From: an uncultured Chthoniobacter sp.
GTDB lineage: Bacteria > Verrucomicrobiota > Verrucomicrobiia > Chthoniobacterales > Chthoniobacteraceae
Length of the DNA: 52,051 nucleotides
Reading direction: 5' to 3'
Assembly (NCBI GenBank): GCA_903874975.1
Contig: CAIQUL010000134.1
Span: forward strand, 1 to 52,051
A program made the translations under genes and the position numbers. The notes beneath the pieces are model-generated. The model was not told where the DNA came from. It saw only the letters and a program-made list of their open reading frames with translations, and searched no databases. The stretch's first letter is position 1; the number at the start of each line of letters is the position of its first letter. This document shows positions 1-52,051 of the stretch, one piece after another.

Positions 1-106
1 GGATGAATTTCATAAGCGCGGGCACATTTGCTGCCGCACCCGGCCCTGTCAACGCGCAGCGATTTCCTGCTTTCCCCGCCCGCCGTTTCACCGCCATCGT
101 CGGCCC

Positions 107-544
107 GTGCCCACCGCCATCCACTACACCTGCCAGCGCTGCACCGCCTGCTGCCGCTGGCCGGGGGAGGTGAAAGTGGGCGCCGCTGAGATCGCCGCGC
201 TCGCCCGCCATCTCGGCCTGAGCGAGCACGATTTCATCCAGAGTTACACCCGCCTGCGCCCCGCGCGCGACGGTCTCGCGCTGCTCGACAAAGGCCCCGC
301 CGCCGACGGCACCTCCAACCACGAGTGCATCTTTCTCGAAGGCCGCGACTGCGCCGTGCAGCCCGTCAAACCCATCCAATGCGCCGGCTTCCCCAATACC
401 TGGAACTTTCCCGGCTGGCGCGAACTCTGCGAGGCCGTGCCTTCGCTCCCCCAGTCGCAACCTTTTGAACCTCGGGTATGGTCGGGCTGCAGGGATTCGA
501 ACCCTGGACCTCTTCGACCCGAACGAAGCGCTCTACCAAGCTGA
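107..544 (+). CDS. YkgJ-family cysteine-cluster protein, C-terminus uncertain
   Basis: A GTG start opens a protein whose first 110 or so residues match the YkgJ/UPF0153 family of small putative zinc or iron binding proteins: CQRCTACC near the N-terminus, then CIFLEGRDC and a CAGFPNTWNFPGW segment, with the spaced cysteines expected for metal binding. The exact role of the family is unknown. The reading frame continues past the usual end of the family and through most of an antisense tRNA-Pro gene before stopping at 542-544, so the last 25 or so residues, including GCRDSNPG, are antisense tRNA and not native. Shifting frame near 430-460 would give a stop at about 467-469, so a small indel at the 3' end is possible. 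The family call is fairly sure; the true end is not. Confidence 0.6.
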   Translation: MPTAIHYTCQRCTACCRWPGEVKVGAAEIAALARHLGLSEHDFIQSYTRLRPARDGLALLDKGPAADGTSNHECIFLEGRDCAVQPVKPIQCAGFPNTWNFPGWRELCEAVPSLPQSQPFEPRVWSGCRDSNPGPLRPERSALPS

Positions 545-555
545 GCCACAGCCCG
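479..555 (-). tRNA. tRNA-Pro (anticodon CGG)
   Basis: The reverse complement folds into a cloverleaf of 77 nt. The acceptor stem pairs CGGGCTG with CAGCCCG over 7 bp, followed by discriminator A and an encoded CCA end. The T arm carries GGTTCGAATCC, and the D arm GCTCAG..GGTAGAGC. The anticodon stem is CTTCG/CGAAG with loop TTCGGGT, giving anticodon CGG, which reads CCG proline codons, common in this GC-rich genome. It overlaps, in antisense, the 3' end of the preceding plus-strand reading frame. Confidence 0.95.
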
Positions 556-672
556 TTTTGTGGAGGCGCAAAGTAGGGGGCCGACTTTCGGCGGTCAAGC
601 GAAAGGTCGGGAGGGGCCGCGGGGATCTGCGGATCGCGCCGGCCCCGCGCAAATTTCGCCCCCGGGAGCTGC

Positions 673-1350
673 TCACCCGCCCACGCTGCGGCGGCGCTGC
701 ACGCAGAGCCAGGGCAGATAGATCGCGGTGAAAAAGACGAGCGCCACCGCGTTGATCGTCGCCACGTAGAGCCAGCGGGCGTCGGGGAAAAGATCGAGCA
801 GCGAGGCCTGCTCGGGACGGTGGCTGAGGAAGCCGTAATTGCCGCCGGTCAGCGCGTTCACCGCGAGCGCGGAGGCGATATAGATTTCCGACCACAAAAC
901 GATGCGCCCCAGGCCGAGCGGGCGCATTTTTGGCACGAGCAGGAGAAAGAGCACGCCGGCCACGATGCCCGCGTGATCGAGGAAAAAGGCCGCCTGTTTC
1001 CACCAGGCGAGATCGCGCGAAATGGCGGGCGTGAACAGCGCCTGCAACGTCCCGCACAGACCCCAGAAATAGCCCAGCTCGAAGCACGTCTGCGATCTCC
1101 AGAGCAGCGCGCCCACGACCGCGATGAGCGCCCAATCGCAGAGTTGCATCGGCAGCGCCTCGCGCGCGGTGAGCGTGCCGTCGGTCGCCTTTTGCACCAC
1201 GATGGCCGCGAAGACCACGACGAGCATCCCCGCGATTCCGCGCGCAAAACTCCGCTCCAACAACGGATGCGGCCGCCGCCGGTGCATGGCCCAGAGCACC
1301 ACCGGGCCGAGGAAGGCGAGGGCGAGCGAACCGAGTTGGAGCAGAGACAC
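673..1350 (-). CDS. TIGR02206 / YwaF-like integral membrane protein
   Basis: A 225-residue protein with six or seven hydrophobic segments and little else. The pattern matches the TIGR02206 (TP0381/YwaF) membrane family: an early helix, then QLCDWALI in the middle, FWGLCGTLQALFTP, the acidic/aromatic FFLDHAGIVAGVLF and a NYGFL..P segment near the C-terminus. The length is usual for the family. Its function is unknown; it is not a recognised transporter. It lies 10 bp downstream of a shortened DUF1080 gene on the same strand, so the two may be co-transcribed. A weak hairpin (581-610) lies beyond its stop. The family assignment rests on recognising these motifs by eye. Confidence 0.75.
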   Translation of the reverse strand: MSLLQLGSLALAFLGPVVLWAMHRRRPHPLLERSFARGIAGMLVVVFAAIVVQKATDGTLTAREALPMQLCDWALIAVVGALLWRSQTCFELGYFWGLCGTLQALFTPAISRDLAWWKQAAFFLDHAGIVAGVLFLLLVPKMRPLGLGRIVLWSEIYIASALAVNALTGGNYGFLSHRPEQASLLDLFPDARWLYVATINAVALVFFTAIYLPWLCVQRRRSVGG

Positions 1351-1360
1351 GGGCGGAGGG

Positions 1361-1759
1361 TTATTTCAGGAAAATGTGTGCGTATGAAAGCGCGGCGCCG
1401 CCGGGGTCTAGGACGGGCGTGAGTTTGTCGGCGGGCACGGCGATCTCGCCGGCGCCGGCCCCATTGAGCGAGAGCGCGAGTGTCGCTCCGCGGCGCGTGG
1501 CGGTGAGGCGGTTCCAGCCTTTGGCTTTCGCGCCGGGCATCTCGGGCAGGCGGATTTCCTGCTCGTTGCCCGTGCGCAGGGCGCCGGTGGGCTGGCCGGC
1601 GCAGTGGATCATGCCGTCCACGACACGCCACGTCGTCGGCTGGCAGTTCACATTGACCCAGCCGTCGAGCGTCTTGCCGTCGAAGAGCGGCACGAAGCCC
1701 TCCTCCTCCGCGCCAAGACAGACGGGCAGCAGGAGGAAAAGGAGGGCGGCGAGTTTCAT
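1361..1759 (-). CDS. shortened secreted DUF1080 (3-keto-disaccharide hydrolase-like) protein
   Basis: The start at 1759 gives a clear signal peptide (MKLAALLFLLLPVCLGAEEE) followed by GFVPLFDGKTLDGWVNVNC and WRVVDGMIHCAGQPTG, the signature N-terminus of DUF1080/3-keto-disaccharide hydrolase domains, which have a concanavalin-like jellyroll and are abundant in PVC bacteria. Family members usually have about 200 or more residues; this one has 132. The central strands that normally follow the GxLRT segment are absent, and the chain jumps to a WNRLTATRRGATLALSLNG stretch resembling the late part of the domain. The sequence therefore suggests an in-frame internal deletion. It may be a non-functional relic or a minimal carbohydrate-binding protein. 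An upstream in-frame ATG at 1879 exists, but the signal peptide makes 1759 more likely. Confidence 0.6.
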   Translation of the reverse strand: MKLAALLFLLLPVCLGAEEEGFVPLFDGKTLDGWVNVNCQPTTWRVVDGMIHCAGQPTGALRTGNEQEIRLPEMPGAKAKGWNRLTATRRGATLALSLNGAGAGEIAVPADKLTPVLDPGGAALSYAHIFLK

Positions 1760-1930
1760 GGCGCGACCGAAGCAGAAGTCCCACGCCGCGCCAAGCCGCG
1801 TGCCGCCAGACCGTGGCCGGCGCGCTGGCGGAAAAGCGCGCTTTGCACCGTTGCCCGCGGTGCATATTCTCGCGGGCATGATTTTTCCCGTGACGAAAAT
1901 TCACCCCGGACACCCCGACGGATGTGTCCG

Positions 1931-2515
1931 ATGAGCGGTGACGATGCTGCGGAAACGCCGCCCGCCGGTGCCTTGCCGGTGATGAGAAAAGTGGGGGCCG
2001 CGCTGCTGCTCGCGTTTTGCTGCTGGCACGCGGTGTTTCTGCTCGCGTCCATCGCGCCGCCGAAAAATGCGGCGAACGGGAAACCGAATACGGCGTTGGC
2101 CCTCTACAAACTTTTCGTCAGTGGCCCGCAGCAGTGGAACTTGTTCGAGTCCATCCCCGACCACCATTGGCTCGATCCGCGGATCGTCGTGGAAGACAGC
2201 CGCGGTGGCCGGACGACCATCGGCTGCGTGCTGCCCGGCTTCACGGCGTATCCGCGGCCGGAAAAAGCGCGTTACTACAATCTGTTTTTCCGCCTCCTGA
2301 CGAATGCGGAGCGCCCCTCGTTATTTGCAGCTTATCTGCGCCGCGTGGAGGCGGGGTTGCCAGCCTGGCACGACGGTGCGCTTCCGGGCCGCTGGGAACT
2401 GGTGGTGGATGTGGAATGGACGCGGACTCTGCTCCACAGCCGCCGCGATGGCGGGTTGTATGTGCCGGCGACGCGCTCCTTTGACGTGGCCAACCCGCGC
2501 GGAATCGTCCGCTAG
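1931..2515 (+). CDS. membrane-anchored protein of unknown function, partner of HTTM gene
   Basis: I do not recognise this family. The ATG at 1931 gives 194 residues: a short polar N-terminus, one hydrophobic segment at about residues 20-45 acting as an anchor or uncleaved signal, and then a roughly 150-residue extracytoplasmic domain rich in aromatic residues and arginine (WNLFESIPDHHWLDPR, YYNLFFRLLTN, WELVVDVEWTRTLLH). An internal ATG at about 1982 would give a tighter signal-anchor. It ends 8 bp before an HTTM-domain gene on the same strand. Small membrane-anchored proteins of this kind often accompany HTTM genes, so a joint role is inferred. Reading frames extending further upstream start inside the oppositely oriented DUF1080 gene and are not credible starts. 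Confidence 0.6.
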   Translation: MSGDDAAETPPAGALPVMRKVGAALLLAFCCWHAVFLLASIAPPKNAANGKPNTALALYKLFVSGPQQWNLFESIPDHHWLDPRIVVEDSRGGRTTIGCVLPGFTAYPRPEKARYYNLFFRLLTNAERPSLFAAYLRRVEAGLPAWHDGALPGRWELVVDVEWTRTLLHSRRDGGLYVPATRSFDVANPRGIVR

Positions 2516-2523
2516 CCGCCCCG

Positions 2524-3441
2524 ATGCCGCCGCTCGCAGCTTGGCTCCGTTTTCCGGCGCGCCTGTTTTTCCGGCAGGTGGACGAGCGCATCTACGCCGC
2601 TGTGCGGATGGGCTTCGCCGCGGTCGCGCTGTTGAATCTGCTCTTCCTCTGGCCGGATCGGCAGGTCTTTTTCTCCGACGCCGGGCTGATCGACGCGGAC
2701 GTCGCGCAAGCCCACGGGTATCCCGCGTATTTCTCCATCTTCGCCTTCGCGCGCAGCGCGCAGGCGGTGTCGTGCTACCTGCTCGCGACCGCTGCCGCCC
2801 TCGTGCTGCTGCTCGCGGGAGTCGCCACGCGGCTGGCCGCGTTCTGGGCGCTCGTCTGGCAGCTCTCCTACATCGCGCGCGCACCCCTCGTCACCACCGG
2901 CTGGGACATGGTGTTGCACGTCTTTGCGCTCCTCCTGGTGGTGAGTCCGCCCGGGCACTGCTGGAGTCTCCCGGCGCTGCTGCGCGGAGGCGGGAAAGCG
3001 CGGCCCGCGCAGGTCTCGGCACACGGCCTGGTGCTCATGCGTCTCCAGGTGCTCGTGATCTACTGGCAGGCCGTGCTGACGAGGCTCACGAAGCCGGAGC
3101 CCAATTTCTGGAACAACGGCGACTTCATGAGCTACTTCCTCCTCTCCCATCACGCCCGCTGGCCGGGGCCATGGGTGCTCGAATTCGGCCCGCTCCTGAC
3201 GCTCGCGACTTACACCACGCAGCTCGCGGAGTTGGCGATTCCCGTCCTGCTGTGGGTGCGGAAAACGCGCTGGTGGGGCGCGCTGCTCGGCTGTTCCCTG
3301 CATGCGGGCATCTCGGTGTTTACGCGCGATATCGAGGTGTTTTCCCTAGCGATGATGATGACCTATCTCGCCTTCCTGCGCGCGGAGGACTTTCATGCTA
3401 TTCCCGACCGCGTGCGGCGATGGTTCGCGCGCCGGGCCTAG
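2524..3441 (+). CDS. HTTM-domain membrane protein (vitamin-K-dependent carboxylase-like fold)
   Basis: A 305-residue polytopic membrane protein. The N-terminal FFRQVDERIYAAVRMGFAAV, the FFSDAGLIDADVA motif after the first helix, and the later QVLVIYWQAVLTRL and LHAGISVFT segments are typical of the horizontally transferred transmembrane (HTTM) domain shared with vitamin-K-dependent gamma-carboxylase. Bacterial members generally lack a known substrate, and carboxylase activity should not be assumed. It follows the membrane-anchored partner gene by 8 bp and precedes moxR by about 70 bp. There are about six or seven hydrophobic helices and the length is usual for stand-alone HTTM proteins. Confidence 0.75.
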   Translation: MPPLAAWLRFPARLFFRQVDERIYAAVRMGFAAVALLNLLFLWPDRQVFFSDAGLIDADVAQAHGYPAYFSIFAFARSAQAVSCYLLATAAALVLLLAGVATRLAAFWALVWQLSYIARAPLVTTGWDMVLHVFALLLVVSPPGHCWSLPALLRGGGKARPAQVSAHGLVLMRLQVLVIYWQAVLTRLTKPEPNFWNNGDFMSYFLLSHHARWPGPWVLEFGPLLTLATYTTQLAELAIPVLLWVRKTRWWGALLGCSLHAGISVFTRDIEVFSLAMMMTYLAFLRAEDFHAIPDRVRRWFARRA

Positions 3442-3510
3442 CGCGCAGCCACGGCCCGGCGAAACTCCACGCTTGAACAACCCCACCCGCGGACGGTCTG
3501 ATTCGCCCCC

Positions 3511-4497
3511 ATGTCCACCACTCAGGAAATCACCGAGCAAGTCAAAGTCGCCAGCCAGTGGATCGCGCCGCTGCAGGAGGAAATCGCCCGCGTCCTCGTC
3601 GGGCAGAAATATCTCGTTGATGGGCTGCTCACCGGGCTGCTGACGAACGGGCACATCCTGCTCGAAGGCGTGCCCGGCTTGGCGAAAACGCTGGCGGTCA
3701 AGACGCTGGCGAGCTGCATCCACACGGGCTTTCAGCGCATCCAGTTCACGCCCGACCTGCTGCCCGCCGACCTCATCGGCACGCTGATCTACAATCCCCG
3801 GAGCGGCGAATTCACCACCAAGCGCGGCCCGCTTTTCTCCAACCTCATCCTCGCCGATGAAATCAACCGCGCGCCCGCCAAAGTGCAGAGCGCGCTGCTC
3901 GAGGCGATGCAGGAGCGGCAGGTCACGATCGGCGACACGACCTATCCGCTGAGCGATCCCTTTCTCGTCCTCGCCACGCAAAATCCGCTGGAGCAGGAAG
4001 GCACCTACCAGCTGCCCGAGGCGCAGCTCGACCGCTTCATGCTGAAGCTGCGCGTGGGCTACCCGAGCAAGGCCGAGGAGCGCAAAATCCTCGACCTCAT
4101 GGCCACGAGCGCGCCGCGGCTCGACGTGCGCGCCGTCACCGAGCCCGCCGACATCCTGCGCTCCCGCGAGATCGTGAACTCGATCTACGTGGACGACCGC
4201 GTGAAGGATTACATCGTCGATGTGGTCTTCGCCACGCGCGACCCCGCCAGCTACAAGCTGAAGCTCGACGGCATGATCCGCTACGGCGCGTCGCCGCGCG
4301 CGACCATCGCGCTCACCCTCGCCGCCCGCGCCCGCGCCTTCATGGCCGGTCGCGGCTACGTCACGCCGCAGGATGTGAAAAGCGTGGGCACCGACGTGCT
4401 GCGGCACCGCATCATCGTCAGCTACGAAGCCGAGGCGGAGGAGATGACGAGCGAGCAGATCGTGGAGAAGATTTTTGCCGGGCTGGCTGTGCCGTGA
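3511..4497 (+). CDS. moxR: MoxR-family AAA+ ATPase
   Basis: A 328-residue AAA+ ATPase of the MoxR class, a chaperone-like regulator that works with VWA-domain proteins encoded beside it. Visible motifs are Walker A GVPGLAKT (residues 53-60), Walker B with LILADEINRAP (112-122), the sensor-1 segment LATQNPLEQEGTY, and the arginine-bearing LPEAQLDRFML. The length is standard. It heads the bat operon. In most genomes its stop is followed almost directly by the DUF58 gene, but here a repeat-bounded four-helix-bundle gene intervenes. The start at 3511 (ATGTCCACC) agrees with family length. Confidence 0.95.
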   Translation: MSTTQEITEQVKVASQWIAPLQEEIARVLVGQKYLVDGLLTGLLTNGHILLEGVPGLAKTLAVKTLASCIHTGFQRIQFTPDLLPADLIGTLIYNPRSGEFTTKRGPLFSNLILADEINRAPAKVQSALLEAMQERQVTIGDTTYPLSDPFLVLATQNPLEQEGTYQLPEAQLDRFMLKLRVGYPSKAEERKILDLMATSAPRLDVRAVTEPADILRSREIVNSIYVDDRVKDYIVDVVFATRDPASYKLKLDGMIRYGASPRATIALTLAARARAFMAGRGYVTPQDVKSVGTDVLRHRIIVSYEAEAEEMTSEQIVEKIFAGLAVP

Positions 4498-4504
4498 GGT
4501 GGCT

Positions 4505-4995
4505 GCGTGATTGGTGATTTGTGAAAGGTGAATGGTATGTCTGCTGCGAAATCGTTCCGTGACTTGAATGTTTACAAGCTCCCCCGCGAGGGCTCGCGGG
4601 CGATTTTTGTCCTGACCAAGCGCTTTCCAAAAGAGGAGCGGTATGCGCTCACCGATCAGGTGCGGCGCAGTTCGCGAGCCATCAAGGCGATGATCGCGGA
4701 GGCTTGGGCACGACGACGATACAAGGCGGCTTTCATCAACAAAATTGACGAAGCGTTGGGCGAGAACAACGAGACACAGTCGTGGTTGGATGACGCACTT
4801 GATGCCGGCTACATCGATGCTCAAGAGTTCGCCGAACTCGATGCCCGCTATCAATCCATCGGCGGCATGCTCTCCCGGATGATCGACCGCGCGGATGATT
4901 TCTGCAAACACGCGCCTGACACGGATTACCGCACCTTGCGCGAGGAGCCACCGGACGTGGATTACAATTCACTCTTCACCGATCACTAATCACGC
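4505..4995. mobile_element. inverted-repeat cassette carrying a four-helix-bundle gene
   Basis: Two imperfect inverted arms bound this segment. The left arm (4505-4535) begins GCGTGATTGGTGAT and the right arm (4967-4995) ends GATCACTAATCACGC; the reverse complement of the right arm matches the left at about 24 of 28 positions. Each arm is built from iterated words of the GTGATTGGTGA type. The arms enclose one small gene whose stop codon and last six codons lie within the right arm. A gene-less relative of the same repeat occurs at 7477-7552 in the same operon. Such word-iterated repeats are often seen beside genes of the S23/IVP-like four-helix-bundle family, so movement as a unit is inferred. 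No transposase is present. Confidence 0.65.
4537..4989 (+). CDS. four-helix bundle protein (S23/IVP-like)
   Basis: A 150-residue helical protein of the four-helix-bundle family related to 23S rRNA intervening-sequence proteins (and to Avd of diversity-generating retroelements). Signature segments are SFRDLNVYKLPREGSRAIF, FPKEERYALTDQVRRSSRAI, the IAEAW segment and NETQSWLDDALDAGYI. The biochemical role of the family is not settled. The start at 4537 begins just after the left repeat arm, and the C-terminal SLFTDH and stop are encoded by the right arm. It interrupts moxR and the DUF58 gene, which are normally contiguous, and its codon use is less GC-biased than its neighbours, both consistent with acquisition after the operon formed. 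Confidence 0.85.
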   Translation: MSAAKSFRDLNVYKLPREGSRAIFVLTKRFPKEERYALTDQVRRSSRAIKAMIAEAWARRRYKAAFINKIDEALGENNETQSWLDDALDAGYIDAQEFAELDARYQSIGGMLSRMIDRADDFCKHAPDTDYRTLREEPPDVDYNSLFTDH

Positions 4996-4999
4996 CCCT

Positions 5000-5899
5000 T
5001 TGGAAGCCGCCCGCGAAATCCTAAAGAAGATCCAGCGCCTCGAACTGAAGACGCGCGGCCTTGTCGCAGCCACGTTCTCCGGGCAGTACCGCTCCGTTTT
5101 CAAAGGGCGCGGGATGAACTTCGAGGAGGTGCGCGAATATCAGCCGGGCGACGAGGTGCGATCGATTGATTGGAACGTGACCGCGAAATACAGCGAGGTG
5201 CATGGCGCGGCTTACGTGAAGAAGTTCACCGAGGAGCGGGAGCTGACGGTGATGCTGGTGGTGGATGTCAGCGCGTCGGGGGAATTTGGCAGCGTGCATC
5301 TGAGCAAGCGGGAGTTGGCGGCGGAGGTGGCGTGCCTGTTCGCGTTCAGCGCGATTCGGAACAACGACAAGGTCGGGCTGATTCTCTTCTCCGATCACGT
5401 CGAGCTTTTCATCCCGCCGAAAAAAGGCCGCATCCACACGCTGCGGCTCATCCGCGAGATTCTTTACTTCGAGCCGAAGGGCCGCGGCACGCAGCCCGCG
5501 GAGGCGCTGGATTACCTCAATCAGGTGCTGCATCGCCGCTCGGTCGTCTTCCTGATTTCCGATTTCCTGACGCCGGATTTTTCCCGCCAACTTGCGGTCA
5601 CGAGCCGGCGGCACGACCTCATCGCGATCCCGATCGTGGACCCGCGCGAGGAGGAATTGCCCGACGTGGGCCGGCTCACGCTGGAGGACGCCGAGACCGG
5701 CGAGCAGATCGAGATCAACACCTCCGACCGCGCCACGAGGCTCGGCTATTTGAAAGCGGTCGATCAGCGGACCGCCGAGCGGCTGCGTGATTTCCGGCGC
5801 AAGCGCATCGACGCCATCTCGCTCAAGACCGACCAGGACTATCTCCCCGCGCTCCGCTCTTTTTTCCGCACCCGCGAGCGCCGGCTGCAAATCCGATGA
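5000..5899 (+). CDS. DUF58 domain protein (VWA-like), bat operon
   Basis: This DUF58 protein of the Bat/MoxR system has the family signature REYQPGDEVRSIDWN (about residues 45-59), preceded by GQYRSVFKGRGMNFEE, and a degenerate VWA strand VVDVSASGEFG with MIDAS-like D89-S91-S93. It probably acts with MoxR and BatA/B in a membrane-associated metal-dependent complex. I chose the TTG at 5000, which places LEAAREILKKIQRLELKTRG at the N-terminus as in homologues. A longer frame from 4895 would encode repeat-arm sequence as protein and overlap the previous gene. The repeat cassette ends 4 bp upstream, so the native ribosome-binding site may have been replaced. The gene ends overlapping the next start by 4 bp (ATGA). 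Confidence 0.88.
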   Translation: MEAAREILKKIQRLELKTRGLVAATFSGQYRSVFKGRGMNFEEVREYQPGDEVRSIDWNVTAKYSEVHGAAYVKKFTEERELTVMLVVDVSASGEFGSVHLSKRELAAEVACLFAFSAIRNNDKVGLILFSDHVELFIPPKKGRIHTLRLIREILYFEPKGRGTQPAEALDYLNQVLHRRSVVFLISDFLTPDFSRQLAVTSRRHDLIAIPIVDPREEELPDVGRLTLEDAETGEQIEINTSDRATRLGYLKAVDQRTAERLRDFRRKRIDAISLKTDQDYLPALRSFFRTRERRLQIR

Positions 5900-6456
5900 T
5901 CGCCGCGCTGCTTGCTGTCCTCGCGACGCCCGCGCCGGCTGCGGCCCCGGCTCCCCCAGCCGCCCCTCCGCCGCCGGAGATCAAGGACATCGCCCCGCCG
6001 CTGGACGTGTGGCCGTATCCGCTGTGGATGACGCTGGCCGCCGCCGCGCTCGCGCTCCTCATCCTCGGCACGCTCGTTTGGCTGTTCTTCCGCTGGTGGA
6101 AAAACCGTCCCGCAACTCCGCCGCCCACGCCCCGTGAACTCGCGCTGGGCAGTCTCGAACAACTGCGCGCGCAGGTCGCGGTGCTGGAGCCGTACGCGTT
6201 CAGCTTCGCCGTGTCCGACGTGCTCCGCGCCTACATCGGCGGGCAGTTTGGGCTGCACGCGCGGGAACAGACCTCGGTGGAATTTCTCTCCGAGATTTCG
6301 CGGACCGGCCGGTTTTCCGACGACGACCGCAGCCTGCTGGCGAAGTTTCTCGTGCATTGCGACATGATCAAATTCGCGCGCATCGACGCCACCTCCGCCG
6401 ACAGCGCGCAACTGCTGGACAGCGCGGTGGTCTTCGTGCGGGGAGGGCGCGCATGA
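5896..6456 (+). CDS. DUF4381-type membrane protein, bat operon
   Basis: A 186-residue protein with a cleavable or anchoring N-terminus, a Pro/Ala-rich linker (residues about 14-30), one strong transmembrane segment at about 47-67, then a soluble helical domain (residues 78-180) containing FAVSDVLRAYIGGQFGLHAREQTSVEFL. The layout and position match DUF4381-like proteins encoded between DUF58 and batA. The molecular function is unknown; it probably sits in the membrane with the Bat VWA proteins. Its start overlaps the DUF58 stop by 4 bp and its stop overlaps the batA start by 4 bp, indicating translational coupling. Confidence 0.8.
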   Translation: MIAALLAVLATPAPAAAPAPPAAPPPPEIKDIAPPLDVWPYPLWMTLAAAALALLILGTLVWLFFRWWKNRPATPPPTPRELALGSLEQLRAQVAVLEPYAFSFAVSDVLRAYIGGQFGLHAREQTSVEFLSEISRTGRFSDDDRSLLAKFLVHCDMIKFARIDATSADSAQLLDSAVVFVRGGRA

Positions 6457-7466
6457 CGCTGCCCGAAGGTTTCAGTTTCGCGCATCCCTGGCTGCTCTGG
6501 CTCCTGCTCGCGCTGCCGCTCCTCGCGCTCCTGCAGGGCGGGCGCGGGGCGGCGCCGGCGGTGGTCTTTTCCTCCCTGCGTCCGCTGCAGGCGCTGGGCC
6601 GCGTGCGCCGCTCGCGCATCGGCGGCTGGCTGACCACGCTGCTGCTTTTCGCGCTCGCGCTTTTCATCATCGCGCTGGCGCGTCCGCAGATGGGAAAGAC
6701 GATCAGCAAAGTCCAGGCGAGCGGCATCGACATCATGCTCGCGCTCGACGTTTCGGCCTCGATGTACGCCGAGGATTTCACCATCGGCGGCGAGCGCGCA
6801 AACCGGCTGGAGGTGGTGAAGCAGGTCACGCAGAAGTTCATCGAAGCGCGCCCGAACGACCGCATCGGCATCACCTGTTTCGCGGGCCGGCCCTACCTCG
6901 TGAGCCCGCTCACGCTCGATCACGACTGGCTGCTGAAGAACCTGGAGCGGGTGAAAATCGGGATGGTCGAGGATGGGACGGTGATCGGCTCGGCCATCGC
7001 GTCGTCGGCCAACCGGCTCAAGGACAAGGACGCGAAGAGCCGCATCGTGGTGCTGCTGACCGACGGCGACAACAACGCCGGCAAGGTCACGCCCGCGACC
7101 GCAGCGGAGGCGGCGAAGGCTCTCGGGATCAAGGTTTACACCATCGGCGCGGGGACAAAGGGCGTCGCTCCGATGCCGATGCAGGACCCATTTGGGCGCA
7201 AGGTGTATCGCAATGTCCGGGTCAACGTGGACGAGGAAACGCTGAAGAAGGTCGCTGACCTAACGAGCGCGAAGTATTACCGGGCGACGGACACGGAGAC
7301 GCTGGAGCAGATTTTCGAGCAGATCGACAAGCTGGAGAAATCGACCGTCGAGCTGACGCAGTACAAGCAATATCGCGATCTGTTTCCGTGGCTCCTGGCG
7401 TCCGGCTTCGGCCTGCTGGTGCTGCAGCTCGTACTGACGGAGAGCGTGGGGAGGAGACTGCCGTGA
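6453..7466 (+). CDS. batA: BatA, VWA-domain membrane protein
   Basis: A 337-residue protein with two N-terminal membrane helices (about residues 12-27 and 58-76), a periplasmic-side VWA domain and a C-terminal helix. The MIDAS motif is intact: DVSAS at 99-103, then TCFAGRPYLVSPLT and LLTDGDNNAGKV. This is the BatA arrangement of the Bacteroides aerotolerance operon, thought to form a complex with BatB and MoxR. The start at 6453 gives the canonical N-terminus FSFAHPWLLWLLLALPLLAL; extending upstream would read through the previous gene. It is followed by an 87-bp gap containing a hairpin repeat before batB. Confidence 0.92.
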   Translation: MTLPEGFSFAHPWLLWLLLALPLLALLQGGRGAAPAVVFSSLRPLQALGRVRRSRIGGWLTTLLLFALALFIIALARPQMGKTISKVQASGIDIMLALDVSASMYAEDFTIGGERANRLEVVKQVTQKFIEARPNDRIGITCFAGRPYLVSPLTLDHDWLLKNLERVKIGMVEDGTVIGSAIASSANRLKDKDAKSRIVVLLTDGDNNAGKVTPATAAEAAKALGIKVYTIGAGTKGVAPMPMQDPFGRKVYRNVRVNVDEETLKKVADLTSAKYYRATDTETLEQIFEQIDKLEKSTVELTQYKQYRDLFPWLLASGFGLLVLQLVLTESVGRRLP

Positions 7467-7476
7467 AGGTAGGCTC

Positions 7477-7552
7477 CGTGATTGGTGAAGAGTGAATAGA
7501 AATTCTCAGCGCATGTCTTCCACCTATCACCCTTCACCGATCACGAATCACG
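7477..7552. repeat. gene-less copy of the GTGATTGGTGA-type inverted repeat
   Basis: The left arm at 7477-7497 (CGTGATTGGTGAAGAGTGAA) and the right arm at 7526-7552 are imperfect inverted copies that can form a hairpin with a loop of about 28 nt. They belong to the same family as the arms of the four-helix-bundle cassette at 4505-4995. The right arm ends 1 nt before the batB ATG, so the element occupies the usual ribosome-binding site region. It could be the footprint left after loss of a cassette, or a stand-alone MITE-like copy. Confidence 0.7.
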
Positions 7553-7553
7553 C

Positions 7554-9614
7554 ATGGACCTGACCTTCGGCCAGCCACTTTGGTTTTGGGCGTTCGCGCT
7601 TTTCCCGGTGCTGATCGGGCTCGTGTTCACCAATGAATCCCGGCGTGGCAAACTGATCCGTCTGCTCGTCGCGGCGCGCTTGCAAGATCGCCTCGCGGGC
7701 AGCGTGAGTGTGGGCAAGCGACGCTTCCGGTTTCTGCTCCTCCTGCTCGGGCTGGCCGGCGTGATCGTGGCCCTGGCGCAGCCGCGGATGGGCTTCACCA
7801 TCGTGAAGGCCGAACGCAAGGGGCGCGACGTGCTGCTGGCCATCGACTGCTCAAAAAGCATGCTCGCCACCGACCTCGCGCCGAACCGGCTCGGGCGCGC
7901 GCGGCTGGCGGCGCAGGATTTAATCGGCCAGCTCGGCGGCGATCGCGCGGGACTGATCGCGTTTGCGGGGAGCGCGTTTTTGCAGGCGCCGCTGACCGTG
8001 GATTACACCGCCGTGCTCGATTCGCTGAAGGAACTCAGCACCGAGATCATTCCGCTCGGCGGCTCGAATATCTCGGCGGCGATCAAGGCGGCGGTCGAGG
8101 CCTTTGGCAAAGGCGAGAGCGATCACCGGGCGCTCATCCTTTTCACCGATGGCGAGGAGTTGGACGACGACGCGGTGAAAGCCGCCGAGGCGCTGAAGGG
8201 CACGGTGCGCATTTTTACCGTCGGCATCGGCTCGGCGGATGGGTCGCTCATCCCGGTGCCGGGGGCGAATGGCGGGACGGGATTTGTGAAGGACGAGAGC
8301 GGGCAGTTTGTGAAATCGCGGCTCGATGAGAGCCGGCTCAGGAAAATTGCAGAAGCGACCGGAGGCTTTTATGTTCGCCTCGAATCCGGCCCGGCGGAGA
8401 CGCTGCAAATCGTCCGCGACGGACTCGCTCAAATGAAAGAACAAGACATCGACGCCCAGACTTCGCGCCGTCCGATCGAGCGCTACCAGTGGCCGCTTGC
8501 CGCCGGGTTGGTGCTGCTGGCTTCGTCGATGTTCGTCGGCGAGCGGAAGCGGCGCGCCGCACAACCGGCGAAGTCTGGGGCGGTGATTGCGCTGCTGCTG
8601 GCAGGCTGTTTTGCGCCGACCGGCGCGCGGGCGAAAAACGCGGGCGTGGAAGCTTACGAACGCGAGGACTACAAGGGCGCGGCGGAAGTTTTTGCGAAGC
8701 AGCTCGAGCGCATGCCGGGGTCGGAGGCGCTGCATTTCAACAAAGGCGCGACGGCCTATAAACAGCGCGACTATGGCCAGGCGCTGGAGGCTTTCTCCAA
8801 AGCGGTGACCTCGCGAAATCCGCAGCTCCGCGCGGCGGCGGAATACAATCTCGGCAACACCCTTTACCAGCGCGGCGCGGCGCAGAAGGACAAGGAGCCG
8901 AAGGTCAAGGAATGGAAGAATGCGCTCCAGCATTACGACCAGGCGCTGAATGTGGAGCCGGGCAACAAGGACGCAAAATACAACCGCGACCTCGTGCAGC
9001 GGCTGATCGACGAGCTGGAGAAAAAGGATCCGCCGAAACCCGAGGACAAGAAGCCCGACCAAAAGAAGGACGAGAAAAAGGACAACCCGGACAAGGAGCA
9101 GCCGAAAAGCGGCGACAACAAAAACGAACAAAAGGAAAATCCGCAGGACCAGCAGAAGCAGGAGGAGAAATCGCAGGGGGACCAGCCGCAGCCGCAGAAT
9201 CAGGACAAACCCGGCAACCAGAAGTCTGAACAGCCCGATCAGGGCGAGAAAAAGGAAGGTAAACAGGGCGACTCGAAAGAGCCGCAAGGCGACAAGGGCG
9301 AGCCGAAGGACGACAAGAAGGGCGAGCACGATCCGCAGCAGCAGGGCGAAGCGAAGAAAGGCGAGCAGCCGAAGCCCGATCCGAATCAGCCCGACCGGAA
9401 ACTGGCGGGCGACATCAAGCCCCAGAACGGCCAACCCCAGCCGCCCACCGCGCAGGAGCAGGAAGCCGCCGACGCGCAGGCCGCAGCGGAGGGCAAGATG
9501 ACCGAGGCTCAGGCGAAGGGTTTGCTCGATTCGCTGAAGGGTGAGGACTCGCGCGTGCAGTTACTGAAACCAGGCGAGCGCAAGGCGAATGGGCGCGCGC
9601 CGCGGGACTGGTGA
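7554..9614 (+). CDS. batB: BatB-BatC fusion: VWA domain, TPR repeats and charged tail
   Basis: A 686-residue protein combining two usually separate Bat components. Residues 1-330 are BatB: two N-terminal membrane helices, a VWA domain with intact MIDAS (DCSKS, 98-102; ILFTDGEELDDD) and a closing helix. A further hydrophobic segment at about residue 340-360, resembling a signal peptide (LLLAGCFAPTGARA), leads into TPR repeats (about residues 365-490; YNLGNTLYQRGAA, YDQALNVEPGNKDAKYN). These are followed by about 150 residues rich in Lys, Asp, Gln and Pro, typical of BatC. The tail ends in a conserved-looking region with LLKPGER and APRDW. The fusion probably keeps the stoichiometry of VWA and TPR parts fixed. 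The stop overlaps the batD start (TGATG). Confidence 0.9.
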   Translation: MDLTFGQPLWFWAFALFPVLIGLVFTNESRRGKLIRLLVAARLQDRLAGSVSVGKRRFRFLLLLLGLAGVIVALAQPRMGFTIVKAERKGRDVLLAIDCSKSMLATDLAPNRLGRARLAAQDLIGQLGGDRAGLIAFAGSAFLQAPLTVDYTAVLDSLKELSTEIIPLGGSNISAAIKAAVEAFGKGESDHRALILFTDGEELDDDAVKAAEALKGTVRIFTVGIGSADGSLIPVPGANGGTGFVKDESGQFVKSRLDESRLRKIAEATGGFYVRLESGPAETLQIVRDGLAQMKEQDIDAQTSRRPIERYQWPLAAGLVLLASSMFVGERKRRAAQPAKSGAVIALLLAGCFAPTGARAKNAGVEAYEREDYKGAAEVFAKQLERMPGSEALHFNKGATAYKQRDYGQALEAFSKAVTSRNPQLRAAAEYNLGNTLYQRGAAQKDKEPKVKEWKNALQHYDQALNVEPGNKDAKYNRDLVQRLIDELEKKDPPKPEDKKPDQKKDEKKDNPDKEQPKSGDNKNEQKENPQDQQKQEEKSQGDQPQPQNQDKPGNQKSEQPDQGEKKEGKQGDSKEPQGDKGEPKDDKKGEHDPQQQGEAKKGEQPKPDPNQPDRKLAGDIKPQNGQPQPPTAQEQEAADAQAAAEGKMTEAQAKGLLDSLKGEDSRVQLLKPGERKANGRAPRDW

Positions 9615-11527
9615 TGAGGATGTCGGCCGCGATTTTTTTCCGCCAAAATCGGAACGGCGGGCAGGGATGCCCGCCGGCCGACCACAGCCTGGAAGGCTGC
9701 GCCACGACGACGCTACGACGCTGGCGCGGCTGGCTGGTCGCGCTGGTGCTGCTGCTCGGCAGCGTGGGCGCGCCCGCTGCGGACGTCTCCGTGAAAGCGA
9801 GCCTGAGCCGGTCGGTCACGGTCATCGGCGAGCCGGTGCAGTTGCAGATCAAAGTCACCGGCGCGAAGCGCACCGACGACATCCCGGACATGACGGCCGA
9901 GGGGCTGGAGATTCGCTATACCGGTACGCAGTCCCACCGTTCCTTCCAGTTCGGAGGCGGTGGCACGCGCAGCGAAGTCTCCACCATTTTCACCTACGAA
10001 GTGACGGCGGACAAAAACGGGAAATACACCGTTCCAGCGATCACCGTGGACGTGGACGGACAGGCACACCAGACCCAGCCCGTCGCGCTGACCGTGCAGC
10101 CGAGCAGCGCGGATGACGCCGCCCGCCCGCAGGCGCGCGGCATCGTGGAGATCATCGTCGCAAAGAAGACGGCCTACGTGGGCGAGATGATCCCCGTGGA
10201 GATCCGGCTCTACGTGGACTCCCGCGTGAAATGGCAGCCCGTGGCGATGCCGGAGCTTTCCGGCGAAGGCATCACCAAACAAAAAATGCCCGAACCCAAT
10301 CGGCCCGAAGTCGTGACCAAGAACGGGATCGAATACGACCTGATGATTTTCAAAACCGCGATCACGCCGGGGAAGGCCGGCAAAATCAGCATCGGACCGG
10401 CGGAAGTCATCTACAACGCGCAGGTGCCGCGCGCGCGCCCGAACCGCCCGCGATCACCGTTCGATATTTTCGGCGGCGGCATCTTTGACGACGAGATGTT
10501 TTCGCAAACCCAGCAGATCAAAGTCAGGGGCGAGCCGGTGGAACTGACCGTGAAACCGCTGCCCGTCACCGGCAAACCGCGCGACTTTTCCGGCGCGGTG
10601 GGCAAGTTTCAGTTCAGCGCGGACGGCAGTCCGAGTGCGGTCAAAATCGGTGATCCCGTGACCATGAAAATGCGCATCACCGGGCGGGGAAACTTCGACC
10701 GCGTGGAAGCGCCCGCGCTCCGCGATCCCGCTGGTTGGCGCGGCTATCCGCCGTCGGGCGTTTTCAAAAAAGACGACGGCGACGAAGTGGGACTGAGCGG
10801 GACGAAGACCTTCGAGATGGCCGTCATCCCCGAGGAACAGAAGACGCAGATGCCCGTATTCACGTTTTCCTACTTCGATCCCGAGGCGGAGAAATACGTG
10901 ATGCTCACGAGCGAGCCCGCACCTCTCCGCGTGGACGGCGCGAAAGCGCCCGTCGCCACTCCGGCCCCGAAGCCGGTGGCCGCGCCGACCGCCCCGGAAC
11001 CCGCGCCGACACCACCCGCGCCGACCACGACGGACATCCTCGGCCCGCTCGACGACGCGGGGCCGCGCCGGTCGTTCACCCCGCTCGAACAACGCCCCGA
11101 ATTTCTCCGCGCGCAGATCGTGCCCGGCGTCGTGCTGCTGCTCCTGCTGGCGTTCCGTTTGCGCCGCCGCCCCGACGCCACAGCCGCCCGCCACTCCGCG
11201 CTGCGGCGGGAAAAGTCCGCGCTCCTCGCGAAGCTCCGCGGCGGGCAGATGACGCCGCCGGAGTTTCTCGATGCCGCCGCCCGCGTCGCGCAAATTGCGA
11301 CCGCCCTCGCCACCGGCTCCGATGCCGCCAGCGTGGACGCCACCGCCGCCCGCGCGCTCGCGGGCACGGACACCGCCACGGCCGAGGTCATCGACGAAGT
11401 CTTCGCCGCGCGCTCCGAGTTGCTCTTCGCCGGCGGTGGTCGCGACGCGAGCCGCATTTCCGGCGATGACCGCAAGCGGGTTCTCGCGGCGCTGGAGAAA
11501 TTCGGGAGGAAAAATGGCAAAGCCTGA
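9614..11527 (+). CDS. batD: BatD, large exported bat-operon protein
   Basis: The 637-residue product has the BatD (DUF7379/BatD-like) layout: a signal peptide (RRWRGWLVALVLLLGSVGAPAA), a long beta-rich extracytoplasmic region beginning VSVKASLSRSVTVIGEPVQL, a Pro/Ala-rich stretch around residues 445-475, one transmembrane helix (IVPGVVLLLLLAFRLRRR) and a cytoplasmic helical tail. The ATG at 9614 overlaps the batB stop; GTG at 9611 or ATG at 9620 are alternatives. About 35 residues precede the signal peptide, and most of them are encoded by a REP-like hairpin pair (9656-9699), giving an unusual Gly/Cys/Pro-containing leader. No other in-frame start lies between that element and the signal peptide. 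Confidence 0.88.
   Translation: MRMSAAIFFRQNRNGGQGCPPADHSLEGCATTTLRRWRGWLVALVLLLGSVGAPAADVSVKASLSRSVTVIGEPVQLQIKVTGAKRTDDIPDMTAEGLEIRYTGTQSHRSFQFGGGGTRSEVSTIFTYEVTADKNGKYTVPAITVDVDGQAHQTQPVALTVQPSSADDAARPQARGIVEIIVAKKTAYVGEMIPVEIRLYVDSRVKWQPVAMPELSGEGITKQKMPEPNRPEVVTKNGIEYDLMIFKTAITPGKAGKISIGPAEVIYNAQVPRARPNRPRSPFDIFGGGIFDDEMFSQTQQIKVRGEPVELTVKPLPVTGKPRDFSGAVGKFQFSADGSPSAVKIGDPVTMKMRITGRGNFDRVEAPALRDPAGWRGYPPSGVFKKDDGDEVGLSGTKTFEMAVIPEEQKTQMPVFTFSYFDPEAEKYVMLTSEPAPLRVDGAKAPVATPAPKPVAAPTAPEPAPTPPAPTTTDILGPLDDAGPRRSFTPLEQRPEFLRAQIVPGVVLLLLLAFRLRRRPDATAARHSALRREKSALLAKLRGGQMTPPEFLDAAARVAQIATALATGSDAASVDATAARALAGTDTATAEVIDEVFAARSELLFAGGGRDASRISGDDRKRVLAALEKFGRKNGKA
9656..9699. repeat. REP-like hairpin pair inside the 5' end of batD
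   Basis: Two adjacent small palindromes occur here. The first is GGCGGGCA-GGGA-TGCCCGCC at 9656-9675 with an 8-bp stem. The second is CAGCCT-GGA-AGGCTG at 9685-9699 with a 6-bp stem. This form resembles the REP elements normally found between genes. Here they lie in frame within batD, after the start codon and before the signal peptide. Confidence 0.6.
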
Positions 11528-12341
11528 AATAACCGCGAGCCGAGTGCGTCGTCGGCAAATCCGTTCCGTGGCGACTTTCTTCACCGCCGCAGGCCGGCGT
11601 CTGCACCTCGCTGCGCTCCTGGTCGCCTGCCTTCTTTCAATTCTCCCCGGCCGCGCGCACGCCGCAGCCGGCCCCTTTGAATCCGCGAACCGCGCCTACG
11701 AGCAGGGCCGATTTTCCGAGGCCAAGATCGGCTACGAAAAGCTCGTGGAAGCCGGCGAGTGGAGCGCGAATCTTTTCTACAACCTCGGCAACGCCGATCA
11801 CCGCCTCGGCGCGCCGGGCCGCGCCATCCTCGACTACGAGCGCGCGCTGGCGCTCGATCCCGCGCACCTGGAAGCACGCGCCAACCTCGAAGTCTTGCGC
11901 CAACTCACTGGCGCGAAACGCCGCGCCCCGCTCTGGCAGGACAAATTTCTCGGCTGGCCCGCGGGCGACGCCTGGGTGGCCGGCGGCGCCGCCGCGGGTT
12001 GGATCGCGATCTTCGGTCTCGCTCTCCTTTTCACGGCAAAGCGAGGGGAAAAAACCGCGCTGTGGATGGTCACGACCGCCAGCCTTGTGACCTGCGCCTA
12101 CCTCGTCGCGGTGCTGTGGTGGCAGCATCAGGACAGCACCACCGCCATCGTGGTCGCCCAGTCCACCGAGGCCCGGCTCCAGCCCGCGGACAGCGCCGGG
12201 CTCGCCGAAACCCTTCCCGCCGGCAGCCGCGTGCAAATCCTCCGCGAACGCGGCGAATGGCTCTACTGCATGCTCCCCGGCCAGAAGCCCGGCTGGATCG
12301 CCCGCCCCGCGATCGAGCGCGTGCGGCTCAGTGCCTCGTAG
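11514..12341 (+). CDS. batE: BatE, TPR and SH3-domain membrane protein
   Basis: A 275-residue protein closing the bat operon. It has a signal peptide (about residues 31-50, ending RAHA-AAG), two TPR units (52-125: FESANRAYEQGRFSEAKIGYEKL, quoted in part; FYNLGNADHRLGAPGRAI), two transmembrane helices (about 155-174 and 184-204), and a C-terminal SH3-type domain (213-272) containing ARLQPADSAGLAETLPAGS and GWIARPAIERV. This order is characteristic of BatE. The start at 11514 is preceded by a good ribosome-binding site (GGGAGGA) inside batD, and the two genes overlap by 14 bp. A frame extending further upstream only shadows batD. Confidence 0.88.
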   Translation: MAKPEITASRVRRRQIRSVATFFTAAGRRLHLAALLVACLLSILPGRAHAAAGPFESANRAYEQGRFSEAKIGYEKLVEAGEWSANLFYNLGNADHRLGAPGRAILDYERALALDPAHLEARANLEVLRQLTGAKRRAPLWQDKFLGWPAGDAWVAGGAAAGWIAIFGLALLFTAKRGEKTALWMVTTASLVTCAYLVAVLWWQHQDSTTAIVVAQSTEARLQPADSAGLAETLPAGSRVQILRERGEWLYCMLPGQKPGWIARPAIERVRLSAS

Positions 12342-12396
12342 CGCAGGCGTCTCGCGCGACCAGTCCCGCCCTGACCCGAAAGCCCCGCGCGCAGCT

Positions 12397-12659
12397 TTAC
12401 GCCAGCACCGCTTTCACCACCCGCGCCTCCTCCACGCCCGTGAGCCGCACGTCGAGGCCCTGCACGGGGAACGTGAAGCGCGAATGCTCTCCGCCTTGCC
12501 AAACGCCCCCTCCGCCGTGTCCAGCCGCAGCTCCGTCTTTCGCTTTTTCGCGTCGAAGCCGTGGCACGCTAAATATTTGCCCGACAGGATCGGCCGGACA
12601 TCGCGGTTGAAGCCGACGCCGGCCCCCGCCAGCGGGGCGAGGACCAGCAGTACGAGCAA
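12397..12659 (-). pseudogene. remnant of a PSCyt1 (planctomycete cytochrome c) protein
   Basis: On the minus strand one frame reads a signal-peptide-like start, then [20 protein letters not shown] and [13 protein letters not shown], the hallmark of PSCyt1 domains that begin DUF1549/DUF1553 proteins of planctomycetes and verrucomicrobia. The second half ([19 protein letters not shown]) lies in a different frame, so a frameshift near 12480 separates the two pieces. Only about 85 residues of a protein normally of several hundred or more remain. The heme motif is broken too: the family has CFxCHG where this reads YLACHG, so the first heme cysteine is gone. All three defects mark it as decayed. 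Confidence 0.75.
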
Positions 12660-12762
12660 CAGGAAAGGAAGGGCGCTGTCGGTTCATGGAAACTGGGAAT
12701 GTAACTTGAAACAACGTCCCCTGTTGGGAGCCTGGAGAAATACCTTTCGCCCGCTGTCTGCA

Positions 12763-12830
12763 CCTTCTTCATCTTCATCTTCTTCTCTGGAAACGCGGAA
12801 GGAGAAGGAGATGAAGAAGGAAAAGGAAAG
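12763..12830. repeat. pyrimidine/purine-rich inverted repeat (AAGGAGAAGGAGATGAAG family)
   Basis: A pyrimidine-rich arm (12763-12787, iterating CTTCATCTT) is followed by a purine-rich arm (12797-12830) containing AAGGAGAAGGAGATGAAG. The same 18-mer occurs, inverted and exact, at 19249-19266. It lies between the PSCyt1 remnant and the next gene. The segment 12660-12924 otherwise shows no gene. Confidence 0.55.
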
Positions 12831-12924
12831 CGACCGCGACGTATCTCAACAGCCTGTTAGCGCGAACCAACCCCGGCGTTTTTCCGCTTTGCCATCCCGC
12901 GAAAGCCGGGCATTTTCGCCGGCC

Positions 12925-13638
12925 ATGCGCCGCTCCTTGTTGCTTCTGCTCGCCGTTTTCCTCACCTCGCTCGCCCCGGTGCGCGCGGCGGATCCTGTGG
13001 CCCCCGCGGCGAGCGGGGAGTTCATCATCCTGGCCGGCGGCGTGTCCCTGCACGTCTGGGAAAAATGGAAGGCGCAGCCGCATGACAACTGGTGGATGAA
13101 CTTCGTGCGTGCCTCGCGCATCCGCATTGAGGAGATCCAGGCCAGTTCGCCCGGCGCGCAGATCACCTGGCTCGTCTATCGCCCGGCCTACGTGAACCGA
13201 GCCAAGCAGGAGAACAACGATCTAATCAGCCACATCACCAGCGTGCGCGATGCCTTCAAGGTGAAGCTCATCTGGTTCGACAACGCCTCCGAGGTCATCA
13301 GCTACCTCAACAACGGCCAGGATCGCTCGCGCGTGAAGATCGCGAACTTCGAGTTCTTCGGCCACAGCAACAAGGCCTGCTGGATGTTCGACTATTCCAA
13401 CACGATCGACAGCGCCTCGAAGGCGTGGCTCCACCAGAACGACTTCAGCAAGCTCAAGCGCGGCATCTTTACCCGCGACGCCTTGGTCAAAAGCTGGGGC
13501 TGCCACACCGGCGAAAGCATGAGCGGCAAATGGCGCGCGGCCACCGGCGTCCCGATGATCGGCGCCGTGGGCAAGACCCAGTATATGACCCACGAACTGC
13601 CTACCCTCTCCAGTGTCACCGGCCGCTGGACCCGCTAA
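12925..13638 (+). CDS. secreted protein of unknown family with possible caspase-like His/Cys pair
   Basis: A 237-residue protein with a clear signal peptide (MRRSLLLLLAVFLTSLAPVRA-AD). I do not recognise the family. The mature part alternates predicted strands and helices. A strand leading to FEFFGHSN (His147) and a later strand leading to VKSWGCHTGESM (Cys193) resemble the catalytic His and Cys positions of caspase-like (clan CD) folds such as CHAT and DUF4347 proteins. This assignment is inferred from motif spacing alone. The start at 12925 is chosen for the signal peptide; the frame is open further upstream only through repeat sequence. It sits 7 bp before bioB but has no evident link with biotin synthesis. 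Confidence 0.6.
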   Translation: MRRSLLLLLAVFLTSLAPVRAADPVAPAASGEFIILAGGVSLHVWEKWKAQPHDNWWMNFVRASRIRIEEIQASSPGAQITWLVYRPAYVNRAKQENNDLISHITSVRDAFKVKLIWFDNASEVISYLNNGQDRSRVKIANFEFFGHSNKACWMFDYSNTIDSASKAWLHQNDFSKLKRGIFTRDALVKSWGCHTGESMSGKWRAATGVPMIGAVGKTQYMTHELPTLSSVTGRWTR

Positions 13639-13645
13639 TCTACCC

Positions 13646-14608
13646 ATGACTCTCGCCGAACTCCAAGCCATCTACGACCAGCCGTTTTTCGACCTCATCC
13701 AGCGCGGGCGCAACGCCTACCTGGAGCATTGGAGTAACAACGAGGTGCAGCTTTGCACCCTGCTCTCGATCAAGACCGGCGGCTGCTCCGAGGACTGCGG
13801 CTACTGCGCGCAGAGCGCCCGCTACACCACGGATGTCAAAGCCGGCCGCCTCATGGAAACCGACGCCGTGCTGGAGGTGGCGCGGCGCGCGCGGGAGAAT
13901 GGGTCCACGCGCTTCTGTATGGGTGCGGCGTGGAAGGGGGTGCGCAGTGGTGACGCGAAATTCGAGCAGGTGCTCGGCACCATCCGCGAAGTCAGCAAGC
14001 TCGGCATGGAAGTTTGCGTGACCTTGGGCCAGCTCAGCCTCCCCGAGGCCCGCCAGCTCAAGGATGCCGGCGTGACTGCTTACAACCATAACATCGACAC
14101 CTCGCCCGAGTATTACCCCAAGGTCGTCAGCACCCACACCTTTCAGGACCGCGTGGATACCATCCAGGCCGTGCAGCAGGCCGGCATGGATGTCTGCTGC
14201 GGCGGGATCATCGGCATGGGTGAGACTGTCCACGACCGCCTCCGCATGCTCGAGGTGCTCACCAATTTCTCGCCCGCGCCCGAGAGCGTGCCCATCAACT
14301 GCCTCATGGCCATGCCCGGCACGCCAATGGAAGCGCAGCCGCCCGTCGAAGTCTTCGAGCTGGTCCGTCTCGTCGCCACCACCCGCATCGCCCTGCCCAA
14401 AGCGAAAGTCCGCCTCAGCGCCGGGCGCACCCGCCTTTCGCGCGAAGCCCAGGCGCTCTGCTTCTTCGCCGGGGCCAACTCCATCTTCTACGGCGACAAA
14501 CTCCTCACCGCCGCCAACCCCGGCGCCGACGAAGACCGCCAGCTCCTCGCCGAGCTGGACCTCACCCCGCAGCCACCCCGCGCCGCCTGCCTCGCCGGCG
14601 CGAGGTAG
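13646..14608 (+). CDS. bioB: biotin synthase BioB
   Basis: A 320-residue radical SAM enzyme that inserts sulfur into dethiobiotin in the last step of biotin synthesis. The SAM-binding [4Fe-4S] motif is intact as C47-x3-C51-x2-C54 (GGCSEDCGYCAQS). Other family marks are RFCMGAAW, YNHNIDTSPEYY, CCGGIIGMGE and VRLSAGRTRLSRE, the last bearing the arginine that, with conserved cysteines, binds the auxiliary [2Fe-2S] cluster. The length is usual. Start at 13646 (MTLAELQAIYDQPF); the frame is open upstream but overlaps the previous gene. No other bio genes are near. Confidence 0.96.
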   Translation: MTLAELQAIYDQPFFDLIQRGRNAYLEHWSNNEVQLCTLLSIKTGGCSEDCGYCAQSARYTTDVKAGRLMETDAVLEVARRARENGSTRFCMGAAWKGVRSGDAKFEQVLGTIREVSKLGMEVCVTLGQLSLPEARQLKDAGVTAYNHNIDTSPEYYPKVVSTHTFQDRVDTIQAVQQAGMDVCCGGIIGMGETVHDRLRMLEVLTNFSPAPESVPINCLMAMPGTPMEAQPPVEVFELVRLVATTRIALPKAKVRLSAGRTRLSREAQALCFFAGANSIFYGDKLLTAANPGADEDRQLLAELDLTPQPPRAACLAGAR

Positions 14609-14618
14609 CTTTCCCGCC

Positions 14619-14978
14619 ATGCTCGCCGGCGACACTCTCGCCCTGCTCAGCCTGCGCGACTTCGGCCTCGCCACACTCGGCGTCGCCATCCTCGTGGCGG
14701 TCGTTTGCGTTTGGGCCTATCGCCGGCGGCGGCGGCATCTCGTGGAAAGATACGGTGACCCCGAAATCGCCCGCCGCATCATGCGCGGCATCCTCTGGCA
14801 GGGCGAAACCGCCGAGCAACTCCGCGAATCCCTCGGCACCCCCGCCGACACCGACCAGAAAGTCCTCAAAACCAAAACCAAGGAAATCTGGAAATACCGC
14901 CCCACCGCCCGCAACCGCTTCGGCCTCAAAGTCACGCTGGACGATGGCATAGTGGCGGGGTGGGAACAGAAGGATTGA
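14619..14978 (+). CDS. small single-pass membrane protein
   Basis: A 119-residue protein with one N-terminal transmembrane helix (about residues 17-33) followed by an arginine-rich stop-transfer stretch, and a soluble domain of about 75 residues (GILWQGETAEQLRESLGTP, then VLKTKTKEIWKY and VTLDDGIVAGWEQ). This soluble part resembles a small domain found in various uncharacterised membrane proteins, reminiscent of SmpA/OmlA-like beta folds, but I cannot assign a function. It begins 10 bp after bioB and is probably co-transcribed with it. A longer frame in the same phase overlaps bioB and is not real. Confidence 0.65.
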   Translation: MLAGDTLALLSLRDFGLATLGVAILVAVVCVWAYRRRRRHLVERYGDPEIARRIMRGILWQGETAEQLRESLGTPADTDQKVLKTKTKEIWKYRPTARNRFGLKVTLDDGIVAGWEQKD

Positions 14979-15114
14979 TGGGGAGGGAAATGACGGATGA
15001 CGAAAGGGGGAAGATGAGGCGTGAGGGGAGGACGGCGGCGGCGGGCGGTGGGCGATGAGAAGAGAGCGGCAGGAGACGGAGCGGTGGGCGGGGCGGGCGG
15101 GTGGGGCGGAGCAA

Positions 15115-15177
15115 AAAAAGCGCCGTCATCCTGCGCTGCGCAAAACCTCTGCTCCGCTCAGGATGACGGCGCTTTTT
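15115..15177. terminator. bidirectional hairpin terminator
   Basis: A perfect 19-bp stem pairs 15115-15133 (AAAAAGCGCCGTCATCCTG) with 15159-15177, leaving a 25-nt loop. An A-run on the left and a T-run on the right make it suitable for termination in both directions. It sits between the plus-strand bioB group and the convergent minus-strand lipoprotein hydrolase gene. The stem sequence CGTCATCCTG...CAGGATGACG also resembles a widespread intergenic repeat. The rest of 14979-15203 shows nothing else. Confidence 0.7.
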
Positions 15178-15203
15178 CCTTCCTCCCGCATCCCCTCATC
15201 CCG

Positions 15204-16811
15204 TCACCGTCCAGCCTGCCGGAGATGCTCGCGCAGGATCCGGGTAAGTTCCGCGATGGTGGGCGGGAGGTCGTAGGAGCCGTGTGGACCGGGGACGATG
15301 AGTTCGGATTGCGCGGAGGCGAGGTGCGAACTCCGATAGGGCACGACGCCGTCGGAACTGCGGGGCGTGTTGCCTTTGCCCCGGTCGCCGATGATGGAGT
15401 GATGCGAGGCGCGGATGGGGAGGCGGTCCATGGCGATGAGCGTGGGGTTTTTCGGCGAAAGGCTGGTGATGCTGTTCGGCACGCGTTTCTGGCCGCTGGC
15501 GGTGAGGAGGACGTCGCCCAAGGAGGCGGTGATCTCGGTGACGAGTGAGGCGGGAAGCGTGATGAGCCGCATGCCGATGGCCCCGATGGAGCCGAGCGCG
15601 AGTTCGCTGCCGCGGTGCGGAACGCAGATGAAAACAATGCGCCGCACTTGCGGATTGGCGTCGAAGAACAGCAGACGCTTGGCGAGATCATCGGCGCGGA
15701 GTTTGGCGTCGAGCACGGCGGCTTTCGGGCCGAGGTTGGCGTCCCAAAGCGCGCGACCGGTGTCGGTGGCCTGCATCCGCGAGACCAGCCCGCCCATGCT
15801 GTGCCCGACCATGATGAAGCCACGCGGCAAGGGATGAAGCTGCTGCATTTTCGCCAGCTCCTCGCGACACCGCAGGGCGGAGTAGGACACCGGATTGCCG
15901 GTCGGGTAGCGGAAAACCCAGAACTGGAAACGCCCGCGCAGGCGGGGGTCGGCCTCGACTTCATTGATGACATTGACCCACATCTGCGGCGTGGACAGGA
16001 GCCCGTGGACGAGGATCACGGGGATGCGGTCGGGATCGTACGGGTGGAGCATGTAGAGCCCGGTTTTCCCCAAGTATTTCTCGACCTGCATGAGGCCCAT
16101 GAGGCCCTGCCAAAGTTCGTTGCGCGCGGGATGCAGGGCGACCGGTGCGGTGAAATCGGCAGCCAGGGGAATCGTCCGTCCGCGCACGCGGGCGGTGCGG
16201 CGCTCGGCGGGGTCGCTGAGGGTGAGGACGGCGTCGCGCCCGCGAAAATCGAGCGTGGCGGTGACGGGCGCGACGAAGCCGTCCTTCGGCTGAAAAGGCG
16301 CGCGCCCCCCGGTGCCCGCGCCGGGCTTTTGCTGAATGCCCACGAGCGTCCCTCCGTGCCCGGTCTCGGTGACGGAACGCCGCAGGTGCCGGCGGCGGAT
16401 TTTGTGCGCCGGGGTGAAAGCGGTGAACTTGTCGGGCGACCACACACCGTCGCGGGCTCCGGGTTGAAAGCGCAGGCGGTAGGTGACGGAGTTGGCGGTC
16501 AGCGTCAGCGGACGACTCCAGAGCCGGCCATCATCGGCCGAGCGGAGGAGCGCCGTCAGTTCGCCCGCCGCGGCATTGTAGATCGCCTGCGCTTTGGGCT
16601 CGGCGGTGTGCGCCGAGGCGAGCGCGGCGGCATCGAGGTAGAGGGCCGCGCGCGTTTCCGCCGGCAGCGTACCGCGCCGGGCCTGGCGCAGCTCCGCCGC
16701 CGCCTGCGCGACCGGCGGAGCCGCGCGGGAAGGAATCGGCGCACTCGTACTGCACGCCGCGAGCAGCAGCGCGGGGGCCGCGAGGGACAGGAGCCGGAGT
16801 GATGGGTGCAT
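15204..16811 (-). CDS. alpha/beta-hydrolase lipoprotein (lipase/esterase-like)
   Basis: A 535-residue putative lipoprotein. The start at 16811 gives a type II signal peptide with lipobox LAAC (Cys20); the frame open upstream adds only arginine-rich sequence. An N-terminal half of about 240 residues of unknown fold precedes an alpha/beta-hydrolase domain with the HG oxyanion motif in IPVILVHGLLSTPQMW (about 263-278) and the nucleophile elbow GHSMGG with Ser338. A likely catalytic His lies in the late SHHSIIGDRG stretch. It probably hydrolyses a lipid or ester on the cell surface or in the periplasm; the substrate cannot be told. It is monocistronic, with a strong hairpin just beyond its stop. 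Confidence 0.8.
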   Translation of the reverse strand: MHPSLRLLSLAAPALLLAACSTSAPIPSRAAPPVAQAAAELRQARRGTLPAETRAALYLDAAALASAHTAEPKAQAIYNAAAGELTALLRSADDGRLWSRPLTLTANSVTYRLRFQPGARDGVWSPDKFTAFTPAHKIRRRHLRRSVTETGHGGTLVGIQQKPGAGTGGRAPFQPKDGFVAPVTATLDFRGRDAVLTLSDPAERRTARVRGRTIPLAADFTAPVALHPARNELWQGLMGLMQVEKYLGKTGLYMLHPYDPDRIPVILVHGLLSTPQMWVNVINEVEADPRLRGRFQFWVFRYPTGNPVSYSALRCREELAKMQQLHPLPRGFIMVGHSMGGLVSRMQATDTGRALWDANLGPKAAVLDAKLRADDLAKRLLFFDANPQVRRIVFICVPHRGSELALGSIGAIGMRLITLPASLVTEITASLGDVLLTASGQKRVPNSITSLSPKNPTLIAMDRLPIRASHHSIIGDRGKGNTPRSSDGVVPYRSSHLASAQSELIVPGPHGSYDLPPTIAELTRILREHLRQAGR

Positions 16812-16921
16812 GCAGTGGCGTGGCGGACGGTGGAGGGAAGCGGCACGATAGGCCGGCGGCGAAGCTCGCCGCAATCTCCGGAGCGGATTCTTGGCAATCC
16901 GCGCGAGAGCGATTTAGCCTA

Positions 16922-17083
16922 AATGCGGCGATGGGATGGAAAACGCAGAGGCGCTAAGGCGCAGAGAGCGCAGAGGAATGGGGGAAAGTCCGCGGCTCTA
17001 CAGGCGCACCCAGCCGGTGAACATTTTCAGGTCCGCCAGGGCTCCGTAACGCTGCGTCCTCTGCGCCTTTGCGCCTCTGCGTT
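16922..17083. repeat. palindromic CGCAGAGGCGC repeat element, left inverted copy
   Basis: Two features coincide. First, an internal inverted repeat: the arm 16942-16976 (AACGCAGAGGCGCTAAGGCG...) pairs with 17050-17083, bounding a 142-bp MITE-like unit. Second, two blocks recur inverted 2.2 kb away: 16922-16962 matches 19154-19194 with 1 mismatch in 41, and 17003-17045 matches 19116-19158 with 3 mismatches in 43. CGCAGAGGCGC-type repeats are common between genes in many bacteria, often beside small mobile genes. The minus strand of the inner block could encode GALADLKMFTGWVRL and a stop, but no gene is evident. Confidence 0.75.
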
Positions 17084-17159
17084 AAAAATCCCCATCCCGC
17101 TTCGAGGTTTAGAACTGCAGCGCGGGATTTTACCAAGTCATCGCCGATCTCGAAGCCGC

Positions 17160-17320
17160 GCCGGTATCCGCCGCCACTACGTGAACTATCCCGACCTCGC
17201 CTTTCCCGACGGGCCCACCGCCTACTGCGGCGCGGAAAACTACCGCCGCCTCCAGACGCTCAAGCTCCGCTACGATCCGCAGAACCGCGTCCGCCACGCG
17301 CCAAGTGTGCGGCTGCCGGA
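17160..17320 (+). pseudogene. C-terminal fragment of an FAD-linked oxidase (BBE domain)
   Basis: The plus strand here reads YVNYPDLAFPDGPTAYCG and ENYRRLQTLKLRYDPQNRVR, followed by HAPSV, which is the typical C-terminal BBE segment of FAD-linked oxidases of the berberine-bridge type (VNYPD..., YG.N..RL...K..YDP.N.F). No FAD-binding domain precedes it: the sequence upstream is the repeat element at 16922-17083. There is no start codon of its own, and downstream the frame runs into the antisense of yaeQ. It is a relic of a gene whose 5' part has been lost. Confidence 0.75.
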
Positions 17321-17333
17321 GTGGGCGGCTTTT

Positions 17334-17897
17334 TCAATCCACCGACGCGCTGAGCAGCGCCACCGGAGCCACCTCGATGGAGCGCGTACCGTCGCCGACC
17401 CAGATCGCGCTGTCCTGTACGGTCACCTGCAATTCCATGGTCCGCTGGGCGAGCGCGGCGAGCGCGGCGCTTTGGTCCGCCGGGACTTGCCACACCGCCA
17501 GATTGCGCGTGCGGGCCAGCCGGGGCGCGAGGCTTTTCCACCAGACCGCCGTGCTCGCGCTGAAACTGTAAACGCTAACGCGATCCACGCGGGCCACGGC
17601 GCGGAGCAAGCGCTTTTCGTCCGGCTGCCCCACCTCGATCCAATGCAGGAGCCGGCCCGTGAAGTCCTTTTGCCACAGGCTCGGCTCGTCGGCCTCCCAC
17701 ATGTCCTTGGCAAATTCGAGCGCACCGTGATCGCTGTCGGCGGGCACGTTCAGCGCGAAGGCGAGGAGGCGGATGAGCATGCGCTCGTCGGTCTCGGAGG
17801 GATGCCGGGCGAGCGTGATCGGGTAGTCGCCATAGACCCCGCGGTCGATGTCGGAAAGCTGGACGGTGGCTTTGTAGATGGTGGCTTTGAGGGCCAT
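17334..17897 (-). CDS. yaeQ: YaeQ family protein
   Basis: A 187-residue protein matching YaeQ throughout: N-terminal MALKATIYKATVQLSDIDRG, then HPSETDERMLIRLLAFAL, DEPSLWQKD, HWIEVGQPDEKRL, and the C-terminal VQDSAIWVGD. YaeQ proteins adopt a PD-(D/E)xK nuclease-like fold whose target is unknown; an early claim of a role in transcription antitermination in place of RfaH was not substantiated. The length is usual. It starts 23 bp after a GAF-domain gene on the same strand, so the two probably form an operon. It ends 14 bp from the BBE fragment. Confidence 0.93.
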   Translation of the reverse strand: MALKATIYKATVQLSDIDRGVYGDYPITLARHPSETDERMLIRLLAFALNVPADSDHGALEFAKDMWEADEPSLWQKDFTGRLLHWIEVGQPDEKRLLRAVARVDRVSVYSFSASTAVWWKSLAPRLARTRNLAVWQVPADQSAALAALAQRTMELQVTVQDSAIWVGDGTRSIEVAPVALLSASVD

Positions 17898-17920
17898 GGG
17901 CGGGAGGGCGGAAACGCCCG

Positions 17921-18355
17921 TCAGACCGCGAGGCGCGCGGCGATTTCGGTGAGGAGCGCGGTCTCGGTTTCCGACCAGTCATAGGCCTCCGCCTTGGCGA
18001 TGCCCAGCACCCCGCGCAGCTCCGAGCCGGCGAGCATCGGCACGGCCAGTGAACCTTCCATGCCGGTCGCTTTCGCACCGGGCCGCGCCTGGCCCGAGGT
18101 GTCGGTCTGGAGGTTGCAAATCGTGATCGGCTCCCGGCGCTCCGCCGCGAGACCGGCGATGCCTTTGCCCATCGGCACGGTCCCGATGATCTGCACGACA
18201 GGCGGCGGGATGTTGTGGTGGGCGGTGAGTTTCAGCACGCCATCGCGCAGCAGGTGGATGGTGCCCGCCTGGCAGCCGAAGTGGTCCGCCGTGGCGGCCA
18301 GCGCCGCGGTGAGATTGCCGGTGGCTGCGGCCGTTTCGATGGGTAGAGGGATCAT
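17921..18355 (-). CDS. small stand-alone GAF-domain protein
   Basis: A 144-residue protein consisting of one GAF domain. The start at 18355 (MIPLPIETAAATGNLTAAL) places the helical cap first; then come GCQAGTIHLL, the strand LKLTAHHNIP, PMGKGIAGLAAERREPI, the loop NLQTDTSG and the closing SLAVPMLAGSELRGVLGIA. GAF domains bind small ligands or act in sensing. The cysteine spacing of the free-methionine-sulfoxide reductase type is not evident, so no enzymatic role is proposed. The frame is open upstream, but that part is proline/arginine-rich and overlaps a divergent lipoprotein promoter region. It is probably co-transcribed with yaeQ. Confidence 0.75.
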   Translation of the reverse strand: MIPLPIETAAATGNLTAALAATADHFGCQAGTIHLLRDGVLKLTAHHNIPPPVVQIIGTVPMGKGIAGLAAERREPITICNLQTDTSGQARPGAKATGMEGSLAVPMLAGSELRGVLGIAKAEAYDWSETETALLTEIAARLAV

Positions 18356-18479
18356 GGAGCCGGGGAGGGTAGCGAGGCTTGGAGGGAAAACAAAAAGCAA
18401 AAATCCGGCGGCTGAAAACGCGGCGCGGGGTGTGAAAACGGCGCTTGCCAGGCCTCGTGGCGCGCGTGACAAGCGACCC

Positions 18480-18689
18480 ATGAAAATCCTGCGGTCCATC
18501 CGGAGCTTGCTCTGCGCCTCGTGGCTCGTCGCCGGCTGCGGCTGCGCCACGATGGAAAAAGGTCGCGCACCCGACCCGGCCGCAACCCCTGCGGCGACCG
18601 CCGCCGAGACGCCCTACCCCGCGTGGACCCGGGTCACCGGCTGGCTCCTCACCCCCTTCACCGGCGCTTCGGCGAGCGTGGGTTTTTGA
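18480..18689 (+). CDS. small putative lipoprotein
   Basis: A 69-residue product with a lipoprotein signal peptide, MKILRSIRSLLCASWLVAGC, whose lipobox ends at Cys20 and is followed by glycine. The remaining 48 residues are Ala/Pro-rich with a WTRVTGWLLTPFTGASAS tail that could contact a membrane. No family is recognised. It is divergent from the GAF gene and is followed by the antisense tRNA-Val. Small size makes the call tentative, but the signal sequence is convincing. Confidence 0.55.
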   Translation: MKILRSIRSLLCASWLVAGCGCATMEKGRAPDPAATPAATAAETPYPAWTRVTGWLLTPFTGASASVGF

Positions 18690-18717
18690 TCCAGAGCACG
18701 CGCGGATTGGGTGGGGA

Positions 18718-18792
18718 TGGTGCGCGATGCAGGGTTCGAACCTGCGACTTCTTGCGTGTGAAGCAAGCGCTCTACCACTGAGCTAATCGCGC
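18718..18792 (-). tRNA. tRNA-Val (anticodon CAC)
   Basis: The reverse complement forms a 75-nt cloverleaf with encoded CCA. The acceptor stem pairs GCGCGAT with ATCGCGC and is followed by discriminator A. The D arm is GCTC..AGTGGTAGAGC, the anticodon stem CTTGC/GCAAG with loop TTCACAC (anticodon CAC), and the T arm carries GGTTCGAACC. It reads GTG valine codons. Confidence 0.95.
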
Positions 18793-18876
18793 AATTTTCC
18801 GAGGAAAACGGAGCGGCAGACTAACTCCGGCGGCAGGAGACGCCAGCGGAAATTTTCCGGCGCTCCCAGGCCACGA

Positions 18877-18909
18877 AAAAGCCCGCGGGCACAGGGCTCG
18901 CGGGCTTTT
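18877..18909 (-). terminator. hairpin terminator behind the autotransporter fragment
   Basis: An 11-bp stem pairs AAAAGCCCGCG (18877-18887) with CGCGGGCTTTT (18899-18909) around an 11-nt loop, with a T-run on either strand. It lies 24 bp beyond the stop of the minus-strand autotransporter fragment and so was probably that gene's terminator, still intact although the gene is not. Confidence 0.7.
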
Positions 18910-18932
18910 CGACACTGCTGGCCAGTCCGCGC

Positions 18933-19106
18933 TTAGAACTCCCGCCGCACGCCGCCGGAGACGTTGTTGGACTGGTAGTTCGAGCGGCCGAGGTCGCCGT
19001 CGTAATAGACGTAGGTCGCGGTGCGCTCGTTCCAGAGGACGGCCACGCCGGCTCCGGGGAACAGGCTACCCGCGTGGATTTCATACGAAGCCTTCATCCC
19101 GAGCGC
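18933..19106 (-). pseudogene. C-terminal tail of an autotransporter beta-barrel
   Basis: The minus strand reads FRSALGMKASYEIHAGSLFP, then GAGVAVLWNERTATYVYYDG and NNVSGGVRREF before the stop. Alternating aromatic strands and a terminal phenylalanine are typical of the last strands of an outer-membrane autotransporter barrel, and the wording resembles Opitutus-type autotransporters. Only about 55-60 residues remain of a barrel of about 280, with no passenger and no start codon of its own. Upstream the sequence passes directly into the repeat copy at 19116-19194, which seems to mark the break. The terminator downstream is preserved. Confidence 0.65.
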
Positions 19107-19115
19107 GGAGCGAAA

Positions 19116-19194
19116 GGAGCCATGGCGGACCTGAAAATTTTCACCTGCTGGGTGCGCCTTTGCGCCTCTGCGTTTTCCATCCCATCGCCGCATT
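19116..19194. repeat. palindromic repeat element, right inverted copy
   Basis: This is the inverted, shortened copy of the element at 16922-17083. Block 19154-19194 matches 16922-16962 (1 mismatch in 41) and block 19116-19158 matches 17003-17045 (3 mismatches in 43). The 40-bp stretch that separates the two blocks in the left copy is missing, so here they overlap by about 5 bp. Together the copies bracket yaeQ, the GAF gene, the lipoprotein and tRNA-Val. Confidence 0.75.
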
Positions 19195-19240
19195 GAGGGT
19201 TAGCACCGCCCTTTTCACACCTCCAAGCGCCTCTCAAGGT

Positions 19241-19295
19241 GTCTCACTCTTCATCTCCTTCTCCTTGCTTCCTGTCGGCAGAAGCAGAAGGAGGT
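19241..19295. repeat. pyrimidine/purine inverted repeat, second copy
   Basis: It contains CTTCATCTCCTTCTCCTT (19249-19266), the exact reverse complement of an 18-mer at 12799-12816, and a purine-rich arm AGAAGCAGAAGGAGG (19280-19294) that can pair with it. It sits just downstream of the minus-strand DUF420 gene. Confidence 0.5.
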
Positions 19296-19309
19296 GTGGG
19301 ATTTCCGAC

Positions 19310-19741
19310 TTAGCGCTGCACCGGCGGATACCAGACGTAGAGCATGAGGTAAACGAGGACGCCGGTGACGGAAACGTAGAGCCAGAGGGGAGCGGTGATT
19401 TTGGCCCACTTCCGATGCCGGTCATAGCGGGCGCGGAGGGCCGGGATGACGGTGACGCAGACCAGCGGGACGATGGCGGCGGCGAGTGGGATGTGGGTGA
19501 AGAGGATGAAAAAATAGATCGTCTTGGGCCAACCGGGGTGGGTGAAGAGGGTGGTGGGAACGTGAAAGTGGTAGGTGAGGTAGCTGGCGAGAAAGAACGT
19601 GGAGGTGACCAGCGCGGCGATCATGCAGGCGGCGTGCGCTTGTTTGCGCTCGGCTTTGATGGCGGCGAGGCCGAGGCAGATGAAGACGGTGCTGAGCGCG
19701 TTGAGGCTGGCGTTGACGGCGGGCAGGTCGGAGACGGTCAT
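19310..19741 (-). CDS. DUF420 membrane protein, cytochrome oxidase accessory
   Basis: A 143-residue protein with four transmembrane segments and the DUF420 pattern: SDLPAVNASLNALSTVFI, the histidine-bearing KQAHAACMIAA, FFLASYLTYHF, IYFFILFTHIPLAA and ALRARYDRHRKWAKITAPLW. DUF420 proteins (YozB/CtaM relatives) are encoded with heme-copper oxidases and are thought to help oxidase assembly or maturation. It is the last gene of the minus-strand respiratory cluster, about 100 bp after the SCO gene. The conserved histidines could bind heme or copper, but that is inference. Confidence 0.85.
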   Translation of the reverse strand: MTVSDLPAVNASLNALSTVFICLGLAAIKAERKQAHAACMIAALVTSTFFLASYLTYHFHVPTTLFTHPGWPKTIYFFILFTHIPLAAAIVPLVCVTVIPALRARYDRHRKWAKITAPLWLYVSVTGVLVYLMLYVWYPPVQR

Positions 19742-19838
19742 GTGGTGGTTTGTTACGAGTCGGTCTTCCTCTTCCGCTCAATCCGTTCGCCCATCTGGGT
19801 CCGGGGCCGAGGAGGAAGAGATGGCCGCAGTGGTTGGG

Positions 19839-20462
19839 TTACTTTTCTTTGAGGAGTTTGCGGATGTCGCGGATGAGGTCGTTCACGCCGGCTTCGTTGG
19901 TGGCTTCGTAGAAGCCGCGGATGGCGCCGAGGCGGTCGATGAGAATGAGGCGGGTGCTGTGGATGATTTGGCCACCGGGGGTTTCGGGCTCGGCGATGGG
20001 GAGTTTGAAACCGTCGCGGGCGAGGGCGTAGATGCCGGCCTTGGGACCGGTGAGGAAGAGCCAGCGGTCGGTGGCTTGGAATTTCTCGGCGTAGAGTTTC
20101 AGCACCTCGGGCGTGTCTTTTTCCGGGTCGATGGAGATGGAGACGAGGCGAAGGTTGGGCTCGGTGCCGAGTTGCTTCTGCACTTCGCTGAGGCGGCTGC
20201 TCATCATCGGGCAGGGGCCGGGGCAGGTGGTGTAGAAGAAATCGGCGACCCACACTTTGCCGGAGAAGTCGGCGAGGATCACGGTCCCACCAGTGCGCTC
20301 GGTGAGGGCGAATTCGGGAACGTTCCAGTGCTTGGGCAGCACGGCTGGGACGGGAGGGGTGATGATTTCAAAGGCGGCGTCCTTTTTCCCACAACCCACG
20401 AGCACGACGGCGAGACCGCAGCCGATGAGGGCGATGAGGCGAGTGGATCGCAGCGCGCGCAT
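19839..20462 (-). CDS. SCO-family copper chaperone lipoprotein
   Basis: A 207-residue thioredoxin-fold protein that delivers copper to the CuA centre of cytochrome oxidase subunit II. The copper ligands are present: C80-x3-C84 in TTCPGPCPMM and His168 in GGQIIHSTRL. The N-terminus has a type II signal peptide with lipobox LVGC (Cys24), anchoring it in the membrane. I chose the ATG at 20462. Another ATG at 20510 overlaps the ctaB stop (ATGA) but would translate an 8-bp tandem repeat into an odd leader (MIWRFGDLAIWRLDWW). It lies in the oxidase cluster directly after ctaB, in keeping with CuA assembly. Confidence 0.92.
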   Translation of the reverse strand: MRALRSTRLIALIGCGLAVVLVGCGKKDAAFEIITPPVPAVLPKHWNVPEFALTERTGGTVILADFSGKVWVADFFYTTCPGPCPMMSSRLSEVQKQLGTEPNLRLVSISIDPEKDTPEVLKLYAEKFQATDRWLFLTGPKAGIYALARDGFKLPIAEPETPGGQIIHSTRLILIDRLGAIRGFYEATNEAGVNDLIRDIRKLLKEK

Positions 20463-20472
20463 CCACCAATCC

Positions 20473-20504
20473 AATCGCCAAATCGCCAAATCGCCAAATC
20501 GCCA
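20473..20504. repeat. tandem 8-bp repeat, four units
   Basis: Four exact tandem copies of AATCGCCA run from 20473 to 20504, with partial units on both sides (AATCCA and AATCAT). They fill the gap between the ctaB stop and the likely sco start. Because the unit is not a multiple of three, copy-number change would shift the frame of any protein begun at 20510. Confidence 0.9.
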
Positions 20505-20506
20505 AA

Positions 20507-21412
20507 TCATACCCGTGTGAAAATCATCAGGCCGAGGATCAGCGGGAGGAAGAAGATCGAGGCGAGGAAGAGGGTGCGGGCGGTGGCGCGGGAACGCTCA
20601 AAGAGAAAACGGAGGGCGCAGACGAGCAGGACGGAATCGAGGAGCAGGCCGAGGACGAGGTAAAGCGGGCCGCTGAGGCCGGCGAAGTATGGGACCGCCG
20701 TGATGACGAGAAGCGCGAGGGTGTAGAGCAGGCTTTGCGTGGCGGTGGCGGAGCCGGTGGTGTCGTCGCGGCGGATCATGACGAAACCGGCTTGCGCGTA
20801 TTCGTGGCGATACATCCAGGCGATGGCGAGGAAGTGGGGCATCTGCCAGGTGAAAAGGATGCCAAAGAGCACCCACGCGCCGAGGTCGAGCGACGGCTGC
20901 GCGGCGGCCCAGCCGATGACCGGCGGGATGGCGCCGGAGACCGCGCCGACGACGGTGCAGAGCGAGGTGCTGCGCTTCAGCGGGGTGTAGAAAGCGATGT
21001 AGATGACGATGGTCGCGGCGGCGAGACTGGCAGCGAGAGGGTTCGTGGTGAGCCAGAGCCAGGCGACGCCGATGACGCCGAGCGCGACGCCGAGCGCGAG
21101 GGCGACGGACGGTTTCATGCGGCCGGCGGGGAGCGGGCGGTCGCGGGTGCGCTCCATGAGGCGATCGACCTTGGTTTCGATGCGCTGATTGAGCACGGCG
21201 GCGGACGCTGCGGCGAGGGTGGTGCCGAGGATCGCGTGGACGAGCTTCAGCCAGTCGAGCGCGCCGGTGGAGGCCATGCAGAAGCCGACGAAGGTGGTGA
21301 TGATGACGAGCAGGCTGAGGCGCGCTTTGGTCAGCGTCATCAGGTCGGTGAGCAAGCCCGGCTCGGCGAGGTCGGGCGCGGCAGCGAGCGTGGCGGCGGC
21401 TTCGGCTTTCAC
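20507..21412 (-). CDS. ctaB: protoheme IX farnesyltransferase (heme O synthase)
   Basis: A 301-residue UbiA-type prenyltransferase that attaches farnesyl to heme b, giving heme O for the A-type oxidase. Seven to nine hydrophobic segments are present. The prenyl-diphosphate motif region reads LNQRIETKVDRLMERTRDRP followed by LPAGRM, close to the family N-x3-D...RT.xRPLP pattern, and the second loop gives YTPLKRST. Further marks are AVSGAIPPVIGW and WQMPHFLAIAW. The GTG start at 21412 overlaps the ctaA stop (GTGA), and its stop overlaps an ATG at 20510. The much longer open frame upstream is antisense-phase reading across ctaA and not part of the protein. Confidence 0.93.
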   Translation of the reverse strand: MKAEAAATLAAAPDLAEPGLLTDLMTLTKARLSLLVIITTFVGFCMASTGALDWLKLVHAILGTTLAAASAAVLNQRIETKVDRLMERTRDRPLPAGRMKPSVALALGVALGVIGVAWLWLTTNPLAASLAAATIVIYIAFYTPLKRSTSLCTVVGAVSGAIPPVIGWAAAQPSLDLGAWVLFGILFTWQMPHFLAIAWMYRHEYAQAGFVMIRRDDTTGSATATQSLLYTLALLVITAVPYFAGLSGPLYLVLGLLLDSVLLVCALRFLFERSRATARTLFLASIFFLPLILGLMIFTRV

Positions 21413-22539
21413 GCGCGAACCTCCCCGGCCCCGGCGGTGAAGCGGCTGGCGCGCAAGGCCAGCAGCAGGCTGAGCGCGAGCACGGCGGCACCGTTCACGA
21501 CGTGGAAGGTCGTGAGCGTGATCGGTTTCAAGTGAAGAATGACGGCCATGCCGAGGGAAAGCTGCACGAAGAGGAGCCCGAGCAGGCCGGTGGCCGGGCC
21601 GGTCAGACGCCGCTCGCCTCGGGCGCGACGGAGGACGACGCCGACGAGCGTGAGGATGAGGAGCGTAAGCCCGAGCGCGCCAACGCGGCTGTGGGAGAAA
21701 TGGAGATCGACGAAAAGGTTGTGCTCGTCGGGCAGGAAGCCGCCGTGGGGATCGGCTTCGGGGAAAGTGGGGATGGCGAGGCCGGCCCCGAGGTGCCGCA
21801 GCGTGGCGCCGAGGATGAGCTGGCCGTAAATGGCGAGGACGGTCAGCCAGGCGAGGAACCGGACGGCAGAGAGGCGGACTCCGGGGAGTTTCCACGCGCC
21901 TTTGATCCAGCTCCGGGAAAGCAGTGCGGCGACGGCCACGAGCAGGCACAGTTCCGCCTGGGCCACGCAGCCGTGGACGATCCGCAGGATGAGCGCGGCG
22001 CGCAGGTTGTGGGCGGTTTCCAAAGTCACGCGCAGCCCGCCAAAGGTGGCCTGCAGGCAGACGCCGAGGAAGGCGGCGAACACCACCCAGCGCACCGCGC
22101 GCGAGGTGGCGGGAGCACGGCTTCCTGCCATCCAGAGCAGGGCGATCGCGAAGACGCCCGCGAAGGACCAGATGCCGACATGCATGATGACGGCGGCGGG
22201 CAGGCCCGCGAGCTTCGCCACGGGCGTGAGCCCGGCGGCGGCGACGAGGGCGATGAGCAGCGGCCAGCCGTTGCGCCAAACCCAGGCGCAGAGAATCGTC
22301 GTGAGCAAGCCGAGCCCGGCGGCGAAAAGACGGTGCCCGTGTTCGAGGCGGACGGGCAGATCGCCCCACCAACCCTCGGGATTGAGCGTCCCAAAACTCA
22401 GCGGCCAGTCCGGCACGGCCATGCCGGCGTTGTGCGAGGTGACGAGGCCGCCGATGAAGATCAGCACGAAGGTGGCCGCCACGACGCCCTTCGCGTAGAG
22501 CGCGAGAGCGGGGTTGAAGGTGGTGGTGGTGGCGTTCAC
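21409..22539 (-). CDS. ctaA: heme A synthase (COX15/CtaA family)
   Basis: A 376-residue, eight-helix membrane protein that oxidises the C8 methyl of heme O to the formyl group of heme A. Family marks are GGLVTSHNAGMAVPDWPLSF at the N-terminus, then RLEHGHRLFAAGLGLLT, a mid-protein LRIVHGCVAQAELCLL, and late histidines in FVDLHFSHSRVGALGL and LTTFHVVNGAAVLAL. The paired histidines serve as heme ligands and catalytic residues in the family. It lies between coxB and ctaB, overlapping ctaB by 4 bp. The length is at the upper normal range. Confidence 0.92.
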   Translation of the reverse strand: MNATTTTFNPALALYAKGVVAATFVLIFIGGLVTSHNAGMAVPDWPLSFGTLNPEGWWGDLPVRLEHGHRLFAAGLGLLTTILCAWVWRNGWPLLIALVAAAGLTPVAKLAGLPAAVIMHVGIWSFAGVFAIALLWMAGSRAPATSRAVRWVVFAAFLGVCLQATFGGLRVTLETAHNLRAALILRIVHGCVAQAELCLLVAVAALLSRSWIKGAWKLPGVRLSAVRFLAWLTVLAIYGQLILGATLRHLGAGLAIPTFPEADPHGGFLPDEHNLFVDLHFSHSRVGALGLTLLILTLVGVVLRRARGERRLTGPATGLLGLLFVQLSLGMAVILHLKPITLTTFHVVNGAAVLALSLLLALRASRFTAGAGEVRA

Positions 22540-22568
22540 GGTGCGGCGGGCGCTTTGCCGGGGCGTTG

Positions 22569-22622
22569 AGTGTTCAGTTTTCAGTCCCGAAGCGGAGTCT
22601 GAATACTGAACACCGAAAACTG
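22569..22622. repeat. TTCAGT-word inverted repeat between coxB and ctaA
   Basis: The left arm AGTGTTCAGTTTTCAG begins at 22569 and the right arm ACTGAACACCGAAAACT ends at 22622. They are imperfect inverted copies built from the word TTCAGT, with an AGCGGAG spacer. The design parallels the other word-iterated palindromes in this window, but the word differs. Confidence 0.6.
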
Positions 22623-22629
22623 CTCCGCC

Positions 22630-23433
22630 CTAGTGCGCGGCAGGAGCCGCAGCCGGGGCCGGCGCCGGCGCGGGAGTGGCCGGCCTCAAACTCGCCTGCT
22701 CTTTCATCCACGCGTCGAACTCCGCCTGTGTCTCGACTTTCATGATGGCGCGCATGGCGTAATGGCCGGCACCGCAGAGCTGGGCGCAAATGATGTCATA
22801 CTCGCCAGCGACGATGGGCCGGAACCACATCGGGATCATTGTTCCAGGAATGGCGTCCTGGCACATGCGCATGTGCTGGAGCGAGAAGCTGTGGATGACG
22901 TCCTTCGAGGAGAGGTCGATGACGACGGGCTTGCCGTTGACGAGATGCATTTCGTTTTTGGAAATGACATCGTCCTTGCCGGCGGGATCGTTGGGATCAA
23001 GGCCGAGAGGGTTCGAGCCATTGAGGAAGCTGGTGTGAACGCGGCCGAAAATGCCGTCTGCTCCGGCGTAGTGGAAATTCCACGCAAACTGCTCGCCGAC
23101 GGCGCGGACGCGCACGGCATCGGTCTCGGGTGGAAATTGGTCGCCGGTCACGCGTTTGCCCCAAAGCGGGAGGCCGAAACCGAGGAGGAGCACGGCCTCG
23201 ACGAGCACGACGCTGAATTCGAGGTGGGCGGCGGCTTTGCTCTGCACGCCGTGGTAGTCGGCTTTCGGGTTCCGCGATTTGTGAAAGCGGAAGATGGTGT
23301 AAAAGAAATAGCAGATCCAGCCAACGAAAAGGAAGGCCATGAACCAGTGGCAGAGCTCGAGCAGGTGATCGACGGTGCTGCCGTGCTCGGAGGCATTCGG
23401 CAGGATTCCGAGGGCTTTGTTGATGCTGAACAT
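22630..23433 (-). CDS. coxB: cytochrome c oxidase subunit II (CuA)
   Basis: A 267-residue subunit carrying the CuA centre that accepts electrons from cytochrome c. Two N-terminal helices (about 31-48 and 72-90) are followed by a cupredoxin domain with AVGEQFAWNFHYAG and the complete CuA ligand set: His181 in VIHSFSL, then Cys216, Glu/Gln218, Cys220, His224 and Met227 in CAQLCGAGHYAM. The C-terminus is an Ala/Pro tail; no fused cytochrome c domain is present, unlike many caa3 enzymes. It sits after coxA, coxC and coxD instead of before coxA, the more usual place. In this cluster electrons probably arrive from the separate cytochromes c at 27.5-29.2 kb. Confidence 0.95.
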   Translation of the reverse strand: MFSINKALGILPNASEHGSTVDHLLELCHWFMAFLFVGWICYFFYTIFRFHKSRNPKADYHGVQSKAAAHLEFSVVLVEAVLLLGFGLPLWGKRVTGDQFPPETDAVRVRAVGEQFAWNFHYAGADGIFGRVHTSFLNGSNPLGLDPNDPAGKDDVISKNEMHLVNGKPVVIDLSSKDVIHSFSLQHMRMCQDAIPGTMIPMWFRPIVAGEYDIICAQLCGAGHYAMRAIMKVETQAEFDAWMKEQASLRPATPAPAPAPAAAPAAH

Positions 23434-23437
23434 AGAG

Positions 23438-23719
23438 TTACGAGTGGGCTCCGGTTTGCGATTCGGACTGGGAAAATTCGGCGTGCGGCGGGAGTGGCGA
23501 GTTGGCGCGCTTCATGAGCGTGACGCCGAAGGCCACGAGGAGCGCGAGGACCGTGCCAATGAAGCCCAGCAGGAGGAAAACGGCCGCGTTGCTAGCGCCG
23601 GCGAATCTGGAATTGGGATCGCCCATGCAAACCGTGCAGGCGGCGGCCGTGGACGGGAACTGCGTCAGCGCGAGGGCTGCGGCGAGCGCAAAGAAGCGGG
23701 TGCAGGCGGAGCGCGTCAT
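23438..23719 (-). CDS. small secreted/membrane protein with CxxC motif
   Basis: A 93-residue protein with a signal peptide (RFFALAAALALTQFPSTAAA) immediately followed by CTVCMGDPNSRFAGASN, then one transmembrane segment (AAVFLLLGFIGTVLALLVAFG). The CxxC next to the membrane could bind metal or be redox-active. I recognise it only as a small protein of the type found within ACIII/oxidase clusters of related bacteria. It begins overlapping the stop of the preceding small gene by 4 bp (ATGA) and ends 4 bp before coxB, so it is translated with the oxidase subunits. A role in oxidase assembly is inference. Confidence 0.65.
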   Translation of the reverse strand: MTRSACTRFFALAAALALTQFPSTAAACTVCMGDPNSRFAGASNAAVFLLLGFIGTVLALLVAFGVTLMKRANSPLPPHAEFSQSESQTGAHS

Positions 23720-23901
23720 AGGATCAGCTTGCGGGTTTTTTTGAGAAAGAAGATCCCGTAGAGCAGCAGCGCGGCGGCGATCCCGGAGCAGATGATGCCG
23801 AACGCCGGGGCCATGCTGTTCACAAATCCCCACGCCGCGCAGCCTGCGGCGAGCAGGATCGCAATGACGATGAAGAAGATGTGGAAGCCTTTGAGGGACA
23901 T
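23716..23901 (-). CDS. two-helix small membrane protein of the oxidase cluster
   Basis: A 61-residue protein with two hydrophobic segments (FHIFFIVIAILLAAGCAAWG and FGIICSGIAAALLLYGIFFL) and a basic C-terminus KKTRKLIL. It belongs to no family I can name with certainty. It starts 2 bp after coxD and overlaps the next small gene by 4 bp. Position and coupling suggest a minor subunit or assembly factor of the cytochrome oxidase. Confidence 0.65.
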   Translation of the reverse strand: MSLKGFHIFFIVIAILLAAGCAAWGFVNSMAPAFGIICSGIAAALLLYGIFFLKKTRKLIL

Positions 23902-23903
23902 GC

Positions 23904-24296
23904 CTAGTGGTGGGCGTGGGTGGTCCCGAAAATCGGGTCCACGTAGTGTAGTAACGTCAGGAAAAAAAGGCCGGCGACGAAGAACAGGGTGAAATAGAGA
24001 AACTTCCAGACCAACGGCTTCTCGCCTTTCAAGTGCATGAAAATCGCACCGACCAGGCAGACCTTAAACGTGGCGACGATCATACCAATGATGATGTTCC
24101 ACCCGTGACCGGCGAACATTTTGTCGAAGTCCACATAGGACAACCAAACCGTGATGGCCGTGAAGACGACCAAAACGCCGCCGATTCCCCAGTAGAGCCC
24201 GAGGTGCATGTCGTGCTGCGCATGATCGGCGGGCGCGCCGCTATCGTGGGACGCTCCGTGCGCGACTTCTTTGCCGTGATCGTGGGATTGGCTCAT
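23904..24296 (-). CDS. coxD: cytochrome c oxidase subunit IV (CtaF/CoxD type)
   Basis: A 130-residue protein with a His-rich N-terminal stretch (about residues 1-30) followed by three transmembrane segments, in the bacterial subunit IV pattern: LYWGIGGVLVVFTAITVWLS, IIIGMIVATFKVCLVGAIFM followed by HLKGEKPLVW, and a last helix ending LLHYVDPIFG. Subunit IV is a non-catalytic stabiliser of heme-copper oxidases. It follows coxC by 8 bp. The polar N-terminal extension rich in His and Asp is unusual for such a short subunit and resembles the His-rich start of coxA here. Confidence 0.85.
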   Translation of the reverse strand: MSQSHDHGKEVAHGASHDSGAPADHAQHDMHLGLYWGIGGVLVVFTAITVWLSYVDFDKMFAGHGWNIIIGMIVATFKVCLVGAIFMHLKGEKPLVWKFLYFTLFFVAGLFFLTLLHYVDPIFGTTHAHH

Positions 24297-24304
24297 GGGT
24301 TGAC

Positions 24305-25516
24305 TTAGAGGAGGTAGAAAATCGGGAAGACGAAGATCCAGACGAGATCGACGAAGTGCCAGAACAGGCCGACGACCTCGACGCGGTTGGCGAGGTGCTC
24401 GGGGTTGCGCTTAAACATGTTCGCCCCGCCCTCGACCGGCAGCCAGAAGTAGAGCATGATGAGCACCCCCGCGAGGACGTGCAAACCGTGCAGGCCGGTG
24501 ATGGTGAAATAGACGGCAAAGTAAGGGCTGTGCTTCGGGGCAAAGGCGCTCCACGACTCGACGTCTTGGCGTTGGATCGTTCCGTGCGTCTTCGTGGAAC
24601 CTTTGTACCAGAAATGCGGCTTGTCGCTCTCGGGATTGGTCGGGTCGGCGTTGATCGGATCGAGGCCGAGTTCAAAGGTAACGAGCTTAAGGCCCGGAAG
24701 CTTTTCCAACTTCTCTGCAGTTGCTGGAGTTACTCCCGCACGCTCACTGCCATGCATCTTGGTGGAATGGATGGTCTGAACGCTGGGATCGTGGTGGGCG
24801 GCACCTCCGTGCCCACCCTCTTTGGCGATTTCGAGATCGTGCTTGGGCAGGAAGTTCTCGAGTTTCACCGAGGGCATTTCCTTGAGCTTCGCCGCGATCC
24901 TCTTCCGATCCCGTTCCAGTTCGCTGGTTACAGATTTCGATTCTTTGCCACTCTTCAGCCGATCATCAATCTGTTGGAGATTGGTTTCCTGTTCCTTGAC
25001 GATGCCTTCCCAGACCTTCGGGTCATAGGTCATCGTAACTTCATGAAGGTGCCCGGATACTTCCACCCGCGGAGCGAGTTTCTTCCTCTTCATCCCTTCA
25101 TTGTCGAGATACGGCTCATACTTCGCGATCGCGTCCTTTTTAATGAACGCGCCGAAGTGCTCAAACTTCTGGGGCCACTCGTAGGCCAGCTTGACGATGA
25201 GGAAGAGCGCTCCACAGAGGATCGAGATGCCCATCCAGAGTTTGTACTGCGAGAACTTCCGCATCTTCAGCGAAGCCCACGCCAGCACCACCGTGACCGA
25301 GGAAAGGATGAGAACGACGGTATTCGCCGCGCCGACGGGAACGTTCAGCAGACCGTGCGGCCAGTAGCCGTCCTCGGCACCCATGCGGAGGAAGATATAG
25401 GCGGAGAAAAGGCCGCCGAAGAGCATGACTTCCGAGGCCAGGAAGAGCCAGATGCCGAGCTTGGCGTTGTAAAGCCCGGTATCGGGACGGGCGGTGACTT
25501 CGTGCGGGATTTGCAT
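24305..25516 (-). CDS. coxC: cytochrome c oxidase subunit III with a large internal insertion
   Basis: A 403-residue protein, about 200 longer than bacterial five-helix subunit III. The normal parts are present: helix 1 with KLGIWLFLASEVMLFGGLFS, helices 2 and 3 (about 60-82 and 93-112) ending AYEWPQ, helix 4 with YFTITGLHGLHVLAGVLIML (about 336-356) and the last helix VVGLFWHFVDLVWIFVFPIF. Between helices 3 and 4, residues about 124-328, lies a hydrophilic insertion containing a likely coiled coil (KEQETNLQQIDDRLKSGKES and ELERDRKRIAAKLKEM), a His/Gly-rich stretch (GGHGGAAHHD) and a mixed C-terminal part. The insertion is in frame and the flanking helices are intact, so the gene looks functional. 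Confidence 0.92.
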   Translation of the reverse strand: MQIPHEVTARPDTGLYNAKLGIWLFLASEVMLFGGLFSAYIFLRMGAEDGYWPHGLLNVPVGAANTVVLILSSVTVVLAWASLKMRKFSQYKLWMGISILCGALFLIVKLAYEWPQKFEHFGAFIKKDAIAKYEPYLDNEGMKRKKLAPRVEVSGHLHEVTMTYDPKVWEGIVKEQETNLQQIDDRLKSGKESKSVTSELERDRKRIAAKLKEMPSVKLENFLPKHDLEIAKEGGHGGAAHHDPSVQTIHSTKMHGSERAGVTPATAEKLEKLPGLKLVTFELGLDPINADPTNPESDKPHFWYKGSTKTHGTIQRQDVESWSAFAPKHSPYFAVYFTITGLHGLHVLAGVLIMLYFWLPVEGGANMFKRNPEHLANRVEVVGLFWHFVDLVWIFVFPIFYLL

Positions 25517-25525
25517 GAGCGAAAC

Positions 25526-27400
25526 TTAGTGGGCAGGCGCCGCGGCGGGCGGCGTGGGACTGTGGGGTTTGTCGGCTTTCGGCGCTTCGGTCTGCGGGGT
25601 GAAGTCCTTGTCCGCACCGGGGACGCTGTATTCGTACGGTCCGCGGTAGACGGTGATTTCCTTGGTGAAATTCCCGTGCGGCGGCGGGGTGGGCGTGTCC
25701 CATTCCACGGTCGTGGAATCCCACGGGTTGTCGCTGGCCTTGCGTCCGTACCAAATGCTCCAGCAGAAATTGATGATGAAAGGAATCTGCGCCAGCCCGA
25801 GGAGGAAGGCGGAGACCGACATGAAGTTATTCCAGTGGATGACCGGCTTGATGATCTGCTCGTAGGCTGCGCCGCCGTCGTACCAGCGGCGATGCACGCC
25901 CGCCATACCTTGCAGGAACATCGGGAAAAAGATGCCGTTGATGAAGATCAGCGAGCCCCAGAAATGCATACGCCCGAGGAACTCGTTGAGCATCCGCCCG
26001 GTGGCTTTCGGGTACCAGTAATAGACGCCCGCGAAGATCGCGAAAATCGTGCCCGGCGCGACCACGTAGTGGAAGTGACCGATGACGTAGTAGGTGTCGT
26101 GCAGGTAGAGATCGACGGCATTGAAGGCCAGCGGGATGCCGGTCAGACCTCCGATACCGAACATCGGCAGGAACGCCGTGGCGAAGAGCATCGGCATGGT
26201 AAAGCGGATCGAACCACCCCAGAGGGAGAGCATCAGTGCAGTCACGAGGATGACCGACGGCACCGAGATCATGACTGTGGTAACCTGGAAAAAGGCGGAC
26301 ACTTTTGCGCCCATGCCCGTCATGTACATGTGGTGCGCCCAGACGACGAAAGAGAGGAAGCCTAGAACGAAGATCGCACCGACCATGGCCTTGTAGCCGT
26401 AAAGCGGCTTGCGGGTGTTATTCGCGATGATCTCCGCGACCATGCCGATGCCGGGCAGGATGAGCACGTACACCTCCGGGTGCGCGAGGAACCAGAAAAG
26501 ATGCTGCCAGAGAATCGGGCTGCCGCCACCGGACCACTGGGTGGTCGCCCCGTTCACGATCAGGCCAGTCGGCATGAAGAAGCTGGTGTCAAACGCGCGA
26601 TCCATGAGCTGCATGACGCCCGCGGCTTCGAGCGGCGGGAAGGCGAGCAGGAGCAGGAAGGCGGTGACGAACTGCGCCCAGACGAAAAATGGCAGGCGCA
26701 TCCACGTCATGCCCGGCGCGCGGAGCTGGATGATCGTGGCGATGAAATTCACCGAGCCGAGGAGCGAGGCGGTGATGTTGAAAACCATGCCGGTGACCCA
26801 AAGGGTCTGGCCGTTCATAAAGACGTGGTTGAGCGGGCCGAGGTCGGCGATGCCGGAGAGCGGCGGATAGGAGGTCCAACCAGATTTGGCTGCGCCGCCC
26901 GGCACGACGAACGAGACCAACATGAAGAGGCAACTGATGAAGAAGCACCAGAAGCTCGCCATGTTGATGCGCGGGAAGGTCATGTCGATCGCGCCGATCT
27001 GGAGCGGCACGACGAAATTGCCGAACGCCGCGAACGCCACCGGCACGATGCCGAAGAACACCATGATCGTGCCGTGCATCGCGCCGAAGGAATTGTAGCC
27101 GTCGGCGGTGAGCACACCGGGGATACCCTTGGCATCCGACTGGAACGCGCTCGAACCGAAGAGTGTCTGGAGCAGTCCGCCGATGTAGGGCACCGCCTCG
27201 CCGGGATGCGCGAGCTGCCAGCGCATGACCATCATCAGCATGAAACCGAACATGAGGAACGCCAGTCCGGTCACGCCGTACTGGATGCCGATCATCTTGT
27301 GATCGGTGGAGAAAACCCATTTCCGCCAAAAGCCGGGATCGTAATGATGGTCGTCGTGTGCATGGGCATCGTGCGCATGCGTGAGGGCGGCGGTGGACAT
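25526..27400 (-). CDS. coxA: cytochrome c oxidase subunit I (A-type heme-copper oxidase)
   Basis: The 624-residue catalytic subunit reduces oxygen and pumps protons. Twelve helices and the full ligand set can be read: His109 for the low-spin heme in GAMHGTIMVFF, His307 with cross-linked Tyr311 and Glu309 in AHPEVYVLILPG, CuB His356-His357 in VVWAHHMY, and His442 and His444 in VIGHFHYV for the two hemes. Lys337 in GYKAM fits the K-channel, and Asp139 in QIGAIDMTFP the D-channel entrance. The C-terminus extends beyond the usual length with a Pro/Lys-rich tail. The N-terminus is His/Asp-rich. It is followed by coxC after 9 bp. Confidence 0.97.
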   Translation of the reverse strand: MSTAALTHAHDAHAHDDHHYDPGFWRKWVFSTDHKMIGIQYGVTGLAFLMFGFMLMMVMRWQLAHPGEAVPYIGGLLQTLFGSSAFQSDAKGIPGVLTADGYNSFGAMHGTIMVFFGIVPVAFAAFGNFVVPLQIGAIDMTFPRINMASFWCFFISCLFMLVSFVVPGGAAKSGWTSYPPLSGIADLGPLNHVFMNGQTLWVTGMVFNITASLLGSVNFIATIIQLRAPGMTWMRLPFFVWAQFVTAFLLLLAFPPLEAAGVMQLMDRAFDTSFFMPTGLIVNGATTQWSGGGSPILWQHLFWFLAHPEVYVLILPGIGMVAEIIANNTRKPLYGYKAMVGAIFVLGFLSFVVWAHHMYMTGMGAKVSAFFQVTTVMISVPSVILVTALMLSLWGGSIRFTMPMLFATAFLPMFGIGGLTGIPLAFNAVDLYLHDTYYVIGHFHYVVAPGTIFAIFAGVYYWYPKATGRMLNEFLGRMHFWGSLIFINGIFFPMFLQGMAGVHRRWYDGGAAYEQIIKPVIHWNNFMSVSAFLLGLAQIPFIINFCWSIWYGRKASDNPWDSTTVEWDTPTPPPHGNFTKEITVYRGPYEYSVPGADKDFTPQTEAPKADKPHSPTPPAAAPAH

Positions 27401-27513
27401 GGTGCGGAAGTTTCTAGTTGTTGCGGATGGCGGCTCTTGAGCAGTGACGGATCGGCGTAAAAATTACGCTTGGGCGCACGGCGCAGATACGGGGAAAGGG
27501 CCGCATCGGAAGA

Positions 27514-27990
27514 TTACTTGGCGGGGGCGTCGTCTTTCCAGGCATCAAGTTCGGCCTGGGTCCACGGCGTTTTGCGCTCGGCATGCTTTTTCCGCGCGGA
27601 GGCGACGACCTCGGCAGTGACGGGCGCGGGCGTGTTGCCAAAATTCGCGCGGACGTAGGTCATGATGGCGGCGATCTTGTCGTCGGTCAGCGTGGCCTCC
27701 TGCGGCGGCATGATCTGGTTGTAGGGCTTGCCCTCGATGGTGAACGGGCCGGCGTTGCCTTTGAGGATGATGGACGCGAACCGCTCCGCCGAGCCGTTGA
27801 CATAAGGCGACTTGGCGATCGGAGGAAATACTGCGGGCAGGCCCAAGCCGGTCGGCTGATGGCAGGCCACGCAGATCAGCATGTAATGCTTTTTGCCTTC
27901 GGCGAGCTGGTCGGCGGCGGCGTCCTGGGCGGTCGAGACAGCGGTGAACGCGACGGAGGCGGCGAGGAAGGCGAGGGTTTTCTTAGTCAT
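27514..27990 (-). CDS. secreted mono-heme cytochrome c
   Basis: A 158-residue periplasmic cytochrome c with a cleavable signal peptide (MTKKTLAFLAASVAFTAVST) and one heme site, C40-VA-C43-H44, followed by QPTGLGLPAVFPPIAKS. A methionine in the IMPPQEA segment is a likely axial ligand. Its whole mature domain, including an unusual C-terminal TPWTQAELDAW tail after the heme domain, is closely similar to each of the two domains of the adjacent di-heme cytochrome, so the three arose by duplication. It lies between that gene and coxA and probably carries electrons to CuA of CoxB. The start at 27990 is set by the signal peptide; the open frame extends upstream only over non-coding sequence. Confidence 0.92.
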   Translation of the reverse strand: MTKKTLAFLAASVAFTAVSTAQDAAADQLAEGKKHYMLICVACHQPTGLGLPAVFPPIAKSPYVNGSAERFASIILKGNAGPFTIEGKPYNQIMPPQEATLTDDKIAAIMTYVRANFGNTPAPVTAEVVASARKKHAERKTPWTQAELDAWKDDAPAK

Positions 27991-28018
27991 AGGTTGGTGA
28001 GGTGTTTCGGTGAACAAT

Positions 28019-29200
28019 TTACGGTTGGGCGGCGGGAGAGGCTGCGCCGAAGGCTTTGAGTTCGGCCTCCGTCCACGGCGCGGTGCGGGCGGCGTGTTCC
28101 TTGCGCGCGGCGGCGACCACTTCGGGTGCGACTGCCGCGCTGGTGTTGCCAAAGCTGGCCCGGACGTAGGTCAGAATCGACGCGATTTTCGTGTCGCTCA
28201 ACATCGCTTCCTGGCCGGGCATGGCGTTGTTGTAAACCTTGCCATCCACGGTGAGCGGCCCGGCCACGCCCTTGAGGATCATTGCGGCAAAGCGCTTGGG
28301 ATCACCGGTCACGTACTCCGTCTTGGCTAGCGTAGGGAAAACACCGGGCAGCCCCAGGCCCGTCGGCTGATGGCAGGCGACACAGATGGCCATGTAGTTC
28401 TTTTTGCCCTCGGCCATGAGATCGGGAGTGCCGGCCGCGGGTGCTGCGGCCGGGGCGGCACTGGCTGTGGGAGCTGCGCCTCCGCCCTCGTCGGGGAAGT
28501 TGGCGTCGGCGGGAATCTTGAGCAGTTCGGCCTCGGTCCACGGGGCGGTTTGCGTCGCGAATTCCTTCTTCGCGGCGAGCACCTTGGCCTCGGAAATTTC
28601 CCCGCCGGTGTTGCCCCATTCTTTACGGATATACGAGGCCACGGCGGCGATCTTCTTCGGTGAAAGCTGCGCCTCCCAAGGCGGCATCGCGCCGTTGAAC
28701 GGCTTGCCGTCCACGGTCATCGGGCCTTGGGCACCCTTGAGCAGGATGGCGATCAACCGCTTTTCTCCGCCGTTCACGTACTCGGATTTGGCGAGATGCG
28801 GGAACTGCCCGGCGACGCCCAGGCCGTTCGGCTGGTGGCACGCCACGCACTGGCCGTAAACCGCCTTGCCCAATTGCGCGAGCGACTGCGGGGCCTCGGC
28901 TGCGCCACTTTTCGCACCGGCTTTCGCAGGCTGCGGGAAGAGGACCGCCGGTGAGCTTTCAAACTCGTTATAGACGTTGGCGCTGAGGCCGCCGTGGAAG
29001 ACGCCAAAGTAGGTGCCAGCCCAGACCATCGCGCCGGCGCAGATGGCGGTGAGCCAGAGCGGCATCGGGGTGACATCGGCGGAGGGCTCGGGCTTTTCGC
29101 GCTGCACGGAAGCGTGGACTTCCGTGATGTCCGCGCTTTCGCGGTAATCCACGCGGTCAGGGTTTTCCTTCATGGGTGAGGGATCGTTGGGCTGGCTCAC
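28019..29200 (-). CDS. membrane-anchored di-heme cytochrome c
   Basis: A 393-residue protein with a cytoplasmic N-terminus of about 45 residues, one transmembrane helix (PLWLTAICAGAMVWAGTYFG), and two homologous cytochrome c domains with heme sites C118-VA-C121-H122 and C273-VA-C276-H277. Each domain ends with the same TAPWTEAEL tail, and an Ala/Pro linker (about 237-262) separates them. The anchored arrangement resembles the CcoP subunit of cbb3 oxidases, next to a CcoO-like gene with which it overlaps by 4 bp. It is a candidate electron shuttle between ACIII or the CcoO-like protein and the oxidase. Confidence 0.92.
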   Translation of the reverse strand: MSQPNDPSPMKENPDRVDYRESADITEVHASVQREKPEPSADVTPMPLWLTAICAGAMVWAGTYFGVFHGGLSANVYNEFESSPAVLFPQPAKAGAKSGAAEAPQSLAQLGKAVYGQCVACHQPNGLGVAGQFPHLAKSEYVNGGEKRLIAILLKGAQGPMTVDGKPFNGAMPPWEAQLSPKKIAAVASYIRKEWGNTGGEISEAKVLAAKKEFATQTAPWTEAELLKIPADANFPDEGGGAAPTASAAPAAAPAAGTPDLMAEGKKNYMAICVACHQPTGLGLPGVFPTLAKTEYVTGDPKRFAAMILKGVAGPLTVDGKVYNNAMPGQEAMLSDTKIASILTYVRASFGNTSAAVAPEVVAAARKEHAARTAPWTEAELKAFGAASPAAQP

Positions 29201-29889
29201 TTGGCGGCGACCTCCGGTGCGGACCCCTTCACTTCCTTGAGCGGGTGGCTTTTATCGAGCGATAGCAGATAGGCGACGAGCTTCGTGGCCTCGGGTTTGG
29301 GCACGACTTCGTAGCCGGGCTCCGGGGCGTCCAGGCCGGTCAGGTCGAGGGCGTCCACGGAGCGCTGGCCGCTGATCTTTTTGGTCTCAAAAAGGTAGCG
29401 GTAGGGCGGCATGTTCGAGCTTTTGATGACCGTGCGCGGCGCGTAGAGGTGGAGCAGATGCCACGAGGCATCGCGCTTCTTTGGCTTATAGGTCGCGTAT
29501 TCGCCCTCGTTTTCGTTCCGCCATTTCGGGGAGCCGACATTCGCGAGATCGGGGCCGATGCGCATGCTGCCGAGGACCGGGGTTTTCTCGAAGATGTAAT
29601 CGCGCGCCACGGTGCGGCGCACCCCCCAGCCACGCGCAAGGTCAGTGCCGTTCTGCTCGTCGCGCACCTGTTGCGAGTGGCAGTAGAAGCAGCCTTCCGA
29701 CTGATAGATGGCGCGACCCTCTTCATGGCTCACGTTTTTCACCGGATAGATGTCCACGATTTTCCCCTCGTCTTCCGCGATCTGCGGCTGGAGCCCGCCG
29801 AGTTGCTGCTGCGGGAGCAGGACCAGCGCGTAGCAGGAAAGGGCGAATGACCCGATGATCCCGGCGAACAAATGGAGCGAGCGATTCAT
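29197..29889 (-). CDS. ccoO: CcoO-like membrane-anchored mono-heme cytochrome c
   Basis: A 230-residue protein with an N-terminal transmembrane anchor (AGIIGSFALSCYALVLLP) and a heme c site CFYCH at residues 67-71 in EGCFYCHSQQVRDEQNG, then RGWGVRRTVARDYIFEKTPV, LGSMRIGPDLANVG and HLYAPRTVIKSSNMPPYRYL. These segments are the signature of CcoO/FixO, subunit II of cbb3 oxidases; Met in SNMPPY is the likely axial ligand. The heme-binding residues are intact. It begins directly after a CcoN-like gene whose own metal ligands are lost and overlaps the following di-heme cytochrome gene. Confidence 0.93.
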   Translation of the reverse strand: MNRSLHLFAGIIGSFALSCYALVLLPQQQLGGLQPQIAEDEGKIVDIYPVKNVSHEEGRAIYQSEGCFYCHSQQVRDEQNGTDLARGWGVRRTVARDYIFEKTPVLGSMRIGPDLANVGSPKWRNENEGEYATYKPKKRDASWHLLHLYAPRTVIKSSNMPPYRYLFETKKISGQRSVDALDLTGLDAPEPGYEVVPKPEATKLVAYLLSLDKSHPLKEVKGSAPEVAAK

Positions 29890-31371
29890 TTAGTGTTTCT
29901 CCTCCCCGATGGGTGCGAAGAGCGTGGGTTCCCCGCCTGGCTGGCCGATGCGGAAAAGCATGAGCAGGAAATGGAAGGCAAAGATCACGTGGCCCAGCGC
30001 GAGCATGACCCACCCGAGGGTCGCGCCGATATGATACCGCACGCCGTCCTCGATGACCTGCGAGAAGATCATCCCCGGATCAGCCAGCGCCGCGCCGCTG
30101 GCGATACCGCCGACAGCGAGGGAGACGATCAAAGTTCCCGCGCCGTAGGCCACAGCGAGAAAGTGCCAGCGGATCATCGTGGAGGAGAGCCACTCGCACC
30201 CGACGAGGCGCGGCAGGATGTAGTAGATCGCGCCAAACATCACCATGCTGAAGAACGCGTAAAGCAGCAGGTGCGTCTGGGCGGACTGGAAAAAAGTGAA
30301 GTGGAGCAGGCGATCAAACGACCGCAGCGAGGCGAGCAGTCCGACGACGCTGGCGATGGTGAAAGAGAGCGCGCCAAAGACGGTGAAGCGGATGGTTGGC
30401 GAGTGATAGACCATGTGGTATTGGCCATCCATGGTGAGCAGCAGATTGGCTGAAACCGTGGCGATCTGGACGATGAGCAGGATGGTGGCGGCGATGCTCA
30501 GCGTGACCAGCCAGACGGGCAGCGGCCCGCCGCTCAGGCGCACCGCTCCGGTCAGCCCGGAGAAAAGGATGAAGGCCCAAAATCCCGTGGAGGCGAGGTG
30601 ATAGCTATGCACCGGGCGATTGATGACTTTCGGGATGAGGTAATACGCGGTGGCGAGGCCGATGGCGGTGATGAAGACGTGGAGGAAATTCTGCGTGGCC
30701 CACGCGGCGACGAGACTTTGCACCACCCCCGTGACGCCGGGGAGCTGGATGGAGAGATGCGCGAGGCCAAACGTCCACGTGAACCAAAACAGCGCGGCCA
30801 CCAGATACCACACCGAGATGTAGGCCGGAGCCTGGCGGCGGTAGCCAAAGAGCAGCGCGCCCCACAGCCCGACGAGCATGTAGCCGAAGAGCATGAGCAC
30901 CGCGGCACTGCCGGGGATTTCCAGACCTTCGACGCCGGTCGTCTTGCCCGCGAGAATCTGCCCGATTCCGAGGGTCAGCCCGGCCTGCCAGAAGATCGCG
31001 CCGGTGACGAGGACGGCGGGTATTTTGATCTGCACGCGGCAAAGACGCGCGAGCAGCCAGATGGCGACGCCCATGCCGGAGAGCGTGGCCCAGCCGTAGG
31101 CGAGCGCGTTGTTGTAGGCGGGCAGGATGCGGCCGTAGGTGAAAATGGGGCAGTCAGCGAGAAAGCCAGGGCTGTGGAGCTGGACGGACGAGATGAAGCC
31201 GAGAACCGTGGCGAGGAGCAGCCAGAGGATCGCGCTGCCGAAGAAAAAGAGCACCGGACCGGACGCGGAGGCGTCGATGGCGGCGCGCTCGGCAGCCTGC
31301 ACCTGCACGGCGCTGGGCGCGGCCGGAGCCGGGGCGGTCGTCGGAGTGGGAGCGAGGGCGGCGGCGGTCAT
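29890..31371 (-). CDS. CcoN-like cbb3 subunit I lacking most metal ligands
   Basis: A 493-residue polytopic protein recognisably homologous to CcoN, with segments such as FTYGRILPAYNNALAYGW, WATQNFLHVFITAIGLATAY, YYLIPKVINRP, FWAFILF and MFGAIYYILPRL. By-eye alignment to canonical CcoN shows that the residues that bind metals are replaced: low-spin heme His to Tyr86; the CuB His of the YGHN motif to Gln227; the active-site Tyr to Ser271; the CuB His-His pair to Val277-Arg278; the heme b3 His of the GHVH motif to Gln365. Only its neighbour, His367, remains. The frame is intact with normal membrane character, so it is not simply decayed. It cannot be a standard oxygen reductase and may be a structural anchor for the CcoO-like cytochrome. 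Confidence 0.85.
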   Translation of the reverse strand: MTAAALAPTPTTAPAPAAPSAVQVQAAERAAIDASASGPVLFFFGSAILWLLLATVLGFISSVQLHSPGFLADCPIFTYGRILPAYNNALAYGWATLSGMGVAIWLLARLCRVQIKIPAVLVTGAIFWQAGLTLGIGQILAGKTTGVEGLEIPGSAAVLMLFGYMLVGLWGALLFGYRRQAPAYISVWYLVAALFWFTWTFGLAHLSIQLPGVTGVVQSLVAAWATQNFLHVFITAIGLATAYYLIPKVINRPVHSYHLASTGFWAFILFSGLTGAVRLSGGPLPVWLVTLSIAATILLIVQIATVSANLLLTMDGQYHMVYHSPTIRFTVFGALSFTIASVVGLLASLRSFDRLLHFTFFQSAQTHLLLYAFFSMVMFGAIYYILPRLVGCEWLSSTMIRWHFLAVAYGAGTLIVSLAVGGIASGAALADPGMIFSQVIEDGVRYHIGATLGWVMLALGHVIFAFHFLLMLFRIGQPGGEPTLFAPIGEEKH

Positions 31372-32003
31372 TTCGTTGGCTCGGGATTATCGGTCGGATT
31401 GGCCGGCGGGGCGGCGGGTGGTTCCGGGGCGGGCGCGGGCTCGGCGGGCTTCTCGGGCGCGGGCGCGGTTGGCGGAGGAACGGTGGGAGCAGCGGCCGGA
31501 GCGGCCGGTTTCTCGGGAGCTGGAGCGGCAGGGACTGGCGCAACCGGAGCAGGCGCTGCGGGAGCTTCTTTCGCCGCTGGCGCGGGGAAACGCACGGTGT
31601 CCGCGCCCTGCGGAGCGGATGGAAGCGCCGCGGGCGGCGGCTCGGCGGACTTCGGGTCGGCGACCGGCATCGGCAGCGGCGCTTCGACTTTCACGGACGA
31701 CGGCGCGGGTTTTTTCGCCCTCAGGTCGGCGACGACCAGCTTCATCGCATCGGCGATCGGGACGTGGACGGTGCCCTTCGCTTTGTCCACCCACCCCAGC
31801 GAATCGAGTTTGGCCTGCGCTTCGGTGTCGAGTTTCGTGCGCGCCTCCAGCCGCTGGGCGGCGCGCTTCGTTTCGACCTCATCGACCGGCTTGTACGAGG
31901 CCAGGCGGCCGCCAAAGACGAGGGCGACGACGCCAAACGCGGCGGCCGTGCCGAGGAAGACGACGAAGGCGTTGGGCGTGCGGTGGGAGGTTTCGGACGC
32001 CAT
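31368..32003 (-). CDS. single-pass membrane protein with Pro/Ala-rich tail, ACIII cluster
   Basis: A 211-residue protein with one N-terminal helix (FVVFLGTAAAFGVVALVFGG), a short helical domain (about residues 40-95) in which LDSLGWVDKAKGTVHVPIAD resembles small proteins encoded next to ACIII in other bacteria, and a long low-complexity tail of Pro, Ala, Glu and Lys (about 105-211). It begins 1 bp after actF and its stop overlaps the CcoN-like start by 4 bp. It may correspond to an accessory ACIII subunit or an assembly factor. The tail could span the periplasm. The family is not identified with confidence. Confidence 0.7.
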   Translation of the reverse strand: MASETSHRTPNAFVVFLGTAAAFGVVALVFGGRLASYKPVDEVETKRAAQRLEARTKLDTEAQAKLDSLGWVDKAKGTVHVPIADAMKLVVADLRAKKPAPSSVKVEAPLPMPVADPKSAEPPPAALPSAPQGADTVRFPAPAAKEAPAAPAPVAPVPAAPAPEKPAAPAAAPTVPPPTAPAPEKPAEPAPAPEPPAAPPANPTDNPEPTK

Positions 32004-32004
32004 A

Positions 32005-33201
32005 TCAGTTGCTGAGTTTGATCGAGCCGAGCAGGCGGGGATCGCGCATCGGGAAGAGGTTCGATTTCACAAGATTCCGCAGGAAGAGCCAGCCCATGAG
32101 ACCGCCGATCCCAATGAACGAGAACAAGTCGAACATGCTCGGGCTGAAGCCCGTGGGATGCAGCGCCGGCAGGACGATGACATACACGTCGAGGAGCTGC
32201 ATGAGCAGGATCCAAACGGCGACGTAGTTGATGTATTTCGTCTTTTTCGTCGCCTGCATGAGCAGCACCGGGAAGGGTAGAAAGAAGCGCCCGATGACGA
32301 GGAACTGCGAGAAATACCACCACGACTCGGTGTTGCGGATGCGGAAGTAGATCGTCTCCTCCGGGATGTTCGCATACCAGATGAGCATGTATTGGGAGAA
32401 GCCGATGTAGGCCCAGAAAATCGTGAAGGCCAACATGAACTTACCCATGATGTGGTAGTGCTCGTTGTTGACCGTCTTGAGGTAGCCTTTCGACTTCAAC
32501 CAAGTAATGACCAGCACGAGCAACGACATGGAACTGCCCGCGGCTCCGGCGAAAAGATAGACGCCCCACATGGTCGAGAACCAGTGGTAGTCAAGACCCA
32601 TCAGCCAGTCGAAACCGGCAAATGAAATCGAGAGCGCGACGACGACGATGCCGCCGATGCCGAACTTGCGCATGACGTAGGTGTGCTTCGCCGCGCCGTC
32701 GGCGTCCTGGGCGATGGAGCGCTTCGCGAGGGTGGAGGAAACCCACCAGAGGAAGAAAAAGTAGCCCGCCGCCCGGCAGTAAAAGAAGGTCTGGTTCAGA
32801 TAGCCGGACTTTGCGTCGAGGAGCGCATCGTCACCGGGTTGGAGGTTCCACCATTTCCAAAGGAACGGCGCGCAGACCAGCAGCGGCAGGAAAAGGAGCG
32901 CGAACCACGGCAGCACCCGCGTGAGGTTTTCCATCTGCCGGCGAACGAGCACCGACCACTCGGAATCCGTGGCGTGCTGGAGGCTGGTCCAGAAAAGCGC
33001 CCCGCAGGCAATCGTGAAGAAGTAAGCGAAGGCGAAGAGCCAGGAAAACGCGAACTGCTGCCGCGCGACAAAGAAGCCAATCGCGCTGACGCCGATGCCG
33101 CCGACGGCCGCGCCCAGCAGGATCTGCTGCAGGCCGCCGAGGTGCTTGGCGTCGAACTTCTCCGGTTCGGGCGGCGTGATTTCGTGAGAGTGATCGCTCA
33201 T
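32005..33201 (-). CDS. actF: ActF, quinone-binding membrane subunit of alternative complex III
   Basis: A 398-residue protein with about ten transmembrane helices, a shorter relative of the NrfD-type ActC. Marks include FFTIACGALFWTSLQHATDS, RQMENLTRVLPWFALLFLPL, VALSISFAGFDWLMGLDYHW, FSTMWGVYLFAG and the conserved FTIFWAYIGFSQYMLIWYAN followed by IPEETIYF. In ACIII, ActC and ActF are the two large membrane subunits that support quinol oxidation. The length is typical. It overlaps the actE stop by 4 bp. Confidence 0.92.
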   Translation of the reverse strand: MSDHSHEITPPEPEKFDAKHLGGLQQILLGAAVGGIGVSAIGFFVARQQFAFSWLFAFAYFFTIACGALFWTSLQHATDSEWSVLVRRQMENLTRVLPWFALLFLPLLVCAPFLWKWWNLQPGDDALLDAKSGYLNQTFFYCRAAGYFFFLWWVSSTLAKRSIAQDADGAAKHTYVMRKFGIGGIVVVALSISFAGFDWLMGLDYHWFSTMWGVYLFAGAAGSSMSLLVLVITWLKSKGYLKTVNNEHYHIMGKFMLAFTIFWAYIGFSQYMLIWYANIPEETIYFRIRNTESWWYFSQFLVIGRFFLPFPVLLMQATKKTKYINYVAVWILLMQLLDVYVIVLPALHPTGFSPSMFDLFSFIGIGGLMGWLFLRNLVKSNLFPMRDPRLLGSIKLSN

Positions 33202-33899
33202 GGCTTGGCTTGAAGTTCCTGCTGTTGCGCCTCGGGCAGGTCCGCGAGCTTCACGCCCTGGCTTTTCTGCAACGCCCGGAGGTAGGCGACGATCGCCCAG
33301 CGGTCCTCGATGGCGATCTGTGGTCCGTAGGCCCCCATGGTGTTCTTGCCGTTGGTGATCGTGGAGAAAAGCTGGCCGTCGGGCATCGCGCGGATGCGGT
33401 CGTCCTGGAGGTTCGCGATGGCTGCGACGCCATACTGGCCGACGATGCCGTTCGCGAGGCCGGCTTTGCCGTGGCAGACCGCGCAGTGGATGTCGTAGCG
33501 CTCCTGTCCGCGCGGGATGAGCTTCTCGAGCTTTACCGTGAGTTCCACCGGGAAGCCGTCGCCGTAGCTGTCGCCGAATTTTCCGGTGTTGTAATAGTCC
33601 GGCTGGTTGGCAAAGCCCGCAGGTTCAAACTCCCCGTTTTTCGCCCCGGCCTGGAGATAGCCGCCCTTCAGCGCGTAGCCCAGCGGGACGGTGCCCTCGA
33701 TGGGCTTCCGCGCGGAATTTCCATCCGCGAAGAATCCGCTCGGCGCCTGCGGCTGGTATTTCGGCTGGTGATCCATGTCCCGGAAAATCTCAATCGGTGG
33801 CCGCAGGCTGGGCGCGCCGCCGTGATCGAAACGCAGACCCGCCAGCGCGATGACTGCGACCGCGCCGAGAATGAAGGCGATGAAGAAGTAGCGGAGCAT
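33198..33899 (-). CDS. actE: ActE, mono-heme cytochrome c subunit of alternative complex III
   Basis: A 233-residue membrane-anchored cytochrome c with an N-terminal helix (residues 4-21), a long ActE-specific segment including EIFRDMDHQPKYQPQAPSGF and then GTVPLGYA, and a heme site CAVCH (139-143) in RYDIHCAVCHGKAGLANG. Met188 in GKNTMGAYGP is a likely axial ligand. This layout is diagnostic of ActE, which carries electrons from ACIII toward the oxidase. It is placed between actD and actF in the conventional act order. Confidence 0.93.
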   Translation of the reverse strand: MLRYFFIAFILGAVAVIALAGLRFDHGGAPSLRPPIEIFRDMDHQPKYQPQAPSGFFADGNSARKPIEGTVPLGYALKGGYLQAGAKNGEFEPAGFANQPDYYNTGKFGDSYGDGFPVELTVKLEKLIPRGQERYDIHCAVCHGKAGLANGIVGQYGVAAIANLQDDRIRAMPDGQLFSTITNGKNTMGAYGPQIAIEDRWAIVAYLRALQKSQGVKLADLPEAQQQELQAKP

Positions 33900-33901
33900 G
33901 G

Positions 33902-34447
33902 TCAGTCGTGAATGAGGGTGACGTGACTGCCGCCGACTTCCTCGAGCAGCGCGCGGGTCTTGGTCTCGGAAAACTTCGCGTCACGCGCTTCGACGACGAT
34001 GAAGAAGCCGTCGTCTGTCACGCGCGAGAAACGCTCCCAGTTAAAGACCGGGTGATACCACTTCGGGAGCTGGTTCATGATGAGCAGCGCGAAGACCGTG
34101 GTGAACGCCGAGAAGAGCACGGTCAGCTCGAACATGATCGGGAAAAACGCCGGCAACGTGGCCCAGTTGAAGGGCTTGCCGTGAACGATCATCGGGTAAA
34201 TTCCCCACGATGGGATGAAGGTCAGGAGCGTCGCCGTGAGCGTGCCGATGGCGCCGCCGATGAGCACCGGCGTGCTCAGCCAGGACTTGCCGAGGCCCAT
34301 GGCCTTGTCCATGCCGTGCACGGGGAAAGGCGTGTGCACATCCCATTTCGAGAAACCGGCGTCGCGGATTTTCTCTGCCGCTTTCATCAGCGCCGCAGCG
34401 CTCTCAAACTGCGCGCCGAGTCCGTAAATCTTGCGGTATTCAGCCAT
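33902..34447 (-). CDS. actD: ActD, DUF3341 subunit of alternative complex III
   Basis: A 181-residue protein of the DUF3341 family, ActD. Residues 1-45 form a soluble start (YGLGAQFESAAALMKAAEKI), with the ActD signature FSKWDVHTPFPVHGMDKAMG following, and two transmembrane helices come after (about 58-80 and 95-125, with LTVLFSAFTTVFALLIMNQL). The C-terminal domain includes VTDDGFFIVVEARDAKF. ActD is a non-redox subunit of ACIII. It starts 1 bp after actC ends and stops 2 bp before actE starts. Confidence 0.93.
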   Translation of the reverse strand: MAEYRKIYGLGAQFESAAALMKAAEKIRDAGFSKWDVHTPFPVHGMDKAMGLGKSWLSTPVLIGGAIGTLTATLLTFIPSWGIYPMIVHGKPFNWATLPAFFPIMFELTVLFSAFTTVFALLIMNQLPKWYHPVFNWERFSRVTDDGFFIVVEARDAKFSETKTRALLEEVGGSHVTLIHD

Positions 34448-34448
34448 A

Positions 34449-35870
34449 TCAGTGCTGGCCCTCCTTTTTCGGTTCGTGATGCGGATCGGCCTCTGGCGTG
34501 ACGAGTTTGACCTCGAACATGCAGATCATCGGCAGGAAGCGCATGAAGAGCAGGAAGAGCGAAAGGAAGATGCCGAACGTCCCGACGAACGTCCAAATTT
34601 CCACCCACGACGGGGAGTAGTGCCGCCAGGACGACGGGAGAAAGTCCTGCGCCAGCGAAGTAACGATGATGACGAAGCGCTCGAACCACATACCGACGTT
34701 GACGAACATGCAGACGGTCATGACGGCGATGTAGTTCGTCCGCATGGATTTGATCCAGAAGAGCTGCGGCGAGATGACGTTGCAGAACATCATCACGTAG
34801 TAGGCCCAGGCGTACCAGCCGGGGTTGTCGATCCCCATGCGGGCGCTGAAAAAGGTGAACTTCTCGAACGGATTGCCCGAGTAGTAGGCCATGAACAACT
34901 CGGTGAGGTAGGCGTAGCCGACGATCGTGCCGGTGAGCAGGATGATCTTCGACATCTTGTCCACATGCTGACGCGTGACGAGGTCGTCGAGCTGCGGATA
35001 AAGCAGCCGCGCCGGCAGCAGGATGGTCAGCACCATGGCGAAGCCGCCGAAGATCGCGCCCGCGACGAAATAGGGCGGGAAGATGGTGGTGTGCCAGCCG
35101 GGGACGATGGACGTGGCGAAGTCGAAGGAGACGACGGAGTGGACCGAGAGCACCAGCGGAGTGGAGAGGCCGGCGAGGAGCAGATACGCCATTTCGTAAT
35201 GCCGCCACTGGCGGTTCGAGCCGCGCCAGCCGAGGGCGAAAATGCCGTAGAGATATTTCGCGACGCGGGACTTCGCCCGGTCGCGCAGGGTGGCGAGATC
35301 GGGCACGAGGCCGGTGTACCAAAACAGCACCGACACCGTGAAATACGTCGAGACCGCGAACACGTCCCAGAGCAGCGGCGAACGGAAGTTCGGCCAGATA
35401 CCGTTGGCGTTCGGGATCGGCGCGAGGAACCACGCCATCCACACGCGGCCGACGTGAATGCCGGGGAAAATGCCGGCGCAAACGACGGCGAAGAGCGTCA
35501 TGGCCTCGGCGGCGCGGTTGATGGACGTGCGCCACTTTTGCCGGGTGAGGAAAAGGATTGCCGAGATCAGCGTGCCGGCGTGGCCGATGCCGATCCAGAA
35601 AACGAAGTTCGTGATGTCCCACGCCCAGCCGACGGTCTTGTTTTCTCCCCAGACGCCGACGCCGTTCGAGATCTGGTAGCCGATGCAGAACAAGCCGATC
35701 AGGGCGATCAGCGAGCAGGGCAGGAAAGCCACCCACCACCACAGCGGGGTGCGTTCTTCGACGATGCTCGAGACCTTGTCGGTGATCCACGTGTGCTTGC
35801 GGTCGTTCGTGACGAGCGGCACGCGCTCGAGTTCCTTCGGCGTGGTCAAAGTGACGGCGGATTCAGCCAT
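34449..35870 (-). CDS. actC: ActC, NrfD-type quinone-binding subunit of alternative complex III
   Basis: A 473-residue NrfD/PsrC-family membrane protein with about ten helices. Recognisable segments are [79 protein letters not shown] and [20 protein letters not shown]. ActC and the iron-sulfur ActB form the core where quinol is oxidised in ACIII. The start codon overlaps the actB stop (positions 35870-35872), showing tight coupling. Confidence 0.95.
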
Positions 35871-38800
35871 TAGTGTTTCCCTCCGGTTTCATGCCCCGCC
35901 TTTTTGTGGCCTTGCTTCGGCCGCACGGCCTTGCCGATATCCTTGGCGCCGGGCATCTCGGTATTAGGGTTGCGGATGCGCGCGAGGTAGGTCACGCGTG
36001 AACCGACGTTGAGGTATTCGAGAAGCCGGTAGCCGCGCTCGCTGGCCTTCAGCTTGGAGACGGCGCTTTCGGGATTGTTGATGTCGCCGAAGGTGATCGC
36101 GTCCGCCGGGCAGGCCTGCGCGCACGCCGTGGTGAAGGCGTCTGTCGGGATGCGCACGTCGCCGGAATCGCGCACCGCGACTTTGGTCGCGATCTTCGCC
36201 TCCTGGATGCGCTGCACGCAGAAGGTGCATTTCTCCATCACGCCGCGCATGCGCACGGTGACGTTCGGATTCTTCGACATCTTCGTCACGTCCTCCGCGC
36301 CGCGTTCCGAGGTGAGGTTCCACTCGTAAAGGCCGGTGAAGAGCTTGCGGTCGTCCGGGTTTTTCGCCCGGCCGTGGACGTTGCGCTCGTTGTAGTCGAA
36401 AAAGTTGAACCGCCGCACTTTGAACGGGCAGTTGTTCGCGCAGTAGCGGGTGCCGATGCAGCGGTTGTAAGCCATCACGTTCAGGCCGTCCTCGCTGTGG
36501 ACCGTGGCATTGACCGGGCAGACGGTTTCGCACGGCGCGTTTTCGCAGTGCTGGCACATCATCGGTTGCGACACCATCTCGGGGTCGGCGTCGTTTTTGT
36601 CCGTGCTGGCAAAGTAACGGTCGGTGCGAATCCAGTGCATCTCGCGCCCCTCGGCGACCTGCTCCTTGCCGACGATCGGGATGTTATTCTCCGACTGGCA
36701 CGCGACCATGCACGCCGAGCAGCCGATGCAGGTATTGAGATCGACCACCATGCCCCACGCGTGCGGATCCAGGCTCTCCGGCTTGTTCAGCGGCGGGTTG
36801 GTGTAAAGCGAGACGTTCGGCGGGATGTGGGCGTCCATGCCCATCTTCTTCGCGAAGTCCGGCTTCGCTTTGTATTCCTCGAGCGTGGCCTCGCGGGTGA
36901 GATCGCTGCCGCGGCCTTCGAGCGCCCAGTGCTCCTGCGTGAGCGCGAGCTTGTAGGCTTTGCCGGTGGCTTTGGCCGTCGCGCCGGTCACGAAATATGG
37001 GCTGGCGGTGGTCCGCAGCGGGTAGGCGTTGAAGCCAGTATGGGCGCCGACCTGGCCGACCACGGTGCGACCGTAACCGAGCGCGATGGAGATCGAATTC
37101 TCCGCGTGGCCGGGCGCGAGGATCGCCGCGACGGTCAGGGTGCTGTTGCCGACGGTGATCGCGATGAGGCCGTTGTCCTCGACGCCGAGTTTCTTCGCCG
37201 TAGCCGGGCTGATCAGCGCCGCGTTGTCCCAAGCAATCTTGGTGATCGGATCGGGGATTTCCTGGAGCCAGCCGTTGTTGGTGAAACGTCCGTCGTCCAC
37301 TTTCGCGCAACCGGTGAAGACGACTTCGTAAGCCCCCTCGGCGAGCGCCGGCAGGGATTTGCCGGTGACCGCCTTCGCCGCCGCCGCGCCGTCAAACTTC
37401 AGCGCCTCGAGTTTCGCGGCGCTGTCGGCGAGGAAGCCGTCGTGCAAAAACTTCGCCCACGCACCGACGAACTCCGTTGGATTCGCGAGCGCCTTGAAAG
37501 TTTCCTGAATCAGCTCCGGCCCCGTCGGCTTCAGCAGGCCCGCAAACTTCGCCAGCAGGTCCAGTTCACTCCAGCCGCCGAAGAGCGGGAGGATCATCGG
37601 CTGCACCGACACGTAGCTGCCGTCCGCCGCCAGACCGTCGCCCCAGCTTTCGAGATAATGCGTGAGCGGTGCATTCCAGTGCGCGTGCGCCGCCGTTTCG
37701 TCCTCGTAGTAGCCGAGGCGCACGACCATCTCCACCGACTTCTGCCGGTCCGCCCATTTCAAGTCTTCGGGTGCGTTGTAAACCGGGTTACCGCCCACGA
37801 TGACGAGCGTTTTGACCTTCTTGTCATCAATGTCTTTCGAGAGTTCCGCGATCGACTGCGCGGGCTTCTCGGTGAGCTTCCGCCCGACGATTGTCTTGCC
37901 GATGTTGCCCAGCGCCGCGTTGATCGCCGCCACCAGCACCTGCACCGCCGCCGGTTGCCGCGCCCCGACCAGCACGAGGCTCGCGCCTTTGTTCTTCAGC
38001 AAATCTTCCGCGGAAACCTTGACCCACTCGGCATTGAACTGCATCGCCGGAGTACCAAATGCCGTCGCCGTTTGCACGAGCGCAGCGTCCTTGGTGGCCG
38101 TGGCGATTTCCGCCGCCAGCGCCAGCGCGAACGCCCCGATCTGGCTCGCCGGCACGCGCATCCGGTGGTCCGCGATGCCGCCCGTCACTGTGTAGCGATT
38201 CTCGGCCACGTAGAGCCGGTTCATCTTCGAGCCTGGCCCCGTCACTTTCCGCCGCGCGGAAAACTCCCGGATCGTGTTCACGTCGCCCTCGACGCCGAGG
38301 AAATCGCAGTCCAGCGACATGATGACGTCCGCCTTGTCGATCACCGGCACCGCCGCCACGCCGCCACCAAACGCCGCCGCCGCCGCCTCGTCGGCGAGTT
38401 CGGTGCCGAGCGGTTCATAGACGGTCCACGACGCCTTCGGAAATTTCTTCGCGATCTCGCCGCGCAACCGCTCGCGGGTCGGCGAGTTGTTTTTCTCGAG
38501 CAGGAACGCCAGCCCCGCGCCATCCCCCGCCGCGCCGATGAGCCCGTCGAGCGCCTTCTCAAACGCCGCCGCGTCGGACTTTTCGCCCTTTTTCACAAAA
38601 AAGCGCGCGCGATCCGTGTCGTAAAGATCGAGCACGGACGACTGCGAGTGCATGTCGGTCGCGCCCTTGCTCACCGGATGCTGCGGATTGCCCTCGATCT
38701 TCGTCGGGCGGCCATCATGCGTCACCGCCACCAGCGGCGCGTAGCCCCGGCGCGACGGCCGCGCCGTGGTGTAAAAGATCGGCTTGCCCGGGATCGACCA

Positions 38801-39067
38801 CTCCACGCCGCGCGTGAAGGGCACCAGATGCTTCTCCGGCCGGCGGCACCCCGCGAAACTCAGCCCCGCCAGCGCCATCGAGGCACCCATGAGCTGGAGG
38901 AAATTGCGGCGCGAAACCTCGCCCCCCTGCATCTCCGCCGCGCCCTGCGGAAACTCCCGCGTCAGCCAGCCGCGGAACTCCGGCGTATCGCCGAGCTGCC
39001 CGAGCGAGCGCCAGTACTTGCGGCCCGTCGCGGGCTCCGTGGGATGTTGGAGGATTCGTTTGCTCAT
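35870..39067 (-). CDS. actB: ActB, Tat-exported iron-sulfur/molybdopterin-like subunit of alternative complex III
   Basis: A 1065-residue fusion of a molybdopterin-oxidoreductase-like domain and an iron-sulfur domain. The N-terminus has an internal Tat motif in [19 protein letters not shown], about 50 residues in, as in the 'TAT-variant-translocated' family. The first 740 residues resemble the catalytic subunit of DMSO-reductase enzymes but, as usual for ActB, show no N-terminal cluster cysteines. From about residue 777 come the cysteine groups [49 protein letters not shown] and a final CTFC...[10 protein letters not shown] set, for three [4Fe-4S] and one [3Fe-4S] clusters. It overlaps actA and actC by 4 and 1 bp. 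Confidence 0.96.
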
Positions 39068-39738
39068 CGGTGACAGCCTGCGCAGTTTTTATCCGGCGGA
39101 TTGATGTGCCATTTCTTCTTCAGCCCCAGCCCGAGTTCGAGTTGCGCCTCCTTCGGCGTCTGATCCTTCGCCAGCGGCGCCTGCCAGCCGAGATCCGTGA
39201 TTTTGTCCAAAGGCCGCAGCGCATTCTCCGGCGCCCGGTGGCAGTCTAGACACCACGACATCGAGTGCGACTCCGCGTGATAGACGACATCCATTTTGTC
39301 CACCCGCCCGTGGCAGCTCACGCACGAGACGCCGCGGTTCACGTGCGCCGCATGGTTGAAATACACGTAGTCCGGCGTCTTGTGGATCTGCACCCACTCG
39401 ATCGGCTTGCCCGTCCGCCACGACTCATGGAGCGGCGCGAGCTTCGGGTTTTCCTTTTGCACCCCCTGGTGGCAGTTCATGCAGACCTGCGTCGTCGGCA
39501 AATTTGAATGCGCCGCCACCTCCACAAAACTGTGGCAATACCGGCAATCCATCCCGAGTTGCGCCACATGCACATCATGCGGAAACGGGATCGGCTGCGC
39601 CGGCTTATACCCCACGCGCGTATAGAGCGGCGTGAAATAATACGGCACCGCCAACGACACCGCCCCACCCGCGATCAGGCCGCACAGCACGATTTTGAAC
39701 GGGAGAATATTGCTCCCACGTGGAAAAATATTCGCCAT
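39064..39738 (-). CDS. actA: ActA, pentaheme cytochrome c subunit of alternative complex III
   Basis: A 224-residue protein with one N-terminal membrane helix (about residues 14-34) and five CxxCH heme sites, at 65-69 (CRYCH), 86-90 (CMNCH), 139-143 (CVSCH), 163-167 (CLDCH) and 219-223 (CAGCH). HDVHVAQLGMDCRYCH and YFNHAAHVNRGVSC are ActA hallmarks. Five hemes is the usual number. It is the first gene of the minus-strand respiratory cluster, preceded by a CRP-type palindrome and a possible promoter. Confidence 0.95.
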   Translation of the reverse strand: MANIFPRGSNILPFKIVLCGLIAGGAVSLAVPYYFTPLYTRVGYKPAQPIPFPHDVHVAQLGMDCRYCHSFVEVAAHSNLPTTQVCMNCHQGVQKENPKLAPLHESWRTGKPIEWVQIHKTPDYVYFNHAAHVNRGVSCVSCHGRVDKMDVVYHAESHSMSWCLDCHRAPENALRPLDKITDLGWQAPLAKDQTPKEAQLELGLGLKKKWHINPPDKNCAGCHR

Positions 39739-39780
39739 TTACCGGTTGAGGATCGGGGTTTGGAAGTTCAAGGAGGCGCA

Positions 39781-39833
39781 AAATTGTCGCGAACCCGCCA
39801 GCGTTGCAAGAAACTTTGTGAAATAATTCACAA
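39781..39833 (-). promoter_or_regulatory. CRP/FNR-type palindrome and possible promoter upstream of actA
   Basis: The palindrome TTGTGAAATAATTCACAA at 39816-39833 contains TGTGA-N6-TCACA, the consensus half-sites of CRP-type regulators, in an otherwise GC-rich region. On the minus strand it is followed by TTGCAA (39804-39809) and, 17 bp on, CAATTT (39781-39786), a possible -35/-10 pair 43 bp before the actA start. The palindrome centre would be about 50 bp before the inferred transcription start. The palindrome is seen directly; the promoter and the regulator are inference. The remaining intergenic sequence 39834-40068 shows no gene. Confidence 0.55.
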
Positions 39834-40068
39834 GCGGGCGGTTTGGACGGAAACTCCGGGAAGGTGAGGGCATGACCTCGCCGGTGTCACGCGCAAAGTG
39901 CGGACGCGAGCCCGCTGCCGAGAGTTTCCAAAAATGTGGCTTGGCCCCGCGGCGCGGACGGCCATGCTCGCGTTTAACGCTTGAGCGCGTGAACCCACCC
40001 CGACCGACGCTGACTCCCGTTCCGCGCGTCCCCGGCGCGGCGGGCGCGAAAGCAAACTCCTTTCAGCC

Positions 40069-40794
40069 ATGAACCAAACAACCTTGGCTCTGTTACTCGT
40101 GTCCACCGTCGCGCTCGCGCTCGCTCAAAGCCGCGCCGTGGATGCGACTTCCGGCAGTACGCCGGGACTTCCTGCGGACGCGGAACCTTCCCGGAGTGCG
40201 GCTCCGGCCGATTGGAAGGCGTGGGCGGCGTGGGCGGAAAAACTTCGTCCGGTCACCGACGGCCAGGGTCATGGGCCCGACATCGGAAGTGGTGAATGGG
40301 CGGGCGCGCTCGGCAAAAAACTCGGTATCGGCTGGGTGGCCGGATCGAAGGAATGGCGCGCGGCCGTGGAAAAGAAGCTGGCGGCCAAAGACAAGCCCGC
40401 CGTCAAACAGGAGCGGGCGTTGCTTGCCTCGCACGACACCGAAGCCACCTTCGTGGGGCTGAAGGATCACCGGTGTATGGGGCTCACCTCGCTTTGCCCT
40501 GACCAGTGCGGTGACTCGGGAAAACTCGCCACCTTCAAGATCGTCAAATATCTGGAATACAAGAAACTCGGCGAGTACGGGGATCCGAAACAGGAGGAGT
40601 TCATGGTGCTCATCGAGGACAACAGGAAGCGTCCGAAGGTGCCGGCCGCCACCCGGGATGCCGTTCTCGCGCTCCAGCCCGGCGAGAGGGTTCACCTGAA
40701 GTGGAACCATGATTACGTGACTCAGGAGGGATCGAAATTTCCCGAGCGACCGGTGATCGTCCTCCGACCGCTGCAAGGGAAACGGCCCAAGTGA
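40069..40794 (+). CDS. secreted protein of unknown function
   Basis: I do not recognise the family of this 241-residue product. It has a signal peptide (MNQTTLALLLVSTVALALAQ), a Trp/Lys-rich helical middle (about residues 45-125) and a C-terminal part with a cysteine group in DHRCMGLTSLCPDQCGDSG, then FKIVKYLEYKKLGEYGDPK, VHLKWNHDYVTQEGS and FPERPVIVLRPL. The last part looks beta-rich. It is divergent from actA across 330 bp. Frame, start and coding character are good, so the gene is probably real; the three cysteines may bind metal or form disulfides. Confidence 0.6.
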   Translation: MNQTTLALLLVSTVALALAQSRAVDATSGSTPGLPADAEPSRSAAPADWKAWAAWAEKLRPVTDGQGHGPDIGSGEWAGALGKKLGIGWVAGSKEWRAAVEKKLAAKDKPAVKQERALLASHDTEATFVGLKDHRCMGLTSLCPDQCGDSGKLATFKIVKYLEYKKLGEYGDPKQEEFMVLIEDNRKRPKVPAATRDAVLALQPGERVHLKWNHDYVTQEGSKFPERPVIVLRPLQGKRPK

Positions 40795-41011
40795 CCGGAC
40801 AAAAGCACTGACCGACGACGGCTTCGTGGATGCCCATGAAGCGTTTTTTCCGGCAGCGCGCCGGATTCTCGACCGCGTCGGAAATAAGGAGCAGCGTCGC
40901 GGGCCATGCGATTTGCCCCAGACTTCCGGCTCCGGGGATGGCTGCTGGCGTGGGTGCTCTCCGCGTCGCCGCCCGGCACGGTCGCGGCGCCGGACCCGGC
41001 TCCCTCGCCGC
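40795..41011. other. intergenic stretch with no convincing gene
   Basis: Between the secreted protein and the GNAT remnant there is no credible full gene. A plus-strand ATG at 40906 begins a signal-peptide-like stretch (RFAPDFRLRGWLLAWVLSAS) but loses protein character after about 40 residues and then runs antisense into the GNAT remnant. It may be the leftover start of a gene cut off at about 41030. Confidence 0.4.
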
Positions 41012-41828
41012 TCAGCGCGGGGTGCGGTAGGCGGGGAAGTAGGCGCTTTGCAGCCGGGTTTCCAGGGGGACAGCGACCGCGCTTGCGCTGAGGGCGGTGA
41101 GGGTGCGGTATTTCTCCGGGTCGGTGATGAGGCGGAGGGTAAAGAAGGGGAACGTCATCGGGGAGAAGCCGCGCTTGAAGGAGAGCAGGCGGTCGTCCGT
41201 GCCGCCGACTCCGCCGCCGAGGTGGAGGTAGCGGTTGCCGCGGGCTTTGGCCCATTCAGCGGCGTGGAAGAGTGCGAGATGGAAGGGCGATTTCGAGAGG
41301 AAGGAGGACTTGGTGCCGCCGCGGTGGGCCTGAAAAAGTCCGCCGCACTCGAAGAAGACGCACGCGGCGGCCGGTTCGCCGCCGAGTTCCACAAAGCAGT
41401 AATGGACCTGCTCGCGCAGCTCGGCGAGGCGGATAAAGTAGTCGCGGCCAAAGTAGGAGGAGTCGCGGGCATGGACGCGATCCATGGTTTCGCGATAGAC
41501 CTCCATGAAGGCGTCGATGTGCTCGTGGAGGGGAACCATCCGCGCCTCGAAGCCAAGCCGCTTGCATTTGCGGATCGTCCACTGGTGACCGTCGCGAATG
41601 TTTTTCCACATCCCGGCTTCATCGAGAGACAAGTCCATGGCCACGGTTTCCGCCGGGGCGGTGAAATAGTCCGCGGTCGCCTTCCCCGGCCCAAAAGGCC
41701 CCGGTTTCCGCCTGATGCGGCTCACCGTCGAGCCGGCAATACTCCGGGCGGTGGTAAAAATCGTGGGTCAAGCGCCCGAGGATGGCCAGCCACTCGGGTT
41801 CGTCGGCGGTCAGGTGCCGATGTTCCAT
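41012..41828 (-). pseudogene. GNAT/FemAB-like acyltransferase with internal deletion
   Basis: Two pieces of one gene in different frames. The 5' piece starts at 41828 and reads EHRHLTADEPEWLAILGRLT, followed by HDFYHRPEY, the usual beginning of FemAB-like GNAT proteins. The 3' piece (from about 41700 down to 41012) reads VAMDLSLDEAGMWKNIRDGH, then FMEVYRETMDRVHARDSSYF and the acyl-CoA-site-like YLHLGGGVGGTDDRLLSFKR. About 100 residues that normally lie between are missing, and the frame changes at the junction near 41725. The original start overlaps the stop of the upstream PhyH remnant (TGATG), showing the two were once an operon. Confidence 0.7.
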
Positions 41829-42373
41829 CACGCATTTTCCGACCACACGGTGGGAAACACGGCGGGGTCGCTGAAGTCGGGGTCACTGTTGGGCAGGGTG
41901 CGGCAGAGCTTTTCGTCAAAAATGTGGATCTCGCGGCCCTGCGCGGTGCGGAACGGGCGGCGGTGATTCGGCCCGTCCTGCAAATGCACGGCGTAGGAAA
42001 GTCGGGGCAGTCCGCTGGTCTTCGCGTAGCTGCCGTGGATGGTCCACGCGTGGTGAAAGCTGACCTGCCCTTTTTTCAGCGTCATCGGGACGATGCGGAC
42101 TTCCTTGCCCGCGTCGCGGAACTTCTCTTCGAGTTCGGCGAGATTGGTGTGGTTGAAAAAGCGCACGTCCTGGGTGCCTTCCCAGCGGTGGCTGCCGGCC
42201 ATGATGACGAGCGGGCCGCGGTCGAGCGCCACGGCGTGCAGCGGATACGTGGCGAGAGCGTAGAGTTCCTTCCTTTGCAGCGAAACGAACTCGTTATTGC
42301 GCTGGCCGTCGCCGCGCCCGAGCCGCGCCGCTTTTTCCCCCTGAAAAACAACGCCCCACCCCCTCGGCCGCAA
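41828..42373 (-). pseudogene. 5'-truncated phytanoyl-CoA dioxygenase (PhyH) family gene
   Basis: The readable part resembles the second half of a PhyH Fe(II)/2-oxoglutarate dioxygenase: ALDRGPLVIMAGSHRWEGTQ, then the distal metal-binding histidine in VSFHHAWTIHGSYAKTSG and the 2-oxoglutarate arginine in LPRLSYAVHLQDGPNHRR. The N-terminal half with the HxD metal motif is absent, and the first 40 or so residues of the open frame (MRPRGWGVVFQGEKAARLG...) have no domain character. The truncated end lies about 80 bp from the divergent pdhA start, so the 5' half was probably removed by a deletion there. Confidence 0.65.
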
Positions 42374-42453
42374 AAACTGCGACTCCCGCGCGGTTGCGTG
42401 TTGCGCGCCGTGCGACCCGCCGCTAATACTCCCGCGCAGCCTGAGCCGACACT

Positions 42454-43530
42454 ATGGACACAGCCACCAAATCCACCGCCCACGCACTCGCCCCGATCAA
42501 CAAAAGCCTCACCCCGGAGGCCAAAATCCAGCTCCTCCGCGAAATGCTTCGCATCCGGCGCTTCGAGCAGCGGGCGCTCAACGAATACACCAGGGGCAAA
42601 ATGGGCGGATTCATGCACCTCTACATCGGGCAGGAAAGCGTCGCCGTCGGCGCCTGCTCGCTGATGGGCGACGACGACCACGTCATCACTGCCTACCGCT
42701 GCCACGGCCACGCCCTCGCGGTCGGCATGAGCATGAACGAATGCATGGCCGAGCTTTACGGCAAAGCCACCGGCTGCTCAAAAGGCAAAGGCGGCTCGAT
42801 GCACTTCTTTGCGCCGGACAAAAACTACTGGGGCGGCCACGGCATCGTCGGCGGCCAGACGCCACTCGGGCTCGGGCTGGCCTATGGGTTGAAATACAAG
42901 GGGCTGAAAGGTGCCGCGATGTGCTTTCTCGGCGATGGCGCGGTCAACCAGGGCTGCTTTTACGAATCGCTGAACATGGCCGCGCTCTTTGAATTGCCGG
43001 TCATCTACATTATTGAAAACAACGGCTACTCGATGGGGACCAGCCTCGAGCGGTCGTCGGTGGTCAAGGATTGCCTCGCCCAACGCGGCGAGGCTTTTTG
43101 TGTCGAGTGGGCGCAGGCGAATGGCGAGGACATCTACGAAGTCCGGGCCGTTACGCAGAGGGCGATCGAACGCGCGCACAAGGAATCCAAGCCGACCATC
43201 CTCGAATTCGATACCTACCGTTACTACGGCCACTCCGTCGCGGACTCGAAGCACAAGGGCGGCTACCGTTCCGAGGAGGAAATCGAGACCTACAAGCGCG
43301 ATCACGATCCCATTCAGCTCTTCAAGAAGCGGCTGATCGAAGAGGGTGTCCTGACGGAAGCGCAGTTCGAGGAGATCAGCGACGCCGCCAAGGCTGAGGC
43401 CGAGGCCAGCGCGCAGTTTGCCGAGGAAAGCCCGCTCCCGAGCGACGCCAGCATTTTCGAAGACGTCTACTTTGAGGTCGATCGCCAGACGGAAGCCGGG
43501 CGCACGGGGAAACACTTCTTCAACGACTAA
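42454..43530 (+). CDS. pdhA: pyruvate dehydrogenase E1 component, alpha subunit
   Basis: A 358-residue thiamine-diphosphate enzyme subunit that, with PdhB, decarboxylates pyruvate. The TPP-binding motif begins GDGAVNQG (160-167) and ends with the asparagines of IIENNGYSMGTS (about 187-196). Other marks are RIRRFEQRALNEYTRGKMGG, FMHLYIGQES, YRCHGHALAVG, GKGGSMHFF and the phosphorylation-loop-like YRYYGHSVADSKHKGGYRSE. Residues 1-25 form a short extension. It is followed by pdhB after 85 bp. No E2 or E3 gene is present in the window. Confidence 0.95.
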   Translation: MDTATKSTAHALAPINKSLTPEAKIQLLREMLRIRRFEQRALNEYTRGKMGGFMHLYIGQESVAVGACSLMGDDDHVITAYRCHGHALAVGMSMNECMAELYGKATGCSKGKGGSMHFFAPDKNYWGGHGIVGGQTPLGLGLAYGLKYKGLKGAAMCFLGDGAVNQGCFYESLNMAALFELPVIYIIENNGYSMGTSLERSSVVKDCLAQRGEAFCVEWAQANGEDIYEVRAVTQRAIERAHKESKPTILEFDTYRYYGHSVADSKHKGGYRSEEEIETYKRDHDPIQLFKKRLIEEGVLTEAQFEEISDAAKAEAEASAQFAEESPLPSDASIFEDVYFEVDRQTEAGRTGKHFFND

Positions 43531-43615
43531 CTGGAAAGTAAATCAGCAACATTCCGCTTACGGCACTTAGGCGGCGAGGCTCTCAGCTTCTTCACTTTAA
43601 ACCCTCAATTTTTCC

Positions 43616-44590
43616 ATGCCACTCATCGAATACCGCGACGCCCTGAACCAAGCCTTTTCCGAGGAAATCGAGCGCGATCCCAACGTCGTCCTCATGGGTG
43701 AGGAAGTCGCCCAATACGACGGGGCCTACAAAGTCACCAAAGGTCTGTGGAAGAAGTTTGGCGACAAACGTGTGGTCGATACACCCATCTCGGAGGCGGC
43801 CTTTATCGGTATGGGTATCGGAGCCAGCATGCTGGGTTTGCGCCCGGTCATGGAACTTATGTTCTGGAGCTTTGCCACCGTGACTTGGGATCAGATCATC
43901 AATAACGCCGCTCAGATCCGTTATATGTCCGGCGGACTCGTTAACTGTCCCATCGTCATCCGCGGTCCCGCCAACGGCGGCACCAATGTGGGTGCGACCC
44001 ATAGCCACACGCCCGAAAACATGCTGGCCAACATCCCCGGCCTCAAGGTCGTCAGCGCCGCCACCGCCTATGACGCCAAGGGTCTGATGAAGACCGCCAT
44101 CCGCGACAATGACCCCGTCATGTTCATGGAAAACACCCTCCTTTATGGCGAAAAGGGTGAGGTTCCCGAAGAGGAATACCTCATCCCGCTCGGCAAGGCC
44201 GACATCAAGCGCGAAGGCACCGACATCACCCTCATCGCCCATGGACGCGCGGCGCTCACCGCTTTGCGCGCCGCCGAACTCCTCGCCGCCGAGCACGACA
44301 TCTCGGCCGAAGTCATCGACCTCCGCAGCATCCGGCCACTCGACGAGGACGCCATCCTCGCCAGCGTCCGCAAGACCCACCGCGCCGTGCTCGTTGATGA
44401 AAACAAACCCTTCTGCGGCGTCAGCGCGCAGATCGCCTCCATGCTTCAGGAGAAATGCTTCGACGACCTCGATGCCCCGATCCTCCGCGTCACCGCGCTC
44501 GACGCGCCCGCGATTTACAGCCCGCGAGTCGAGTCCAAGCAACTCCCAAATCCGCAGGACGTAATCCGGAAAGTGCTAAGCATCTGCTAG
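43616..44590 (+). CDS. pdhB: pyruvate dehydrogenase E1 component, beta subunit
   Basis: A 324-residue transketolase-like subunit, partner of PdhA. Clear motifs are YRDALNQAFSEEIERDPNVV, LMGEEVAQYDGAYKVTKGL, the cofactor-contacting ISEAAFIGMGIGASMLGLRP, VMELMFWSF and, in the C-terminal domain, EVIDLRSIRPLDEDAI. The length is typical and no lipoyl domain is fused at the N-terminus. It is probably co-transcribed with pdhA. Confidence 0.95.
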   Translation: MPLIEYRDALNQAFSEEIERDPNVVLMGEEVAQYDGAYKVTKGLWKKFGDKRVVDTPISEAAFIGMGIGASMLGLRPVMELMFWSFATVTWDQIINNAAQIRYMSGGLVNCPIVIRGPANGGTNVGATHSHTPENMLANIPGLKVVSAATAYDAKGLMKTAIRDNDPVMFMENTLLYGEKGEVPEEEYLIPLGKADIKREGTDITLIAHGRAALTALRAAELLAAEHDISAEVIDLRSIRPLDEDAILASVRKTHRAVLVDENKPFCGVSAQIASMLQEKCFDDLDAPILRVTALDAPAIYSPRVESKQLPNPQDVIRKVLSIC

Positions 44591-44643
44591 CCAAGCTGGG
44601 CCTGCCCTGCGGCCGGTAAATATCCGCGCCCATCCCGAATGTC

Positions 44644-45039
44644 ATGAGCCAGCCCCTGCCGAGCATCCTCTACTGCCATTGCCAGTATGCCCAAGTGGTG
44701 CCGAAGGAGGTGAAGGACGCCGTCCTGCGTCGACTGTGTGAAAGCGGGGTCGCCTTCGAGGCCGTGGCCGATCTATGCGAGATGTCCGCCCGCCGCGACC
44801 CCGCGCTCGCGCGGTTGGCCAGCAGTGGGGCGGTGAAGATCGCGGCGTGTTTTCCTCGGGCGGTAAAGGGGCTCTTTCATCAAAGCGGGGCCGATCTGCC
44901 GCTGGACGGAGCGGAGGTTCTAAACATGCGCGTGCAGTCCGCCGAGGAGGTCGGCGCAGCGCTGCTCGATGGCGTGGTGCGGCCGAATCTCCCCTCGAAG
45001 CACACCGCTCCGTCAGTCGCCACGCCACCGTCCGTCTGA
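44644..45039 (+). CDS. small cysteine-containing protein resembling the HdrA N-terminal segment
   Basis: A 131-residue protein with Cys11 and Cys13 in LYCHCQYAQVVPKEVKD, Cys32, Cys45 in EAVADLCEMSA, and Cys69 in GAVKIAACFPRAVKGLFHQS. The order of an initial C-x-C, a central cysteine, then (V/K)I-x-A-C-x-PR followed by an LFxQxG-like stretch resembles the N-terminal segment of heterodisulfide-reductase HdrA proteins, which helps bind an iron-sulfur cluster. This relation is inferred from motif order only. The last 40 residues are low in motif content. It lies 53 bp after pdhB and upstream of a two-cluster ferredoxin, so a role in electron transfer with that protein is likely. Confidence 0.6.
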   Translation: MSQPLPSILYCHCQYAQVVPKEVKDAVLRRLCESGVAFEAVADLCEMSARRDPALARLASSGAVKIAACFPRAVKGLFHQSGADLPLDGAEVLNMRVQSAEEVGAALLDGVVRPNLPSKHTAPSVATPPSV

Positions 45040-45106
45040 GGCCCGATCCGCGAGGAGTGCAGAGATCGTGCGACAGGGCGACGATTCCGTGCGAAAGTCG
45101 GCCTCT

Positions 45107-45412
45107 ATGTCCACTCCAACGATCCTCCAAATGCAGCGCGCCCTGTCCGACGACTTGAAAAAGCTCGGCACCGAAACCTTGGTCTCCAACGCTCTGCGCA
45201 AGACCTTCAACACGCGCATGCACGGGGCCGTCCTCGAGTTCGCGCATAAGCAGGCCGACCCGGATTTCTGGAGCGGAGTAAAGCATTACGGCAGCGGGCC
45301 GCGCAGCCGCATCCGCATCCGCCGGACAGCCGTCGAGACGGTTGCGGTCGTCAAGCCAAAAGCCCGGCGCAAGGCGAAGGCGGAGCCCGTAGCCGCGACG
45401 CCGCAGGAGTAG
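45107..45412 (+). CDS. small basic protein of unknown function
   Basis: A 101-residue protein from the ATG at 45107. The first 65 residues look globular and helical (ILQMQRALSDDLKKLGTETL, FNTRMHGAVLEFAHKQADPD); the last 30 are basic and Ala/Lys/Arg-rich (KPKARRKAKAEP), as in nucleic-acid-binding tails. No family is recognised. It lies between the HdrA-like small protein and the ferredoxin with 55-70 bp gaps. A longer frame exists upstream but overlaps the previous gene. Confidence 0.5.
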   Translation: MSTPTILQMQRALSDDLKKLGTETLVSNALRKTFNTRMHGAVLEFAHKQADPDFWSGVKHYGSGPRSRIRIRRTAVETVAVVKPKARRKAKAEPVAATPQE

Positions 45413-45467
45413 CCTCGCGGTCGGGTTGGCACTTGCGCGCGACGCCTGCCCGCTCAATTCTCCCGCC

Positions 45468-46289
45468 ATGTCGCTCGCTCCCGCTCTTCACGTCGTCCTC
45501 TACGAAGGTTCCGGTGCCGAACCGCTCTCCGCGGATGAGCGCTTCGGAGCCCTGAGCACCCTGCTCGAGCAGGGCTACGCCATCTCCCGCACCAGCGTCA
45601 GCACGGTCGAAAAGCCGGAGCAAGGCGCGCTGCTCGTGCTCGGAAAATTCCGCGCCACACCCCCCGCCACCGACACCGGCGTGCGCTTTCACAACCTCGC
45701 CAACCTGGCCCCCGCCCAGCTCGCCGATCTCGTCGAAACCGCGCGCGCGGAAGCCGACGCCCCCCGGCACGGCGCATGGAAGCCGTGGTTCCCCGTCATC
45801 GACTACGACCGCTGCACGAACTGCATGCAGTGCCTCAGCTTCTGCCTCTTCGGCGTCTATGGCGTGGACGGCGAGAAACGCATCCAGGTCCAAAACAACG
45901 ACAACTGCAAAACCAACTGCCCCGCCTGCTCCCGCGTCTGCCCCGAGGCCGCCATCATGTTTCCCAAATACAAGGCCGGCCCCATCAACGGCGACCTCGT
46001 CAGCGACGCCGACCTCGCGAAGGAGAAAATGAAAGTCGATATCAGCGCGCTCCTCGGCGGCGACGTCTATGCCATGCTCCGGCTGCGCAGCGAGAAAGCG
46101 AAAAGCCGCTTCAGCAAAGAGCGCGACTCCGACAAGGCGCTCTCCGAGCGGCAGAAGTGCCTCATCAAACTCGCCGCCGCCGGGGACATCCCGCCCGAAG
46201 TCCTCATGTCCCTCCCATCCCCCGAGGAAATCGTCCGCCGCGCCGCGGAAGCGCAGGCCAAGGCTGCAGCGGCGCTGGCGGAACAATAG
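45468..46289 (+). CDS. two-[4Fe-4S] ferredoxin-like protein
   Basis: A 273-residue protein. The first 95 residues form a domain of unknown type (LHVVLYEGSGAEPLSADERF). A ferredoxin core follows with Cys116, 119, 122 and 126 in RCTNCMQCLSFCLFGVYG and Cys147, 151, 154 and 158 in NCKTNCPACSRVCPEAAI; the second group has the wider C-x3-C-x2-C-x3-C spacing. The C-terminal 110 residues are charged and helical (EKAKSRFSKERDSDKALSER) and end in an Ala-rich helix. The start at 45468 avoids an upstream extension lacking protein character. Context with pdhAB and the HdrA-like protein suggests it accepts or delivers low-potential electrons in carbon metabolism; the partner is unknown. Confidence 0.85.
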   Translation: MSLAPALHVVLYEGSGAEPLSADERFGALSTLLEQGYAISRTSVSTVEKPEQGALLVLGKFRATPPATDTGVRFHNLANLAPAQLADLVETARAEADAPRHGAWKPWFPVIDYDRCTNCMQCLSFCLFGVYGVDGEKRIQVQNNDNCKTNCPACSRVCPEAAIMFPKYKAGPINGDLVSDADLAKEKMKVDISALLGGDVYAMLRLRSEKAKSRFSKERDSDKALSERQKCLIKLAAAGDIPPEVLMSLPSPEEIVRRAAEAQAKAAAALAEQ

Positions 46290-46673
46290 AACATTGTCTG
46301 GCCTTCCGGCTCGGCGGAGTTGTCGGCGGTGACGTTGCGTTTTGAAAGGGAGCAGGTCGGCGACACGGTAGGAATGCGGATGCGATGCCGCGGAGTCCGA
46401 AACGCCATGCTGCTCCTTCGGACGCCAAACCCTCGCCCCGCCATCCGCTGCACCAAGGTCGGATGTTTTCCCAGATGACAGATCTATGACGCCTGCGGAA
46501 ATGCCGCGTATTTTGCGACGATCTCCCTCCCAACGCCAACATCCATCCTCGCAGCAATCCCGGCACTTCCGATATGAACCCCACCCCCTCTCCCCGCGGA
46601 CGCCCACCCATCTGCGTTCTGGGACTTTCGGGAAAGAAGTGGGAAAACAATGGGGATTGGAGAGAGCTGAGGG
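46290..46673. other. 384-bp stretch without a gene, possibly repeat-derived
   Basis: No coding region is convincing. The minus strand of about 46300-46460 reads VRRSSMAFRTPRHRIRIPTV in an open frame that has the look of translated intergenic repeat sequence. The stretch 46575-46650 is C-rich (CCCCACCCCCTCTCCCCGCG). It ends at the start of the transposase remnant. Confidence 0.4.
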
Positions 46674-47004
46674 ATGAGTGACCGCGAATTTTACTGAGTG
46701 ATCCTTGGGCTTGCTGAGCCGTGGGAAGTCCCAGCAGTGAAGGTGGAAGTGCAGGTGGGTTACCGGGCAGGGACGCTGTGGGCGTGCCCGGAGAGCCGGG
46801 AACGTCTGCCGGTGCAGGACCCGGTGGAGCGGAGCTGGCGGCACCTGGATCCGTGCCAGTTTGAAACGGTGCTGGTGTGCCGGTTGCCGCGACGGCGGTT
46901 GGCCGATGGCAAAGTGTGGATGGTGCCGGCGCCATGGGCGGAGCAGCGCAGCCGGTTTTCGCGGCTCTTTGAGCGGTTGGCGGTGACGGTGTTGCAGATG
47001 GCGC
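46674..47004 (+). mobile_element. remnant of an ISL3-family transposase
   Basis: The plus strand reads MSDREFY, an in-frame TGA stop at 46695-46697, then ILGLAEPWEVPAVKVEVQVG, YRAGTLWACPESRERLPVQD and RSWRHLDPCQFETVLVCRLP, with WAEQRSRFSRLFERLAVTVL further on: the N-terminal zinc-finger region of ISL3-family transposases. Besides the stop, the zinc site is damaged (CPES where CPxC is expected) and the catalytic DDE domain is absent. The reading ends at about 47004, where the sequence passes into an unrelated reductase fragment. No terminal inverted repeats are evident. Confidence 0.8.
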
Positions 47005-47200
47005 GCAGGAGACGGCGGAGGCGGCGAGCGCGAGCGGCGCGGCGGACCTGATCGCGTTCGGCCGGCCTTTCCTGAGCAACCCGGATCTCGTCGAGCGCTT
47101 CGCCCATGGCTGGACGCTGAATCCGCCGGCGGCGGTGACGACTTGGTCCGCGCCGACGGCGGGTGGCTATACGGATTTCCCGTTTCACCCGCAGGGGTGA
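47005..47200 (+). pseudogene. C-terminal fragment of an OYE-family ene-reductase
   Basis: From about 47005 the plus strand reads TAEAASASGAADLIAFGRPF, then LSNPDLVERFAHGWTLNPP and GGYTDFPFHPQG before a TGA. This is the characteristic end of Old Yellow Enzyme-type flavin reductases (NemA-like), where AFGRPF..NPDLVERF contributes to FMN phosphate binding. The remaining 300 or so N-terminal residues are missing; the fragment is fused directly to the ISL3 remnant, suggesting a deletion or insertion joined them. Confidence 0.75.
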
Positions 47201-47239
47201 CGGGCGCACGCCGGGGCAATGTGCGACGAGAGGCGCCCC

Positions 47240-48421
47240 CTACGCCGGAGTCATCTCGTGGGCGTTGGCGAAATGCTGGAGGGCGGGCTCGGCGCGGGTG
47301 GGTTGGATGAGCGGGAGGATGCGGCGAAGCAGCGCGTTGAGCACCGGCGAAGGGTGCGCGACGTAGAGGTCGAGGGGGGCGAGGGCGAAGCCGAGGTGGA
47401 GCTTGGGGTCGTAGTTCAGCGGCGTGCTGTAGTAGGTTTTCAGGCCCTGCGCGAGCGCCCAGGTGAGGATGTCGCGGAAGGTCACGAAGTAGAGGTGCAG
47501 GTCGAGGGCGACGGTGTAATCGAGGCCGAGATATTCGTCGTAGATCGCGCCGTCGTGGACGAAGCAGAGGCTGAACGCGACGAGCTTCCCGTTTTGTCGC
47601 CAGAGGAAAAAGCGGACGCGCTCGGGCATCTCCGCCGCGAGCCGTTGAAGAAATTCCTTGGTCAGCTTCTCGAACTGCAGCGGCGACCGCGCATAGGTCT
47701 GGAGGTAAAGCGCGAGCGCTTCGTCGGTGTGCGCGCCGAGGTCGTGGGTCACTTCCATGGCGAGCGGCGCGGCCTTGATCAGCGCCTTGAATTTCCGACG
47801 CAGATTCTTGCGCATGGAGTGGCTGAGCCGCCGTGCCATGTAGTCGTCGAAGCTCGCGTAACCCAGCTCCAGCCGCGTGGCGGGCATGCTCGGGATGCGC
47901 ACGTAGCAGGCGCCCGGCGCGGGCGCGCAGTGCAGCGGGTCGAGCGGTTGACGGTAATGCGCGGGGAAATCCTTCCACACCACCAGCGCCGCCCGATGCG
48001 CGCGCGCGATTTTCATCATCGCCTCCCGCAGCACCGCCAGCCCCCACGTCTCCGCGGGCTCCGCGCCGCCGAGGTGCCCCTCGCCCGCCGCGCACCCGAC
48101 CATGAGCATTTTCAGCCGGAGGCAGCGGGGGAAAAATTTCCGGACCGCGCGGAGCGGAGCGCGCACCCACGCGGGCGCGGTGGTGGCGAGATCCTGATCC
48201 ACGAAAAAGAACGGCTGCACCCCGCGCAATCGACCCTCGCGATCCTCGATGCGCAGCCCGTGGCACTCGAAGTCCAGCGTCCCGCCGACGATGTCGTAGT
48301 AGCGCGCGTCTTTCGCGAGATGCCGAAACGCATCACACCACGCGGCGTCCGCGCGCAGCTCGGCAAGCGGCGTCACGCGGACGCGGCCGGTGGAGGTTTC
48401 GAAAACAGCGGGCGGTGGCAT
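47240..48421 (-). CDS. GNAT-fold acyltransferase, FemAB/peptidogalycan-type
   Basis: A 393-residue protein of the large GNAT/FemAB-like group (DUF482 or 'peptidogalycan biosynthesis' type). Recognisable segments are WCDAFRHLAKDARYYDIVGG near the N-terminus, GLAVLREAMMKIARAHRAAL, the basic YMARRLSHSMRKNLRRKFKA, and the C-terminal FFLWRQNGKLVAFSLCFVHD and YDEYLGLDYTVALDLHLYFV, followed by YYSTPLNYDPKLHLGFALAP in place of the acyl-CoA-binding turn. The substrate is unknown; relatives attach amino acids or acyl groups to cell-wall or lipid acceptors. The start at 48421 (MPPPAVFETSTGRVRV) gives the family length; the open frame upstream is antisense to the divergent gene. Confidence 0.75.
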   Translation of the reverse strand: MPPPAVFETSTGRVRVTPLAELRADAAWCDAFRHLAKDARYYDIVGGTLDFECHGLRIEDREGRLRGVQPFFFVDQDLATTAPAWVRAPLRAVRKFFPRCLRLKMLMVGCAAGEGHLGGAEPAETWGLAVLREAMMKIARAHRAALVVWKDFPAHYRQPLDPLHCAPAPGACYVRIPSMPATRLELGYASFDDYMARRLSHSMRKNLRRKFKALIKAAPLAMEVTHDLGAHTDEALALYLQTYARSPLQFEKLTKEFLQRLAAEMPERVRFFLWRQNGKLVAFSLCFVHDGAIYDEYLGLDYTVALDLHLYFVTFRDILTWALAQGLKTYYSTPLNYDPKLHLGFALAPLDLYVAHPSPVLNALLRRILPLIQPTRAEPALQHFANAHEMTPA

Positions 48422-48496
48422 CGGAAGCGGGCGGCCAGTGATAGCCGGGATTGACAGGATGGCGAATCTTCCGCGACTGCTGCGCGCCACTTCCCG

Positions 48497-49252
48497 ATGC
48501 GCCACCTGCTCCTCTTTCTCTGCCTGCTCTTCGCGCCCGCCGCCCTTCGCGCGCGCGACTTCGACCTGCGGCGCGACACCTTCGCCTTCTCGAACGACAC
48601 CGCCTTTCAATACGGCGTGGACGAGCGCGGCAAACTCCCCGTGAGCCTGCGCGAGACGCCCGCCGACTTCACCCACCGCTGCTTCGTGCTCTCGCGCGCG
48701 GTCCTGCAGTTCCACCAGTTCGCGCGGTTCGAGGTGAAAGCGCCGCGCCTTTCCCGCGAGGAATACCGCCGGCGCATCCGCGCGATTTGCCGCATCCCGG
48801 TCTGGAGCCGCGGCCCGGCGGAGCGAATCGTCATCCCCGGCTACGCCGACCTGCACAGCTTCTCCACCGCCTACGAGGGGCTGATGAAGGCGAACCTCGG
48901 CAACTGGCTGCCCACCTACCTCCGCGTGGGCAACTGGCGCATGGCCATGGGCCATCTCCGCCCCGGCCAGGCCGCCGCCGCCCGCTGGCTCAGCGCGTCG
49001 CTCGACCGCGGCCAGCCACGCGCGCTCTACCTCGCGCGCTTTCCCAGCATGAACCACGTCGTCATCCCCTACGCCCAGAAGCGCGAGAGCGGCGGCAACG
49101 TGCGTTATTTTGTCTATGACCCGAATTACCCGAACGAGCCGACCTGGCTGCTCTACCGCGCGAGCGAACGCAGCTTCGAGTTCGCGCCGCGCTGGTACTT
49201 TCCCGGCGGACGGGTCAACGTGATGCGCGTCTTTATTTCACCGCTGCACTGA
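48497..49252 (+). CDS. secreted protein with papain-like Cys-His-Asp arrangement
   Basis: A 251-residue protein with a signal peptide (MRHLLLFLCLLFAPAALRA). I do not recognise a named family, but the order of motifs fits a papain-like fold: Cys62 at the start of a helix in THRCFVLSRAVLQFHQF, His187 in FPSMNHVVIPYAQKR before a strand, and Asp208 in VRYFVYDPNYPNEP, where a YDPN-x-P motif commonly supplies the third catalytic residue or its neighbour. Protease, amidase or transferase activity would each be possible; this is inference from spacing. It is divergent from the GNAT gene and ends 10 bp from the convergent tex gene. Confidence 0.6.
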   Translation: MRHLLLFLCLLFAPAALRARDFDLRRDTFAFSNDTAFQYGVDERGKLPVSLRETPADFTHRCFVLSRAVLQFHQFARFEVKAPRLSREEYRRRIRAICRIPVWSRGPAERIVIPGYADLHSFSTAYEGLMKANLGNWLPTYLRVGNWRMAMGHLRPGQAAAARWLSASLDRGQPRALYLARFPSMNHVVIPYAQKRESGGNVRYFVYDPNYPNEPTWLLYRASERSFEFAPRWYFPGGRVNVMRVFISPLH

Positions 49253-49262
49253 ACGCGGCAGG

Positions 49263-51566
49263 TCAGTTCTTTTTCTGCTGCGCGAGGGTGAACCAATCGG
49301 GACCGCTCGGGGCGCTGGGCTTGGCGGGGCCGGCACTGGCCGGGGCGGTGTAGCGCTGCACGTCGCGCTTGCCGGCTTCGGTCTGGCGATCGGCGCGGGG
49401 GCCGATCTCCACTTTCGTTTTGAGGGAAAGGGCGATGCGTTTCCGCGCCATGTCCACTTCCATGACGGTGGCTTGCACGCGCTGGCCGACCTTGAGCACC
49501 TCGGCGGGGTTCTTCACGAAGTCGTCGCTCATCTGGCTGATGTGGACGAGGCCGTCCTGATGCACGCCGATGTCCACAAAGGCGCCGAACGCGGTGACGT
49601 TGGTGACGATGCCGGGGAGTTTCAGGCCGGGCTGGAGGTCTTCCATTTTCTCCACGCCGGCGGCGAAAGAAAACGCCTCGAACTGCTGGCGTGGATCGCG
49701 GCCGGGCTTGGAGAGTTCGGCGAGGATGTCTTTCAAAGTGGGGAGGCCGACTTCGGTGGTGGCGTAGTTCTCGAGGCGAATCTTCGCGCGCTTGGCGCTG
49801 TCGCGCAGCAGATCGGCGACGGAGCACCCGGCGTCGGCGGCCATCTTGTCCACCAGTTCGTAGCGCTCGGGATGCACGGCGCTGGCGTCGAGCGGGTGCG
49901 CGCCGTCGCGGATGCGGAGGAAGCCGGCGGCCTGCTCGAAGGCCTTGGGCCCGAGGCCGGTGACCTTCTGCAGTTCCTTGCGCGACTTGAAGGGGCCGTG
50001 CTCGTCGCGGTGCGCGACGAGGTTCGCCGCGACGCGCGCGTTCAGGCCGGAGACGTAGGCCAGCAGATGCTTCGATGCGGTGTTCAGCTCCACGCCGACG
50101 TTGTTCACGCAGCTCACGACCACGTCGTCGAGCGTGCGCTTGAGGGCGCTTTGATCCACGTCGTGCTGATACTGGCCCACGCCGATGGACTTCGGATCGA
50201 GCTTCACCAACTCGGCGAGCGGGTCCATGAGCCGCCGCCCGATCGACACCGCGCCGCGCACGGTGATGTCCTTGTCGGGGAACTCCTCGCGGGCCACATC
50301 GCTCGCGGAGTAAATGGACGCGCCGCTTTCGCTGACCATGACCACGGGGATCGCCGCGGGCAGGCCGAGCTTGCGGATGAAAGTCTCCGTCTCGCGCGAA
50401 GCGGTGCCGTTGCCGATGGCGATGGCCTCGACTTTGAACTTCGTCACCACCGCCTTGATCATCGCCTCCGCCTCGGCCAGATCGCGCGCGCCTTTCTCGG
50501 GATAGATCACATCGTTCGCGAGGAGCTTTCCCTGGCGGTCGAGGAGCACGACTTTGCAGCCGGTGCGAAAGCCGGGGTCGATGCCGAGCGTGACCTTCTG
50601 CCCGAGCGGCGAGGCCAGCAGCAGCTCGCGCAGGTTGTCGGCGAAAACGCGGATCGCCTCCTCGTCCGCGCGCTTTTTGAAAAAGGTCCGCGCCTCGCCT
50701 TCCATCGCGAAGCCGAGCAACCGCTTGAAGCAATCCTGCACCGCGAGCCGCACCTGCTCGGACGCGGGCGCTTTGCCTTTGACGAAGAGCCGCTCCAGCG
50801 CGCTCACCGCCTCGATTTCATCGGGCACGAGGCGCGAAAACAGGAAGCCCTCCGACTCGCCGCGCCGAATCGCGAGGACGCGGTGCGACGGCGCTTTCTC
50901 CGCCGGCTCGCTCCAGTCGAAGTAGTCCTTGAACTTCGCCCCCTCCTCCTCCTTCCCGCTGATGACCTTCGATTTGATCACGCCTTTCGTAAGGTAAAGA
51001 TTCCGCAACTGCGCGCGCGCCGTGGCGTCGTCATTGATCCGCTCCGCGAGGATGTCGCGCGCTCCCGCCAGCGCGGCGGCGACATCGGGGACGCTGTATT
51101 TTTTCGCGTCGATCTCGATCTCCGGCCCGACAAACGGCACCGCCGCCGCCGGCGGATCGGTCGCGACGTCCTGCGCCCAGAGCAGGTCGGCGAGCGGCTC
51201 CAGCCCGAGATCGCGCGCCACCGTCGCCTTCGTTTTTTTCTTCGGGCGGAAAGGCAGGTAGATGTCCTCCAGCGTGGTCATCGTCTCCGCCGCGTCGATC
51301 TTTGCGCGCAGCGTTTCCGTCATCAGTTTCCGCTCCACGAGCGACGCCACCATGGACTCGCGCCGCTTGTCGAGTTCCTCGAGTTGCTCCAGCCGGTCGC
51401 GAATGGTCATGATCTGCACCTCGTCGAGTTCACCCGTCTGCTCCTTCCGATACCGCGCGATGAAGGGCACCGTCGCCCCTCCTTCCAAAAGCACCGCCGT
51501 GGCGGTGACCTGACGCGGCTGGAGCTTGAGTTCGGTAACGAGTTTGACGAGGTGCTTTTCGATCAT
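49263..51566 (-). CDS. tex: Tex, S1-domain RNA-binding transcription accessory protein
   Basis: About 767 residues in the multi-domain Tex arrangement: N-terminal helices (KLVTELKLQPRQVTATAVLL, GATVPFIARYRKEQTGELDE), a YqgF-like RNase H domain (VTLGIDPGFRTGCKVVLLDR), helix-hairpin-helix repeats (VASCVNNVGVELNTAS-like VVSCVNNVGVELNTASKHLL; LVAHRDEHGPFKSRKELQ) and a C-terminal S1 domain (GIVTNVTAFGAFVDIGVHQD, GLVHISQMS). Tex binds nucleic acid and affects transcription and RNA decay; the YqgF part is usually considered catalytically inactive. The start at 51566 (MIEKHLVKL) fits homologues; an ATG 21 bp upstream is an alternative. The C-terminal tail beyond S1 is low complexity. Confidence 0.93.
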   Translation of the reverse strand: MIEKHLVKLVTELKLQPRQVTATAVLLEGGATVPFIARYRKEQTGELDEVQIMTIRDRLEQLEELDKRRESMVASLVERKLMTETLRAKIDAAETMTTLEDIYLPFRPKKKTKATVARDLGLEPLADLLWAQDVATDPPAAAVPFVGPEIEIDAKKYSVPDVAAALAGARDILAERINDDATARAQLRNLYLTKGVIKSKVISGKEEEGAKFKDYFDWSEPAEKAPSHRVLAIRRGESEGFLFSRLVPDEIEAVSALERLFVKGKAPASEQVRLAVQDCFKRLLGFAMEGEARTFFKKRADEEAIRVFADNLRELLLASPLGQKVTLGIDPGFRTGCKVVLLDRQGKLLANDVIYPEKGARDLAEAEAMIKAVVTKFKVEAIAIGNGTASRETETFIRKLGLPAAIPVVMVSESGASIYSASDVAREEFPDKDITVRGAVSIGRRLMDPLAELVKLDPKSIGVGQYQHDVDQSALKRTLDDVVVSCVNNVGVELNTASKHLLAYVSGLNARVAANLVAHRDEHGPFKSRKELQKVTGLGPKAFEQAAGFLRIRDGAHPLDASAVHPERYELVDKMAADAGCSVADLLRDSAKRAKIRLENYATTEVGLPTLKDILAELSKPGRDPRQQFEAFSFAAGVEKMEDLQPGLKLPGIVTNVTAFGAFVDIGVHQDGLVHISQMSDDFVKNPAEVLKVGQRVQATVMEVDMARKRIALSLKTKVEIGPRADRQTEAGKRDVQRYTAPASAGPAKPSAPSGPDWFTLAQQKKN

Positions 51567-51626
51567 GGCGCGGAAAAAGGCGCGCATGATGAGCGCTCCA
51601 CCCGCCGGGTCAAACGCGATTGCGCA

Positions 51627-51980
51627 TCAGCGCTGCACTTTCCACCGCGTCTCGGGCTGGAGGTTGATCTCCTCCTTTTTCACCTCGAAGCCGCAGGCCT
51701 GCAGCAGATAGGCCACGCCTTCCGCGCTGCTCATCGTCTGCTTCAGACTGTGGGCAAAAAGTTCGATGTATTCCTTGTAGCTCTCCAGCGCCAGGCTGCC
51801 CTCGGCGACGTAGCGCGCGAGTTCCTGATCGTGGTTCTCGATCATGTCGAAAAGCGCCCGCCGCAGCCGCATGCGCATCACCGGATCGACCACCAGCTTG
51901 AACGGATTCGCGCCGGGATCCGACGGCAGCGGTTCGTTGGCGATGTCGAAGTTGATCGTGGTCAGGGCGGCGTCGTTCAT
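51627..51980 (-). CDS. small protein of unknown function upstream of tex
   Basis: A 117-residue soluble, largely helical protein: LRRALFDMIENHDQELARYV, YIELFAHSLKQTMSSAEGVA, YLLQACGFEVKKEEINLQPE. It has no signal peptide or membrane segment and I cannot name its family. It is 39 bp upstream of the alternative tex start on the same strand and so may be co-transcribed with it. Regular codon use and a plausible start support a real gene. The last 71 bases of the window (51981-52051) are its upstream region and show nothing further. Confidence 0.6.
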   Translation of the reverse strand: MNDAALTTINFDIANEPLPSDPGANPFKLVVDPVMRMRLRRALFDMIENHDQELARYVAEGSLALESYKEYIELFAHSLKQTMSSAEGVAYLLQACGFEVKKEEINLQPETRWKVQR

Positions 51981-52051
51981 GGCGGTGGTGCGGTTGTTGA
52001 GTTTGGAAAAGTGCGCGCGCCGGATGGTAGGGCGCGCGGGCGGAATGGACA

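Follow-up and report, generated by a model that had tools for sequence, protein, structure and literature searches.

Among the closest described counterparts of the locus considered here are the alternative complex III (ACIII)-cytochrome aa3 supercomplex of Flavobacterium johnsoniae and the ACIII-caa3 of Rhodothermus marinus, in both of which ActABCDEF is accompanied by nearby genes for an A-type oxidase. No CcoN/O/P-like module is known from the published structures of either. An ACIII-linked 'C-type oxidase' has been noted in Opitutaceae and in verrucomicrobial methanotrophs (Refojo et al., 2010, as cited in PMC8498564); it is of the same family, and in the same position next to actF, as the gene examined in this study. 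Another useful comparison is the CcoN of P. stutzeri (PDB 3mk7), subunit I of a cbb3 oxidase, which shares with that gene's product the fold, about 22% identity, the helix order and a place upstream of ccoO/ccoP; it differs in that the protein described below lacks the positions for low-spin heme b, heme b3, CuB and the active-site Tyr, and is encoded in an ACIII cluster.

The ACIII cluster and its CcoN-like gene

The window, that is, the whole stretch of DNA analysed, comprises 52,051 nucleotides from an uncultured Chthoniobacter sp. (contig CAIQUL010000134.1), and all of the features located below are on its minus strand. In the direction of reading of that strand, ActA with five CxxCH motifs (39064-39738), ActB (35870-39067), ActC (34449-35870), ActD (33902-34447) and ActE (33198-33899) together occupy 33198-39738, followed by ActF (32005-33201), which matches the R. 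marinus ActF (PDB 6f0k) at E 1.3e-65. A Pro/Ala-rich single-TM protein (31368-32003), for which no Pfam or NCBIfam match was found, lies between actF and the CcoN-like gene, overlaps the latter by 4 bp and has a counterpart at the same place in most, though not all, homologous clusters. The CcoN-like frame itself (29890-31371) starts with ATG and encodes 493 amino acids. It directly adjoins CcoO (FixO; 29197-29889), which has the heme c motif CFYCH, intact as had been stated in an earlier note on this DNA, and the axial Met160; a CcoP-like cytochrome c with two CxxCH (28019-29200) overlaps ccoO by 4 bp. Then come a small monoheme cytochrome c that is a relative of the CcoP-like one (27514-27990, start codon inferred), CoxA (25526-27400), subunit I of an A-type oxidase in which the canonical His motifs HPEVY, HH and GHFH were recognized by eye, and a region (22630-25516) encoding CoxC (24305-25516), a Cox4-like protein (23904-24296) and CoxB (22630-23433), the last with a CuA motif and without a fused cytochrome c. 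The series ends with ctaA/ctaB and an SCO gene.

The CcoN-like protein belongs to the heme-copper oxidase superfamily, having the 12-TM COX1 fold according to Pfam (COX1, PF00115, 2.2e-39), an AlphaFold model and the structural matches of that model. The model, made for a single chain from an 18-sequence alignment, reached a pLDDT of 87.8 and a pTM of 0.89, and its best PDB matches were CcoN (query TM 0.86, target TM 0.90). The score against TIGR00780 (ccoN) was 108.5 bits, far below the curated cut-off of 583.15. The ccoO and ccoP-like partner genes with their heme c motifs are present as in a C-type oxidase, and a separate, conventional intact-type fused CcoNO is encoded elsewhere in the same genome.

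Loss of the heme and copper ligands

With the P. stutzeri CcoN (3mk7) as the reference for ligand numbering, the phmmer alignment is free of gaps around every ligand site; its gaps are confined to roughly residues 166-215 and the vicinity of the C-terminus. In place of H60, a low-spin heme b ligand, the protein has Tyr86 (codon 31114-31116), at the CuB ligand H207 it has Gln227 (30691-30693) and at the CuB pair H257-H258 it has Val277-Arg278 (30538-30543); the heme b3 proximal H345 is replaced by Gln365 (30277-30279) and the active-site Y251 by Ser271 (30559-30561). Only His367 (30271-30273), equivalent to the second low-spin heme b ligand H347, is kept, so that five of the six ligand His and the active-site Tyr are gone and neither the CuB triad, the heme b3 site nor a bis-His low-spin site is complete. 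An alignment of 111 sequences gave identical ligand columns for this protein, and both alignments agree with the by-eye assignments of the earlier note. No substitute conserved His for the lost ligands was found in the protein on the 111-member alignment: H403 is a non-ligand His present in active CcoN too, and H66, H357 and H467 lie outside the ligand columns. An alternative alignment that would bring back the missing His at other positions was sought with phmmer, the 111-sequence alignment and a column check, and was rejected since none was found. Judged by its residues, the CcoN-like protein is almost certainly not an oxygen reductase.

Amongst the 111 aligned homologues, all seven ligand positions are kept in 41, six in one and no more than three in 69, with none in between; 18 retain none of the seven. 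The CuB triad is found in none of the 69 ligand-less members, the b3 His in three and the low-spin heme pair in two (L051 and L052, of the same order as the window). As many as 52 distinct ligand strings were counted, the replacement residues varying from clade to clade. Columns that are near-invariant in the intact group and lost in the rest comprise the ligands together with, for example, R83, E148, W223, N228, R450 and G454, and 18 core columns show an identity of 90% or more in either group. At the level of the alignment this is the pattern to be expected where cofactor binding has been lost and the fold retained. The single member with six positions, L140 in genome G037, has Arg for CuB His207, the other six ligands intact and coxB adjoining; it may reflect either the onset of ligand loss or a mistake in the assembly.

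The ligand-less gene is under purifying selection. Ten pairs gave dN/dS values of 0.07-0.27, the window against its relative G002 (83% identity, same losses) gave 0.153, and the intact pairs that could be computed gave lower values of 0.03-0.06, indicating a constraint somewhat relaxed in the former. A sequencing artefact or recent decay, which the earlier note had named as grounds for abandoning its view of a selected protein with a preserved frame, was rejected on account of these ratios and of the relatives with the same losses (G002 and many more distant ones). Another genome of the same genus, G004, has a CcoN-like frame that is interrupted close to residue 277 (L143, 5780-5920), through either a sequencing error or a real loss.

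The number of losses depends on the tree used, all phylogenies here being quick trees. A concatenated ActC-D-E-F tree required 12 parsimony changes, or 15 under irreversible loss (11 with branches below 95 support collapsed), and a CcoN tree with the ligand columns omitted required only three. The ACIII and CcoN trees thus disagree on the number; the CcoN tree brings long branches together, and the CcoN data did not reject two groupings seen in the ACIII tree. A single ancestral loss was rejected in the largest group by the ACIII data (AU p 1e-69, quick tree). Ligands were lost independently at least three times and probably about 11-15 times, horizontal replacement of ccoN alone being possible too. 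The term paralogue, used in the earlier note, fits this history only loosely, as the gene belongs to a CcoN lineage of its own, linked to ACIII, some members of which are fully intact and within which loss has recurred.

Distribution, cytochrome partners and coxA

The family profile search covered 289 genomes of one phylum, Verrucomicrobiota, with a few named outsiders (L044, L046 and L048, in which CcoN is intact and not beside ACIII), and the neighbourhoods of around 100 members were inspected. An ACIII-linked CcoN-like gene was carried by 65 of the 66 genomes in the window's class whose ActC is at least 55% identical to that of the window (at least 57% in all except the methanotroph G299, at 55%). 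It is located directly inside the act cluster, after actF and before the ccoO and ccoP-like genes, which bears out the link to ACIII and the conservation across genomes that the earlier note had considered. The lone exception, G045 (L178), a relative within the methanotroph family, has an ACIII cluster without ccoN, ccoO, ccoP and coxA, in which actB-F and the Pro-rich ORF are followed directly by coxC, cox4 and coxB also being kept. No ACIII-linked CcoN-like gene was found in the 17 genomes of genus g27, whose ActC is more distant (44-56% identity), and in the 22 genomes of other classes that have an ActC the search recovered, at the cut-off applied, only a fused CcoN or nothing, and no unfused ACIII-linked gene. 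The near-universal occurrence in the window's class and the absence from other classes at this cut-off make the CcoN-like module a feature of the ACIII clusters of this class.

The heme c partners have been retained throughout, in agreement with the earlier note: all of the 71 ligand-less loci keep CxxCH in CcoO and at least one CxxCH in the CcoP-like proteins. Several CcoO positions have drifted in these loci; the share with Tyr in CxYCH drops from 93% to 25%, and W143, H147, S158 and Q74 relax. This would fit a loss of electron delivery to heme b of CcoN. Of 69 ligand-less loci, 51 retain the axial Met of CcoO and 12 have Cys instead, the latter falling in two separate clades (L077, L078, L084-L086, L088, L091, L093, L094, L137, L138 and L141). 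Such a replacement suggests a His/Cys heme of much lower potential, and the CcoO 'wire' may be altered in some clades. All of the 41 CoxB found in the clusters have the CuA motif and lack CxxCH, so that separate c-type cytochromes are needed to feed CuA.

Within the 90 ACIII loci of the tree, an A-type coxA adjoins 32 of the ligand-less loci and is not found next to the other 30; of the intact loci, 27 lack an adjacent one and a single locus (L053) has one. By raw counts the ligands are lost in 32 of 33 loci with adjacent coxA compared with 30 of 57 without, a difference for which an independent-pairs test, with only 4-6 pairs, gave no significance. A strict tie between ligand loss and adjacent coxA was rejected, and the suggestion in the earlier note that such genes always sit between actF and coxA fails for 30 of the 62 ligand-less ACIII loci. 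The presence of an A-type oxidase anywhere in the genome was also rejected as the cause of loss, since most genomes, whether of the intact or the ligand-less group, have A-type genes. In L053 (G026) an ACIII-linked CcoN with all of its ligands adjoins an A-type oxidase whose genes are in a different order, coxB-coxA-ctaA-ctaB-coxC; L053 and L140 may represent early stages of ligand loss.

Possible roles and the methanotroph 'cbb3' genes

The reading preferred here, to which a probability of roughly 60% is given, is that the protein is an oxidase-derived, cofactor-free membrane scaffold of the ACIII cluster, holding the CcoO and CcoP-like cytochromes c beside ACIII. It would have originated as the CcoN of a C-type oxidase whose ccoN-ccoO-ccoP genes joined the ACIII cluster in the window's class; the heme and copper sites would then have been lost in many lineages, including that of the window, and the protein kept as a membrane scaffold. 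The CcoN-like protein most likely binds ACIII and keeps the two cytochromes in place, and their hemes may pass electrons from ActA/ActE to CuA of the A-type oxidase, which has no fused cytochrome c of its own. In favour of this reading are the ligand losses, the retained fold, the purifying selection, the linkage to ACIII, the heme c motifs of the partners, the CoxB proteins with CuA but without CxxCH, and the separate intact-type CcoNO of the genome; weighing against it are the replaced axial Met in part of the CcoO proteins, the 30 ligand-less clusters that have no coxA beside them, the ACIII cluster of G045 that does without ccoN, ccoO and ccoP, and the partly relaxed constraint. The earlier note had arrived at a similar proposal; its view of a selected, oxidase-derived protein that does not reduce oxygen is upheld by the residues and dN/dS, and its docking role is plausible only.

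The main rival explanation is that the protein, as a membrane partner of ActF/ActC, serves the assembly or stability of ACIII, and that CcoO and the CcoP-like protein accompany it off the main electron route. The ACIII linkage, near-universal in the class whether coxA is adjacent or not, and the drift of the axial Met and other CcoO positions would both agree with this, as would the finding that ActE of F. johnsoniae is dispensable for electron transfer, which points to flexible electron routes in ACIII (PMC8552683). The persistence of heme c motifs in CcoO and the CcoP-like proteins of every ligand-less locus suggests, however, that the hemes matter, and this explanation is regarded as rather unlikely. 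It is improbable that the empty oxidase body retains a proton path and, as an ion- or proton-conducting subunit, helps ACIII to couple to the membrane potential. Proton translocation by ACIII is debated (PMC8498564), the fold is retained (TM 0.86-0.90) and the ligand positions are often occupied by polar Q, R, K or S; yet the replacements differ between clades, and no conserved new polar network was seen, only one column being conserved in the ligand-less but not in the intact group.

That the protein still participates in electron transfer with one heme, held by His367 and a second residue, is very improbable. H367 is kept in 62% of the close clade of the window, and L051 and L052 retain the bis-His low-spin pair, but H367 occurs in only 22% of the 69 ligand-less members, the position facing it varies between Y, F, C, S and A within the clade, and at least one of the pair is lost in 67 of the 69 with no conserved substitute. 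Least probable of all is that the gene is a pseudogene in decay, left over from a redundant oxidase: the lost ligand sites and the broken frame of L143 would be in keeping with decay, but full-length frames occur in dozens of genera, with dN/dS well below 1 and the same neighbours everywhere.

The ligand losses have a bearing on published annotation. A cbb3-type oxidase has been counted in Methylacidiphilum (PMC8498564, PMC10205796, PMC11102522). Five of the genomes surveyed (G077, G089, G107, G186 and G299), with 2-4 pmoA-family genes each and sizes of 2.2-2.5 Mb, are on these grounds verrucomicrobial methanotrophs. In all five the ACIII-linked CcoN is ligand-less, with the ligand string SESSHFV or ADAAHQT, and is the only CcoN-like gene found; the other COX1-family proteins there appear, by eye and by length, to be A-type, B-type-sized or NorB-like. 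The methanotroph loci L171-L175 have a NorB-like COX1 protein of 465-534 amino acids, and of two methanotroph NorB-like proteins tested on the ccoN model only one scored, weakly (35 bits). In G107, nosD and a nosF-like ABC ATPase gene lie within the ACIII/oxidase cluster and upstream of the module (L124), in agreement with the arrangement reported for Methylacidiphilum caldifontis IT6 (PMC11102522).

In the literature, as cited in PMC8498564, the ACIII-linked C-type oxidase is treated as an active cbb3, whereas the residues disagree for the methanotrophs and for 16 of the 23 members of family f16. The ACIII-linked CcoN of G134, a single-contig genome of 5,957,605 bp, has the ligand string QQGRHQQ. 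No description of a ligand-less CcoN was found in the open-licence literature. Published lists that count the ACIII-linked gene as a cbb3 oxidase are likely to be wrong; those of the three papers named above would be corrected for Methylacidiphilum, and inferences of O2 affinity from 'cbb3 genes' in Verrucomicrobiota need a residue check.

The chances are about even that a core oxidase subunit has been converted, at least three and perhaps around 15 times, to a cofactor-free structural subunit of an ACIII supercomplex, and that the methanotroph 'cbb3' does not reduce O2. The metal centres are usually taken as the mark of subunit I of the heme-copper oxidases, and a conserved branch without them shows that the body of the enzyme is useful by itself. 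Among related genomes the members range from intact through intermediate to ligand-less, which gives a natural series on what the cbb3 body does for ACIII.
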